53,764 nt of DNA from contig CALUQO010000017.1 of the NCBI GenBank assembly GCA_944322935.1, positions 1 through 53,764 on the forward strand. Reading direction: 5' to 3'. The notes beneath the pieces are model-generated. The model ran no database searches. It was given only the letters and a program-made list of their open reading frames with translations, and was not told the origin of the DNA. Shown one piece after another: positions 1 to 53,764 of the stretch; position 1 is the first letter of the stretch; each line of letters opens with the position of its first letter. The stretch comes from Candidatus Gastranaerophilales bacterium (GTDB lineage Bacteria; Cyanobacteriota; Vampirovibrionia; Gastranaerophilales; Gastranaerophilaceae). The position numbers were made by a program, and so were the translations under genes.

Positions 1-3
1 TTT

Positions 4-201
4 ATGAAAGAAAAAGTATTAGAAATTTTGGGTGATATGCTTTTAAACAGCGAAAGAATAAAAACTTTGTCAGATATATTATCATCAAGACAGAATCTTG
101 AGCCGGAAATTTATGTACCGCTTCATTTTATTAATACTACAGCCTCTGAGCTGATTGAACAAAATAGCGAGGCCGAAACATTGCTTATGAAAAATTTTTA
201 A
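4..201 (+). CDS. Small hypothetical protein, possibly the 3' end of a longer gene
   Basis: I do not recognise this 65-residue protein. The frame is open back to the window edge (only three bases precede the ATG), so this could be the C-terminal part of a larger gene and no ribosome binding site can be judged. The sequence is mostly helical with mixed charge and no membrane segment or cysteine motif. It stops at TAA and is followed 24 bases later by a clean bidirectional intrinsic terminator, which supports a genuine gene end here. Confidence 0.5.
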   Translation: MKEKVLEILGDMLLNSERIKTLSDILSSRQNLEPEIYVPLHFINTTASELIEQNSEAETLLMKNF

Positions 202-224
202 TATTGTTTATAAATTTCAAAATA

Positions 225-253
225 AAAAGCTCCTTAATTTCTAAGGAGCTTTT
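225..253. terminator. Bidirectional intrinsic terminator between convergent genes
   Basis: A perfect 12-bp stem (AAAAGCTCCTTA pairing with TAAGGAGCTTTT) has a five-base loop and A/T tracts on both sides. It lies between the plus-strand small ORF and the 3' end of the minus-strand HEAT gene, so it can serve both. Confidence 0.85.
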
Positions 254-301
254 ATTAATTTTGGTTTTATGTCAGTTTGACATCGGGTTGCTTAATTTAG
301 A

Positions 302-1156
302 TTAAACACCTGCTGTTTTCTTTTGAGGTGCTGCACCCGGAATAGCCTGCCAGTTTGCGGCCATGATTTTTTTGAATGATTTAAGAGCTGTATCTTCGAG
401 TTCACCGAGTTCGTCAGCAGCCATGATGAGTTCTCTCAATGGCATCAATGCTCTTTGATCTCTTAAAACACCCAGTGCAGCAGCTGCACCGGCTCTTACT
501 AAATCATTTTCCTTTTTGTTTTGCATAACTTCAATCAAAGCAGGAACAGCTTTTTTGTCGTTCAATTTGCCTAATGAAGTTACTGCATAAATTCTGACAT
601 TTACCCATTCATCGTTCAGCATAGTGATGATTTTATCGACTGCTTTGGGGTTACCGATTTCACCAAGTGCTCTTGTTGCATCGCATCTTACGTTAACCTT
701 TTCGTGGTCTAAAGATTCGATTAATGCGTCTGTGGCAACATCACCGATTTCGATTAACGCATCGGTAGCAGTGATACAAACTTGTGGATTTTCGTCATTC
801 AATGCTTCAACTAACGGTTCAACAACTTCTTTGCCGCCTAAACGACCCAGCGCACGTGCAGCACGTACACGAACGTCAACGTTGCGGTCTTCTCTTAAAG
901 ATTCAATAAGAGGTGTAGTTGCTGTGATATCACCGAGTTCGCCGAGTGCTCTTGCAGCATACAAACGAACTGAACCGTTTTTGTCGTTTTTAAGAACATC
1001 AATCAGCGGTTCAACTGCCTGTGAATCGCCAATTTCTCCAAGAATACGAGCGGCATTATATCTAACTTTTTCGGAATTGCTTGTTCTCAAATCATTGAGT
1101 AATTCATCAAAAGATTTTTTTGCCTGTTTTTTTCTTGAGTTCACACTAATTGTCAT
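302..1156 (-). CDS. HEAT-repeat protein of the PBS-lyase-like type
   Basis: A 284-residue protein built almost entirely of about seven tandem HEAT-like repeats of roughly 31 residues, each with the pattern VR-x-x-AA-x-ALGxLGD followed by A-x-x-PLI-x-L. They run from about residue 28 to 255. PBS-lyase HEAT repeats occur in cyanobacterial phycobilin lyases (CpcE/F type) and in many general scaffolding proteins. With no phycobilisome gene nearby, a protein-interaction scaffold is the safer reading. The C-terminus is a short Lys/Ala/Pro tail. A strong GGAGGAAAG ribosome binding site precedes the ATG. The gene is monocistronic and ends at the bidirectional terminator at 225-253. The exact partner is unknown. 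Confidence 0.9.
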   Translation of the reverse strand: MTISVNSRKKQAKKSFDELLNDLRTSNSEKVRYNAARILGEIGDSQAVEPLIDVLKNDKNGSVRLYAARALGELGDITATTPLIESLREDRNVDVRVRAARALGRLGGKEVVEPLVEALNDENPQVCITATDALIEIGDVATDALIESLDHEKVNVRCDATRALGEIGNPKAVDKIITMLNDEWVNVRIYAVTSLGKLNDKKAVPALIEVMQNKKENDLVRAGAAAALGVLRDQRALMPLRELIMAADELGELEDTALKSFKKIMAANWQAIPGAAPQKKTAGV

Positions 1157-1518
1157 GTCTTTCCTCCGACATTACCTACTTAAATTATTCCTACACGTAT
1201 ATATAAAAAACTTTTTTTTTGATTTATTGACTGTTTGGCATCGATTGTAAACAATTTCTTTACATATCTTTAAAAGGGTAAAGAGAACACTTATTCTTCT
1301 CTGTTTTTCTATTATAACATTTTTTTTGGCTCATGGAATACTTCTAAAGTTTAATTAGTATAAAAAACGTAATTTGTTTTTTAAAAAATAAAGTTCTTTA
1401 TGTAAAATTAATATCTTAATTTTAAACAAAATTTGTAACGAATTGTTAATAAATTTGAAAAGGAATATTTTTGTGCACTTAATTTTTTAAAATCTTGTAA
1501 ACATGGACTGTCAGGTAC
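1157..1518. other. Intergenic region, AT-rich
   Basis: This 362-base gap lies upstream of the HEAT gene and downstream of the DUF2085 gene, both on the minus strand. Apart from the possible -10 element at 1311-1319 and several poly-T/poly-A runs I see no RNA gene, no clean terminator and no credible ORF. Confidence 0.6.
1311..1319 (-). promoter_or_regulatory. Possible extended -10 promoter for the HEAT-repeat gene
   Basis: On the minus strand the sequence reads TGTTATAAT, an extended -10 element. No convincing -35 hexamer is seen. The start point would be near 1304, giving a leader of about 150 bases, so another promoter closer to the gene is possible. Confidence 0.4.
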
Positions 1519-1983
1519 TTACCAGCCTTTTTTGCCTTCAAGCCAATCCAGTATTTTTATGATTGTCATGCCGACGAACGCACCCAAAAACAGTCCGTCA
1601 ATTAATCTGATAAAATCGTTTGTTACAAACAAATTAAAATATTCTGCAGCAATTTCACCGATTGCCAGAGTACCTATGATTATATACACAATTTTGTGCA
1701 TTTTAAATTTGTGCAGATAAGCATACATTGTTATTGCACCTGAAATATAACCGCCCATGCACCTTGCGCATATAGCTATAGGGTGGCCTAAAATTAAAAA
1801 TAACGATGAGCCATGGACTTTGCAGAGTTTGTGTAAAAAATTATACAAAAAATCAGAAACAACAAAAACTTTCATAGAAGCCAGTGCCGGTGCGGTGAAT
1901 GCAGCTATTACAACAAATACGGCAAATGTTGCAAACAGGCCGATTATTGCATTTTTAAAACTCCACTTTAAAATGTTGCTCAT
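1519..1983 (-). CDS. DUF2085 family membrane protein
   Basis: A 154-residue predicted inner-membrane protein with about four hydrophobic segments, the first at about residues 10-35. In the centre (about residues 50-85) it carries the features I associate with DUF2085: HKLC, then HPIAICARCMGGY, with paired Cys/His positions that could bind a metal. The biochemical role of the family is not known. A GGAG ribosome binding site sits about ten bases before the ATG. It is transcribed divergently from fixC, with 386 bases between them, and looks monocistronic. The family assignment rests on recalled motif similarity. Confidence 0.75.
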   Translation of the reverse strand: MSNILKWSFKNAIIGLFATFAVFVVIAAFTAPALASMKVFVVSDFLYNFLHKLCKVHGSSLFLILGHPIAICARCMGGYISGAITMYAYLHKFKMHKIVYIIIGTLAIGEIAAEYFNLFVTNDFIRLIDGLFLGAFVGMTIIKILDWLEGKKGW

Positions 1984-2102
1984 TTCTTTAAACTCCGACA
2001 GTATTATTTATATAAATAAATTATACATGTAAAAGACGTTTTTTATAGCTTTTTGTTCTTAAAACTTTTGCGTTCTTTATTACTTTGAATCAATAATCCC
2101 TG

Positions 2103-2249
2103 TGATAATATTTATTATGTAAGATTATTGGGGATTTTTATATTTTTCAGCCGGAAGTTTCATTTCAAATTCAGATACTGCGCTTCTGCTAGAGTTTAAA
2201 AACAACACAACTAAATAAAAATAAAAAAATTACATAATAAATATTATCA
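2103..2249. repeat. Perfect 20-bp inverted repeat enclosing 107 bp
   Basis: TGATAATATTTATTATGTAA at 2103-2122 is the exact reverse complement of 2230-2249. With a one-base gap the match extends outward to CTGT/ACAG. The interior has no ORF. The arms are themselves partly palindromic (ATAATA-TT-TATTAT). A small miniature inverted-repeat element or two regulator sites are both possible. I saw no clear target-site duplication. Confidence 0.75.
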
Positions 2250-2309
2250 ACAGATACAAATGCAGTTTAAATACTTTTAATTCTAAACGCTTTTACGACA
2301 AACGGTTTA

Positions 2310-2339
2310 TTGCGGTAAAGCAAAGATTAATAGTATAAT
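2310..2339 (+). promoter_or_regulatory. Predicted fixC promoter
   Basis: TTGCGG at 2310-2315 and a perfect TATAAT at 2334-2339 are separated by 18 bases. The start point would be near 2346, giving a leader of about 24 bases that contains the AAGGGG ribosome binding site of fixC. Confidence 0.6.
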
Positions 2340-2369
2340 TGATTAGACTTAAGGGGTTTTATAAAAAAT

Positions 2370-3674
2370 ATGACAGAGGCAAATAAACAGAATAAAACAG
2401 ATGTTATAGTTGTAGGCGCAGGCCCTGCAGGTGTCAGTGCCGCGGTTACGGTTGCACGTGGCGGTAAAAAAGTTGTGCTGGTTGAAAGGGGCAATTTTGC
2501 AGGCGCAAAAAATATGTACGGCGGTGTTATATATTCCCACGCTGCTGCTGAAATTTTCCCTAATTACAAAGAAGCTCCCATAGAAAGATTTGTTTCAAAA
2601 CATAGTTACGTGCTTTTGTCGGAACAAGATTCCACTACAATATCTTATAAAAACCCTTCACATAACGAAAATGCTTTTGTTATAACACGTGCAAACTGGG
2701 ATAAGTGGTGTGTTGAACAGGCAATAAATGAGGGTGTTTATTATGCACCCAACACTCTTGTTAAAGAGTTAATTGTAAAAGACGGCAAAGTTATCGGCAT
2801 AAGAACCGACGTGGAAGAATATTATGCTGATGTGGTGATTATCGCTGACGGTGTAAACTCATTGCTCGCAAGACAACTCGGTCTTAGAAAAGACATGAGG
2901 CCTAAAGATGTATTTCTCGGCGTAAAAGAGGTTATTAAGCTTCCGTCAGAAGTTATTGAGCAGCGCTTTGGGCTTACAAATCATACAGGTTGTGCCATGG
3001 AGCTTGTCGGGGAGCCTTTTAACAATATGTTTGCAATGGGAATTATTTACACAAACAAGGATTCCGTTGCTGTAGGGCTTGGTGTTGCGCTTGAAGATTT
3101 AAAAAATCATAAAGTTAAACCGTATGAACTTTTGGAAAAGATGAAAACCCACCCGTTTGTTGCTGATATTATAGAGGGCGGAGAGTTATTGGAATATTCA
3201 GCTCACCTGATTCCAGAAGGCGGCTATAACAGACTGCCTCAATTGTATACTGACGGTGCAATGGTTACGGGTGATGCTGCAATGCTTGTTAACAACGTTC
3301 ATTTTGAAGGAACCAATTTTGCTATGATAAGCGGCAAGTTTGCAGGAGAAACTGCTCTTGAGGCTTTTGAAAAATCGGATTTTACAAAAAATCAGCTGTG
3401 TTTGTATAAGAAAAAACTGGACAACAGCTTTATTTTAAAAGATTTAAGAACCTACAAAGATGTTGTAAAAACAATTACCGGAAGGTCAAATTCCATCGGG
3501 TATTATGCTCAAAAGGTTAATGAATTTTTTGAGATATTTACAACCGCCGACGGTGTTGAAAAAAAAGGAAAGTTCCAGAAATTTACAAAACACTTTTTTA
3601 CAAAACGCAGTCTTGCGGAACTTTTTAAAGACGGTTTTGCCGGTATAAAAGTTATGTTTGATATATTGAAATAA
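2370..3674 (+). CDS. fixC: FixC-type electron-transfer flavoprotein:quinone oxidoreductase-like protein
   Basis: A 434-residue FAD protein. The N-terminus (about residues 9-40) has the Rossmann dinucleotide motif GAGPAGVSAA with the distal acidic residue in VLVER. Near residue 290 is the second FAD motif DGAMVTGDAA, followed by EGTNFAMISG as in FixC/ETF-QO proteins. In the FixABCX complex, FixC passes electrons from the FixAB flavoproteins to quinone, with FixX as the iron-sulfur partner. fixX follows 16 bases downstream, but fixA and fixB are not in this window. An AAGGGG site precedes the ATG. The length fits the family (about 430). Confidence 0.9.
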   Translation: MTEANKQNKTDVIVVGAGPAGVSAAVTVARGGKKVVLVERGNFAGAKNMYGGVIYSHAAAEIFPNYKEAPIERFVSKHSYVLLSEQDSTTISYKNPSHNENAFVITRANWDKWCVEQAINEGVYYAPNTLVKELIVKDGKVIGIRTDVEEYYADVVIIADGVNSLLARQLGLRKDMRPKDVFLGVKEVIKLPSEVIEQRFGLTNHTGCAMELVGEPFNNMFAMGIIYTNKDSVAVGLGVALEDLKNHKVKPYELLEKMKTHPFVADIIEGGELLEYSAHLIPEGGYNRLPQLYTDGAMVTGDAAMLVNNVHFEGTNFAMISGKFAGETALEAFEKSDFTKNQLCLYKKKLDNSFILKDLRTYKDVVKTITGRSNSIGYYAQKVNEFFEIFTTADGVEKKGKFQKFTKHFFTKRSLAELFKDGFAGIKVMFDILK

Positions 3675-3690
3675 CGCTCGGATAACAGAT

Positions 3691-3978
3691 ATGAACGAAA
3701 AAATTCCTGAAAAAATTGAAGACAAACTCTTTAGCGTCAAGTACAAAACTGACTCTCAGTGCCATTTGAACCCTGACCAATCAAAATGCTTGCAATGTCT
3801 TGAAAAAACCTGTACAATAGTATGTCCGGCGAATGTTTACTGCTATAATGAAACAGAAAAAAAACTCACCGTAAGTTACGAAAAATGTTTGGAATGCGGT
3901 GCATGCAGAGTAGCCTGTAAACATATTGAATGGACTTACCCTAAAAGCGGCAAGGGCGTTCAATTTAAAAAATCATAA
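3691..3978 (+). CDS. fixX: FixX ferredoxin-like protein
   Basis: A 95-residue ferredoxin-like protein. It has CLQCLEKTCTIVCP at about residues 31-44 and CLECGACRVAC at about 66-76, the cysteine patterns of FixX and the iron-sulfur domain of ETF-QO. Only the second motif is a classic CxxCxxC; the first is modified. It would pass electrons with FixC towards quinone or another acceptor at the membrane. It lies 16 bases downstream of fixC and is surely co-transcribed. The following unknown gene (28 bases on) is probably in the same operon. Confidence 0.9.
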   Translation: MNEKIPEKIEDKLFSVKYKTDSQCHLNPDQSKCLQCLEKTCTIVCPANVYCYNETEKKLTVSYEKCLECGACRVACKHIEWTYPKSGKGVQFKKS

Positions 3979-4006
3979 GTTTGCAAAAAATTAAAAGGAG
4001 AGAGGT

Positions 4007-4399
4007 ATGAAAGAAGAATACAGCCACAACTACCGCAGATGGTACGACAAAGACCCGATTTTATCAAAATCCATGAGTACTCTGGAAAAATCGGACGACG
4101 AAACTCAGATTAAAGTTGCGTTGAATGTTATTAAAATTATTATCGAACACAACATTGCGGAACATACATACACGGGTGTTGAAGATATGATGACTGCAGT
4201 AGAAGACGGTCTTGTGGAAAAGGGCAAAAGCAGATGGTATGATCTTGATACAACCGTAAGAACCGCTATTAACATGCTTGAAAACAGCCCTCTGCCTGTT
4301 CAAAAAGCCGTTGCCAAAGAAATGGCAAAAATGGTTGTGGACAAAATTAAAGAAGATAAAGACGAACAAGACGACGACGAAACAGAAGAAAACGAATAA
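4007..4399 (+). CDS. Unknown protein with two internal RWYD repeats
   Basis: I do not recognise this 130-residue soluble protein. It contains two copies of a segment of about 42 residues that each begin RWYDxD and continue with a helix ending in xLE: one from about residue 11, the other from about residue 76. The C-terminus (from about 116) is a highly acidic Asp/Glu tail. A good ribosome binding site (AAGGAGAGAGG) precedes the ATG. It lies between fixX and recJ, 28 bases after fixX and 24 before recJ, so the four genes probably form one transcript. No enzymatic motif is visible. Confidence 0.8.
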   Translation: MKEEYSHNYRRWYDKDPILSKSMSTLEKSDDETQIKVALNVIKIIIEHNIAEHTYTGVEDMMTAVEDGLVEKGKSRWYDLDTTVRTAINMLENSPLPVQKAVAKEMAKMVVDKIKEDKDEQDDDETEENE

Positions 4400-4423
4400 T
4401 TCGTTTTTTAGCATATATACAAA

Positions 4424-6793
4424 ATGGAAAAAATCTGGAAAACAAAAGAACTTGTTGAACCCTCGGAGGATTTGATTCAGGCTGCGGGGAACAAACTCCT
4501 TGCGCAGCTGCTTGTGCAAAGGGGCATGGACACCGTAAAAAAAATGCGGGATTTTTTGCAGCCTTCGCAGATGAAAATAACCTCTCCTTTTGCTTTTACG
4601 GATATGGAAAAATCCGTAGACAGGATTTTTGATGCCATAGAAAAGCAGGAAAAAATTATTGTTTACGGTGATTTTGACGCGGATGGCGTTACATCATCTT
4701 CTCTCCTTTACAAAACTCTGCGTCATTTAAACGCAAATGTCGAATTTTATATCCCAAACAGAGAAAACGAAAACCACGGACTAAACTCAAAAGCTCTTGT
4801 AAAACTGATAGCAAAACATAAAGCAAAGTTGATAATCACGGTTGATTGCGGGGTCAGCGATGTTGAACAGGTGAATTTTGCCAACGGGTTTAAGGTCGAT
4901 GTAATTATTACGGATCACCACGAGGCCCCTGAAATTTTGCCAGAGGCTTTTGCAATTATAAACCCCAAAGCGTTTAATTCTTTGAAAAAAGATTTAACCG
5001 TAGAAGAAATCGAGGTGTTGAATCAGCTTGCGGGTGTGGGTGTTGCGTTTAAACTTGCTTGCGCTTTGCTTGAAAAAAAGGAAGATTACGATTTTGCAAA
5101 CGAGCTTTTGCCGCTGGTGGCTGTCGGTACGATTGCGGATGTTGTGCCTTTGCTTTATGAAAACCGCTCGTTTGTGGAAGCGGGTTTAAAGCTTATAGAG
5201 CAGGGGGCGCATTACGGTTTGACAAAACTTTTGAGTGTCGGCGGTTATGATGTACAAAACGGTTTGACCTCCGAAAATATTGCTTTTGGCGTTGCCCCCA
5301 GAATCAACGCCGCAGGACGTTTGGATACGGTAGACAATGCCGTAAAACTTTTGATTTCGGATAACAAGGCGGAAATAGACCTTTGTGCGCAGGAGCTTGA
5401 TAATTTAAACCGTATTCGTCAGGATTTGTGCGACAACATGTATGAAGAAGCGCTGGAAATGCTTCAAAACGAACCGCCGCAGGAAAGTATTATACTTTAC
5501 AAAGAGGGCTGGCATATCGGGATAATAGGGATTGTCGCATCAAAACTTGTTGAAAAATTCTATAAGCCCGTATTTTTGATGACAAAAGATGAAAACACAG
5601 GTTTTATCAGATGTTCTTCAAGAAGTATCCCTGAAATTCACCTGCGAGATGCTATTGCTCAAAACGAAAACCTTCTGGAATATTTTGGCGGACACTCACA
5701 GGCTGCGGGGCTTGTGTTTGACCCTAAAAAATCCTCTTTTGAAACGGTTAAACATGCATTAAACGAAGCCGTAAAACTTCAGCTTGACGGAAGAAGACTC
5801 GTTCCTTGTATTGAAGCTGATTTGGAACTTGATTCTTCGTTTATTTCGATAGATTTGATTGATACTCTCTCAAAGCTTGAACCTTTTGGGGAAGGCAACA
5901 AGGCACCTTTGTTTATTACAAGAAATCTTATTTTAAACAATGTCCGCACAATGGGACAGAAAAATAACCATCTCAAAATATTTTGCGAAAACGAACAAAA
6001 CAAACCTTTTGAGTGTGTGTATTGGAATCACTGTGAGTTAAACATTCCGCAGGGTAAAACTTTTGATGTTGTTTTTTATCCGAAGCTTAATGTCTTTAAC
6101 GGGATTACGACGATTCAGCTTGATGTTCAGGATATAAAATCCGAGTTTGAGATAAAACAAACAAAAACTGATTTTAAATTTTATGACCACCGTAAAAAAA
6201 CAGATATTTTCAGGCAAATTTGCGACTACCTGAACACTACAAAAGTGCCGACGGAAGTGTTTGCACAAAATAAAAGCGTGTGTGAAAATTTAAAACATTA
6301 TAACGAGATATTTTCTCTTGTTCGCAGCAGAAAAAATCTTTCATCCTGCTCTCAGGTTATGTTTTTTGATTATCCCGCAAGCGAATCCGTTATGAGTGAA
6401 ATTATCAAAAAAACCGGTGCAAAGGTTCTGCATTTTATGAATTACAACAACCAAAATATCGAGCCTCAGGAGTTAATAAAAAATATCTCCGGCATGTTGA
6501 AGTATGTTTCAAATGCCAAAAACGGAGAGGTTGTTCTTTCTGATATAGCTGATTTTCTTGGGATTTCCGATGAGGTGACGGAACTTTGTTTTGATATGCT
6601 CGAGTCGCTCGGTATGTTCGAAATAGAGAGCAAAAACGTTAATACATACAAGATAGTATTTTTGCATCCTGTTGAGTATTCCAAAGTACAGGAGAGTGAT
6701 ATGTTTGAGGAGCTGCAAAACGAGCTTCAAAAAATTTATGACTACCGCGCTAAACTTTTGACAATGCCGCTCGAGGAACTGGTAATCGGGTAA
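4424..6793 (+). CDS. recJ: Single-stranded-DNA-specific exonuclease RecJ
   Basis: A 789-residue DHH-family nuclease that degrades single-stranded DNA 5' to 3' in recombination and mismatch repair. The catalytic motifs are clear: YGDFDADG at residues 81-88, VDCG near 140, TDHH at 163-166, and the DHHA1 motif GGHSQAAG around residue 420, followed by an OB-fold region. The C-terminal 200 or so residues extend beyond the E. coli protein, as in the longer Firmicutes RecJ (about 785 residues), and probably form an additional domain. There is no clear ribosome binding site, so translation may depend on coupling to the upstream gene. Confidence 0.95.
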   Translation: MEKIWKTKELVEPSEDLIQAAGNKLLAQLLVQRGMDTVKKMRDFLQPSQMKITSPFAFTDMEKSVDRIFDAIEKQEKIIVYGDFDADGVTSSSLLYKTLRHLNANVEFYIPNRENENHGLNSKALVKLIAKHKAKLIITVDCGVSDVEQVNFANGFKVDVIITDHHEAPEILPEAFAIINPKAFNSLKKDLTVEEIEVLNQLAGVGVAFKLACALLEKKEDYDFANELLPLVAVGTIADVVPLLYENRSFVEAGLKLIEQGAHYGLTKLLSVGGYDVQNGLTSENIAFGVAPRINAAGRLDTVDNAVKLLISDNKAEIDLCAQELDNLNRIRQDLCDNMYEEALEMLQNEPPQESIILYKEGWHIGIIGIVASKLVEKFYKPVFLMTKDENTGFIRCSSRSIPEIHLRDAIAQNENLLEYFGGHSQAAGLVFDPKKSSFETVKHALNEAVKLQLDGRRLVPCIEADLELDSSFISIDLIDTLSKLEPFGEGNKAPLFITRNLILNNVRTMGQKNNHLKIFCENEQNKPFECVYWNHCELNIPQGKTFDVVFYPKLNVFNGITTIQLDVQDIKSEFEIKQTKTDFKFYDHRKKTDIFRQICDYLNTTKVPTEVFAQNKSVCENLKHYNEIFSLVRSRKNLSSCSQVMFFDYPASESVMSEIIKKTGAKVLHFMNYNNQNIEPQELIKNISGMLKYVSNAKNGEVVLSDIADFLGISDEVTELCFDMLESLGMFEIESKNVNTYKIVFLHPVEYSKVQESDMFEELQNELQKIYDYRAKLLTMPLEELVIG

Positions 6794-6824
6794 ATATTAA
6801 CAGGTTATGTTGTGTATTTTTTTA

Positions 6825-7040
6825 TTAGAATTTTAATAATTCCCACAATTCAAGACCTAACGCGCCGGCCATTTTTTTCATATACAAAATAGACGGGTTT
6901 GCTTTACCTGTTTCTATTTCGCTTAAATAGCTCTGGTCAATATCCAGTTCTGCGGCAAATCTTTCCTGAGAAAAGCCTTTTGTATTTCTTAATTTACTTA
7001 TCTTTTTGCCTAAATTTTCTAAAAATTCTTTTTCACTCAT
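6825..7040 (-). CDS. Small XRE-family helix-turn-helix regulator
   Basis: A 71-residue protein consisting of one Cro/C1-type helix-turn-helix domain (about residues 9-65). The helix-turn-helix core FSQERFAAELDIDQSYLSEI and the following GKANPS are typical of XRE regulators. It would bind DNA as a dimer. No sensor domain is present. An AGGATG ribosome binding site precedes the ATG. It lies 139 bases downstream of flgL on the same strand and is convergent with recJ. It may be co-transcribed with the flagellar operon by read-through, but the gap suggests its own promoter. The target is unknown. Confidence 0.88.
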   Translation of the reverse strand: MSEKEFLENLGKKISKLRNTKGFSQERFAAELDIDQSYLSEIETGKANPSILYMKKMAGALGLELWELLKF

Positions 7041-7179
7041 AATTTCATCCTGATGAATTGAATATTATCTATTGATTATAACCAGCAGTATAAATGTATG
7101 CAAAAATAAAAAAAAGGGCAAAACTATTCATATATCCCTAGTTACGCCCGTAATTGTAAATAATGGTAAGATTAAACTT

Positions 7180-8118
7180 TTAAGAAAGATAATTCAATAA
7201 AGACTGGTTTTGAATTATCGTATAAGCCTGCATTGATGCCTGATATGCGTAGTTTTGCTTTATGTATTCAGAAATTACTTCCGTTTGGTCAACTTCTTGC
7301 AGGTTTTGTTTTTGCGATTCCAGAATAATTTTTGTTTCATCAATAGTATTCTGTGTCATTTCCATTTTTGCGGAACTTGCACCGAAAATCGATTGAATTT
7401 CTGATACATTTTTAATTGAGTTTTGTATGTTATCCAGCTGGGCCGTAATTTGTTTTGTATCGGCAGGATCAAGATTGAGCGCGGCTTCCAAATCGCCTAA
7501 AACTTTAAATAAACCTTCGCCTGTCGGCGGGTCGGTTGTGTTGTCAAAGTTGCCGAATACTGCATCGCCTGCAATATTAAGGTCTACATATACACCGTCA
7601 GAAATTTCTAATTTTCTTGCATAACCGGGGTCGTCTGATGGTGTGCCGTGGTAAACTATTGAGCCGTCATCTTCTAATGTATATGCGGGAGTGGTTGTAT
7701 TTGCTCCGCTAAAAATATACAGCCCGTTGTACTGCGTGTTTGCCAGTGCAACTATGCTTTCTTTAAGTTCGTTTATTTCGAGCTTGCAGGCAGTAATTGT
7801 TTCTGTGCCGCCTGCACCGTTAGCAGCCTGAATCGCCAGATCGTTAATTCTTTGCATTTTTTCTATTATTGTAGAAAAAGTCGAGTCTTGATAATCCAAT
7901 TGAGTCGTCGCATTGTTAATATTGGTTTCATACGTTTCTATTTTTTGCAGACGTGTGTTTAAATCCATAATAGAAGTTGAGTCAATAGGATTTTCTGAAA
8001 TATTAGTAAACTTTTTACCTGAATTAAGTTTGTTATATATTTCATACAGTTTATTTTGCTGCTCCATAAGGGAGTTCATCATACTGGAATTATTATAAGT
8101 TGTTGATCTTATTAACAT
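7180..8118 (-). CDS. flgL: Flagellar hook-filament junction protein FlgL (HAP3)
   Basis: A 312-residue member of the flagellin/FlgL superfamily. The N-terminal helix (residues 1-60) contains LNSGKKFTNISENP, matching the L-S-G-K-R/K motif of FlgL. The C-terminal 50 residues form the matching coiled-coil helix. The central part (about 130-220) is the variable domain. FlgL forms the last ring of the hook-filament junction on which flagellin polymerises. It is the last gene of the flagellar operon, 12 bases after flgK, with a GAGGT ribosome binding site. No clean intrinsic terminator follows. Confidence 0.93.
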   Translation of the reverse strand: MLIRSTTYNNSSMMNSLMEQQNKLYEIYNKLNSGKKFTNISENPIDSTSIMDLNTRLQKIETYETNINNATTQLDYQDSTFSTIIEKMQRINDLAIQAANGAGGTETITACKLEINELKESIVALANTQYNGLYIFSGANTTTPAYTLEDDGSIVYHGTPSDDPGYARKLEISDGVYVDLNIAGDAVFGNFDNTTDPPTGEGLFKVLGDLEAALNLDPADTKQITAQLDNIQNSIKNVSEIQSIFGASSAKMEMTQNTIDETKIILESQKQNLQEVDQTEVISEYIKQNYAYQASMQAYTIIQNQSLLNYLS

Positions 8119-8130
8119 ATTGACCTCTTA

Positions 8131-9684
8131 TTATGCTCCTAATTGGGTTATTATTTCCATTAAATCTGCTGCTGTATTAAATACTCTTGCCGAGGCTTCG
8201 TAAGAACGCTGGAATTTGATTAAGTCCGAGAGTTCCTGATTCAAATCCACACCGGTGTAGGCGTTTCTTTGTTCTTCGGCTTGAGTTGCGACTGATTGCT
8301 GGGCAGTGGCTGCTTCGTTTATTGTTTGTACTTTTGAACCTATGTCAGCTACAAGACTTGTAATAAATCCGCTCAAAGTTTGACCTTCGCCGGGTGGTGT
8401 TGAGTTACTTAAATCAGGAATTTTTAAGGTTTCAAGCTGATTAAATCTCTCAAGGTTAGATGTATTGCCCACGGCGTTAGGGTCCATATCGGCATCGCCT
8501 CGTGCTGTAGCAATAAGCTTAGGATCTTTTAAAATTGCATCATTAATTTTTATATTTGCTGCTGTAAAATCTCCGCCGCCTTCTGCCACAAAAATAGGTT
8601 CCGTTGCCTGAACAAGCTGTCCGTTTTCGTCTATACAATAGGGTATGGTGCCGTCTGCGGTTCCGGTTTGTATATTGTTCATTTCTTCGGCAAAGGCTTT
8701 GGCAATTCTGTCTATTTCGTCCAGAGTAGATTTGTAGCTGAGTTCTCCGTCAGCACCGGAGTCAATAATCGCTTTTATTGAGCCTGATGTGAATTGATCC
8801 GTAACGTCTGATTTTTTTACATTGCCCTCCATATCAAGAAGCTGGATTGCAACGGGGTTGTTTTCATCATCGGTTTGCACCGCATTCAACTGAAGCTTTT
8901 GTTCACCGCCTTCTACGAGGACTTTGTTGCCCAGATGAACATTCACCGTTCCGTTAGTGTTTGTTGTTATGGTAAGGGGCATTGCCTGCGAGATTTCGTC
9001 CAACAAAACATCTCTCTGGTCCAGAAGGTCGTTATTTGCACTTCCGCCTGCCATTGATTTTGATATTTCGGTGTTGATTTCAGCAAGCTGTGCCAGTTTG
9101 TCATTCAATTCATCAACACTCATTTTAATTTGTGATTTGTCAAAGCTGTCAGGGTCGCCTATTGTACCGACTGCCTGTTCTCTCATGGATTGCAGGCTCG
9201 AGGACATGCTGTTTAACATATTAGCAACATCTTCTGCTGCTTCAACAAAAGCTATGCGGTATGCATTGTTAGTCGGATCTGTTGTCAGAGCCTGTGAAGC
9301 CGAGAAAAAGTCTGACAATTTTTGCTGCAAACCTGTTGAACTCAATTCGTTGTTCAGCAAATTTTCAATATTATTTGTCATTGAACCTATCTGGTTGTAG
9401 TAGCCGTATTCCGTGTATTGTTCTCTAAAGTAATTGTCAAGCCACTGGGCACGGTTGCGGTTTATTGCCACAAGCTGTGCTCCGTTGCCGATTTGAAGGC
9501 TTCCGATTGAAGAACAATAATTATACGAGTTATAAGCCGGGATAGAGCTGAAGGCAACGCTTTGTTTTGAATAACCCGTGGTATTCATATTTGAAATGTT
9601 GTTGCTCACAACGTTTAATGCAGCTTGGTTGTTTGCAATTGAATGCTGTGACATATTCAAAATACTGATTAATGAAGTTGACAT
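8131..9684 (-). CDS. flgK: Flagellar hook-associated protein FlgK (HAP1)
   Basis: A 517-residue axial protein. The N-terminus has the rod/hook signature NVVSNNISNMNTTGYS (about residues 25-40). The C-terminus ends with a helix containing QRSYEASARVFNTAADLM, typical of FlgK. FlgK joins the hook to FlgL and is secreted by the flagellar export apparatus, so it has no signal peptide. It follows flgN by 17 bases. FlgN is its usual export chaperone. An AGGA site precedes the ATG. Confidence 0.95.
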   Translation of the reverse strand: MSTSLISILNMSQHSIANNQAALNVVSNNISNMNTTGYSKQSVAFSSIPAYNSYNYCSSIGSLQIGNGAQLVAINRNRAQWLDNYFREQYTEYGYYNQIGSMTNNIENLLNNELSSTGLQQKLSDFFSASQALTTDPTNNAYRIAFVEAAEDVANMLNSMSSSLQSMREQAVGTIGDPDSFDKSQIKMSVDELNDKLAQLAEINTEISKSMAGGSANNDLLDQRDVLLDEISQAMPLTITTNTNGTVNVHLGNKVLVEGGEQKLQLNAVQTDDENNPVAIQLLDMEGNVKKSDVTDQFTSGSIKAIIDSGADGELSYKSTLDEIDRIAKAFAEEMNNIQTGTADGTIPYCIDENGQLVQATEPIFVAEGGGDFTAANIKINDAILKDPKLIATARGDADMDPNAVGNTSNLERFNQLETLKIPDLSNSTPPGEGQTLSGFITSLVADIGSKVQTINEAATAQQSVATQAEEQRNAYTGVDLNQELSDLIKFQRSYEASARVFNTAADLMEIITQLGA

Positions 9685-9701
9685 GGTTTTTTTCCTGTTT
9701 T

Positions 9702-10202
9702 TTAAGCTTCTTCTACAATTGATGACATTTTCAGCCTGTCATCTGTTATGTTCTGGCCTTTTGCATTGTATTCATTATTAACTGTTGTTACGCCTTTGAG
9801 CATTGCTTCAATAGTTTTACCCGTTAAAAGCAGACCGTGTTTTGTCAGTTCTATATTAATTTTTTCGAGTTTATAAATTCTTTTAGCAAGCTCGTTAACT
9901 TCTGCTTTTTTCTGTTCAAGCTTTTTTGCAGTTTGTTCATCTGTATTTTTAATTTTGTTGATGATATCCGTTATGGAAAATGTCGGGATATCAAGGGATT
10001 TTGTCACGTTTTTTCTTGCTTCGGACAGGTCGTTGATTGTTTTGTAAGTGTTGATAATTTTGGCATCAACATCATACAGGTCTGTGGCCTTGCCTTTGAT
10101 AAGAATCTCTTTTTTATCCGTATAGAGTTTTTCTATATTTTTATAACCGTCAATTTCTTTATCTATGAGGTTTTCTAACTCTTTTATCTGTTTTGTAATC
10201 AT
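9702..10202 (-). CDS. flgN: FlgN-like flagellar export chaperone
   Basis: A 166-residue helical, coiled-coil protein immediately upstream of flgK. FlgN proteins keep FlgK and FlgL unfolded and deliver them to the export gate. They are poorly conserved, so the call rests on size, all-helical composition, absence of a signal peptide, and position before flgK-flgL. Residues 75-130 are strongly heptad-like with repeated Lys/Glu. A GGGAGA ribosome binding site precedes the ATG. Confidence 0.8.
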   Translation of the reverse strand: MITKQIKELENLIDKEIDGYKNIEKLYTDKKEILIKGKATDLYDVDAKIINTYKTINDLSEARKNVTKSLDIPTFSITDIINKIKNTDEQTAKKLEQKKAEVNELAKRIYKLEKINIELTKHGLLLTGKTIEAMLKGVTTVNNEYNAKGQNITDDRLKMSSIVEEA

Positions 10203-10232
10203 GATGTTCTCCCGTGTTATTTAAAAATTTTT

Positions 10233-10517
10233 TCAGGCAAGGTATTCTACAATAACGCTTCTGCCGTAGCTTAGCCCGTATTTTATATCGTCGTCTGTCA
10301 GGTCGTTTTCTCCTACCATTTGCGCATATTTTTTGATTTCGTTTACGTTTTGTGATTTTAAAATTGAATCATCGTTTATATCAATTCCTTCTGAAATTTG
10401 AGGTTCGTTTGTTTGTATTGTTTCGGCGGAAGATGCGGCTTTTGTATTTTTAAATGCGTTTGCTGCATTTAAAAGTTGTATTGCGCTTACGTGTGATGAA
10501 TTAACTGACCCTAACAT
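10233..10517 (-). CDS. Flagellar-operon protein in the flgM position; possible anti-sigma factor
   Basis: A 94-residue protein between flgJ and flgN, where many flagellar operons place flgM (the anti-sigma-28 factor). The N-terminal half is low-complexity and Asn/Ser/Ala-rich, probably disordered as in FlgM. The C-terminal third (from about residue 58) holds a helical segment ending DDDIKYGLSYGRSVIVEYLA. FlgM proteins keep the sigma-binding helices at this end, but I do not see the standard FlgM consensus. FlgM function is therefore an inference from position and size. An AAGGAG site lies 13 bases before the ATG. Confidence 0.6.
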   Translation of the reverse strand: MLGSVNSSHVSAIQLLNAANAFKNTKAASSAETIQTNEPQISEGIDINDDSILKSQNVNEIKKYAQMVGENDLTDDDIKYGLSYGRSVIVEYLA

Positions 10518-10523
10518 TTATAC

Positions 10524-10931
10524 TTATATCTCCTTGTCGACTCTTGGCATTTTCCCTGCAGTTGCAGCGTTAGCTGCGGTAATTTCATCAGCTTCTTTAG
10601 GAAGTGATTTTTCCATTTGTGTATAAATTTGTTTTGCAAAACCTACTGTTGAGTTCGGGTTGGAAGCAATCTGGCGTCCGACTTCGTTAAAGATAAAGGA
10701 TTTGAATTTATCCATGTATTTGTCATCACTGCCAAAGATTCCGCCTTCTTTGTCCACGCTTTTATCCAGTGCGGAAATCATTTTTGTCACAAATATGGCT
10801 TCAAATTCTGTTGAAACTTTTTTTAACTGGGCTTTTTGTGAGCCGAGTCTTTTGATGTTATCGAGAGTTTGAACATCCGTATTGATGATATCTGCGGGTA
10901 ATGATGATGTTTGTGCTGATATAAATGACAT
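10524..10931 (-). CDS. flgJ: FlgJ-type rod-binding protein, without the muramidase domain
   Basis: A 135-residue protein matching the N-terminal rod-capping domain of FlgJ. The core reads EFEAIFVTKMISALDK, then a Gly-rich turn, then a second helix with FIFNEVGRQIAS (residues about 42-105). In gammaproteobacteria FlgJ is fused to a peptidoglycan hydrolase. Here that part is missing, and a separate lytic transglycosylase gene opens the operon. The stop of flgI is one base from this start, and AGAGGT precedes the ATG. It would cap the growing rod in the periplasm. Confidence 0.85.
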   Translation of the reverse strand: MSFISAQTSSLPADIINTDVQTLDNIKRLGSQKAQLKKVSTEFEAIFVTKMISALDKSVDKEGGIFGSDDKYMDKFKSFIFNEVGRQIASNPNSTVGFAKQIYTQMEKSLPKEADEITAANAATAGKMPRVDKEI

Positions 10932-10932
10932 G

Positions 10933-12036
10933 TTATATTACCTCTATTTCCGCCTGAAGGCTGCCTGCTTCTCGAAGTGCCTGCAGGATTGATATTAAGT
11001 CAATCGGGGCAACGCCGATTGCGTTGAGTGCTCTGACTAAATCATTGAGCGTGCTGTTAGCAGGCATGGTGACAAGGCTTCCCGTACCTTTGTTAACCGA
11101 TATTGCGCTGTTGGCGAAAGCTGTTGTTGAGCCGCCCGTAAACGGTTCGGGCTGTGAAATCTGATTTGTTGTTTGTACTGTTACCGTTATGTTTCCGTGA
11201 GCAACTGCAGCCGGAAGGAGTTTAACTTCGCTGCCTATGACAACAGTTCCTGTTCTTTCGTTAACAACGACTCTTGCTTTGTCGTTTGTTGCATCCACCA
11301 TCATGTTTTCGAGTATTGAAAGGAATGCGATTCTGTCGTTGTTGAATTTTGCGGGGATTGCAACTTTGATGCTTGAACCGTCCATGGCTCTTGCTGCAGT
11401 GACGTTTTTGCTTATTGCATTTGCAACTCTTGTTGCCATTGTGTAATCCGAGCGGTCAAGCAGAAGTGTCAGAGAATTTTCGTCCCCGATTGTAGTGTTA
11501 ATATCTCTTTCAACAATACCGCCTCTGGGAATTCTTCCGGTTGTTGTAATGGCCGTTCTTGTGCTGGAGCCGTTGGAGTCTTTTGAAATACCGCCGACTG
11601 ATACGGGCCCTTGACCTATTGCAACAATTTCTCCGTTAGGTGCACGCAATTGAGTTTGTACAAGTACACCGCCTTCAAGGCTCTTTGCGTCCGCCATTGT
11701 GGAAACGGTTAAGTCAATCTGGTCGCCGTTTTTAGCAAACGGTGGAACTGTTGCCGTAACGAGAACCGCAGCTGATGAACCTTTTTGGATGTAGTTTGAT
11801 TGTTCAATTACCGTACCGAGGTTTTTTAATAACATCTGGTTTGTAATCTGGGTTGAACGGGAGTTGTCGCCTGTACCGGGCAAACCTACCACAACACCGT
11901 AACCGACAAGCTGGTTGTTTCTGACACCTTTTACGTGGGCAATGTCTTTGATTCTTACCATTGCCGACATTGTTTCTATCGGAAACAGACCGGTTATCAT
12001 TAATGTTATTAAAAGTATTGTGAATAATTTTTTCAT
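10933..12036 (-). CDS. flgI: Flagellar P-ring protein FlgI
   Basis: A 367-residue periplasmic protein. A Sec signal peptide occupies about residues 1-25 (MKK, hydrophobic core, SAMV boundary). The mature start RIKDIAHVKGVRNNQLVGYG is the classic FlgI opening. FlgI forms the P ring around the rod in the peptidoglycan layer, so its presence shows a diderm envelope. It follows flgH by 26 bases, with CAGGA before the ATG. The length matches the family (about 365). Confidence 0.97.
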   Translation of the reverse strand: MKKLFTILLITLMITGLFPIETMSAMVRIKDIAHVKGVRNNQLVGYGVVVGLPGTGDNSRSTQITNQMLLKNLGTVIEQSNYIQKGSSAAVLVTATVPPFAKNGDQIDLTVSTMADAKSLEGGVLVQTQLRAPNGEIVAIGQGPVSVGGISKDSNGSSTRTAITTTGRIPRGGIVERDINTTIGDENSLTLLLDRSDYTMATRVANAISKNVTAARAMDGSSIKVAIPAKFNNDRIAFLSILENMMVDATNDKARVVVNERTGTVVIGSEVKLLPAAVAHGNITVTVQTTNQISQPEPFTGGSTTAFANSAISVNKGTGSLVTMPANSTLNDLVRALNAIGVAPIDLISILQALREAGSLQAEIEVI

Positions 12037-12062
12037 TTTTATTATCCTGTTTTTGTTTGTTA

Positions 12063-12704
12063 TTAGAACAGATATCTTACTGCTCTGTTGATGAAGCCTT
12101 CGTTGCCTGCTCTTGTTACAGAACCTTTGCCTGCCAGTGCGAATTGCAGGTTAGCCACGTTTCTTGAGCTTACCTGACCGTTCTGGTCAATCCATCTCGG
12201 GTCTACAACACCGCTTACGAGAAAATCAACTCTTTCCGTTCCGTTCAGTATTGTTTTTTTACCCTGTACCATCAGGTTTCCGTTAGGTAAAAGTTGTACA
12301 ACCTGTACTGTGACATAATCGGTCACGCCCATTGAACGCTGGTTTGAGGTTGTACTTTCTACGGTGTTGGAACCCCCGAAGTTGTTAAACTGATTGTTTA
12401 ACGGAGTGCCGGGTAAAATTTTGTTTAAGAAGTTTGTAAAGTTGTCGACGGTATTTGAAGATCTGTCAGCGGAATAGTTTAACGAATCGTTGACAGTAAT
12501 AGTTTCGTTTAAAACGATTGTGACAAGGTCGCCGACAGAACGTGCTCTCACGCTGCCAAAGAGAGATTTAGGCTCGGCATAATAAGATTGCGAAGCTCCG
12601 AGCACATAAAGCGATTCCGCTTTGGCGCTTTCGACTCCTGACAGCAGCATTAAAACTGCCGCAAGTGCTATTATTATTTTTTTTGTATTTTTAATCTTAG
12701 CCAT
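12063..12704 (-). CDS. flgH: Flagellar L-ring protein FlgH, lacking a lipobox cysteine
   Basis: A 213-residue outer-membrane ring protein. Recognisable FlgH features are SLFGSVRARSVGDLVTIVL (about residues 47-65), the NETITVNDS segment, and the C-terminal VSGVVDPRWI and NLQFALAGKG blocks. FlgH is normally a lipoprotein with a cysteine after the signal peptide. Here residues 1-29 form a signal peptide ending ESAKA with no cysteine, so cleavage by signal peptidase I is predicted. A GGGGAG site lies about 14 bases before the ATG. The gene sits between flgA and flgI. Confidence 0.94.
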   Translation of the reverse strand: MAKIKNTKKIIIALAAVLMLLSGVESAKAESLYVLGASQSYYAEPKSLFGSVRARSVGDLVTIVLNETITVNDSLNYSADRSSNTVDNFTNFLNKILPGTPLNNQFNNFGGSNTVESTTSNQRSMGVTDYVTVQVVQLLPNGNLMVQGKKTILNGTERVDFLVSGVVDPRWIDQNGQVSSRNVANLQFALAGKGSVTRAGNEGFINRAVRYLF

Positions 12705-12736
12705 TTTTTATTTTATCTCTCCCCTGAAAAAATTTT

Positions 12737-13468
12737 TTATATCTGTACAAGCACCTGATTTGTTCCTATGACTTCGCCTGTATATATTTTGTTAAACCTT
12801 TTGTTTTTTACCTGAATCATATCGCCTTTGTTGCCCTGCATAAGTGCCGTGCCTTCCACAGAGACGGTCAGGTTTGAATTTGTTTTGAAGTTTACTGTCA
12901 CCATTGCATTTTTAACAACATCGGGTTTTGCCATGGTATATCTTTTTGTGATTATGTCACCGGGATAAAACATCTTTTTGGCAACAAGTTCTTTTGATAT
13001 ATCGTTAGCATTCACCGTGTTATCGAGGTTGCCCATGATATCAACTTTTTTAAATTCCACGGATTGAAGAGGTATAACTTTATCTCTTGCTATAACTTCT
13101 TTTGCAACTGCAACATATTTGTAGGCTTTTGTTTCAATCGGGACATAATATGTTCTTGCGTATGAATTGTTAACTTTGATATTTACCTTTTTAAATTCTT
13201 TGGCGGTCATATTGTTGTAACCGTTGGAAACAATTTCTACGGTTACTTTCCCATCAGGAAGATTAAAGCTCTGTATGGGAATATGTCCGACAGTAACATC
13301 ACACTCATCAAGGTCATATTTTTCCAGATCTTTTTTAGCCTGTGCAGCAACAAGAGATTTAAACTTTTCTGCGGGAAGAACCTGAGCAAAGCACTGTGAA
13401 GCGAGTCCTGTTAATACAAAACCCGTTAATGTCAAAATTGTTAAAGATGTTTTAATTAATTTTTTCAT
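12737..13468 (-). CDS. flgA: Flagellar P-ring assembly chaperone FlgA
   Basis: A 243-residue exported protein with an N-terminal signal peptide (residues 1-28, ending CFA-QV) and a C-terminal SAF-type domain (about 115-240). Typical FlgA features are the segment VIARDKVIPLQSVEFKKVDI, then PGDIITKRY, then MVTVNFK. FlgA is a periplasmic chaperone for assembly of the FlgI P ring. An AGAAAG site precedes the ATG. It follows flgG by 26 bases in the flagellar operon. Confidence 0.9.
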   Translation of the reverse strand: MKKLIKTSLTILTLTGFVLTGLASQCFAQVLPAEKFKSLVAAQAKKDLEKYDLDECDVTVGHIPIQSFNLPDGKVTVEIVSNGYNNMTAKEFKKVNIKVNNSYARTYYVPIETKAYKYVAVAKEVIARDKVIPLQSVEFKKVDIMGNLDNTVNANDISKELVAKKMFYPGDIITKRYTMAKPDVVKNAMVTVNFKTNSNLTVSVEGTALMQGNKGDMIQVKNKRFNKIYTGEVIGTNQVLVQI

Positions 13469-13494
13469 GCTGCTTTCTTTTTTATCTGAAATTA

Positions 13495-14283
13495 TTAGCT
13501 GACAATCTGGTTGGTTGTTCTTAAGATATCAGAGGCTGCCGTAATGATTTTTGAGTTTGTTTCAAACGCTCTTTCCGCTTTGATAAGGTTAATCATTTCG
13601 TCAACGATTTGTACGTTAGAGCCTTCTAAAAACGCCTGTTGAATTGAACCCAAACCGTCCTGATCGGGGGTACCCGGAATAGGAGTACCTGAGGCGGGAG
13701 TTTCCACAAACAGGTTGTGGCCTATGGATAACAAGCCTGCAGGGTTTTGGAATCTTACAAGCTGAATTTGTCCGACAATTGTTTGTGTGTTGTCATTGCC
13801 TACTTTAACGGAAACGTTACCGTCCGGTGTGATGTTAACCTCGGTTGTGTTTTGCGGAATTGTGATTTGCGGCTGCAGAAGATATCCGTCTGATGTACAC
13901 AACTGACCTACAGCATCGGGAGAAAAAGAACCGTCCCTTGTGTAAGCTAAAGTTCCGTCAGGTCTTACAATCTGGAAGAAGCCTTCACCTTCGATAGCCA
14001 TATCATATTTGTTGCCTGTGCTTTGCATTACGCCGCCCGTCATAACTTTTCTTGTGGCAGAAGTTTTTACACCCAGCCCGATTTCAACACCGACAGGCTG
14101 ATAGGTACCCTGTGTAATCATTGCACCCGGCGTTCTTACTGCGGTTGAGAGAAGGTCTTGAAATTCGGCTCTGGACTTTTTGAAACCTGATGTGTTAACG
14201 TTAGCAACGTTGTTAGCCACAACGTCCAAATTGTTTTGTTGTGCTATCATCCCTGTTGCTGCTGTCGTTAGTGATCTTAACAT
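13495..14283 (-). CDS. flgG: Flagellar distal rod protein FlgG
   Basis: A 262-residue axial protein of the expected length for FlgG. Its N-terminus has NNLDVVANNVANVNTSGFKK and the C-terminus the FlgG/FlgE helix FLEGSNVQIVDEMINLIKAERAFETNSK in outline (residues about 225-255). The centre has EGEGFFQI and RDGSF, as in FlgG. It forms the distal rod that passes through the P and L rings. A GGGAGA site precedes the ATG. It is 27 bases downstream of a second FlgF/FlgG-like gene. Confidence 0.94.
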   Translation of the reverse strand: MLRSLTTAATGMIAQQNNLDVVANNVANVNTSGFKKSRAEFQDLLSTAVRTPGAMITQGTYQPVGVEIGLGVKTSATRKVMTGGVMQSTGNKYDMAIEGEGFFQIVRPDGTLAYTRDGSFSPDAVGQLCTSDGYLLQPQITIPQNTTEVNITPDGNVSVKVGNDNTQTIVGQIQLVRFQNPAGLLSIGHNLFVETPASGTPIPGTPDQDGLGSIQQAFLEGSNVQIVDEMINLIKAERAFETNSKIITAASDILRTTNQIVS

Positions 14284-14310
14284 TTTATTTTATCTCCCGT
14301 GGATTATTTT

Positions 14311-15126
14311 TTATGAGTTTAGTCTGCCTAAATTTATTGTTTGTGAAAGCTGGTTTGATTTTTCTCTTACCAGTGTACTGAGTGTTTCATAGTTACGTGA
14401 AACATTGATTGAATTAATCATTTCGTTAATTACATTTGCGTTGGAAAGTTCGATTGCGCCCTGTTGAATTGAAAATTTTTGTGCTCTTAATTCAGGGTTT
14501 GTATTTATGTCTTTTGGAACATACATTGAGGTGCCGATGGCCATCATGTTATCTTTGTCCGCAAAATCAAAAATACCTATTCTTTGCAATGCCTGAGTAT
14601 TTTCATTTCTTGTTGCAACAATCATCCCGTCTTCGTTTACAGTCAATTGTTTTTCCGAACTTATGTTTAGTTCGACCATATTCAAACGGATGGGCTGGTT
14701 AAGTTCGTCTAAAACAAGGTTGCCCTGCATGTCGGTTAATAGGTTTTGAGAATTTATGCAAAAAGAACCGTTTCTTGTGTACATAATGCTGCCGTCGGGT
14801 GCTCTCAGTTTAAAGAAGCCGTCGCCTTCAATCCCTAAATCAAGCGGGTTGTCCGTTCTTGATAAAGTGCCTTGAGAAAATTCGTGGACAAGTTTGTTTG
14901 TAACAGAGCCCATGCTTATTTCGCCGACCAATCTGCCGTCGTGGTTTTTGGGGTTGTTTCTTTCAACGGGTTCTTCAATGAGTGCATTGTAAACGTTTCT
15001 GAAAGACAAACCTTCTTTTTTATAGCCCGCTGTGTTAACGTTGGCTATGTTGTTTGCGATGGAATCCTGAAAATCAATCAGGCTCATCATACCTTTTGCT
15101 GCTATGTCGATACCTCTTGAAATCAA
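14311..15126 (-). CDS. flgF: Flagellar rod protein of the FlgF/FlgG family
   Basis: A 271-residue hook-basal body protein. It has the N-terminal signature SIANNIANVNTAGYKKEG and a C-terminal helix with INSINVSRNYETLSTLV. The pair of adjacent FlgG-like genes fits flgF (this one) then flgG. FlgF and FlgHoc/FlhP types are hard to tell apart by eye. The start is TTG, preceded by a strong GGGAGGT site. The start overlaps the stop of the lytic transglycosylase gene by four bases (TTGA), giving translational coupling. Confidence 0.85.
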   Translation of the reverse strand: MISRGIDIAAKGMMSLIDFQDSIANNIANVNTAGYKKEGLSFRNVYNALIEEPVERNNPKNHDGRLVGEISMGSVTNKLVHEFSQGTLSRTDNPLDLGIEGDGFFKLRAPDGSIMYTRNGSFCINSQNLLTDMQGNLVLDELNQPIRLNMVELNISSEKQLTVNEDGMIVATRNENTQALQRIGIFDFADKDNMMAIGTSMYVPKDINTNPELRAQKFSIQQGAIELSNANVINEMINSINVSRNYETLSTLVREKSNQLSQTINLGRLNS

Positions 15127-15740
15127 GATTGACCTCCCTGTGCCGAGTATTTTTGATACATACTCATGATATTTTTAACGTAGTTTTGTGTTTCTTTATA
15201 AGGCGGTATGCCGTTATATTTTGCAACTGCATTGGGGCCTGCATTGTATGCGGCAAGGGCAAGAGATTTGTCGCCGCCGAATCTGTCTAAAAGGCCTTTA
15301 AGATATTTTGTTCCGCCTGCGATGTTTTGCTCCGGGTCATAGGCATCTTTTACGCCAAGTGAATTAGCAGTAGCCGGCATAAGCTGCATTAATCCCATTG
15401 CCCCGCAGTGAGAGGTTACATCGCTTTGAAAACCTGATTCCTGTTTTATAACCGCTTTAACAAATGCACTGTCAAGACCGTTTTTTGCGGAATATTCTTC
15501 AATAAGAGCGTCTATATCTGCATTGCCGTCCGGTTTTGAAACTAACTCACTGGAAAATATTTTTTGTGCAAACGGGGTGTCTTTTACTTTTTCCGGTTTT
15601 TTAGACATGTTGGCATCAAGAATTTTTTGAAAATCCTGATTTGATGTGACAGGATTTGTGCCAAAAGAATTTAAGCTGTTGAAAGTGCTTTCAATAGCTT
15701 GTATGCGTCTTAGAGTAATATCTAATCCCGTAAGTTCCAC
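15123..15740 (-). CDS. Lytic transglycosylase (SLT/GH23), first gene of the flagellar operon
   Basis: A 205-residue protein with a C-terminal GH23 lysozyme-like domain (about residues 80-200). The catalytic glutamate is E101 in VIKQESGF, followed by GLMQLMPATA and AAYNAGP. It would cut peptidoglycan glycan strands to let the flagellar rod through. The first 75 residues are polar and no Sec signal peptide is visible, so export by the flagellar apparatus is plausible, as for FlgJ. The start is GTG with AGGA about ten bases upstream. The FlgJ in this operon lacks its own hydrolase domain, so this gene probably supplies it. Confidence 0.88.
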   Translation of the reverse strand: MELTGLDITLRRIQAIESTFNSLNSFGTNPVTSNQDFQKILDANMSKKPEKVKDTPFAQKIFSSELVSKPDGNADIDALIEEYSAKNGLDSAFVKAVIKQESGFQSDVTSHCGAMGLMQLMPATANSLGVKDAYDPEQNIAGGTKYLKGLLDRFGGDKSLALAAYNAGPNAVAKYNGIPPYKETQNYVKNIMSMYQKYSAQGGQS

Positions 15741-15903
15741 TATTCTTTTTTCCTGCCCAAGTTAATTTCTTACCATTATCGGGAGATAATACACTCCCTC
15801 ATACATTAAATTACTCTATATGCAGTATTTTCTCATCAACCCGATGGTTGAAATTTTTTTGGGCATATTGACCATGTGGTTAATAGTAATTTTTAAGCGT
15901 TTA

Positions 15904-16194
15904 TTATAATTCCGACGGATTAATCAAATAAGGGTCATCTACGGGGGATGTGATTTCCGCACAGAAACGATTTTGACTGTAATTGCACCTGTATATTTTA
16001 TCAAGATATTTACCGCGTACACCCATTGCATTAAGCCCGACAGGAGCAGGCGGCATATAAAATATTTCTTTTAACAGTGCATACAATTTTGTCAGATATT
16101 TTTCATAAACTATAGTCGCTACCATGCCTATAAAAGCAAGGAGTAAAAGAACAATGTCTTTGAATTTAATTAATATTTCTTTCAGATATTTCAC
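15904..16194 (-). CDS. Small hypothetical protein with one membrane helix
   Basis: I do not recognise this protein. The frame extends to an ATG at 16221, but a GTG at 16194 has GGAG five bases before it and gives a 96-residue product, so I prefer that start. Near the N-terminus is one hydrophobic segment (about 18-20 residues, starting near residue 10). The C-terminal half is polar, with a Pro-rich patch and two cysteines, and probably lies outside or inside the membrane as a small globular part. It is divergent from the DUF1858 gene. Confidence 0.5.
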   Translation of the reverse strand: MKYLKEILIKFKDIVLLLLAFIGMVATIVYEKYLTKLYALLKEIFYMPPAPVGLNAMGVRGKYLDKIYRCNYSQNRFCAEITSPVDDPYLINPSEL

Positions 16195-16200
16195 GAGCAC

Positions 16201-16229
16201 TCCACATAAAGCTATTTTCAATGTATAAT
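16201..16229 (+). promoter_or_regulatory. Predicted promoter for the DUF1858 gene
   Basis: TCCACA (16201-16206) and a perfect TATAAT (16224-16229) have a 17-base spacer. The start point near 16236 gives a leader of about 58 bases before the ATG at 16294, with a GAAAGGA-type ribosome binding site. Confidence 0.5.
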
Positions 16230-16293
16230 CTTATTAATGAAATTAAACGTATAGTCAACAAAAATTAATTAAAGTATGAAAGGATAAATTATT

Positions 16294-16497
16294 ATGGCAG
16301 GAAAAGTAACAAAAGACATGGGTCTTATAGAGATAGTCCAAAATCATCCGGAAGCATTAGAAGTTTTTGCAAAGTATGGTCTTGGCTGTATTGGTTGTGC
16401 AGCTGCAAGATATGAAAATCTCGAAGCTGGTGCAAAAGTTCACGGTGTGGATCCCGATGTTATGGTTGCGGAAATTAATGCATTAATTGGTGAATAA
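16294..16497 (+). CDS. DUF1858 small redox-disulfide protein
   Basis: A 67-residue protein that is one DUF1858 domain. Hallmarks are the opening TKDMGLIEIVQNHPEALEVF and the glycine-cysteine motif LGCIGC (about residues 30-36), followed by Ala/Arg-rich helix residues. Proteins of this family carry a CxxC disulfide and occur beside hybrid-cluster proteins and other anaerobic redox enzymes; the exact reaction is not known. The gene is monocistronic with its own promoter and a strong terminator. It fits an anaerobic lifestyle. Confidence 0.9.
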   Translation: MAGKVTKDMGLIEIVQNHPEALEVFAKYGLGCIGCAAARYENLEAGAKVHGVDPDVMVAEINALIGE

Positions 16498-16516
16498 TTT
16501 ATTAACTTTGATAAAA

Positions 16517-16547
16517 AAATACTCCCAAAATAAAATTGGGAGTATTT
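16517..16547 (+). terminator. Intrinsic terminator of the DUF1858 gene
   Basis: A 12-bp stem (AAATACTCCCAA with TTGGGAGTATTT) has a seven-base loop and is followed by a T-rich run. It may also serve the convergent small ORF. Confidence 0.85.
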
Positions 16548-16568
16548 TTATTTTTTATTTAAAAAATT

Positions 16569-16727
16569 TTATTTGTTCTTTATTTCAATAGGAACGGTAG
16601 CATATCTTATGCAGCGATAGATTGGATTGTCTACCGGTTTTTTGTATGTTTGAGTTTCTTTTTCTTCCGTCAAAAAATCATCTGCATCACGGCCGATTAA
16701 AAATTTCATAAACGTTAAACTATACAT
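16569..16727 (-). CDS. Small hypothetical protein
   Basis: The frame can be read from 16772, but an AGGTG site lies just before an ATG at 16727, giving a 52-residue product that I prefer. It starts with a short hydrophobic/aromatic stretch, then an acidic region, then PVDNPIYRCIRY. I do not recognise it. No domain can be assigned, and the gene could be spurious, although the ribosome binding site and the shared terminator region support it. Confidence 0.45.
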   Translation of the reverse strand: MYSLTFMKFLIGRDADDFLTEEKETQTYKKPVDNPIYRCIRYATVPIEIKNK

Positions 16728-16825
16728 TAAAGAACACCTACGCTTTCCACTTATATATATAAACACAAGCAAATATCATTTTTTGCATGATTTTTAAAAA
16801 TGTTTACAAAATTTTAACAAACGAT

Positions 16826-16855
16826 TCACGATTAAAAATTTAATCGTGATTTTTG
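16826..16855 (+). terminator. Terminator-like hairpin with no plus-strand gene before it
   Basis: TCACGATTAAA pairs perfectly with TTTAATCGTGA across two bases, followed by TTTTTGATATTTTT on the plus strand. The previous plus-strand gene already ends at the terminator at 16517-16547, so this hairpin may end an unannotated small RNA. An operator role is also possible. Confidence 0.55.
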
Positions 16856-17012
16856 ATATTTTTCTTATAAATACAATGGAATATTAATTTATGTTACAAA
16901 TTTAGTCTCAAGGTATAAAGTTTTTTGAATAATAGCCGATAGATTTCATGTATAAAAAATCAGTGAAACAAGATTCGCAAAAATAACAGGGTTTTGCGAT
17001 TACAAACAATGA

Positions 17013-17018
17013 TTATAA
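17013..17018 (+). promoter_or_regulatory. -10 element of the 96-aa unknown gene
   Basis: A perfect TATAAT lies about 60 bases before the ATG at 17077. The -35 is weak (TTTTGC at 16991-16996, 16-base spacer). The leader would be about 50 bases long. Confidence 0.45.
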
Positions 17019-17076
17019 TCTGTCTAAAGACATTTTATAAATAGTGTATTAGTTAAGTAGAAAGTCCAGGAAGAAC

Positions 17077-17367
17077 ATGATTCTCGAATACTCTGTAAAC
17101 GAAGCACAAGTTCAGCCGGCATGGCTAAAGACTCTTTACGATTTGGTTGAAGAGTTAAACTGCAAGTGCAAAACCTACATTGATGAATCTTACAACAGAT
17201 CCTACAAGCAGTTCACAAGAACAAGAACTATTCAGGTCTATGGCTCGGAAACAATGCTGTCTTGGTTAAAGTTAAGGATGGAAAGATATGCTCATTTCAT
17301 CAACGCTTTTAATGATCAGGCAGAAATCCAGACAAGCATGAAGGAAGAACACGACGAAGAAGAATAA
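17077..17367 (+). CDS. Unknown 96-residue protein
   Basis: I do not recognise this protein. It is soluble and rich in aromatic residues. A predicted helix near the N-terminus is followed by a CKCK pair (about residues 30-33), a basic Arg/Thr-rich strand (FTRTRTIQVYGSE), a second helix (LSWLKLRMERYAHFI), and a strongly acidic tail. An AGGAAG ribosome binding site precedes the ATG. It is monocistronic and convergent with gpsA, whose stop lies one base beyond its own. It looks like a real conserved small protein, not a random ORF. Confidence 0.75.
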   Translation: MILEYSVNEAQVQPAWLKTLYDLVEELNCKCKTYIDESYNRSYKQFTRTRTIQVYGSETMLSWLKLRMERYAHFINAFNDQAEIQTSMKEEHDEEE

Positions 17368-17368
17368 A

Positions 17369-18361
17369 TTATTCTCCTTTCAATTTTCTGTTCATAAGTT
17401 TGTTCAGCAGTTCTTTAGGCGTAATGTCCGTGTAAACAGCTTCATAGATTGCCGAGGATATCGGTACCTCTATATTTAATTTTTTTGCCAGTTCACAAAC
17501 AGCTTTGGAAGTTTTTACACCTTCTGCCACAGAGCCAAGTTCTTTTAAAATGTCATCAATCTTTTTGCCGTGACCAAGCATTGACCCCACGGTAAAGTTA
17601 CGTGACATAGGGCTTGAGCAGGTGGCAATCAAATCCCCCATGCCGGAAAGTCCATATAATGTTGAAGGTTTTGCACCCAGTGCAACGCTGATTCTTGTAA
17701 TTTCCGCCATACCGCGTGTAAGTAGTGCACCGCGGCAGTTATCGCCGAGTTTCATTGCATCAGCAAAACCCGAGGCAATTGCTATAACATTTTTCAAACT
17801 TCCGCCGAGTTCAAGGCCTATTATGTCATCATTTGTATAAAGTCTGAATTTTGACGGCACTGTCAATTTTTCCTGTAAGAATTTTGAAATTTCCGGCCTA
17901 TTTTCGCAAGCTACAGATGCTGCAGTAGGACAGCCCATTAAAACTTCTTTTGCCAGAGTCGGGCCCGAAAGCACAGCTATGTTTGCGTTTGGAAGTTCTT
18001 CTTTCATAACTTCGCTCATACGCATCAAAGACGGAAGTTCAAGCCCCTTTGAAGTGTTAACTATTATTTGGTTATTTTTTAAATTCAACTTTGCAAGGTT
18101 TTTACATACCTCTCTTATACCCGAGGTTGCTACTACCATAAGTATTATATCAGCATCTTTGACTGCTTTTGCAAGGTCAGAAGTTACTTCAACTTTGTCT
18201 TGCAGTTGAATTTCAAGCGGTTTTGAGGTATGTTTTCTTGTGCGTAATTCTTCCGAAATATCAACGTGTCTTCCCCAGACACAAACTTCATCGAAATTGT
18301 CCGTCAATAGCCAGGTTAAAGTTAACCCCCAGCATCCCGCACCTAAAACCGTAAGTTTCAT
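17369..18361 (-). CDS. gpsA: NAD(P)-dependent glycerol-3-phosphate dehydrogenase
   Basis: A 330-residue enzyme that reduces dihydroxyacetone phosphate to sn-glycerol 3-phosphate for phospholipid synthesis. It has the N-terminal dinucleotide motif GAGCWG (residues 7-12), the SGPTLAKEV motif near residue 136, the catalytic lysine region ELGGSLKNVIAIASG near 184, and GLSGMGDLIATCSS near 240. The length is normal. AAGGA precedes the ATG. No operon partner is adjacent. Confidence 0.96.
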   Translation of the reverse strand: MKLTVLGAGCWGLTLTWLLTDNFDEVCVWGRHVDISEELRTRKHTSKPLEIQLQDKVEVTSDLAKAVKDADIILMVVATSGIREVCKNLAKLNLKNNQIIVNTSKGLELPSLMRMSEVMKEELPNANIAVLSGPTLAKEVLMGCPTAASVACENRPEISKFLQEKLTVPSKFRLYTNDDIIGLELGGSLKNVIAIASGFADAMKLGDNCRGALLTRGMAEITRISVALGAKPSTLYGLSGMGDLIATCSSPMSRNFTVGSMLGHGKKIDDILKELGSVAEGVKTSKAVCELAKKLNIEVPISSAIYEAVYTDITPKELLNKLMNRKLKGE

Positions 18362-18445
18362 AATCCGTCCTTTTTAGTCTTTCCGTTTAATAATTATAGC
18401 TTTATTATCCGCAAAAAGACAAGTTTTATACATGCATAAAGCTGA

Positions 18446-19027
18446 TTATTGTATATTTAATTTTCTGACATAAGCTTTATTCTGCTCAGAAACGTTTGGT
18501 GAATCTAAAATAACATTACGAAACAGATTTGCTGCAGTAGTATTATTATTTTTTATTGCATTTTTCATATAAAGTTCTATAGCGGCAACTAAAATTTTAT
18601 TCAGCTCTAACGCTTTGTGCAAATCAGAAACTCCGCCTGATGCATCTTCTGCGGACATAATTTTGGCTATGCCTCTATCAAGATACATAACACCTTTCAT
18701 ATAGTTTGTGTCGTCAATCACGGCCTTTTTTTCCTCCGCACTGAGCGATTTCATAGATTTCACATTATTTTCAATAGCTGTAAAACATTCCAGAGCCTCA
18801 TTAGTATATTTTATTACATCGGAATAAGCAGACTGATTCAAAGCCATATCTGCGTTATTTGCGTAAGCCATGCTCTGCTCCATCAATTTTTCAATGTTTG
18901 CATCTTTTTCTTTGTTTATTGTTTTTGTTTCGGCAGCTTTGGCATCGTTAAAAAATGTATGCACAAATCCGGCAGCGATAAATACAGTTAATACAACAAA
19001 TGCTGTTACAATTTGATTTTTTGTCAT
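18446..19027 (-). CDS. Membrane-anchored protein with TPR-like helices
   Basis: A 193-residue protein. Residues 6-24 form a hydrophobic segment followed by the Ala-rich DAKAAE, so it is either an uncleaved anchor or a signal peptide cut near residue 31. The rest is helical with features of tetratricopeptide repeats, for example YSDVIKYTNEALECF and the later LHKALELNK, suggesting two to three TPR units. It would act in protein binding in the periplasm. AAGGAG precedes the ATG. No specific partner is suggested by the neighbours. Confidence 0.75.
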   Translation of the reverse strand: MTKNQIVTAFVVLTVFIAAGFVHTFFNDAKAAETKTINKEKDANIEKLMEQSMAYANNADMALNQSAYSDVIKYTNEALECFTAIENNVKSMKSLSAEEKKAVIDDTNYMKGVMYLDRGIAKIMSAEDASGGVSDLHKALELNKILVAAIELYMKNAIKNNNTTAANLFRNVILDSPNVSEQNKAYVRKLNIQ

Positions 19028-19498
19028 TTTACATTCTCCTTAATTTCTCTTTTAGGTTAAAAATTTTTGTTTCCTGCATATTTTATAATACAAATATTGC
19101 CGGCTCTGTAAACTTTGTGATATAGATACTATAGCTTTTTATCCGTTAAAAAACAATGTCGTAAACTTTAAAAATTTCTTCCGATTGTGTTAATTTTTCG
19201 TGATAAAAAGTCAGAAAATCGGCATTGCTTTTTCCCTTCTGTATTTTAGACAGGTTCATAATTCTTTTTTTCTTTTACAAGTAATGATTTAGGTCATCTT
19301 TTTATTTTTATAAATATGATACAAGCTGCAGAATAAATTTCATTTCAGTTCACCGCTTCAATTTGGAAGACTAATACGCAAAAAACATAAAAACCATAAA
19401 AAAATCAGACCTTTCGGTCTGAGTTTACTGCATCTATTCAAATTAAAATTGTAAACGGGGGAAAAAATCTTTTGTTATAATGTTTTGGCTAAAATATA
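19028..19498. other. Intergenic region, AT-rich
   Basis: This 471-base gap lies between two minus-strand genes. It contains the terminator at 19397-19422 for the upstream 95-aa gene. Otherwise I see only AT-rich sequence, some poly-T and a weak CCGATT/AATCGG pair (about 19190-19220), with no credible ORF or tRNA. Confidence 0.6.
19397..19422 (-). terminator. Intrinsic terminator of the 95-aa leader-bearing gene
   Basis: On the minus strand TCAGACC pairs with GGTCTGA around a GAAA tetraloop, followed by a run of T residues (19404 down to 19397). It lies about 75 bases downstream of the stop at 19499. Confidence 0.85.
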
Positions 19499-19786
19499 TT
19501 ATGCTCTGTATAATATATTTTGAGTTGAATCATAGCTTTCGATAGCGTCTTTCAACTGTTGAGCATGTTTTGTTGTTTCATCGGAAAATAAAACATCTTT
19601 AAAGAAATTGATTTTGCTCATAAAGTTGCTTTTGTTTCTTTTATCGTTAGAAGATTCAACAAATGCTTCCAAAATAGCCGGAGAAACACTGTCTGTTTGA
19701 GATTGTTTAAAGACAGGTCTTGTGGCATATTGTTTGTTATTATTTATATTTGAATAGCTATATGTATTTATGCTATTAATTTTCAT
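19499..19786 (-). CDS. Small protein with the polar hydrophobic-x-Phe leader motif
   Basis: A 95-residue unknown protein. The first 25 residues are Asn/Ser/Tyr-rich (MKINSINTYS onward) and end in RPVFKQ (F26). The same kind of leader with an I/V-x-F-G/Q/K end occurs in four other proteins of this window. The remainder is helical and polar with no membrane segment. AAGGAC precedes the ATG. It has its own near-consensus promoter with a palindrome over the -10 (19843-19865) and a strong terminator, so it is a discrete, probably regulated gene. Function unknown. Confidence 0.75.
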   Translation of the reverse strand: MKINSINTYSYSNINNNKQYATRPVFKQSQTDSVSPAILEAFVESSNDKRNKSNFMSKINFFKDVLFSDETTKHAQQLKDAIESYDSTQNILYRA

Positions 19787-19842
19787 TTTTTTCGTCCTTA
19801 TGTTGTGACTTGTTTTTAATTAAGTGTTTTATCTACACTATT

Positions 19843-19865
19843 TAGTACATTTTTATTATGTACTA
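19843..19865. promoter_or_regulatory. Palindromic operator over the promoter of the 95-aa gene
   Basis: TAGTACAT (19843-19850) is a perfect inverted copy of ATGTACTA (19858-19865) with a seven-base spacer. It covers the -10 and the expected start point, the position typical of a repressor site. The AGTAC half-site recalls cyanobacterial LexA boxes, but the spacing is different, so I do not assign a regulator. Confidence 0.6.
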
Positions 19866-19883
19866 TAAACTTTTCTTTGTCAA
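19855..19883 (-). promoter_or_regulatory. Strong promoter for the 95-aa gene
   Basis: On the minus strand TTGACA (19878-19883) and CATAAT (19855-19860) are separated by 17 bases, matching 11 of 12 consensus positions. The start point would be near 19848, giving a leader of about 62 bases. Confidence 0.75.
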
Positions 19884-20074
19884 CCCTTCTTAAAAAATTC
19901 TTAATATCTTCCCAAAAACTGCATTATTATTACATTTGCGATAAAGTGCATTTTATACACTTAATCATTAATTTTATACTATTTTTATTCAATCCGATAA
20001 AAAATCAGAAGAATTATTAAAAAATACCCGACCGGCTAATTGTCTTAAAACCGATTTTAAAGTTATATATAATT

Positions 20075-20150
20075 AAATCTTTTTCATACTTCCAACTATT
20101 CTTAATTCCAGACAGCTAGGGCTTTTCTAGACCAAAGCCCTATTTTTTTT
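20075..20150 (+). ncRNA. Candidate small RNA ending in a strong terminator
   Basis: An intrinsic terminator on the plus strand lies at 20117-20150, and no plus-strand ORF is found upstream before 17367. A possible promoter is TTGTCT (20040-20045) with TTATAT (20063-20068) at 17-base spacing, or the TATAAT at 20068-20073. The transcript would be about 70-75 bases. I cannot match it to a known RNA family. Confidence 0.45.
20117..20150 (+). terminator. Strong plus-strand intrinsic terminator
   Basis: TAGGGCTTT (20117-20125) pairs with AAAGCCCTA (20134-20142) around an eight-base loop, followed directly by eight T residues. It points away from any annotated plus-strand gene, and kdsC on the minus strand ends only about 90 bases beyond it. 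Confidence 0.8.
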
Positions 20151-20240
20151 ATCTATAATTTTAATAAAAAATATAAAAAATAAAGTGTAAATTAAACAAT
20201 TATTTTTTAAGATCAATATTCTTAAAGTCCGGCTAAAACC

Positions 20241-20780
20241 CTATTCTTTGTTAATTATAGACCCGACTATGACGTCATAATTCCCTGTTGCTTTTAAGAT
20301 AAGGTCGCATAACTCTCTTACAGCACCTCTGCCGCCGTTTTTAGAGGCGACATAGCCTGCATAATTACGAACCTCTTCCACTGCATCATGCGGGCATGCC
20401 GGCAATCCGACAACCTTCAAGCAGCAAATATCAGGCAAATCATCGCCCATATAAGCAATTTCTTCGGCCTTCAAATTATATTCAATCATTAAATCTCTAA
20501 GAGCGGCTATCTTGTTTTTACATCCTTCAACAAGCTTTGTCATACCGAGGTTATTAAATCTATGACGAACTGTTCCGTTCTGGCGTGCCGTGATAATAGC
20601 AGTAACAAAGCCTGTTTTGTTGAGCATAACAATACCCTGACCGTCTTTTGCATTAAAAGTTTTATACTCAACGCCATTTTCATCAAAAACAAGCGACCCA
20701 TCCGTCATAACGCCGTCTACGTCGAGCACCAGCGCTTTTATTTTTGATGCTTTTTCAAATATTTCTTTTTCGTAATTCAT
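20241..20780 (-). CDS. kdsC: 3-deoxy-D-manno-octulosonate 8-phosphate phosphatase
   Basis: A 179-residue HAD-superfamily phosphatase of the KdsC type, which removes phosphate from Kdo-8-phosphate in lipopolysaccharide inner-core synthesis. The catalytic motif LDVDGVMTDG is at residues 18-27, with the Thr/Ser motif TARQN near 60 and GDDLPD near 117. It lacks the larger cap domain, as KdsC does. Its ATG overlaps the stop of kdsD by one to three bases (TAATG), so the two are translationally coupled. Together they show that the organism makes Kdo-based lipopolysaccharide. Confidence 0.93.
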   Translation of the reverse strand: MNYEKEIFEKASKIKALVLDVDGVMTDGSLVFDENGVEYKTFNAKDGQGIVMLNKTGFVTAIITARQNGTVRHRFNNLGMTKLVEGCKNKIAALRDLMIEYNLKAEEIAYMGDDLPDICCLKVVGLPACPHDAVEEVRNYAGYVASKNGGRGAVRELCDLILKATGNYDVIVGSIINKE

Positions 20781-21766
20781 TACGCAACACCTGCTTTTAA
20801 AAGGTCATGGATATGTACAAGCCCTACGGGTTTACCTGCATTGTCACAAACTGCAAGCGAGGTAATCGAATGTTTTTCCATAATATGCAATGCTTTTGCC
20901 GCCAAATCAGTATCCTGAATGACTTTGGGATTTTTTGTCATAACATCTTTTGTAACAAGCGAAGAAGTATTGTTATATTTTAACAGTGTACGCCTGATAT
21001 CACCGTCTGTTAAAATACCCGTCATAATTCCATTATTATCAACCATAATGGCACATCCGAGCTTTTTATCAGAAATAAACTGGATTGTGTCATGGAAGTT
21101 TGTATTTTCACTCAATACAGGAATACGTTCACCTGTAATCATCAAATCTGAAACGTGATAGAGAACTCCTCTGCCAAGAGCGCCCGACGGATGGAACATA
21201 AGAAAGTCTTCTTCTGTAAAGCCGCGCTTTTTAAGCAAACATATAGCGACAGCATCACCCATTGCCAGAGTAGCTGTAGTACTGGCCGTGGGGGCTTTAC
21301 CCAGAGGACATGCTTCTTTTTCAACAGAAACATCAAGCACAACATCTGATTTTTTGCCGAGGGTTGATTCTTTTTTACCGGTCATTGCAATCATTTTTAC
21401 ACCAAAACGCTCAATTAACGGCAAAAGATTCATTAACTCTGCTGTTTCACCGCTGTTAGAAATTGCTATAACAACGTCATCACGGGTAATAAGACCGGAA
21501 TCCCCGTGTGTGCTTTCTGCAGGGTGAAGAAAATATGACGGTGTACCCGTAGAGGATAATGTAGCCGCAATCTTCCTTCCTATATGACCTGATTTGCCCA
21601 TGCCTGTAACAATTACACGGCCTTTACAGTTATACAGGATATCTATAGCTTTTTCAAAATCCGCGCCGATTCTTTCTTTCAATTTTAAAATAGAATCAGC
21701 TTCAATTTGTAAAACCTCCAGAGCTAAATCATGAATGGAGTTAATTTTATTCAAAGTCTGCAGCAT
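20780..21766 (-). CDS. kdsD: D-arabinose 5-phosphate isomerase
   Basis: A 328-residue KdsD/KpsF-type enzyme that converts ribulose 5-phosphate to arabinose 5-phosphate, the first step to Kdo. An N-terminal SIS sugar-isomerase domain (about residues 40-180) contains TGMGKSGHIGRKIAAT, STGTPSYFLHPAES and ISNSGET. The C-terminus has two CBS domains (about 205-325). GAGGT precedes the ATG. It is the first gene of the kdsD-kdsC pair. Confidence 0.94.
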   Translation of the reverse strand: MLQTLNKINSIHDLALEVLQIEADSILKLKERIGADFEKAIDILYNCKGRVIVTGMGKSGHIGRKIAATLSSTGTPSYFLHPAESTHGDSGLITRDDVVIAISNSGETAELMNLLPLIERFGVKMIAMTGKKESTLGKKSDVVLDVSVEKEACPLGKAPTASTTATLAMGDAVAICLLKKRGFTEEDFLMFHPSGALGRGVLYHVSDLMITGERIPVLSENTNFHDTIQFISDKKLGCAIMVDNNGIMTGILTDGDIRRTLLKYNNTSSLVTKDVMTKNPKVIQDTDLAAKALHIMEKHSITSLAVCDNAGKPVGLVHIHDLLKAGVA

Positions 21767-21853
21767 ATTACCTCAACCTCAAGCAAAAGTTTATCTATTA
21801 CTCAATTATACGACAAATTAACAACTGTATGCAAAAAATTTAGCAATATTTGT

Positions 21854-21866
21854 TATAATCTGTGTT
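21854..21866 (+). promoter_or_regulatory. Extended -10 promoter next to the permease start codon
   Basis: TG-T-TATAAT (-10 at 21854-21859) ends seven bases before the GTG at 21867. The expected start point falls on or next to that GTG, so the mRNA should be leaderless. Confidence 0.6.
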
Positions 21867-22742
21867 GTGAAAGATATAATAAAAAAATTATTTAATGAAA
21901 ATACCCAGATAAATATATTAGTGCTGCCTGCATTGATAGGTACTTTGATATTTATTGTAATCCCCGTGTTTTTTTCATTTTATTTAAGCTTTTGCAGATG
22001 GGATTTGCTCTCGGATATAAAGTTTATAGGACTTAAGAATTATATAGAGCTTCTGTCATCACCGGCTTTTGGCTTAATAATAAAAAATACCTTTGTTTTT
22101 GCAGTATCGACAGCGGTTATTGCAATAATTATCCCTCTGGTGCTTGCTGCAGTATTAAATAATAAAATAAGAGGAACAGAGTTTTTTAAAACAGCATACT
22201 TTTTACCTTTTATAACACCAATGATAGTAATAGCCATTGCATGGGAGTGGATTTTTGACCCCAATAACGGCCTTTTGAATTATATTTTGAAAGCAAATAT
22301 AAACTGGTTGTACGACACCAAAACAGCAATGCTTGCTCTCATAATAGTTTCGGCGTGGAAACTCATCGGCTACAATATGGTTATTTTTCTCTCAGGCTTT
22401 TCTTCCGTAAACCCGAATCTCTACGAGGCATCAAAAATAGACGGCGCAAACGAAATACAAACCTTTTTTAAAATCACACTGCCCCTTCTCAGCCCGACAA
22501 TATTTTTCGTACTGGTTATAACGACTATTTCATCGTTTCAGGTGTTTGACCTAATTTATCTTATGACACAGGGCGGGCCGATGAATTCAACAAATGTGCT
22601 TGTGTACTGGATATACAAAAACGCCTTTGAATTTTTTAATATAGGTGAAGCATCTGCCGGCGCTTATATACTATTTTTAATAATATTACTTTTAACAATT
22701 GTACAGTGGAAAACACGCAAAAAATGGGTATTTAACGAATAA
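21867..22742 (+). CDS. Sugar ABC-transporter permease (MalF/UgpA type), without partner genes
   Basis: A 291-residue inner-membrane protein with about six transmembrane helices and the cytoplasmic EAA loop (NLYEASKIDGANEIQTFFKI, about residues 188-207) that contacts the ATPase. This is the first-permease type of carbohydrate ABC transporters (CUT1: maltose, glycerol-3-phosphate and similar). Such permeases normally occur with a second permease, a binding protein and often an ATPase gene, none of which is present here. It starts with GTG and seems to be leaderless. It overlaps the convergent gmk gene by 11 bases. Substrate unknown. Confidence 0.88.
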   Translation: MKDIIKKLFNENTQINILVLPALIGTLIFIVIPVFFSFYLSFCRWDLLSDIKFIGLKNYIELLSSPAFGLIIKNTFVFAVSTAVIAIIIPLVLAAVLNNKIRGTEFFKTAYFLPFITPMIVIAIAWEWIFDPNNGLLNYILKANINWLYDTKTAMLALIIVSAWKLIGYNMVIFLSGFSSVNPNLYEASKIDGANEIQTFFKITLPLLSPTIFFVLVITTISSFQVFDLIYLMTQGGPMNSTNVLVYWIYKNAFEFFNIGEASAGAYILFLIILLLTIVQWKTRKKWVFNE

Positions 22743-23304
22743 TAGAGTTTATAACTCTTTCAAGCTCCTCAAGAGCGTTATCCAAATCATCGTTAACTAT
22801 TGTGTAATCATAGTTTTTAGAACACTCTATTTCTCTGCGTACTTCGTGCAAACGTCCCTGAATAGTTTCTTCATCTTCTGTATTTCTTCCTCTGAGGCGG
22901 TGTTCAAGCTCCTCTAAAGAAGGTGGAAGAATAAAAATTAATACGGAATCAGGAAGTTTGTTTTTAATTTGCAAAGCACCTTTTGTTTCTATTTCCAGTA
23001 TAAGATTTTTTCCCTTATTGAGGTTTCTTTCAACCCATGCCTGTTTTGTGCCGTAGTAATTTCCGTTGAATTCAGCCCATTCCAAAAAGTCACCGTTTTC
23101 AACCTCTTTTAAAAATTCTTCTTTAGTTACAAAAAAGTAATTAACACCGTCAATTTCACCGGGGCGCGGGTTTCTTGTTGTTGCAGAAATAGAAACCTCA
23201 AGCTGAGGATTTTTTTCAAGCAGCCTTTTTAAAAGTGTGCCTTTTCCCACACCGGACGAACCAGATATTACAAATAGTTTACCCTTTTTTGTGTTAGTTT
23301 CCAT
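22732..23304 (-). CDS. gmk: Guanylate kinase
   Basis: A 190-residue kinase that phosphorylates GMP to GDP with ATP. The P-loop GSSGVGKGT lies at residues 15-23 and the GMP-binding segment TTRNPRPGEIDGVNYFF at about 41-57. The length is normal (about 190-205). No clear Shine-Dalgarno sequence precedes the ATG; a TATAAT lies about 30 bases upstream on the minus strand, so the leader is short. It overlaps the 3' end of the permease gene on the other strand. Confidence 0.96.
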   Translation of the reverse strand: METNTKKGKLFVISGSSGVGKGTLLKRLLEKNPQLEVSISATTRNPRPGEIDGVNYFFVTKEEFLKEVENGDFLEWAEFNGNYYGTKQAWVERNLNKGKNLILEIETKGALQIKNKLPDSVLIFILPPSLEELEHRLRGRNTEDEETIQGRLHEVRREIECSKNYDYTIVNDDLDNALEELERVINSIIR

Positions 23305-23372
23305 ATTGTTTAACCGTATTGTTTCAAATTATACATAAATAATTTTTACATAGCAAAAAATTTTCTTTCCTG

Positions 23373-24785
23373 TTGTTTACATCTGATATGATTAACCCCG
23401 TTTCAAAGAATTATATATATTCATATACAAACACGGATTATAATAAAAAACCTCAACAACAGTCAAAGGCAAACAAAGTTTTTGATTTAAACAATCTGCC
23501 CTCTTACAAATATCAAATATCTTTCGGCAAAAATAAAGAAGAAGAAATAAAAAAATATTTAAAAAGGAGAAAAAAAAGATTAACAGCTCAAAATATATCG
23601 TACAAAGACATAAATCAATATGATATAAATAAACTTGAAGGAATACAAAAAGGTATATATGTTTTTGACGGGTTATCAATGGAACAGATAAAATACCTTG
23701 CACTGCATTCCACGGAATTTGTCCTTCAAAGAGGCTGTCACAATATGTGCGCCCACTGTTATGCAAACGCAATGCCGCCTTCACACCAAAAAGCATCTGA
23801 TAAAATAAACAAAATTGATTTTGAAGACTTTGAAAAACTTTATTGCGGATTCAAGGAACTCAACAAAAGACTCGGTTTTAATATTTTTAAAAGCTCAAAA
23901 AATGAATACAACACGCTATTCCATGATGCAGATTCATCTATGATATTTTTGCGGGACAATAACGGAAAAACATATGACTACCTTACTCTGGCAAAAATGA
24001 TAAATGAAATTACACAAAAAAGTGTTTTGTTTGATACTGCAGGCTGGAACACAAAGGACAAAAAAACACAGGAAAGAATGGAAGAGCTTGTCCAAAAAGC
24101 TATATCTTCAAATGATTATGATTTTGTGGAGTTCAATCTTTCAGCAAACCCTTTCCAATCACTAAATAATCGTGCATTACAACATTTAAAATCAGGGAAT
24201 TATGAAAAATACGAAAAATTCCGTGATTTGTATACGACAAGAATGGCTAAAGTGCTGTTTACATTAACACCGCTGATAGAAAAAGAAAAACTTAATATTA
24301 TATCAAGAACACTTCCCAATGAAACAAAAGATGCCAAAGGGTACAGGGAAGACGACCTGCTCGAGCTATACAACGAAATATTCACAAAGCTGAGAAAATT
24401 ATATAAACAGGATTACGAAACAGGTATACGCAAAGTAATAAAAAACGAAGAGCAAATACAAAAAAATCTTGATTACCTGAATAAAAAAACAGAAGACGTT
24501 GCAACGAACATGGGTATTAACGGCAGATTAAAAAACCTTGTTACGGATAAAAAGATACAAGCTTACAAAAAAACACAGGCACGCACATACAAAGATCCGC
24601 AAAAAGCGGCCAAAACATTTTATGAAGGCATAATTGACATAAACGGCAAGCTTTATATAACAAACTGGTACGAAAATTACCTTACAGATATTCAGCTTAA
24701 CTATAAAAACAAAGACAAAAAAACAGCAGAAATAAGCCCAGCTCTCAATAAACAAATTGTTACCACAGATATGATAAAAGACTAA
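23373..24785 (+). CDS. Radical SAM protein with the polar hydrophobic-x-Phe-Gly leader
   Basis: A protein of up to 470 residues. The start is TTG (23373) or, more likely, the in-frame ATG at 23388; neither has a clear ribosome binding site. The first 50 residues are rich in Asn, Tyr, Lys and Gln and end in QISFGKN (F51, counted from TTG), the leader motif shared with four other proteins here. A helical linker follows. At residues 122-129 is the radical SAM cluster motif CHNMCAHC (CX3CX2C). The remainder holds a core that could form the partial TIM barrel. The 3' half is Lys/Glu-rich and helical. Substrate unknown; no maturase partner or peptide substrate gene is adjacent. Confidence 0.8.
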   Translation: MFTSDMINPVSKNYIYSYTNTDYNKKPQQQSKANKVFDLNNLPSYKYQISFGKNKEEEIKKYLKRRKKRLTAQNISYKDINQYDINKLEGIQKGIYVFDGLSMEQIKYLALHSTEFVLQRGCHNMCAHCYANAMPPSHQKASDKINKIDFEDFEKLYCGFKELNKRLGFNIFKSSKNEYNTLFHDADSSMIFLRDNNGKTYDYLTLAKMINEITQKSVLFDTAGWNTKDKKTQERMEELVQKAISSNDYDFVEFNLSANPFQSLNNRALQHLKSGNYEKYEKFRDLYTTRMAKVLFTLTPLIEKEKLNIISRTLPNETKDAKGYREDDLLELYNEIFTKLRKLYKQDYETGIRKVIKNEEQIQKNLDYLNKKTEDVATNMGINGRLKNLVTDKKIQAYKKTQARTYKDPQKAAKTFYEGIIDINGKLYITNWYENYLTDIQLNYKNKDKKTAEISPALNKQIVTTDMIKD

Positions 24786-24795
24786 TTAATTCAAT

Positions 24796-24819
24796 AAAAA
24801 AAAGCCTGCTTTCGCAGGC
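24796..24819 (-). terminator. Intrinsic terminator of the flagellin gene
   Basis: On the minus strand GCCTGC pairs with GCAGGC around a GAAA tetraloop, followed by eight T residues. It lies about 50 bases downstream of the flagellin stop. The plus-strand side lacks a T-run, so it belongs to flagellin. Confidence 0.88.
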
Positions 24820-24867
24820 CTAGAAAGAAATACTGTATATATTGTAACTGTAAGATTATTAGTCTTA

Positions 24868-25773
24868 CTAACCGTTGAGCAGGCTGATTGCGATTTGAGG
24901 CAATGCATTTGCCTGAACAAGGAGTGAAGAGGTCGTTTGTTGCAGTATTTGATATTTTGTATAATTAGCTGTTTCTTCCGCAATATCCGCATCCATAATT
25001 GTGGATTGAGCTTCCGTTAAGTTTTCAATTGTCGTTGTTAACGAATCTGTTGCAGCATCTAATCTGTTTTGAGTTGCACCGATTTTTGCTTTTTTATCAT
25101 TAATATTTGTTACAGCTGCATCAAGCATTGTTATGTATTGAGCAGCAGCACTGGCATTGGCAAAAGCAGCATCGAGGTTTCCGCTAAGACCATCAGCCGG
25201 AGTAAGAGCAGGCATTGTTCCGGTAGCATCCGCACCGAGAGTAGTTGAGTCAACCGTCTGGAAGAAATCAGCATCAAGTTTAATACAGTTTGCTGCTTCA
25301 TCAGAGTTTGCACCTACCTGCAGTCTTAAACCAATATCCGCAAGCTGGCTGTTACCGTCCAACAGTGTCAAGCCGTTAAAGTTTGAATTTTTTGAAATAC
25401 GGTCAATTTCCGCCAACCTTTGAGAGACTTCATCTTTCATTGCGTTCATTGAATTTTCATCGTAAATACTGTTTGCTGCCTGAACAGCCAAATCCCTTAT
25501 ACGTTGAATATTATCAAGCATAACGTCAAGGTCGCCTTCAATTACCGCCAGCACATTTGTGCCTGTTGTAATATTATTTTTTGCAACTTTCGAGCCTCTT
25601 ATTTGAGTATCTAAATTTGTAGCAATGTACAGGTTTGCGGCATCATCACCAGCTCTGTTAATTTTATAACCCGTTGACAACCTTTCCATTGCCGTAGACA
25701 TTGCACTTGTTGCTTTGTTCAAATTACTAACCGCCTTTAGGGCAGTTACGTTCGTGTTTACTACAATAGCCAT
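24868..25773 (-). CDS. fliC: Flagellin
   Basis: A 301-residue flagellin, the filament subunit. The frame is open further upstream, but an AAAGGAAAA site precedes the ATG at 25773 that begins MAIVVNTNVTALKAV, the standard flagellin start. The N-terminal D0/D1 domain has LSTGYKINRAGDDAA (about residues 32-46). The C-terminal D1/D0 domain has AQSTIMDADIAEETANYTK and ends with ALPQIAISLLNG. The central variable domain is short, about 60 residues. It has its own leader, a possible sigma-28 promoter and a strong terminator, and lies about 9 kb from the basal-body operon. Confidence 0.97.
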   Translation of the reverse strand: MAIVVNTNVTALKAVSNLNKATSAMSTAMERLSTGYKINRAGDDAANLYIATNLDTQIRGSKVAKNNITTGTNVLAVIEGDLDVMLDNIQRIRDLAVQAANSIYDENSMNAMKDEVSQRLAEIDRISKNSNFNGLTLLDGNSQLADIGLRLQVGANSDEAANCIKLDADFFQTVDSTTLGADATGTMPALTPADGLSGNLDAAFANASAAAQYITMLDAAVTNINDKKAKIGATQNRLDAATDSLTTTIENLTEAQSTIMDADIAEETANYTKYQILQQTTSSLLVQANALPQIAISLLNG

Positions 25774-25825
25774 AATACAGTTTTCCTTTCTTAATTCATT
25801 TCTCTCTTTGCCGTCACACATACGT

Positions 25826-25854
25826 GTATCGGACAAATACAGTTACAGTATTTC
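25826..25854 (-). promoter_or_regulatory. Possible sigma-28 promoter of flagellin
   Basis: On the minus strand TCCGATAC (complement of 25826-25833) resembles the sigma-28 -10 (GCCGATAA). Seventeen bases upstream is GAAA (complement of 25851-25854), a weak match to TAAA. The start point would be near 25818, giving a leader of about 45 bases. Confidence 0.4.
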
Positions 25855-25888
25855 TGTTAATTTTGTAATGTGGTGTTGTGGTGATTTA

Positions 25889-25987
25889 ATGGCCAAAAAA
25901 TCATTAACCGTTTTGCAACAGCCTGAGGCAATTACAAAATTTTCAAAAAATCGCAGCACGCCAAAAGCCGCGCTATATGTGATTTAG
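25889..25987 (+). CDS. Possible very small protein upstream of flagellin
   Basis: A 32-residue ORF beginning MAKKSLTVLQQPEAITKF and ending AALYVI. It has an ATG and a stop and is basic, but no good Shine-Dalgarno sequence (GTGGTG only). It could equally be a chance frame inside a regulatory region. I list it because its composition differs from the flanking AT-rich DNA. Confidence 0.25.
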   Translation: MAKKSLTVLQQPEAITKFSKNRSTPKAALYVI

Positions 25988-26193
25988 TGATGGTTAATTT
26001 TTCTTCACACTTATTAATACGGCATTTTAAAAGATTTCTAGATTCTTAAAAAGTTATATTTTTCACTAACTAAAGTATGGTATTTGCAAAAAAATTAAAG
26101 TTTAATAAAAAAGCATGCTAACAATTCGTAATAAATTACACGAATAAGAGTTTTGATATAGAATATTAATTAAGGAATAATCGGAGAAGGTTT

Positions 26194-27423
26194 TTGCAAA
26201 ACATTGTTGTACTCATCACTGATAACGAGAAAGTAGCACAAAAAATCAACAAAAAAGTGCTGCTGCTAAGGAATACTGATATACTGCAAACAATACACCA
26301 TGCCGATTGTTTTGATAAAGTAAGAAAAATAAAACCGGTACTTATTTTCTATCATTTAAAATTAAACAGAGAAGATGACTTTTTAAACTTTTTACAAAAA
26401 GCAAGACAAAACAAAGACCTTAAAACATGTTCAATAATTCTTATCTATGACGATTTAGACGAAAATCTTTTGTGCAGCGCTTTTGAAAAAGGAATAACCG
26501 ATTTTATACGTACAACAGCCTCCGATACGGAATACACTATAAGAACACTGTGGTGTCTGCAAAAAAGAGATAATGTAGAAGACAATAAAAATAAAAAAGA
26601 TTTGCTCTCTCAATTAAAAATTCTGGACAGAAAAAATCAGGTGTTCACCGAAAACTATACCTATACTGTTTTAAAAGAAGAAAGCAAAAAAGACTGGGGA
26701 TGTTTTGCCGTCGTTGCACCTGATATAAACAGCAGAAACAAAATATCGCCCGATACATTAATGAGTATAATAAAAGACAACGTAAGAGCCTGTGATATAC
26801 TTGGCTATGCCTCTGATTTTAAAATTTATCTGTGGTTCAGAAACACCTCAAATGAAGATACAAGAAAAATTCTTACAAAAATAAAAAGAGCACTCACAAG
26901 CGACTTTACAATAAGTGCAGGCTATACGGAAACAAAAGAAATTCCGTTCGACGAAGCCGAAGTTTTAGCAAACAAAGCTCTGTCCAAAGCTCTTTTAAAA
27001 GGCAATTCTTTTATATGTGTACAGGAAAAACCAAAACCGCAAAAACAAAAAACAACAAAAATTGATATTCAAAATTTTAAACAACACAAAGCTAATTCCG
27101 TTAAAAAATTGGAAAATATTTTGTCGCCTCTGTTTTTCCAGATGCAAAAAACAAACGAAGATAAACTTTTCGAAACTAAAATAACCCAAAAAGTAAGCGA
27201 GCAAAAAAGCTTCTTCACATTAAAAAATCAAGATTGCGAAAGTTCTTTTATTGTTACTTATCCCGGTTTTACAACAATAAATATAGAAATTCTTCAAAAA
27301 ATTCAAGACAAAGAAAGCAGAAAAAAATATTACATAGATACTAACGAATTGAGCGAAGAAAAACTTGAAGAAATGTTGGAAGATTTTATACAGGATTTTA
27401 ATAATTTAACTGCAGCAATATAA
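26194..27423 (+). CDS. Signalling-type protein: receiver-like domain plus degenerate GGDEF-like domain
   Basis: A 409-residue protein. Residues 1-125 look like a response-regulator receiver fold, with alternating strand/helix pattern and a late AFEKGITDFIRTTAS segment, but the expected phosphoryl-acceptor aspartate context is not clear. Residues about 165-275 resemble a GGDEF (diguanylate cyclase) fold: VRACDILGYASDFKIYLWF, then TISAGYTE, then LANKALSKALLKGNSF. The GGDEF signature is replaced by YASDF, so it is probably catalytically inactive. The C-terminal 130 residues are not recognised. The start is TTG with GGAGAAGG upstream. It leads a three-gene group with the next two ORFs. Confidence 0.7.
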   Translation: MQNIVVLITDNEKVAQKINKKVLLLRNTDILQTIHHADCFDKVRKIKPVLIFYHLKLNREDDFLNFLQKARQNKDLKTCSIILIYDDLDENLLCSAFEKGITDFIRTTASDTEYTIRTLWCLQKRDNVEDNKNKKDLLSQLKILDRKNQVFTENYTYTVLKEESKKDWGCFAVVAPDINSRNKISPDTLMSIIKDNVRACDILGYASDFKIYLWFRNTSNEDTRKILTKIKRALTSDFTISAGYTETKEIPFDEAEVLANKALSKALLKGNSFICVQEKPKPQKQKTTKIDIQNFKQHKANSVKKLENILSPLFFQMQKTNEDKLFETKITQKVSEQKSFFTLKNQDCESSFIVTYPGFTTINIEILQKIQDKESRKKYYIDTNELSEEKLEEMLEDFIQDFNNLTAAI

Positions 27424-27448
27424 AAAATAAAAAAAGGAAAGGATTTTT

Positions 27449-27991
27449 ATGACAATAAATATTACGGCTGAAAACTGCGCATTTTTGTTTATTGATATTC
27501 AGGAAAAACTAACGGCAATGCTGAGAAAAGACAAAGCCGCCAAAAAAGCTGAAATTCTGGCAAAAACCGCAAAAATTTTAAATATAAAAACTGTTTTAAC
27601 GGAACAATACCCGCAAGGGTTAGGCGCCACTATCCCGCAGGTAAAATACTGTCTGCCCGACAGTGCAAAGTTTTTTGAAAAAACAAGTTTTAACGCACTC
27701 GATACGGAAGGCGTAAAAGAAGCAATCGGTGACATAAAAAATGTTTTTATCTTTGGTATAGAAACACATATCTGCGTTTTTCAAACAGCATTGGCACTTT
27801 TAGAAAACGGATACAATGTTTTTGTCGTAAAAGATGCCTGTGCATCACGAGAAACAGATGAATTTAAAGCAGGGATAAATTTGATGGAAAAAGAAGGCGC
27901 AAAAATAATGACAACGGAAATTGTTATTTTTGAACTTTTAAAATCCTCAAAACATCCAAACTTTAAAGAAGTACAATTGTTAATCAAATAA
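27449..27991 (+). CDS. Isochorismatase-family cysteine hydrolase
   Basis: A 180-residue alpha/beta hydrolase of the isochorismatase/nicotinamidase superfamily. The catalytic triad can be read: Asp16 in FLFIDIQEK, Lys in FEKTSFNAL (about residue 74), and Cys in ETHICVFQTAL (about residue 111). Family substrates include isochorismate, nicotinamide and carbamoyl compounds, so the specific reaction cannot be told. It resembles the YcaC-like group by length and motifs. Strong AAGGAAAGGA site; 25 bases after the receiver-like gene, so co-transcribed. Confidence 0.85.
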   Translation: MTINITAENCAFLFIDIQEKLTAMLRKDKAAKKAEILAKTAKILNIKTVLTEQYPQGLGATIPQVKYCLPDSAKFFEKTSFNALDTEGVKEAIGDIKNVFIFGIETHICVFQTALALLENGYNVFVVKDACASRETDEFKAGINLMEKEGAKIMTTEIVIFELLKSSKHPNFKEVQLLIK

Positions 27992-28042
27992 AAAATTTAC
28001 GCCTGAAAAAATTTTGTTTTTTTCCGGCGCCTGTTACAAAAA

Positions 28043-28342
28043 ATGATATTAAAAGAATTTTCTGATTTTTTAAAAGAAAACGAAGAAAAACCTTCCGTTT
28101 CTCTTTTATATATATGGTTAAAATTAAAAATAGAAACACCTGCCAAAACAAATGTTGACAGAATTTTGCAAAAAGAAATTTATATTGCAAAAAACAAAGC
28201 AGGAAATTTTTTGTTCATAGGAAAATCACCCTCGGGCAGAAATCTGATAGAAAGCCTGTATAATTTTGCTCTGAGTTTTGAACAGCAAAAAATGGCACGC
28301 TGGATTCACAAACAAAAAGCAAATGATTTCAAAAAATATTAA
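28043..28342 (+). CDS. Unknown 99-residue protein
   Basis: I do not recognise this small, basic, mixed alpha/beta protein. It begins MILKEFSDFLKEN and ends in a Lys-rich tail. It has no cysteine motif and no membrane segment. No obvious ribosome binding site is present. It lies 51 bases after the isochorismatase-family gene and directly before the probable replication origin. It may be the last gene of that operon. Confidence 0.6.
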   Translation: MILKEFSDFLKENEEKPSVSLLYIWLKLKIETPAKTNVDRILQKEIYIAKNKAGNFLFIGKSPSGRNLIESLYNFALSFEQQKMARWIHKQKANDFKKY

Positions 28343-28433
28343 GTAAAGTTAAAAATAAAGCATGGCAACGATTTCCATGATTACCCATGCCGATTTTTTA
28401 TAATATAATATTGAATTTTTACATAAAAACACC

Positions 28434-28707
28434 TGTAGAAAACCTGTTCAAAACTACAAATTTGATGTTCAAACTTTTGCAAAAAGTTTTTAGTTTTCTA
28501 CAAACAAAAATTAAACAAAAAAATTTTTGAAAGTTTTAAAAAATTATTGAAAAATTTTCTACAAAAAATTAACAAAGTTTTGAACAGGTGTGTTGGTTTA
28601 TATTGTTTGGTTTATAATAGTTTTATACAGAATTTTATTTCTTTATTACTTATTATTATTTTATTATATTTATTTATATAATTAATTTATAAATAAAAAA
28701 ATAAAAA
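28434..28707. other. Probable chromosomal replication origin (oriC)
   Basis: Three copies of the 9-mer TTTTCTACA, one base from the cyanobacterial DnaA box TTTTCCACA, lie at 28434-28442 (inverted), 28494-28502 and 28555-28563. They are interleaved with TGTTCAAAAC-type elements, two of which form a perfect 14-bp inverted repeat (28442-28455 and 28576-28589). Next comes an A+T-only stretch of 58 bp (28650-28707), a natural duplex-unwinding element. dnaN follows at 28788. In Synechococcus the origin is also beside dnaN, and dnaA is elsewhere. The gap between the 99-aa gene and dnaN (28343-28787) contains no ORF. Confidence 0.75.
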
Positions 28708-28787
28708 CTTTCAGAAAAAAATTTTTATTGAAAATTTAAAATAAAAAACAAAACAAAATTTATTGCAAAAAATCGTCAGGAGAAAAT

Positions 28788-29918
28788 ATGTCAAACATGG
28801 AATTTACTATAGAAAAAGAATCCTTGCTTACAAATTTAAAAATTGTGGAAAAAACAACAGTTGCCAGAGGTATACAACCGGTACTTTCTAATATTTTAAT
28901 TGTTGCATCTTCTGACAATTATATTACCTTTGCAGCAACTGATTTGGATATTAATATAACAACAAAAACTATAGCATCTGTTCAAACTCCCGGAAAAATT
29001 ACATTGCCTGCAAAAAAACTTTCGGAAATTGTTTCACGTTTAAGCAACAAACCAGTTGTTTTTTCTTTGAATGCAGAAACAAATGTTGTTAATATAATTT
29101 GCGGAAATTCTAAATTTGAACTTATCGGTATCAGTGCTGACGAATTTCCTCAAACAATTACCGAAGAAGAGTTAAAAGATAAAGAATGCGTTGAAATTGA
29201 CATAAATCCTTTTATAAAATCGATTAAATATACTGCATTTTCTGCTGCAAATTACGAAAACAGAAACATAATAAGCGGTGTATTTTGTGCAATTTCAAAA
29301 GAAAATATTGAAATGGCTGCAACAGACGGAAACCGTTTGACAAGAATTGTAGAAAAAATTACAAACGAAAAAGAAACAGATATCAGCTGCGTTATTCCTT
29401 CAAAAACCTTGCAGGAATTTTTGAGAATAGCTTCTTTTGTAAATGATGAAAAATTGTGTTTGATAATAGAAAAAACAAGAATTATTTTCAAAACTTCTTC
29501 AATGATTATGACTTCACGGATTCTTGAAGGTGAATATCCGCCTTATAAACAGCTTATTCCTCAAAGCTGCGAAAAAAATGCAATAGTTAAACGTGAAGAA
29601 ATGATATCAGCTCTTGAAAGAGTTGCTGTTATGGTTAATGAAAGAACAAATATTGTTAAATTTATCTTTGGAGAAAACACTCTGTTTTTAAAAGCTGATA
29701 CTCCTGATGCTGGATTGGGCGAGGATTCAATTTCTGCAGATTATACTGACGAAGAATTGACAATTGCTTTTAACTACAGATATGTTCTTGATTCTTTAAA
29801 AATAATGGAATCTGAAAAGGTTAAAATTGGTTTGGGCGGAAGTTTGTCTGCAACATTATTTAGACCGGATAGCGAGGATGATTATCTCTGCTTGATTATG
29901 CCTATTCAGATAAGATAG
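28788..29918 (+). CDS. dnaN: DNA polymerase III beta subunit (sliding clamp)
   Basis: A 376-residue sliding clamp that holds the replicative polymerase on DNA. The three-domain clamp fold is evident from its length and motifs: MEFTIEKESLLTNLKIVEKT at the start, ATDLDINI near residue 45, ATDGNRL near 179, and the C-terminal LIMPIQIR that closes the ring. AGGAGA precedes the ATG. The position directly after the probable origin is typical. It is convergent with the arginine decarboxylase gene. Confidence 0.97.
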   Translation: MSNMEFTIEKESLLTNLKIVEKTTVARGIQPVLSNILIVASSDNYITFAATDLDINITTKTIASVQTPGKITLPAKKLSEIVSRLSNKPVVFSLNAETNVVNIICGNSKFELIGISADEFPQTITEEELKDKECVEIDINPFIKSIKYTAFSAANYENRNIISGVFCAISKENIEMAATDGNRLTRIVEKITNEKETDISCVIPSKTLQEFLRIASFVNDEKLCLIIEKTRIIFKTSSMIMTSRILEGEYPPYKQLIPQSCEKNAIVKREEMISALERVAVMVNERTNIVKFIFGENTLFLKADTPDAGLGEDSISADYTDEELTIAFNYRYVLDSLKIMESEKVKIGLGGSLSATLFRPDSEDDYLCLIMPIQIR

Positions 29919-30043
29919 TTTTATACTTTTTATCAAGTTTTTTATGATACGTTAAATTCAGAATTTAGCATATCATATCGGGTTCGCTCGTGTAAGTGTT
30001 ACTTAATTCGGTAACAACATAAATGGTCTTTTTTGACATAAAC

Positions 30044-30090
30044 AAAAAATAAAATAAAAAATAAAAAATAAAAAATAAAAAATAAAAAAT
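30044..30090. repeat. Seven-base tandem repeat (AAAAAAT)
   Basis: Five exact copies of AAAAAAT occupy 30056-30090, with one more copy at 30044-30050 and a shortened AAAAT between. It lies between the convergent dnaN and decarboxylase genes. Such repeats can change length by slippage. Confidence 0.9.
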
Positions 30091-30143
30091 CCTGCCTTTG
30101 TAAGAACTTTATTTAAAAGAAAAAGATATAAACTGCGTAAGTT

Positions 30144-31601
30144 TTAATTATTTTTTATAACTTCTATGCATTTGTACTCATTCAAATACGGCATGTGCTC
30201 TTCGGTGATAAGCTCACCCGGAAGCAAAATGGAAATACCCGGGGGACATTCCGCAATAACTTCGGCAGATATTCTGCCTATTGCTTTTTCTTTGGGTATT
30301 GTTTCTTTTTCGCTGTAGTATGCTTCTCTGGGGTTCATTATAATCTTTGGAGTGAGCATGGGCATGTGTTTTCTTTTTTCAATATAATAAATATCCGAAT
30401 AATTTGATTTTGCAATTTTTTCAATCGAATTTACAAGATATTGAATTTCCTGTTTTGTATTTCCTATGTTTATTAAAAGTAAAACACCGACATCGCTTGC
30501 AGATTCGACTTCGATATCAAAATCAATTTCCAGAATACTTTCAAGACGTTTTCCGGACAAACCGTCAACGCTGATAAATACTTTTGTAATATCCTGATTA
30601 AAGTTTTCCGTTGCCTCAAGTACGTTTACACCTTCGATTTTATGTAATTTTTTGCGTATAAATTTTGCATATTGTATTGCACGGCTTAATTGTCTTTTTC
30701 CTCTTTTTGATTCGAGGTTTGCACGTGCGGCGTCAAGGCTTGCCATCAAGAGCATGGACGGGCTTGTTGTCTGTAAAAGCTGCAGTGTTCTTTCCACTCT
30801 TTCTGGGTCAAATTTAGAACCTTTGGTTATGTGAAGCATCGAGCTTTGCGACATACTTCCGCCGGTTTTGTGCAGAGAGTGTACAACCGCATCCGCCCCC
30901 AGATGTATTGAAGAGGACGGCAAATTTTTGTTAAAATTCCACAAACATCCGTGTGCCTCGTCAACAATAAGCGGCACATCGTATTTTTTACATACCTGTG
31001 CAATGGATTTTATGTCAGAAACAACACCCTCGTAGGTCGGGTTTGTAATCCATACCATTGCAACATCATCGTTTTGTTGTAAAGCTTTTTCTATATCCTG
31101 AGGTCTTATCTCTCCCCATAAAGACCATTCATCCAGCTTTTCGGGCAAAATCCATACAGGTTCTGCTCCGGAAATAATCATCCCAGTGAGGATAGAACGG
31201 TGGCAGTTTCTGTTAACTATAACTTTTTTCCCTTTTTTAGACTGGCACATCGCGAGGGTAAGGTTGCCTATAGTTGAACCGCCTACAAGGAAAAATGTTC
31301 TTTGGGTACCAAAAGCCTGTGCAGCAAGTTCCTGAGCCTCTTTTATAGGGCCGGTTGCCGGATGGAGTGTACCTAAATTATCAAATTCATCAGTGGTATC
31401 TAAAAGCAAAGCACGGTTTCCAACGAGTTTTTTAAACGGCTGGTACGAAGCGCGTCCGCCCGTATGCCCCGGAATATGGAATTGCATCATAGGATTTTTG
31501 TAAAAGTTTTCCAGCGCTTCCACAAGCGGTGCTTTTACGTCGCTTCTTAAATCATCGGAAATTTTACGGAACTTACGTGTTTTTGTCTTTGCTTTTAACA
31601 T
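30144..31601 (-). CDS. speA: PLP-dependent Orn/Lys/Arg decarboxylase, probably arginine decarboxylase
   Basis: A 485-residue fold-type I PLP enzyme. The Schiff-base lysine is in HSLHKTGGS (about residue 244), with VDEAHGCLW shortly before it. The C-terminal CPPGISILLPGEL is typical of the family. The short form (about 480 residues) matches the Bacillus-type arginine decarboxylase, which makes agmatine for spermidine synthesis; lysine decarboxylase activity is possible. GGAGA lies about 12 bases before the ATG. It is divergent from aroF and convergent with dnaN. No agmatinase or spermidine synthase is nearby. Confidence 0.85.
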   Translation of the reverse strand: MLKAKTKTRKFRKISDDLRSDVKAPLVEALENFYKNPMMQFHIPGHTGGRASYQPFKKLVGNRALLLDTTDEFDNLGTLHPATGPIKEAQELAAQAFGTQRTFFLVGGSTIGNLTLAMCQSKKGKKVIVNRNCHRSILTGMIISGAEPVWILPEKLDEWSLWGEIRPQDIEKALQQNDDVAMVWITNPTYEGVVSDIKSIAQVCKKYDVPLIVDEAHGCLWNFNKNLPSSSIHLGADAVVHSLHKTGGSMSQSSMLHITKGSKFDPERVERTLQLLQTTSPSMLLMASLDAARANLESKRGKRQLSRAIQYAKFIRKKLHKIEGVNVLEATENFNQDITKVFISVDGLSGKRLESILEIDFDIEVESASDVGVLLLINIGNTKQEIQYLVNSIEKIAKSNYSDIYYIEKRKHMPMLTPKIIMNPREAYYSEKETIPKEKAIGRISAEVIAECPPGISILLPGELITEEHMPYLNEYKCIEVIKNN

Positions 31602-31763
31602 TTATCATACAATCTCCATGGAACTTTATATTTATACAGAGTCTTATATTTTACGCATGTGACCCCTTGTACTTTTTACGTGTGCCTGTGTATTTTGTAA
31701 AAATTGAACTTGTTTAATGCACACGTTCAATAAATTATGGGTGTCAGTTGACTTATGAAATAA

Positions 31764-31788
31764 TACTACAAAAATAATTTTTGTTGTA
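31764..31788. promoter_or_regulatory. Palindrome in the aroF upstream region
   Basis: ACAAAAAT and ATTTTTGT form an eight-base palindrome around one base, extended by TAC/GTA beyond a mismatch (31764-31788). It could be an operator or hairpin. No regulator is identified. Confidence 0.4.
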
Positions 31789-31808
31789 CCATCATGTATA
31801 TTAATTCT

Positions 31809-31837
31809 TACGTATTTATAATTTATTAAAATACGTA
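31809..31837. promoter_or_regulatory. TACGTATTT inverted repeat upstream of aroF
   Basis: TACGTATTT (31809-31817) is a perfect inverted copy of AAATACGTA (31829-31837) with an 11-base spacer. It lies about 65 bases before the aroF ATG and could be a regulator site for aroF or for the divergent decarboxylase gene. Confidence 0.45.
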
Positions 31838-31901
31838 CAAAAATAAAATTGCCCAAATTTTATGTAAACATTAGTAACAAAACAAGAAAAGGATAAAATT
31901 T

Positions 31902-32945
31902 ATGCTCATTATTATGAATCCATCTGCAACAGACGAACAAATACAAGCGGTGGTAAGTTTTATAAAAAGAAAAAACTTTGATGCTCATGTGTCTAAAGGC
32001 GAAGTCCAGACAGTTATCGGTGCTGTGGGCGGAAAAATAATCGACCCCCGTGATATTGAACTTTTAGACGGTGTAAAGGAAGTTATACGTATCAGCTCAA
32101 GCTATAAACTTGCCGGTCGTATGTTTAAACCCGAAGATACGATTATTGAGGTCAATGGCGTAAAATTCGGCGGGGATAATATTGGGCTTATAGCGGGCCC
32201 GTGTACTGTTGAAAGCTATGAGCAGATGGACGAAACCGCAAAACAATTGAGCAAAATGGGCGTAAAAATTTTAAGAGGCGGTGCTTTTAAACCGAGAACT
32301 TCACCCTATGCTTTTCAGGGACTTGGAGAAGAAGGTTTAAAAATAATAAGAGATGTTGCCGACAAATACGGTATGGCAGTAACCTCAGAGGTTATGGAAA
32401 TTTCTCAAATTCCAATGTGCTTAAAATACGTTGATATTTTGCAGGTTGGCGCAAGAAATATGCAAAACTTTAACCTTTTAAGAGAACTCGGCTACATTAA
32501 CAAGCCGGTAATGGTCAAAAGAGGTATGGCAAACACAATAGAAGAACTTCTTATGGCTGCGGAATATGTTATGTCCGGCGGAAACAGAGAGGTTATACTT
32601 TGCGAAAGAGGAATAAGAACTTTTGAAAGAATAACAAGAAATACTCTTGACCTGTCGGCAATACCTGTTGTAAAAAAACTTAGCCACCTGCCTATTATCG
32701 TTGACCCCAGCCACGGCACCGGCTTGCGGGATAAGGTTGCTCCGATGTCCAGAGCTGCTGTTGCAGCCGGCTGCGACGGTTTGATTATCGAAGTCCACTA
32801 CGACCCTGATACTGCGCTGTGTGACGGTGCACAATCACTTTATCCCGAGCAGTTTGCGGAATTAAAATCCGATTTGGAAAAAATTGCTCCGATTATCGGT
32901 AAACATATTGAAGGGGCAAGTGTCGGCGAAACAGTTGTAAAATAA
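31902..32945 (+). CDS. aroF: 3-deoxy-7-phosphoheptulonate (DAHP) synthase
   Basis: A 347-residue class I-beta DAHP synthase, joining phosphoenolpyruvate and erythrose 4-phosphate in the first step of the shikimate pathway. An N-terminal ferredoxin-like regulatory domain (residues 1-70, MLIIMNPSATDEQIQAV) precedes the barrel (about 85-345). Motifs include AGPCTVES, LRGGAFKPRTSPYAFQG, VGARNMQNF and the C-terminal DPSHGTG. The N-terminal domain suggests feedback control by an aromatic amino acid. AAGGA precedes the ATG. It is monocistronic. Confidence 0.97.
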   Translation: MLIIMNPSATDEQIQAVVSFIKRKNFDAHVSKGEVQTVIGAVGGKIIDPRDIELLDGVKEVIRISSSYKLAGRMFKPEDTIIEVNGVKFGGDNIGLIAGPCTVESYEQMDETAKQLSKMGVKILRGGAFKPRTSPYAFQGLGEEGLKIIRDVADKYGMAVTSEVMEISQIPMCLKYVDILQVGARNMQNFNLLRELGYINKPVMVKRGMANTIEELLMAAEYVMSGGNREVILCERGIRTFERITRNTLDLSAIPVVKKLSHLPIIVDPSHGTGLRDKVAPMSRAAVAAGCDGLIIEVHYDPDTALCDGAQSLYPEQFAELKSDLEKIAPIIGKHIEGASVGETVVK

Positions 32946-33069
32946 GACAATTGTGTTGATATAATATTTTTTTTGTAACGAATTTGTAATATTTTGATTT
33001 ATTTTGTCAAAAATAAAATCTCCAAATACTTTACATGAACAGAAGTGTAAGTAATAGGAGATTTTTATT

Positions 33070-33726
33070 ATGTCAGTAGGTTCGGTAAATTCAAATGTAA
33101 CATTCGGTCAGCAGCAGCCGGTTAAAAAAAGTAATGCTAAACGCACTGCTGCATATATTGGGGCCGGTATCGGCACAGCGGCAGCTATTACTGGTGCGAT
33201 AGTTTACAGAAAAAATATTGCAAGTGCTTTTAATACATTAAAAGATATGTTTACACCGTTAAAAACCTCTATTGCCGACGGCATGGCTGATATCGCCGGT
33301 AATGTAAAGGGTAAAGCCAAAAAATTTGCTAAAAATGTTCAAAATAAAGTCGAAGAAGGCGTTGACGCATTAAAAGAAAAAGCAGAGCCGGTAAAAGAAA
33401 AAATTAAAAACACGGCAAATGATGTTAAAGACAAAGTTGACGAAGGCGTTGACGCATTGAAAGACAAAGCAAAACAGGTTAAAGAAGAAGTAAAAGAAAA
33501 AGTTGCAAACTCGGAAACCGCACAAAATATTAAAAACGAAACAAAAGGTTTTTTCAAAAAAACAGGCGAAGTCTTAAAAAATGTTTTTACAAAAACCTGG
33601 GACTATACAAAACAGGCTTTTAACTGGGTAAAAGACAAAGTTGTCGGCTTTTTTAAAGAAATTAACACTTTCCTTTCAAATATGAAAAAAGAAGCAGCCG
33701 AACAGGTTACAGAAAGCGCAAAATAA
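33070..33726 (+). CDS. Helical, membrane-anchored protein with the leader motif
   Basis: A 218-residue protein. The first 15 residues end in NVTFGQQ (F12), the shortest of the shared hydrophobic-x-Phe leaders. Residues about 27-47 form a hydrophobic segment (Ala/Gly/Ile-rich), probably a membrane helix. Residues 75-160 are amphipathic 11-residue repeats of the KxKxEEGVDALKEKA kind, like LEA and YtxH proteins. The C-terminus is helical and charged. TAGGAGATT precedes the ATG. A strong terminator follows. Structural or stress roles are guesses; there is no enzyme motif. Confidence 0.75.
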   Translation: MSVGSVNSNVTFGQQQPVKKSNAKRTAAYIGAGIGTAAAITGAIVYRKNIASAFNTLKDMFTPLKTSIADGMADIAGNVKGKAKKFAKNVQNKVEEGVDALKEKAEPVKEKIKNTANDVKDKVDEGVDALKDKAKQVKEEVKEKVANSETAQNIKNETKGFFKKTGEVLKNVFTKTWDYTKQAFNWVKDKVVGFFKEINTFLSNMKKEAAEQVTESAK

Positions 33727-33756
33727 ATACTGACATTATAAATATATAAATCCAAG

Positions 33757-33785
33757 AGCGGACTTTTTATAAAGTCCGCTTTTTT
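33757..33785 (+). terminator. Intrinsic terminator after the helical anchored protein
   Basis: AGCGGACTTT pairs with AAAGTCCGCT around a TTAT loop, followed by a run of T residues. It separates this gene from bioB. Confidence 0.9.
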
Positions 33786-33816
33786 GCAGTTATTGCTTGC
33801 ACAATGCCTGAATCTA

Positions 33817-33852
33817 TTCACACAAAATTGTCTTCTGTTATATAATATTGTT
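33817..33852 (+). promoter_or_regulatory. Near-consensus promoter giving a leaderless bioB mRNA
   Basis: TTCACA (33817-33822) and a perfect TATAAT (33841-33846) have an 18-base spacer. The start point is expected at 33853, exactly the A of the bioB ATG. No Shine-Dalgarno sequence can then be present in the mRNA. Confidence 0.7.
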
Positions 33853-34761
33853 ATGCTTGATAAAGAGGAATTGATAAGATTATATAATCTGGACTTGCGG
33901 GAACTTTTAAATATTTCTCAAATGTATGTAAAAAATGAGGTTGAATTTTGTTCTCTTATAAATGCAAGAAACGGTAAATGCTCACAAAACTGTAAATATT
34001 GCGCGCAGAGTTCTCATTATAATACAGAAATAGACTCTTTTCCGCTTGTTGATATTAAAGAAGTAAAAAAAGCTGCACAAGATGCACTGACACACGGAGC
34101 CTCAAGATTTGCCATAGTTACTTCCGGCAAAACACCGGATGAAAGCGATTTTGATAAAATGCTTGAGATGATAGAGGAAATAAATAAAATAGAAGGATTA
34201 AAAAGCTGTGCTTCTATCGGAATATTGAATGAACAACAGGCAAAAAAACTTGCTCAAGCCGGTCTAAAACGTTTTCACCACAACATAAATACTGCAAGAA
34301 GCTATTATCCAGAAGTTTGTACGACGCATTCCTTTGAAGAAAGAGTAAATACTTGCAAACTTGTAAAAAAATACGGAATGGAGCTTTGTTGCGGGGTTAT
34401 TCTCGGCATGGGCGAAACAGAAGAACAGCGTGTGGAAATGGCAATGATTCTTTCCGAAATTCAGCCGGATTCAATACCGATAAATATTCTTATTCCGATA
34501 GCACACACTCCGTTTGAAAGTTATATTGATAAAATTGATGAAGAAAATATTCTGCGCACCATGGCCGTGATAAAAATTGCAAACCCTAAATCAGTTGTCA
34601 GATTGTGCGGCGGCAGAATGCGCCTTAGCAGGAAAAATCAGGAAAATGCGCTTATGACTTCCGTGGAAGGGCTTATGGTTGGGAATTACCTTACAACCAT
34701 AGGGGCTGACCCAAAACAGGATATTGAAATGGTTAAGAATTTAGGAAAGAAGATTATCTGA
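33853..34761 (+). CDS. bioB: Biotin synthase
   Basis: A 302-residue radical SAM enzyme that inserts sulfur into dethiobiotin in the last step of biotin synthesis. The frame opens earlier at a TTG (33784), but the ATG at 33853 fits the family start and lies right after a strong promoter. The cluster motif is CSQNCKYCAQSS (CX3CX2C). Other BioB motifs are HNINTARSYYPEVCTTHSFEERV and IPINILIPIAHTPFE, with VRLCGGRMRL near the C-terminus. At about 300 residues it is a little shorter than the E. coli enzyme. Its stop overlaps the ruvA ATG (TGATG). No other biotin gene is in the window. Confidence 0.94.
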   Translation: MLDKEELIRLYNLDLRELLNISQMYVKNEVEFCSLINARNGKCSQNCKYCAQSSHYNTEIDSFPLVDIKEVKKAAQDALTHGASRFAIVTSGKTPDESDFDKMLEMIEEINKIEGLKSCASIGILNEQQAKKLAQAGLKRFHHNINTARSYYPEVCTTHSFEERVNTCKLVKKYGMELCCGVILGMGETEEQRVEMAMILSEIQPDSIPINILIPIAHTPFESYIDKIDEENILRTMAVIKIANPKSVVRLCGGRMRLSRKNQENALMTSVEGLMVGNYLTTIGADPKQDIEMVKNLGKKII

Positions 34762-35402
34762 TGTTTGATTACATAAAAGGTAAAATAGTTTCAAAACAAA
34801 ATAATATAGTAGGGGCGGCATCATTTGTTGTGGAATGCAACAACATCGGCTATTTGATTAATACAACGGGCAGAACTGCCGCTGCGGCCGGTCGGGAAGG
34901 TGCTGATACAAAGGTTTATACCACTCTTATTCATCGTGAGGACGCAATGATTTTGTGCGGATTTTTAAATAAAGAAGACAGAGATATCTTCAATATTTTA
35001 ATGACTGTATCTGGTGTCGGTATGAAGGTTGCTCTTGTTTTGCTTGATGAATTTTCCGGCTGCGATTTAATTTCAGTTGTTATTAAAGGTGATTATAAAG
35101 AGCTTGCACGTGCAAAGGGCGTCGGGCCGAAACTGGCGCAAAAAATTATACTTGAACTTAAAGACAAACTCATTAATTGGCAGAAAAATTCTCCGCTTGA
35201 TTTGTCGGATGTTGCCGACGATTCTGTTGTTGCAGAGGTTGCCTCGGAAGCATTGAATGAAGTTCAGGCTGTACTTTTATCTTTGGGTTATTCCCTGCAG
35301 GAGGCAAAAGCCGCTATAAAACAGGCATGCAGGGTTGTTGATAAAAAAGATTCATCCGAGGATATTCTAAAAGAAGCGTTGAGTTATCTTTCCCAAGATT
35401 GA
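34761..35402 (+). CDS. ruvA: Holliday junction DNA-binding protein RuvA
   Basis: A 213-residue protein with the RuvA plan: OB-fold (1-65), two helix-hairpin-helix motifs (VSGVGMKVAL and AKGVGPKLAQKIILELKD), and a C-terminal domain from about 160 that binds RuvB. RuvA tetramers hold Holliday junctions for branch migration. It starts in the overlapping TGATG with the bioB stop, so it is translationally coupled to bioB. ruvB and ruvC are not nearby. Confidence 0.93.
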   Translation: MFDYIKGKIVSKQNNIVGAASFVVECNNIGYLINTTGRTAAAAGREGADTKVYTTLIHREDAMILCGFLNKEDRDIFNILMTVSGVGMKVALVLLDEFSGCDLISVVIKGDYKELARAKGVGPKLAQKIILELKDKLINWQKNSPLDLSDVADDSVVAEVASEALNEVQAVLLSLGYSLQEAKAAIKQACRVVDKKDSSEDILKEALSYLSQD

Positions 35403-35407
35403 TTACA

Positions 35408-35448
35408 TTGATGTAAAACATCGGGTTTTATGATAATATGACCTTGTT
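35408..35448 (+). promoter_or_regulatory. Promoter with an almost leaderless start for comM
   Basis: TTGATG (35408-35413) and GATAAT (35432-35437) have an 18-base spacer. The start point is expected near 35444, only about five bases before the ATG at 35449. No Shine-Dalgarno sequence is visible. Confidence 0.5.
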
Positions 35449-37002
35449 ATGGTTTCGCAGGTAATTACATCTACAGTTATCGGTATTGATGCCTACAAAA
35501 TTACAGTCGAGGTTGATTTGGTTCAATCCATTCCCGCTGTTATAATTGTAGGTTTGCCCGATACCGCTGTTTCTGAAGCCAAAGAAAGAGTCCGCTCCGC
35601 AATAAAAAATTCCGGTTTTTCTTTTCCTAACAAAAAAGTTGTGGTAAATCTTGCCCCTGCCGATATAAGAAAAGAAGGTACAAATTACGACCTGCCTATT
35701 GCAATAGGTATACTGGCAGGTGATGGTGTTATTGATGAGGATTTGATTAAAAATACTGCATTTTTGGGTGAACTGTCTTTAGACGGCTCTTTAAGAGCTG
35801 TTAACGGTATTTTGCCGATTGTTTCCGGGTTAAAGGATTTGCATGTGGAACAGGTGGTTGTCCCGCGTGAAAATGCCAAAGAAGCCGCATTGGTTCCCGA
35901 TGTAAAAGTTTTGTGCGCCGATACTCTAAGCGATGTCGTTAAACATTTTTGTGCGATACCCGAGGAAAGAAAAGAACTGCAAACATGTGAAGTTGATATA
36001 GAAGATTACTTAAACGAATATACAACAACACATTACGAATTTGATTTTAAGGACATAAAGGGGCAGATAAAAGCCAAAAAAGCGATGGAAATAGCTGCTG
36101 CCGGCGGGCATAATATTTTGCTTTCCGGTCCTCCGGGGTCGGGCAAAACGCTTTTGTCAAAAAGTTTTGCATCTATACTGCCGCCGCTCGAGCTTGAAGA
36201 AGCTATTGAACTGACTAAAATATACAGTGTTTCGGGTCTTTTGCACAGCGACAGTCCGTTGATAAATAAAAGACCTTTTCGTGCAGTGCATCATACTGCC
36301 TCTGCCGTGGGGATAATCGGAGGCGGTTCCCGTCCAAAACCCGGAGAAATTACGCTCGCGCACAGAGGTGTTTTGTTTCTGGATGAAATTGTTGAATTTC
36401 CCCGCCCCGTGCTTGAAGTTTTGCGTCAGCCGCTTGAAGACGGCGAGGTTGTAATTTCGCGTGCGCAAACCAGCATAAAATATCCGGCGGATTTTATATT
36501 GCTCGGCGCAATGAACCCTTGTCCGTGCGGATATCTCGGAGATTCTCAAAAGCAGTGTACATGCTCGGAATTTCAAATACAAAGATATCGTTCAAGATTA
36601 TCTGGCCCGCTGCTTGATAGAATCGATATACAAATAGAGGTACCTAGATTAACCACTGAAGAGCTTTTAAATAATAAGGTTAAATCGGAATCTTCGGCCG
36701 ATATAAGACAAAGGGTTGTAAAAGCGCGTAAAATTCAATCAAAGCGTTACAGGGATTATCCGATTTTTACAAATTCCCAGCTTAATGCGGAATTAATTAA
36801 AATATTTTGTAAACTTGATGAAAATAGTGAAACACTTTTAAAAACCGCAATATCAAGATTTAATCTCTCCGGCAGGTCTTATGACAGAATACTTAAACTG
36901 GCAAGAACAATAGCGGATTTAGAAAACAGTGAAAATATAGAAAGTCCTCATATTGCACAGGCTTTGCAGTATCGTAATTTTGTGGAAAATCCGGTGGGAT
37001 AG
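35449..37002 (+). CDS. comM: YifB/ComM family AAA+ ATPase (Mg-chelatase-like)
   Basis: A 517-residue ATPase of the YifB/ComM family. It has an N-terminal Lon-like domain (about residues 1-170), a Walker A motif GPPGSGKT at 227-234, Walker B FLDEIVEF near 309, and a C-terminal Mg-chelatase-like domain with the cysteine set NPCPCGYLGD...CTCS (about 352-370). In naturally transformable bacteria ComM is a helicase acting on incoming DNA and branch migration, but the gene is also widespread in non-competent species. It is 46 bases after ruvA and has its own near-leaderless promoter. The gene symbol is by family. Confidence 0.92.
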   Translation: MVSQVITSTVIGIDAYKITVEVDLVQSIPAVIIVGLPDTAVSEAKERVRSAIKNSGFSFPNKKVVVNLAPADIRKEGTNYDLPIAIGILAGDGVIDEDLIKNTAFLGELSLDGSLRAVNGILPIVSGLKDLHVEQVVVPRENAKEAALVPDVKVLCADTLSDVVKHFCAIPEERKELQTCEVDIEDYLNEYTTTHYEFDFKDIKGQIKAKKAMEIAAAGGHNILLSGPPGSGKTLLSKSFASILPPLELEEAIELTKIYSVSGLLHSDSPLINKRPFRAVHHTASAVGIIGGGSRPKPGEITLAHRGVLFLDEIVEFPRPVLEVLRQPLEDGEVVISRAQTSIKYPADFILLGAMNPCPCGYLGDSQKQCTCSEFQIQRYRSRLSGPLLDRIDIQIEVPRLTTEELLNNKVKSESSADIRQRVVKARKIQSKRYRDYPIFTNSQLNAELIKIFCKLDENSETLLKTAISRFNLSGRSYDRILKLARTIADLENSENIESPHIAQALQYRNFVENPVG

Positions 37003-37049
37003 TTTTTTCATACAATTTGGTTTTATTTCAAACAACTTACCCGGAAAAA

Positions 37050-39311
37050 TTACAAAATATCAATCGGGTCGACATCCACGGTCAGCCTTATGTCCTCGGG
37101 AAGCTTAATCTGATTTAAAAAGGAAATCACAAACCTGTGCCCTTTTTCACCCAGCTTATTTTTTACAAGAATCTGAAACCTGTAATAATCTTGCAGTTTT
37201 TCAATAACGCAAGAGGTCGGCCCGAGCACTGCAACCGGCTCTGTCAGCTGCATTTTGTCCACCACCTCGTTAAGACGCATTGCAATTTCCTGAGCGCTCC
37301 TTTCCGCTCTGAACTGATTTTTTGAAGCAAGTATTATACGTATAATCTGGCTGAACGGCGGATAATCAAAATCCTCTCGTGCAGTGATTTCCGTTTTGTA
37401 AAATGTTTCATAATCCTGTTCCTTTGCCGTTTCCAGCCCGTAAAAATCGGGGTTGTAAGTTTGAAAATAAACTTCACCGGGGTTGTCGCCCCTTCCGGCA
37501 CGCCCCGCAACCTGCGTTAAAAGCTGAAATCCTCTTTCACATGAGCGGTAATCGGGCAGGTTAAACCCGTTGTCCGCATTTATAACCCCGACAAGCGTAA
37601 CGTTTGGGTTGTCAAGCCCCTTTGCAAGCATTTGAGTACCGATTAGTATATCGATTTTTCCGTTTCTGAAATCTTCCAGTATTTCAATATGTTGATTTTT
37701 TTTGGACATAACATCGCTGTCTAAGCGTACGATGTTGCAATCGGGGAAAAGTTTTTTGGCTATAACTTCAACCTTCTGCACGCCGGTGCCGCTGTTTTGC
37801 AAAGCTTCACTTCCGCATTTGGGGCATTTTGTAACCATCGGCTGCTCATGTTCACAGTAATGGCATTTTAAAGTTTGTGTATGTGAGTGAAAAACAAGCG
37901 GTATTGCACACTTCGGACATTGAATAACCTCTCCGCATGCCAGACACTGTGTATAAGTGGAAAAGCCCCGTCTGTTTATCAAAATAATGGTTTGTTTTTT
38001 ATCACGCAGATTTTGCTCGATTGCACTGACCAACGCCCTTGAAAAAACGCCGTGGTTGGCTCTAAAATGCTCTTCTCTCATGTCTATTACACGTACTTTT
38101 GCCATGGGATAATCGTTGTAACGCCTTTTTAAGGTCAAAAGGTTCCCCGAATTTTTTGCGTAATAGTAGGTGTTTATATCAGGAGTGGCGCTGCCTAAAA
38201 GCAGCGGGCAGCCGTTTAGTTCCGCCAGTTTTTGTGCGACTTTTTTTGCGTCGTATCTGGGGGCAGGCATGGTTTGTTTGTAAGAGCTGTCGTGCTCCTC
38301 GTCAATGATAATCAAACCGATGTTTTTAAGCGGAGCAAACACGGCCGAGCGGGCGCCGGCAAGGATTCTTATTTGATTGTTTTTAATTTTTTGCCATACG
38401 TCGAATTTTTCGCCCTCTGAAATGCTGGAGTGCCATATTGCCGTTTTATCTATGCCGAAACGCCTTGCAACACGCTGTGTAAGAACGGATGCAAGAGCAA
38501 TTTCCGGTGCAAGAAACAACACGTTTTTCCCCTGTTCAAGCACCTTTTTTATTGTTTTAAAATAAACCTCTGTTTTACCCGAAGAGGTTACGCCGTGCAA
38601 AAGTATTGTACTGTAAGAGCCGAGCCTTTTTTCTATTTCTTCGTATGCGTGCTCCTGTTCTTCCATCAACTGCGGGAATTTTTCAAGCTTTTGCTGTTTA
38701 AAAATTGAAAGCGGGTTTCTGAAAATTTGCTCTTCCGTTATTTCTACGCAGCCGAGCGACTCCAGTTTATTAACGGTAGCACGTGTGGTCTTTGCGGATT
38801 TTTCAAAGTCTATGAGTCTTGTTTTACCGGTTTGTTCAAGTATTTTTAAAATTTCCTGCTGTCTTTTAGAGGCGTTTTCATATGTTTTAAAAGAGATGTA
38901 TTTTTCGCTTTGTTCTTTTTGTACGCCGTTTAAAAATTTCATCGGAACAGCACATTCTATTACGTTTTGTATGCTGCAGGCGTAATAAGAGGCAACCCAT
39001 TCCAGAAATTTTAAGTAATTCAAATCAAAAATCGGCGTGTAATCAAGGATTTTGGCAATTGATTTTGCTTTTATGCCTTCGGGCAGATAGTTTGTAAAAC
39101 CGCACACAAAAGCATTTATCAGTCCCATGCGCCCGAATGGCACCAGCACGGGCATGCCTGTTTTTATTACGGGTTTCATATCCTCGGGGATAAGATAGCT
39201 GAAGGTCTTTACGCCTATCCCCTTTATTGAAGTAAGAACAAGGGCATATTTATTCAACATGCCCTCTTGTAGTTCTTCTTTATTGTCAAGGTTTTTTGAC
39301 ATTTCCTGCAT
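37050..39311 (-). CDS. priA: Primosomal protein N' (replication restart helicase PriA)
   Basis: A 753-residue DEAH-box helicase that reloads the replisome at stalled forks. The N-terminal DNA-binding region (1-190) precedes Walker A in LLHGVTSSGKTEVYF (about residue 245), the DEEH motif in IIDEEHDSS, and a zinc-binding block of paired cysteines (CLACGEVIQCPKCA, then CHYCEH and CPKCGSEAL, about 455-505). The helicase C-terminal domain contains GTQMLAKGLD and TQVAGRAGRG. Its ATG lies just after the stop of the PC4-like gene, suggesting translational coupling. Confidence 0.95.
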   Translation of the reverse strand: MQEMSKNLDNKEELQEGMLNKYALVLTSIKGIGVKTFSYLIPEDMKPVIKTGMPVLVPFGRMGLINAFVCGFTNYLPEGIKAKSIAKILDYTPIFDLNYLKFLEWVASYYACSIQNVIECAVPMKFLNGVQKEQSEKYISFKTYENASKRQQEILKILEQTGKTRLIDFEKSAKTTRATVNKLESLGCVEITEEQIFRNPLSIFKQQKLEKFPQLMEEQEHAYEEIEKRLGSYSTILLHGVTSSGKTEVYFKTIKKVLEQGKNVLFLAPEIALASVLTQRVARRFGIDKTAIWHSSISEGEKFDVWQKIKNNQIRILAGARSAVFAPLKNIGLIIIDEEHDSSYKQTMPAPRYDAKKVAQKLAELNGCPLLLGSATPDINTYYYAKNSGNLLTLKRRYNDYPMAKVRVIDMREEHFRANHGVFSRALVSAIEQNLRDKKQTIILINRRGFSTYTQCLACGEVIQCPKCAIPLVFHSHTQTLKCHYCEHEQPMVTKCPKCGSEALQNSGTGVQKVEVIAKKLFPDCNIVRLDSDVMSKKNQHIEILEDFRNGKIDILIGTQMLAKGLDNPNVTLVGVINADNGFNLPDYRSCERGFQLLTQVAGRAGRGDNPGEVYFQTYNPDFYGLETAKEQDYETFYKTEITAREDFDYPPFSQIIRIILASKNQFRAERSAQEIAMRLNEVVDKMQLTEPVAVLGPTSCVIEKLQDYYRFQILVKNKLGEKGHRFVISFLNQIKLPEDIRLTVDVDPIDIL

Positions 39312-39314
39312 TAA

Positions 39315-39560
39315 TTATTCTGCCCCTTCAAGGCTCATTAATTCTTTCATTGCTTCGTCAACTGCATCTTTTAACAATTCAAGATTGTCGGGAGAAACTG
39401 TTACGCCTTTTTTTGTCGGCAGCCAGTTTTGACCGTCATCTGTTGTATAAAAAATTCTCAAATCAAGGTAGCTTTTGCCTTTGTATTCGTTAATAGAAAT
39501 TTGAAGCTGTTCTGTTGCGCTTCTGGGGATTGTTGCTATCAATTTGGGTTCTACAGCCAT
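39315..39560 (-). CDS. PC4/YdbC-like single-stranded-DNA-binding protein
   Basis: An 81-residue protein that resembles the transcriptional coactivator PC4 fold: LQISINEYKGKSYLDLRIFY, then TKKGVTV and an acidic C-terminal helix (DNLELLKDAVDEAM). Bacterial members (YdbC type) bind single-stranded DNA as dimers. It is directly upstream of priA, whose start lies three bases after this stop, so the pair is probably co-expressed, which fits a role in DNA replication or repair. AAGAGGAGT-type site before the ATG. Confidence 0.82.
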   Translation of the reverse strand: MAVEPKLIATIPRSATEQLQISINEYKGKSYLDLRIFYTTDDGQNWLPTKKGVTVSPDNLELLKDAVDEAMKELMSLEGAE

Positions 39561-39650
39561 AATTTTAACTCCTCTTATTAATTATCAAAAATTATTGTAG
39601 CACAATTTACTTAAAATGATTTTTTTTGAAAGAGATAAAAATTATTAATT

Positions 39651-41180
39651 TTAAATCTTTTTTGGTTTAACAGTTTGATTTATAATGGTATCTTCTGAAA
39701 TCAGCCTGTTGACTTCATCAAGCATTAACTGATTTTTTTGCATAATATTTTTATATTGTTCGCATGATTGTTCGGCTTTTGTTAAGGCTTCGCTTACCCT
39801 GTGTTTGTCTTTTTTAAGCTGTTTTATTTCCTCAAGCAAGTTATGCAGAACAGCCTCGATTGTATTTAGTTTTTGTATTGCGTTGTCGGCGGTTTCTTTG
39901 TCTTTTTCGTATGCTGCACGTGCATGTTCAAGCCTTTTTAAAGCCTGTTGCTCTCTGTATTTAAGATATTTTTTGATTTTTATTTTTATTAAATTGTCCG
40001 TTTCTCTAAGCAGTGTTTGCTTAATGTCGACGGGGTAATTGTCGTATCCCGAAATCTTTTTGCGGTTTATAAAAGTAATTACCCGATTCATTTGTTTTTG
40101 TATGTTTTTTTTCATCTCGGGATGAATTTTTAAATATATTCTGTAAGGGATATTTGAGCGCTCCGTGTTGCATTTTTTACAGAGAACTATGCCGTTTTCA
40201 ATTGTGTCTTCGCCGTTTTGACTTTTGGGTTTAACGTGTTCAAAAGTTGCAGTCATCTCCTGAGCAAATTTTGACACAATATCTCTGTCAGTGGTTTTGT
40301 TTTGTGCACAAAGGGCAATAAACTCATCCGCAGCCGGAGTTTCGTACGGGATATCTTTTATAATGTCAAAGATTTTTTTTCTTATGCGTTTTGTTTGGCA
40401 GGTTTTAAGAAAGTTGTTATAAATATCCTCTACACAGGCTTTTTTTACATGGGGTTTGTAATACTCGTTGTTTAGCACCTTTAAGGCTTCGTTGTTTGTA
40501 ATCTGCAATTTTTTTACGTCCTGAAGCGGAAGTTTTTTGAAGAATTCTCTCAATCTTTTAAAAACATCTATTTTCTGCTCCATTGCCTGTTTTTTATATG
40601 CCTGAAACAACTCCGTGTGATGCTGCGAAACCTCTGGTTTTTGAAAAATTTCCGCAAAAGTGTTTTTTGGATATTTTGCTGCATAAATTTCCATTAAATC
40701 GAGGATTTCTTTGTCCTCTTTGCAAAAATAGTCATAATATTTATCAAGTTTTTGCATAACACGGGGCGCTTTGAGCGTAATTTTATCCGCTACGGACATA
40801 AATTCCCCGAGCATTATTTTTTGGCGGGGGTCTGCATTTTGCAGATATTTTTGGGCTGTTTCGCCTTTAACAAGTTCGTCAACGGTTTTTCTGGGGTTAT
40901 CTTTAGACAATTCTTTTACAAACTTAAATGCCCATCCGTTTTTAAACCTGCTTAAAAAACTGTTTTCCAGTGCTCTTGCAGAGCTTGCACTAAAAGATTT
41001 TATAAATTTATCCGTTGTTTCTGGCGTAAACATTTTTCCGCCGCAGCAGGCACAGGTAAGATGAGCAATATCTCTTATATTTTCGACGGGGGTTTTGGGT
41101 AGTCTGTAGCCGAAATTGATATTTTGATTGTTTTTTAATTGTTGATGAGTATTACTTATTAGAGGATAAATTGATAACAT
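39651..41180 (-). CDS. HNH-type protein with the leader motif and a large insertion
   Basis: A 509-residue protein. The N-terminal leader is polar (MLSIYPLISN) and ends in NINFGYR (F23), shared with four other proteins here. Residues 43-48 are CACCGG, the first half of a zinc-binding HNH knuckle. The second half, H315, N329 and CKKCN at 334-338 (FEHVKPKSQNGEDTIENG), lies about 270 residues later, so the HNH unit seems split by a long helical insertion. The C-terminus (about 390-500) is a coiled coil. HNH proteins are usually nucleases, but this architecture is unusual and activity is uncertain. It is monocistronic. Confidence 0.75.
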   Translation of the reverse strand: MLSIYPLISNTHQQLKNNQNINFGYRLPKTPVENIRDIAHLTCACCGGKMFTPETTDKFIKSFSASSARALENSFLSRFKNGWAFKFVKELSKDNPRKTVDELVKGETAQKYLQNADPRQKIMLGEFMSVADKITLKAPRVMQKLDKYYDYFCKEDKEILDLMEIYAAKYPKNTFAEIFQKPEVSQHHTELFQAYKKQAMEQKIDVFKRLREFFKKLPLQDVKKLQITNNEALKVLNNEYYKPHVKKACVEDIYNNFLKTCQTKRIRKKIFDIIKDIPYETPAADEFIALCAQNKTTDRDIVSKFAQEMTATFEHVKPKSQNGEDTIENGIVLCKKCNTERSNIPYRIYLKIHPEMKKNIQKQMNRVITFINRKKISGYDNYPVDIKQTLLRETDNLIKIKIKKYLKYREQQALKRLEHARAAYEKDKETADNAIQKLNTIEAVLHNLLEEIKQLKKDKHRVSEALTKAEQSCEQYKNIMQKNQLMLDEVNRLISEDTIINQTVKPKKI

Positions 41181-41243
41181 AACACATGTATAATACAGGT
41201 AAATAAATTTTTTTGTTATCTTTATTACTTTTAAAAAAAATGA

Positions 41244-41255
41244 TATATTAAACTT
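41244..41255 (+). promoter_or_regulatory. -10 element giving a leaderless mRNA for the GNAT-like gene
   Basis: TG-A-TATATT (-10 at 41244-41249) ends six bases before the ATG at 41256, so the start point should fall on the A of the ATG. No Shine-Dalgarno sequence is present. The -35 is unclear. Confidence 0.5.
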
Positions 41256-42269
41256 ATGGCAAAGATTAGAAGTTTAGCATTACGGGACATTCCGAAACTA
41301 AAAAAAATGATTTCCATGATATCTAACCTGAGCGGTGCGGATGTACCATTCGGGTACAGGTCTTATGTTCCTTTTCCGTTTAATGTAATAAACAGGATTT
41401 TGCCGTTGAGTTTAAAATTTGCATCAGATTCTTATGTTGCCATGGAAAATAACAAACTTTGCGGTCTTGTAACGCTTAAACCGCAGGAGAAAAATCCACA
41501 GAGCTGGAGAATCAGCAAACTTTTCCTTGATGAAAACGGCTATGACGTCGGACGACAGCTTGTGAGCTTTGCCATTGCAAAATACGGTGCAATGGGCGCT
41601 AATACTTTTATGGTAAAAGTTGATGAAGACCACGAAGAACTTTTGGAACTTTTTTCCAAAGGCTGCGGATTCAGGGTGTGTGCTTCGGAACAGCTTTGGA
41701 AAATGGAAGAAATAAAAGTAGCCGGCCCATCTTTAGACAAGGGTTTTTTCAGACCTTTTAAAAATTCTGATGCCTCTGCTGCTGCCGGTATTTTTAATGA
41801 ACTTATCTTTCCACATTTCAGGTATTCTCTGGCAAGAACCCCGGGAGAATTTGAAAATGTTATGTTTACAGGTTTGTATAGAACCTCTTTTTTCAGGTAT
41901 GTTTTGGAAGACAGCTCCACGCATTCTATTAAGGGTTATTTTTCCATTCAGACAAATGACAACGAAAACTTTATTTTAAACATTGATTTGGTCAGCGCTT
42001 TTGATAATTACCTGTCGGATGTAATAAATTTTGCACTCAGCCAAATTTTTATGCGCAAGAAAAAGTTTAACTTTTTTGTACGTAACAAAAAATACCAGAC
42101 AAGCGGTACAAAAATAGAAAAATATCTTAAAGAAAACGGGTTTGAAAACGTGAAAAATCAGGTGGTGCTTGTAAAAGACTATTACAAACGCATTCAAGAG
42201 GACGAAAGATACTCAAAACCTGCGATTGCTTTTTCTGAAATAAGCAGAAAACCGGCTTTTAAGATTTAA
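41256..42269 (+). CDS. GNAT-like protein, two-domain
   Basis: A 337-residue soluble protein. Residues 1-150 show a GNAT-like pattern: an opening IRSLALRDIPKLKKMI, LCGLVTLKP (central strand), then WRISKLFLDENGYDVGRQLVSFAIAKYGAMGANTFMVKV. A second, more diverged copy (about 165-320) begins GFFRPFKNSDASAAAGIF. GNAT proteins acetylate small molecules or proteins. The acetyl-CoA loop is weak here, so function is unproven. It is leaderless by promoter position and overlaps the convergent scpB stop by four bases. Confidence 0.6.
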   Translation: MAKIRSLALRDIPKLKKMISMISNLSGADVPFGYRSYVPFPFNVINRILPLSLKFASDSYVAMENNKLCGLVTLKPQEKNPQSWRISKLFLDENGYDVGRQLVSFAIAKYGAMGANTFMVKVDEDHEELLELFSKGCGFRVCASEQLWKMEEIKVAGPSLDKGFFRPFKNSDASAAAGIFNELIFPHFRYSLARTPGEFENVMFTGLYRTSFFRYVLEDSSTHSIKGYFSIQTNDNENFILNIDLVSAFDNYLSDVINFALSQIFMRKKKFNFFVRNKKYQTSGTKIEKYLKENGFENVKNQVVLVKDYYKRIQEDERYSKPAIAFSEISRKPAFKI

Positions 42270-42823
42270 TTTTCTTCTACAAAATCGGACAGGTCGAGGT
42301 GTTCTTCAAAATCTTCATCACCGTTGTCACGTGCCTGTTTTTCAAGGTCAATAATTTTAGCAAGAGTTTTGGCGTCGCCTTTTAGTTTAAAATACTCTTT
42401 AAATTTCGGGGTTGTTTTCAAATTGAATGAGCGGCCGTTTTTGTCTCTGTGACGCGAAATCAGTCCCATTTTTAAAAGCTCCTGCACGTGCTCATAGGCA
42501 TTTGAGCGCAATTCTTTTAAATAAGACTGTCTGATAGGCTCTTTTAAAGCAATGACGGTCAGTGTTTTTAACACAGCCGGCTTCAGCTCTACAGGACAGA
42601 GCTGCTCCACTATATCCATGTATTCCTCTTTAACCTGCAGGATATAGCCGTTCTCGTCGTCGATTTCCAGTGCACCCTCACGTGCCGAATAATCCATAAT
42701 CAAATCCAGCAAAGCTTCTTCAACAACAGCTTCGTCTTCTTTTAATATCTCTGCAATATCTTTGACCTCGAGAGCCTGTGCAGTGATGAACAATACCGCT
42801 TCTATTCTTGCTTTAAGTGACAT
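42266..42823 (-). CDS. scpB: Segregation and condensation protein ScpB
   Basis: A 185-residue winged-helix protein. ScpB joins ScpA and SMC in the condensin complex that organises and separates chromosomes. The two winged-helix units are visible: residues 1-75 (MSLKARIEAVLFITAQAL) and 80-165 (LKTLTVIALKEPIRQSYLKELRS, then LLKMGLISRHRDKNGRSFNLKTTPKFKEYF). GGAGA precedes the ATG, with TGTTATAAT (extended -10) about 18 bases further upstream. scpA is not adjacent. Confidence 0.92.
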   Translation of the reverse strand: MSLKARIEAVLFITAQALEVKDIAEILKEDEAVVEEALLDLIMDYSAREGALEIDDENGYILQVKEEYMDIVEQLCPVELKPAVLKTLTVIALKEPIRQSYLKELRSNAYEHVQELLKMGLISRHRDKNGRSFNLKTTPKFKEYFKLKGDAKTLAKIIDLEKQARDNGDEDFEEHLDLSDFVEEN

Positions 42824-43152
42824 GTTTTAATCTCCGGTGATATTATAACATAAATCATGCCTGCATAATAGTTGTGTATAGTAAGAAAAGCAAGGTTCTT
42901 TCCTAATACGAAGCCGAGAGGATTACTTTGGCGGTAGTAGTACAAAATGCAAAAGTGAGCACAACAGTTTGCACAAATACGTACGGCCCCGTAAGAAATT
43001 ATTTATTTTTTGCTTTTAACAACACAGTTTAAAAAGTGAATCTCTGTACAATATAAAATAACAACACTACAATACAGGACAGGTACTTTCAAGAACTGCC
43101 GTTTTGTTGTAATATATTAATTATTATTAAGCAAAATCAGGTTAGTGTTATT
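42824..43152. other. Intergenic region between scpB and cysS
   Basis: This 329-base gap separates divergent scpB and cysS. It holds the scpB -10 (42842-42850) and TACAAT-like sequences (about 43045) that could drive cysS. A TGCAAA/TTTGCA inverted pair occurs around 42948-42973. I looked for a tRNA or T-box and saw none. Confidence 0.55.
42842..42850 (-). promoter_or_regulatory. Extended -10 promoter of scpB
   Basis: On the minus strand TGTTATAAT (complement of 42842-42850) precedes scpB, giving a leader of about 15 bases that includes the GGAGA site. The -35 is weak. Confidence 0.55.
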
Positions 43153-44589
43153 ATGTTGAAATTATTTAATACTTATTCAAATACTATTGAGGAATTTAAG
43201 CCCATAAACGGCAATCATGTAAACATGTACGTATGCGGTCCTACCGTATATGATCACCCGCACCTCGGGCATGCACGCTGCTATATAACATGGGATGTGG
43301 TTTACAGATATTTAAAATTCCTCGGTTATGACGTAAAATACTGCCGCAATGTAACGGATGTGGACGATAAAATCCTTAACAAATCCGTTAAAGAAAACTG
43401 CACACCTGATGAAATTGCAAAAAAATACTATGATATCTTCACAGAGTCCATGAAAAAACTCAACAACCTTAAACCTGATGTTGAACCTTTTGCCACAAAG
43501 ACTCTGGGTGACATGATAAAAATGGTTAAAACTCTTATAGAAAAAGGTTACGCCTATGAAGCAGATGGAGATGTCTATTTTAGAGTTAAAAAATTCCCCA
43601 GATACGGCTATTTGAGCAAACAGCCCATTGATGACCTTGAAGCCGGAGCCAGAGTGGAAGCTTCTTCCATAAAAGAAGACCCTCTTGATTTTGCACTGTG
43701 GAAAAAGGACGAAAAATTCGGCTACAAAAGCCCTTGGGGTGTAGGCAGACCGGGCTGGCACATAGAATGCTCCGCTATGAGCAAAAAACATCTCGCTGAT
43801 GAAATTGATATCCACGCAGGCGGTGCGGATTTAATCTTCCCGCACCACGAAAACGAAATTGCCCAATCCGAATGCGCCAACGGCTGCAGGTTTGTAAAAT
43901 ACTGGCTGCACAACGGTTTTGTTACCATTAACAAAGAAAAAATGTCAAAATCTCTTGGCAACTTCATCACAATCGACGGGTTGTTGGAAAAATATGACGC
44001 CAATACAATCAGATTCTTTATCTTAACAAACAACTACAGAATGCCAGTAGAATTCAACGACGAAGCTCTGGAAGCTGCAGCTGCGGGGGCAAAAAGGCTT
44101 AAAAATGCGGCAAATAATGTTCTCGCCTGGGTCGGCAAAGATGCTTTGATTGAAAACATCGAGGGTGAAGAAATAGAAGAATTCAAAACGGCAATGGATG
44201 AGGATTTCAACACCTCTAAAGCACTTGCCGTACTTTTTGAAATTGCAACAAAAGCAAATAAAGCAAAAGATGCAAACAACAAAGAAGACGCAATAAAATA
44301 TATTTCGATGCTGATAAGGCTTGCACGTGTAATGGGCTTTGACTTGGAAAAAGTTGAACTTGACGAAAATCAGCTTAAAGAAAAGTTGTCCACGATTATT
44401 GACGACTTTGACTTTATAGAGGACAAGAATATCGGCGCAAAAGAAGCTATGGAAAAAATTATCGAGGTAAGAAACAACGCCAGAGCACAGAAAGACTGGG
44501 CAACTGCTGATGCAATAAGAAATTCTCTCGATAAAATCAACATAGTCTTAAAAGATTCCAAAGAAGGAACGGTTTTTGAATTAAAATAG
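43153..44589 (+). CDS. cysS: Cysteinyl-tRNA synthetase
   Basis: A 478-residue class I synthetase that charges tRNA-Cys. The HIGH-type motif is HPHLGH (residues 36-41), preceded by the zinc ligand Cys in MYVCGPTVYD. The KMSKS motif is KEKMSKS (about 261-267), with GWHIECSAM and HENEIAQSE in between. The C-terminal DALR helical domain and the anticodon-binding end are present. The length is normal (about 465-480). AGGTT lies before the ATG. It is followed by coaE 26 bases downstream. Confidence 0.96.
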   Translation: MLKLFNTYSNTIEEFKPINGNHVNMYVCGPTVYDHPHLGHARCYITWDVVYRYLKFLGYDVKYCRNVTDVDDKILNKSVKENCTPDEIAKKYYDIFTESMKKLNNLKPDVEPFATKTLGDMIKMVKTLIEKGYAYEADGDVYFRVKKFPRYGYLSKQPIDDLEAGARVEASSIKEDPLDFALWKKDEKFGYKSPWGVGRPGWHIECSAMSKKHLADEIDIHAGGADLIFPHHENEIAQSECANGCRFVKYWLHNGFVTINKEKMSKSLGNFITIDGLLEKYDANTIRFFILTNNYRMPVEFNDEALEAAAAGAKRLKNAANNVLAWVGKDALIENIEGEEIEEFKTAMDEDFNTSKALAVLFEIATKANKAKDANNKEDAIKYISMLIRLARVMGFDLEKVELDENQLKEKLSTIIDDFDFIEDKNIGAKEAMEKIIEVRNNARAQKDWATADAIRNSLDKINIVLKDSKEGTVFELK

Positions 44590-44615
44590 TTAACTTATAG
44601 AAGGTTGGCGAATGT

Positions 44616-45206
44616 ATGCTAAAAGTAGGTCTCACAGGCAATATTGCCTCAGGTAAATCAATTGTTCAAAGTTATATAGAAAAAAAAGGCATCCCTGTCA
44701 TTGATGCGGACTGGATTTGTCATAGATTAATGGATAACAATGAAGAAGTCATTGAAAAGGTCAAAGCACTTTTTCCAAATCAGGATATTTTTCTTGAAGA
44801 CGGCAGACTCGGACGCCATAAAATAGGGCTGATTGTTTTCGCCGACCCCGAAAAAATGGAAGCGCTCGAGGACATATTGCATCCGCTTGTTGAAAAAAGG
44901 ATACTCGAGTTTTTCGAAGAGAACGAAAACGAAGAAATTGTTGTTGCTTCCGTACCTTTGCTTTTTGAAGAAAATATGCAAAACCTTTTTGACAGAACAA
45001 TTCTCGTTTGTGCAGATAAAAAAATTCGCCTTCAAAGGCTGATGACACGCAGAGGCTATCCTCTAGAACACGCTCTGGAGCGTATCAATGCACAGGTTTC
45101 GCAGGAGGAAAAGAGAAACCTCGCCGATTTTATAATCGAAAACAACAACAATCTTATTGAACTCGAAACACAGATTGAAAAAACACTCGAAAGGTTATGG
45201 TTATGA
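44616..45206 (+). CDS. coaE: Dephospho-CoA kinase
   Basis: A 196-residue kinase for the last step of coenzyme A synthesis. The P-loop GNIASGKS lies at residues 8-15, followed by VIDADWICH and LADFIIENN near residue 165. The length is typical (about 200). It follows cysS by 26 bases. The next gene begins inside its stop codon (ATGA), so this is an operon. Confidence 0.95.
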   Translation: MLKVGLTGNIASGKSIVQSYIEKKGIPVIDADWICHRLMDNNEEVIEKVKALFPNQDIFLEDGRLGRHKIGLIVFADPEKMEALEDILHPLVEKRILEFFEENENEEIVVASVPLLFEENMQNLFDRTILVCADKKIRLQRLMTRRGYPLEHALERINAQVSQEEKRNLADFIIENNNNLIELETQIEKTLERLWL

Positions 45207-45655
45207 TATTTAAACTCCACAAAATCCCCGATAGGTTTATTTTTCGTGTAATTTTTCTGCTGATTATTTTGTGGAATCTTAAATACCTGTTTTTGCTTGT
45301 GCAAATACCTTTCACAATGCTGTTTGTCGATTATACGGGGCAAAATGCTTTTTATTCTCAGGTAAAGGATATAAAAACATCTGTTAAAAGTATCGAAGAT
45401 TTTCAAGACGAAGGAAAAATCGGATTTGTGTCAGACACGCCGCAGAACAGCGTTTTTGATTTAGAACCTTCAATCAGGAATTTTTATATTGCCCAATATG
45501 CAATAGTCCCTTCAGTTTTAAAAAATGATAAACTCGAAAATTATTTAATAGGCGCTTACGAAAATAAGCCGGAAAAGATTGAAATACCTGAAGGTTTCAG
45601 AATTTATAAAAAAGTTAACGACAATACATATATATTTAAAAGGATAGAAGAATAA
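45203..45655 (+). CDS. Unknown protein with an N-terminal membrane anchor
   Basis: A 150-residue protein. The ATG at 45203 overlaps the coaE stop (ATGA), with AAAGG eight bases upstream; an ATG six bases earlier is in frame but too close to that site. A hydrophobic segment at about residues 13-37 (Ile/Leu/Phe-rich) anchors it, and the remaining 110 residues form a soluble domain containing DEGKIGFVSDTP. I do not recognise it. Its stop overlaps the next ATG (TAATG), so it probably works with the polytopic protein that follows. Confidence 0.7.
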   Translation: MIFKLHKIPDRFIFRVIFLLIILWNLKYLFLLVQIPFTMLFVDYTGQNAFYSQVKDIKTSVKSIEDFQDEGKIGFVSDTPQNSVFDLEPSIRNFYIAQYAIVPSVLKNDKLENYLIGAYENKPEKIEIPEGFRIYKKVNDNTYIFKRIEE

Positions 45656-46992
45656 TGACAGGCTCATTGTTAGGATTTATACTCGGATTACTGGTCACTC
45701 TGTTCAGCGGCTATTTTACCGTATCAATAATATCAAGAGAAATGGAGCTGAGATTCAGACTGCTGTTTGCGATTCCGCTCGGTTTCGGTATAAATTCTAT
45801 TTTGTATTTTCTGTTTTTGTGTTTGCACATAAACAGCTTTGACTGTTTTAAATGGTTTGAACTGGCACTTGTTGTAGTGCTTGCATTGCTTTATTACAAT
45901 GAAGAAAAACCTGATTTGAGCAAACATAAATTTAAAAAACTGTCTAACTGGTTTTATCTTTTGAATTTGTATGCTGTTTTGATTTATTTTAAATATTTTA
46001 TAAATAACCCGATGGGCAGCTGGGACGGCTTTAGAATTTGGAACATCAAAGCCGAATTTTTGTTTTTAAACAACCCGCTGTGGCAGAATGTATTTTCGCT
46101 TCCCCATTTTATGTCGCATAACGATTATCCGATGATGTTACCTGCAGCGACAGCAAGACTCTGGAGCTATACCGGTGTTGAAAATTATGCGATAAATGCA
46201 ACAATAGGTTTATTCTTCACTTTCGGGCTTGTATACCTTTTGTATCAGGCAATCACCTACTTTAAAAGCGAAAAAGCTGCTATAGCGGTGACTTCGGTGT
46301 TTATGATACTTGATATTTTTCTTGTAAACGGTGCAGCCCAGTGTGCTGATATACCGTTGGCTTATATGTACTTGTGTACAATAGTAAGTCTGTTTTTGTA
46401 TTTCAGAAAAGAAAAATTTTCTTATATCGTACTTTCGATAATTTTTGCCGCATTGAGTGCGTGGACCAAAAATGAGGGTATGTTGTTTTTTGCCGTGTAT
46501 ATGGTTACTATTTTGGGTTATTTTTTCTTCTCAAAAAAATACAAAAGACTGGGGCTTGCTTTCTTAACAGCAATTATTCCTTTAGTGCTGCTTATTTTGT
46601 ACAAAAATATCTCCCACGCGGCTAACGATTTAATTGCAGGATTTGTTGCATTAAAAACATATAACTTTGCATTTGACTTCAGCAGATATTTGATTATCTT
46701 AAAAACTTTTGCCAAAATGTTTCTCCAGCGTTTTGCGCTTTTGATTGTTTTGGCTCTGCTTTGTATTAAGGGATTTAAAATTAAAGATATCAATAAAACT
46801 TCTTTTATACTTTCTTTAATTGTATTTGTGCTGGTTGTTGCGGGATATTTTATGGTTTACCTTTTCTCCCCGCATGACATTACATGGCTTACGCAGAATT
46901 CTATGGACAGATTAATGCTCCAGATTTTACCCGTGGCGTTATTGTTGTTTGCCGTTAATTTAAGAATAGGCAAACCTGACAGCAGAAATTAA
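45655..46992 (+). CDS. Polytopic membrane protein, probably a GT-C-type glycosyltransferase
   Basis: A 445-residue protein with about 10-12 transmembrane helices. A periplasmic loop near residues 115-165 contains WDGFRIWNIKAEF and HNDYPMMLPA, the acidic W-D/P-rich pattern common in GT-C glycosyltransferases that use polyprenol-linked sugars (PMT/ArnT-like). Such enzymes add sugars to lipids or proteins at the outer face of the inner membrane. The family name cannot be fixed by eye. Its ATG overlaps the stop of the preceding anchored protein (TAATG); the two probably form a functional pair. Confidence 0.7.
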   Translation: MTGSLLGFILGLLVTLFSGYFTVSIISREMELRFRLLFAIPLGFGINSILYFLFLCLHINSFDCFKWFELALVVVLALLYYNEEKPDLSKHKFKKLSNWFYLLNLYAVLIYFKYFINNPMGSWDGFRIWNIKAEFLFLNNPLWQNVFSLPHFMSHNDYPMMLPAATARLWSYTGVENYAINATIGLFFTFGLVYLLYQAITYFKSEKAAIAVTSVFMILDIFLVNGAAQCADIPLAYMYLCTIVSLFLYFRKEKFSYIVLSIIFAALSAWTKNEGMLFFAVYMVTILGYFFFSKKYKRLGLAFLTAIIPLVLLILYKNISHAANDLIAGFVALKTYNFAFDFSRYLIILKTFAKMFLQRFALLIVLALLCIKGFKIKDINKTSFILSLIVFVLVVAGYFMVYLFSPHDITWLTQNSMDRLMLQILPVALLLFAVNLRIGKPDSRN

Positions 46993-47140
46993 TCATTCAA
47001 TAATTTATCTGGGCCGTAATGGCTATGACTACAGTTGTAATAATTTATTATTGACGGAATTTGTCATGAACAGGGAATTTATTTCGCACTGTATAGTAGC
47101 ATACAAGGCGGGGATTCGTGCATATGTAAAATTTTTGTAA

Positions 47141-47159
47141 ACAAATTTTCATAATTTGT
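47141..47159. repeat. Short palindrome upstream of the ADP-ribosylglycohydrolase gene
   Basis: ACAAATT and AATTTGT form a perfect seven-base inverted repeat around TTCAT, about 50 bases before the start codon. It could be a regulator site; in such AT-rich DNA chance is also possible. Confidence 0.3.
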
Positions 47160-47206
47160 TAAATTTTGAGTTTTACCTTGTTTATTGCTTGTAAGGATTG
47201 TTTAAC

Positions 47207-48952
47207 ATGAAAATCGATTTTCTATCTAAAATAACAACCCCAAAGCATTCCGACTATTCGTTAAAACAGTCTTCCGTACAAAAAAAAGACACACTCAATA
47301 TGGATTTAGGTACGGATGTCAATGGATACTACAACAGGATTGCTTTTCAGGGAGTTGTAAATAAAGACGGCAATATCAGGCATAAGCTTGATAACTACCA
47401 AGGCTGTTTAATAGGCGGGGCCATAGGAGATGCGTTGGGTGCACCCGTTGAGTTTATGCCGCTTTATGAAATAAAACGAACATACGGTAATGAGGGTATA
47501 CAAAAATTCCTATCGAAAAAAAACAACAAAGCTGAGTTCACGGATGATACACAGATGACTATTTTTACCGCCGACGGGTTAATAAAATCGGCGCTTAAAA
47601 ATCATTCAATTAATAATATAAATTTTTATGATGTATTTGAATCATACGGAGATTGGTTAAACACGCAAAGAAATAACAAAATACATAAGGGCTGGTTGTC
47701 TGATGTAAAAGAGCTTTATAAAGTTAAAGCTCCTGGTAATACTTGCATATCTGCAATCATGGGAGGAGAACCAGGAACAGTGGACAGAAAAATTAACGAC
47801 AGCAAAGGCAACGGAGGAACAATGAGGGTTGCCCCTGCAGGTTTAATGTATTACAACAATCCTTCAAAAGCTTTTAATATTGCCGTTGCCTGCTGTGCCC
47901 TAACCCACAGCAGACCCGAGGCTTACCTTTCCGCCGGTGCGGCTGCTTCTATCATTGCATATATTATAAAAGGTGAAACTCTGCAAGGTTCTGTTGAAAA
48001 AACTATAAAAATATTAGAACGCAAAAATAACAACGAAAATGTCACGGGTCTTTTAAAAACGGCTTTAATATATTCGCAAAAAAATATTGCGCCGGAGGAT
48101 GCAATTCCCAGACTCGGTAACGGATGGACCGGAGAAGAAGCTCTTGCAATAGCTGTATATTCTGCTTTAAAATATCCCGATAATTTCAAAAAAGCTGTGG
48201 AATGCGCTGTTAACATTACGGGTGACAGTGATACCGTCGGTTCTATAACCGGAAATATTATGGGGGCGTATGTCGGTGAAAAAAATATTCCGAAAGAATT
48301 TAAAAATAAAATAGAAGCCCGTGATGTTTTGGCAACTCTTGCGCACGATATTTATGTAATGCCTAATCGTATAAAAAATAAAGCTCAAAAATATCCGTTG
48401 CCGGAAAAATATAAGAAAAATCTTTCATTAAAACATGCATTGGGTGAAAATTACAAAAATTCTAAAGTAGTAACGTCTAAAGCATTTAACAATATATTAA
48501 AAACTCTTCCTAATTATGATATTAGGAATTACATGGAATTCTTGCTTAACAGAGATTTGCCGTTTAATATAACTATGCAAATTATGCAGCCTGTAGAGTT
48601 GATAACAAATGAAATAAATAACAGAATATATTTTAATAAAATGATGTATTCACTGACACAAAATATAGATAAATTATCGGAAAAAGAAAACAAAAGAGGC
48701 CTCTGGCTGGATGAACGTGTTAAGCTTCAGGAGTTTTTATGGCAAATTTACGGAGTTGTTTTAGAAAACCCCGGTATTAGTGACGATATTTTTAAAACAC
48801 TTGCTGTTATGATGAAAATAGGAGTATATTCTCTAAAAGATATGTCAGACTTTTTAACATTAGCCGGCAAAAAAGATATAGATTTCAACAGAATTAACAA
48901 TGCAGTATGCGCTTGCAAGCCGATTGATTATATTCTGGCTTCTTTTTATTAA
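47207..48952 (+). CDS. ADP-ribosylglycohydrolase family protein with the leader motif
   Basis: A 581-residue protein. The ATG at 47207 has AAGGA nine bases before it, so I prefer it to the in-frame TTG at 47198. The first 46 residues form a polar leader ending in RIAFQGV (F47), shared with four other proteins here. Residues about 60-395 are an ADP-ribosylglycohydrolase (DraG/ARH) domain: GCLIGGAIGDALGAPVEF, the metal-binding EFTDDTQMT (D113, D114), GNGGTMRVAPAG, and the second metal motif GDSDTVGSITG near residue 343. The last 180 residues are an unrecognised helical extension. It would remove ADP-ribose from proteins or hydrolyse related bonds. Confidence 0.87.
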   Translation: MKIDFLSKITTPKHSDYSLKQSSVQKKDTLNMDLGTDVNGYYNRIAFQGVVNKDGNIRHKLDNYQGCLIGGAIGDALGAPVEFMPLYEIKRTYGNEGIQKFLSKKNNKAEFTDDTQMTIFTADGLIKSALKNHSINNINFYDVFESYGDWLNTQRNNKIHKGWLSDVKELYKVKAPGNTCISAIMGGEPGTVDRKINDSKGNGGTMRVAPAGLMYYNNPSKAFNIAVACCALTHSRPEAYLSAGAAASIIAYIIKGETLQGSVEKTIKILERKNNNENVTGLLKTALIYSQKNIAPEDAIPRLGNGWTGEEALAIAVYSALKYPDNFKKAVECAVNITGDSDTVGSITGNIMGAYVGEKNIPKEFKNKIEARDVLATLAHDIYVMPNRIKNKAQKYPLPEKYKKNLSLKHALGENYKNSKVVTSKAFNNILKTLPNYDIRNYMEFLLNRDLPFNITMQIMQPVELITNEINNRIYFNKMMYSLTQNIDKLSEKENKRGLWLDERVKLQEFLWQIYGVVLENPGISDDIFKTLAVMMKIGVYSLKDMSDFLTLAGKKDIDFNRINNAVCACKPIDYILASFY

Positions 48953-49136
48953 TTATTTCATATAGATGGCTCTCTCTTTGTATATGTTATGTAATTCGCC
49001 GGCCAGTTAATATAATTTTTGCTGCAAGGAGTTAATCTGTTCGACAAATATACACAATATATTTTTGTGAGTTATTTTTGCACAAAATACTTACTGCGAA
49101 TTTTATCAATCAAAAACACCGGTCAACAACTAAAAA

Positions 49137-49161
49137 CAGGGTTTATTTTTAACAAACCCTG
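49137..49161. terminator. Intrinsic terminator at the 3' end of atpC
   Basis: CAGGGTTT (49137-49144) pairs with AAACCCTG (49154-49161), with T- and A-rich flanks on both sides. It lies about 30 bases downstream of the atpC stop on the minus strand and could act in both directions. Confidence 0.8.
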
Positions 49162-49190
49162 CTTTTTCTAATATTTTAATAATCACTAAG

Positions 49191-49595
49191 TTATTTTTTC
49201 AATGCCGCTTTTAATCTTGCCATGGCTTTAGCCAGTGCAATTTGTGCCCGTACATTGTCAATTTTCGCTTCGTGAGAACCGAGCCTTGCTTCTGCTCTTT
49301 CTTTAGCGGATTTTGCCCTTGTAACGTCAATGTCGCTGCCTCTTTCCGCTAAATCGGTAAGAATTAAAGCCTCGTTGTCTTTGAACTGAAAAATACCGCC
49401 CATGGTGGTAAAATACTCCATTTCACCGTTTCTTTCAGCTCTTGTAACTCCTATGTCCAAAGCACTCATAAACGGCTGGTGGTCGGGCAGAATACCGAAC
49501 TCGCCTTCAACGCTTCTGGAATAAATTCCGTCCACTTCTTCGTTAAAGAGTTCTTTTTCATGGGTTATTATTTTAAGGTTAATTTTCTTAGACAT
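49191..49595 (-). CDS. atpC: ATP synthase epsilon subunit
   Basis: A 134-residue F1 subunit that regulates ATP synthase. The frame extends to a TTG, but GCAGGAGC precedes the ATG at 49595 (MSKKINLKIITHEKEL), the correct start by family length. It has the N-terminal beta-sandwich with GEFGILPDHQPFMSALDIG and the C-terminal two-helix region (AKSAKERAEARLGS). It is 62 bases downstream of atpD. This separate beta-epsilon unit matches the cyanobacterial atp2 arrangement. Confidence 0.94.
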   Translation of the reverse strand: MSKKINLKIITHEKELFNEEVDGIYSRSVEGEFGILPDHQPFMSALDIGVTRAERNGEMEYFTTMGGIFQFKDNEALILTDLAERGSDIDVTRAKSAKERAEARLGSHEAKIDNVRAQIALAKAMARLKAALKK

Positions 49596-49657
49596 AAATA
49601 GCTCCTGCAAAGTTCAGCGCCCGTGTAAAGCTGCGTTGGCATCGCTAATTACTGCGG

Positions 49658-51082
<1,425 letters not shown>

Positions 51083-51210
51083 TTATTATTTAAATATGTA
51101 TTTATTATACCTTTTTAATCATCATTATACAAACAAAAAATTTTTCAATGATTCGAAAAGGGGAATTTAAACGGATATACAATGAACAAACGCATATTTT
51201 TTATAAAAAG

Positions 51211-52140
51211 TCAGCTTATGACTTCGGCGCCGTTTTCTTCTACCTGCAAAGTCAAAATTTTTGATTTTACATTCAAGTCCAGCCATACTTGAGAAACCGT
51301 TTCTCTTATCTTATTAAGATTGTTGCCGTGAGAAATAACAAGTATAGAAGGACCAGCTCCGCTTATTACAACACCCATAACATTTTCTTCATGTTTTAAG
51401 GCCTCATTAATTTCTTTTAGACCCGGAATGAGTTTTTCTCTGTATTGCTGATGGAGTCTGTCTTGCAGAGCTATTTTCATTAATTTTTCATCATGAGAGT
51501 TTACTGCCTGAACAAGCATTGCCGTATGTTTCAAGTTAAATATTGCATCCTTCATCGGAACCTCAGGTGGTAAAACTGAGCGTGCAATATCTGTTGCCAG
51601 TTCGTAATCAGGAATACAAACGGTTATGTTCCAATCTTTAGGCCAGTTCATTTTGCTATACACAACACTGCCGTCTTCTTCAATCGATGCTACTACAAAC
51701 CCGCCCACAATGGCAGGTGTAATATTATCAGGATGGTTTTCGATTTCGGTTGCTATGGAAAGTAAAGCTGCTTCGTCCGCCGGCCTGCCCAAAAGCTCGT
51801 TTGCCGCAATCAGCCCGCCCACAATTACCGCAGCAGAGCTGCCAAGTCCTCTTGCTATGGGAATATGTGTTCTGATTGTAATTTTGAGTTCACTCGGGGT
51901 TTGGCCTATGGAGTTATATAAAAGTTCTATTGCTTTATAAACAATATTGTTTTCATCCGTAGGGATGGATATTAAATCCTGCTCATGAGTTTCGTCTATA
52001 ATATTTATTTCAATACCCGTTCCGGGCATGATAGTTTCTTCTACCGTAACAGTATTGTATATAGGCAAAGCAAGACCCAAACAATCAAAACCGGGGCCCA
52101 AATTTGCCGTAGTAGCAGGTACTTTTACACTAACTTTCAT
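51211..52140 (-). CDS. thrB: Homoserine kinase
   Basis: A 309-residue GHMP-family kinase for the threonine pathway. The start MKVSVKVPATTANLGPGFDCLG is diagnostic. The ATP-binding motif is PIARGLGSSAAVIVGG (about residues 92-107), and the third GHMP motif is VISGAGPSILV (about 258-268). The length is normal (about 300-310). There is no strong ribosome binding site (AAGGAAAAG lies a little upstream). It is monocistronic, between ahcY and atpD, all on the minus strand. Confidence 0.95.
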   Translation of the reverse strand: MKVSVKVPATTANLGPGFDCLGLALPIYNTVTVEETIMPGTGIEINIIDETHEQDLISIPTDENNIVYKAIELLYNSIGQTPSELKITIRTHIPIARGLGSSAAVIVGGLIAANELLGRPADEAALLSIATEIENHPDNITPAIVGGFVVASIEEDGSVVYSKMNWPKDWNITVCIPDYELATDIARSVLPPEVPMKDAIFNLKHTAMLVQAVNSHDEKLMKIALQDRLHQQYREKLIPGLKEINEALKHEENVMGVVISGAGPSILVISHGNNLNKIRETVSQVWLDLNVKSKILTLQVEENGAEVIS

Positions 52141-52196
52141 ATAAAATCTTTTCCTTTTCCAAAAAGATTATAACATAAGCAAAATTAAACAAAATT

Positions 52197-52254
52197 TTTA
52201 GAGTGAATTTGTTTAAAAACGGAAAAACCGTGTTTTTGGCAAATTCACTCTAAA
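52197..52254. repeat. Long hairpin between ahcY and thrB
   Basis: A perfect 15-bp inverted repeat (52197-52211 and 52240-52254, TTTAGAGTGAATTTG with its complement) encloses an inner stem (AAAAACGG with CCGTGTTTTT, one bulge). It lies downstream of ahcY and could be its terminator or processing hairpin, although a T-run after the stem is weak. Confidence 0.6.
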
Positions 52255-52284
52255 GTAATAACCTTTTAATATAATAAAGTTTTA

Positions 52285-53589
<1,305 letters not shown>

Positions 53590-53652
53590 CTACATAATTC
53601 TAGCATGAATATAGTTTGTCCGAGAAAATTTTGCGATAAGGAACGTAAGTCG

Positions 53653-53764
53653 TATGGTAGACTTTAGTCTACCGTAACTCCTTCCCTTGCTTGGGGAAGG
53701 CTGGGGTGTGGAGCGGCAAAACCAATGAGGGAAGGCCGGTTTGGCATACCTGCCCAAAGCAAAA
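53653..53764. repeat. GC-rich structured repeat at the window end
   Basis: Unlike the flanking AT-rich DNA, this end is GC-rich and holds two hairpins: GGTAGACT with AGTCTACC (53656-53673, extended by TAT/GTA), and CCTTCCC with GGGAAGG (53680-53700), followed by a second GGGAAGG at about 53731. Such CCTTCCC...GGGGAAGG...CTGGGGTG stretches look like dispersed intergenic repeats. It is cut by the window edge. Confidence 0.55.

Follow-up and report, generated by a model that had tools for sequence, protein, structure and literature searches.

The closest described counterparts of this locus are the cyanobacterial origins, which lie beside dnaN in Cyanothece ATCC 51142, Anabaena PCC 7120, and Synechococcus PCC 7942 (PMC4674748). 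In Bacillus subtilis and Clostridioides difficile, DnaA boxes followed by a DnaA-trio form the basal unwinding system (PMC6669920, PMC7561715). The oriC of Thermotoga maritima has a 12-mer box, AAACCTACCACC, and the Mycobacterium tuberculosis box is TTGTCCACA (PMC4285127). In that review of studied origins, C6 is the same in every 9-mer given and no position-6 variant appears (PMC4285127). Asp433 of DnaA is described as shared by every bacterial class (PMC8235120), and the published contacts given there assign this residue to box position 7, not 6. An oriC beside dnaN is already known from cyanobacteria; a box changed at position 6 is not among the reviewed 9-mers. The open-access full-text literature yielded no paper linking the Gastranaerophilales group with DnaA boxes or with the box sequence seen here.

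The Gastranaerophilales are non-photosynthetic kin of the cyanobacteria, and the host is an uncultured gut bacterium. The window, that is, the whole stretch of 53,764 nucleotides analysed here, is contig C17 of a draft MAG (2.3 Mb, 76 contigs). We hold with good confidence that positions 28434–28707, taken as a whole, are best explained as the chromosomal oriC, with a change of DnaA specificity tied to residue 433 (E. coli numbering). The box cluster, the conservation of the boxes, the skew minimum of relatives, and the covariation of residue and base are established at the level of sequence.

Like the cyanobacterial oriC (PMC4674748), the locus is intergenic and next to dnaN, has several 9-mers of the type TTTT...ACA and an A/T-rich stretch, and has dnaA elsewhere, on contig C3. 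The cyanobacterial box TTTTCCACA goes with an Asp433 DnaA, whereas the window genome combines TTTTCTACA/TTTTGAACA (also TTTTATACA) with Lys, and TTTTCCACA is absent from the window intergenic region. As in B. subtilis and C. difficile, the last box is followed by same-strand [CT]TA repeats and an A/T-rich stretch, here as sequence features alone, but the box sequence differs and the origin is not at dnaA. The nearest precedent is T. maritima, whose DnaA also lacks Asp at 433 (NRSHPV) and whose box is the other case known to deviate strongly from the 9-mer; that box is a 12-mer of different sequence in an unrelated lineage.

The putative origin contains six TTTTNNACA boxes, arranged as two arms that point in opposite directions, the left on one strand and the right on the other, together with a degenerate GTTTGAACA (Table 1). 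The initial annotation had described three TTTTCTACA 9-mers (one inverted), three TGTTCAAA elements, a 14-bp perfect inverted repeat, and a 58-bp run without G or C followed by dnaN. All of these were found, the TGTTCAAA elements at 28445 (+), 28466 (+), and 28579 (−), and the dnaN product (DNA polymerase III beta subunit) scored 295 bits against a TIGR00663 cut-off of 138. The box TTTTATACA and the DnaA-trio-like TTA repeats behind it had been overlooked. This run, TTATTA-C-TTATTATTA, overlaps the start of the A/T-only stretch.

Table 1. Features of the putative origin and its neighbour gene in the window.
Feature	Position	Strand	Evidence or remark
DnaA box L1, TTTTCTACA, left arm	28434–28442	−	Aligned genomes: TTTTCTACA 15/26, TTTTGAACA 8/26
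DnaA box L2, TTTTGAACA, left arm	28445–28453	−	Read earlier as TGTTCAAAA; TTTTGAACA 20/26, TTTTCTACA 4/26
Degenerate DnaA box L3, GTTTGAACA	28466–28474	−	Aligned genomes: TTTTGAACA 7/26, ATTTGAACA 6/26
DnaA box R1, TTTTCTACA, right arm	28494–28502	+	Sequence scan, shuffles, 26-genome alignment
DnaA box R2, TTTTCTACA	28555–28563	+	Sequence scan, shuffles, 26-genome alignment
DnaA box R3, TTTTGAACA	28578–28586	+	Aligned genomes: TTTTGAACA 23/26, TTATGAACA 3/26
DnaA box R4, TTTTATACA, closest to unwinding region	28621–28629	+	43 bp past R3; recurring 42–44 bp step
14-bp perfect inverted repeat, left half, centred on L2	28442–28455		Partner 28576–28589
14-bp perfect inverted repeat, right half, centred on R3	28576–28589		Partner 28442–28455
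DnaA-trio-like run TTA TTA C TTA TTA TTA	28643–28658	+	13 nt past R4; [CT]TA runs at same place in most family genera
58-bp G/C-free stretch, probable unwinding element	28650–28707		Sequence
dnaN	28788–29918	+	TIGR00663 profile match

The cluster was not a chance product of base composition at the level of dinucleotide shuffling. None of 5000 shuffles of the 445-bp intergenic region reached three TTTTCTACA (mean 0.015), and none reached five TTTTCTACA/TTTTGAACA (mean 0.07). The 2.3-Mb genome has 70 copies of TTTTCTACA, and no second site with three of them within 200 bp was found in it. Every TTWTNNACA box of the region had T or A at position 6, and the C6 of the canonical TTWTNCACA did not occur. 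The cluster is preceded by a 99-aa ORF (no Pfam match), a gene with an isochorismatase domain, and a gene of 409 aa (no Pfam match).

A GC-skew minimum at the locus had been expected from the start, and relatives largely bore this out. Two genomes of the same genus had their cumulative minimum 0.7 kb and 2.6 kb from the boxes (G169, 320 kb read: minimum 278,248, boxes at about 278,976; G042, 270 kb: minimum 56,862, boxes at about 59,445). G153, from another genus, showed a distance of 5.3 kb. The box cluster of G154 and G095 is 37–47 kb away from dnaN, and their skew minima were 1.6 kb and 0.3 kb from the boxes, compared with 48 kb and 37 kb from dnaN, respectively. G058 and G073, which also have their boxes apart from dnaN, gave an ambiguous skew. 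The window genome itself, for which the skew covers only the 54-kb window, had a minimum near 28 kb that was local but not the lowest.

The arrangement of the locus recurs as well. Across many genera of the family, as well as in genomes of families f2, f3, and f9, a step of 43 bp (42–44) separated the last two right-arm boxes. In most genera [CT]TA repeats, for example TTATTATTACTATTA or TTACTACTACTATTA, began about 12 nt past the last box. The mean trio run was 3.15, compared with 2.68 in reversed sequence; because this excess is modest and the setting A/T-rich, the trio call leans on place and sequence over numbers. The skew minimum in relatives, the conserved box arrangement, the trio, and the A/T-rich stretch all support the reading as oriC.

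Read from the opposite strand, TGTTCAAAA becomes TTTTGAACA, which gives both elements of the initial annotation the form TTTTNNACA. An alignment of the origin region in 26 genomes of three close genera showed TTTTCTACA and TTTTGAACA in ratios of 15:8, 4:20, 13:5, and 11:4 at shared sites; the two words swap at homologous sites in both directions. The same protein therefore most likely binds both. The box arrangement was conserved in these relatives, with 93% conservation in the boxes and 70% in the sequence between them. Many other genera of the family have 4–10 TTTTCTACA in the same region.

The DnaA of the window genome was identified by TIGR00362 (507 bits, cut-off 344) and has the PF00308 (AAA+) and PF08299 (DnaA C-terminal) domains. 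It has Lys at position 433 (FDKKHTT), not Asp. Asp433 was found in Cyanobacteriia and in all other genomes read outside the class (GGKDHTT and similar), and it was lost in all sampled class members, usually to Lys. The motif is DKKHTT in the window genus, RRHTT in f9, and RTHSS in f6; most of f2 has NRKHTS and most of f3 GRKHTT. Asn433 occurs in genera g3, g26, g35, and g36 and in g21, where one genome has Thr. In a tree built from DnaA sequences lacking domain IV, one supported clade comprised the Asn genomes and one Thr genome.

TTWTNNACA boxes lying no more than 450 bp from dnaN were sorted by residue 433 and scored for the base at position 6. This base was C in 43 of 45 boxes of Asp433 genomes. 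Lys433 genomes had T 242, A 108, C 10, and G 11 times (T or A in 350/371), and Asn433 genomes had C 22, A 22, and T 1 times. Upstream of dnaN, Cyanobacteriia had 55 TTTTCCACA and 1 TTTTCTACA, in agreement with PMC4674748, and several of them had no boxes in that region. The DnaA tree needed three changes for Asp/Asn versus the rest and four for the box state. It offers only two independent residue/box pairs, which agree in most random pairings, so that no tree-based test of the covariation can become significant. Across the genomes compared, the altered box is a class-wide trait, not specific to the window genome, and the initiator apparently changed along with its box. The shift of DnaA specificity that had been suggested is probable in view of this joint variation.

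Immediately upstream of dnaN, the cluster could also be a DnaA-controlled dnaN promoter region or a DnaA-titrating site, with the true origin elsewhere, for example at dnaA. We regard this as very improbable. Several genera have the cluster 0.9 kb to tens of kb off dnaN, and the skew minima of G154 and G095 are found near the cluster. Trios and an A/T stretch are features of an origin. An origin at dnaA was ruled out: dnaA is on another contig in the window genome, and it does not mark the origin, because in G169, where it shares a contig with the boxes, it lies 211 kb from the skew minimum. A quite unlikely reading accepts the locus as oriC and takes TGTTCAAA(A)C as a target of some further protein, for instance a modulator of initiation, interleaved with the DnaA boxes; the initial annotation had likewise allowed for another factor. 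The two words are visibly unlike, and two copies of one build the 14-bp inverted repeat. However, the supposed second word is TTTTGAACA on the opposite strand, falls within the TTTTNNACA frame, and interchanges with TTTTCTACA at aligned sites, and families f3 and f9 contain both forms too. TTTTGAACA is most likely an alternative form of the DnaA box, with no need for a second factor.

It is likewise unlikely that the locus is oriC with an unchanged DnaA specificity, its boxes having drifted to A+T in an A+T-rich lineage. The intergenic region has 18% G+C, and a change from C6 to T6 increases A+T. Nevertheless, f2 and f3 show T6 or A6 despite 42–48% G+C upstream of dnaN, and TTTTGAACA retains a G. 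The Asn clade, also A+T-rich, shows C6 or A6 with hardly any T6, and residue 433 has changed as well. An oriC with altered DnaA specificity is the reading that we prefer. With moderate confidence, we extend it to the class: the class-wide loss of Asp433 would have rewritten the box at C6, with recoding within the class as Asn433 with TTTTGCACA/TTTTGAACA and, in one genus, as Thr435-to-Gln plus Arg433 with TTTTCTGCA. If so, the class would comprise several pairs of initiator and origin that have ceased to recognize one another.

In the proposed mechanism, DnaA would bind the two opposed arms of TTTTNNACA boxes, of which TTTTCTACA, TTTTGAACA, and probably TTTTATACA would be variants of a single box. 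A DnaA filament would be loaded on the TTA trios from the final box of the right arm, and the A/T-only stretch beside them may then melt and allow helicase loading. The departure from the cyanobacterial TTTTCCACA would result from the loss of the near-universal Asp433 in the DnaA of the class. Residue 433 stands immediately before His434, the start of the recognition helix, and we infer that it causes the base preference at position 6: Asp would go with C6, Asn with C6 or A6, and the Lys433 of the window genome with T6 or G5A6. On chemical grounds, an acidic or amide side chain may serve as H-bond acceptor for the C (or A) amino group, and Lys may donate such a bond to T or G, which fits the counts.

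The predicted domain IV of the window genome superposed on the E. coli (1j1v) and M. tuberculosis (3pvp) structures with a Z score of 18.7 each and rmsd values of 1.1 and 0.9, respectively. Its recognition helix begins at His77, immediately past Lys76. Other causes within the protein were considered and rejected. The one-residue loop deletion that this family has before HTT does not account for the box change: M. tuberculosis DnaA has the same short loop together with Asp and the box TTGTCCACA (PMC4285127), and in f2 Lys occurs although the deletion is absent. A change of HTT to HPT was rejected because G034, G092, and genus g39 combine HPT with TTTTCTACA.

A class in which both an essential initiator and its sites have changed is a natural experiment on their joint change. 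In this group, origin finders that rely on TTATCCACA or TTTTCCACA could overlook origins or put them in the wrong place.

The position of the cluster varies across the class. Genera g2, g7, g24, and g29 and genome G064 could be taken as lacking boxes, but this was rejected for those read: at loci L443–L453 the cluster exists, and inserted genes or rearrangement have put about 0.9 to 80 kb between it and dnaN, with a response-regulator-like gene in the gap in g29. A search for a TTTTCTACA cluster in genus g4 found none. Upstream of dnaN, no clear cluster was seen in f6 (L292, L293), where the RTHSS of DnaA replaces the DHTT motif, in f5 (L294, L295), where RGNS[SA] does so, or in some other families.

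Genus g25 (G025, G085, G145; L123, L439, L440) has 3–4 copies of TTTTCTGCA, changed at position 7, and in G025 the last of them is followed by a trio. The DnaA of this genus reads KRHQT in the two genomes read, with Thr435 changed to Gln and Arg at 433. Elsewhere in the window, an intact flagellin gene (Flagellin_N and Flagellin_C) lies at 24868–25836 (−), about 2.6 kb before the origin. An AAATAA-type low-complexity array occupies 30045–30090, between dnaN and a convergent Orn/Lys/Arg decarboxylase gene.
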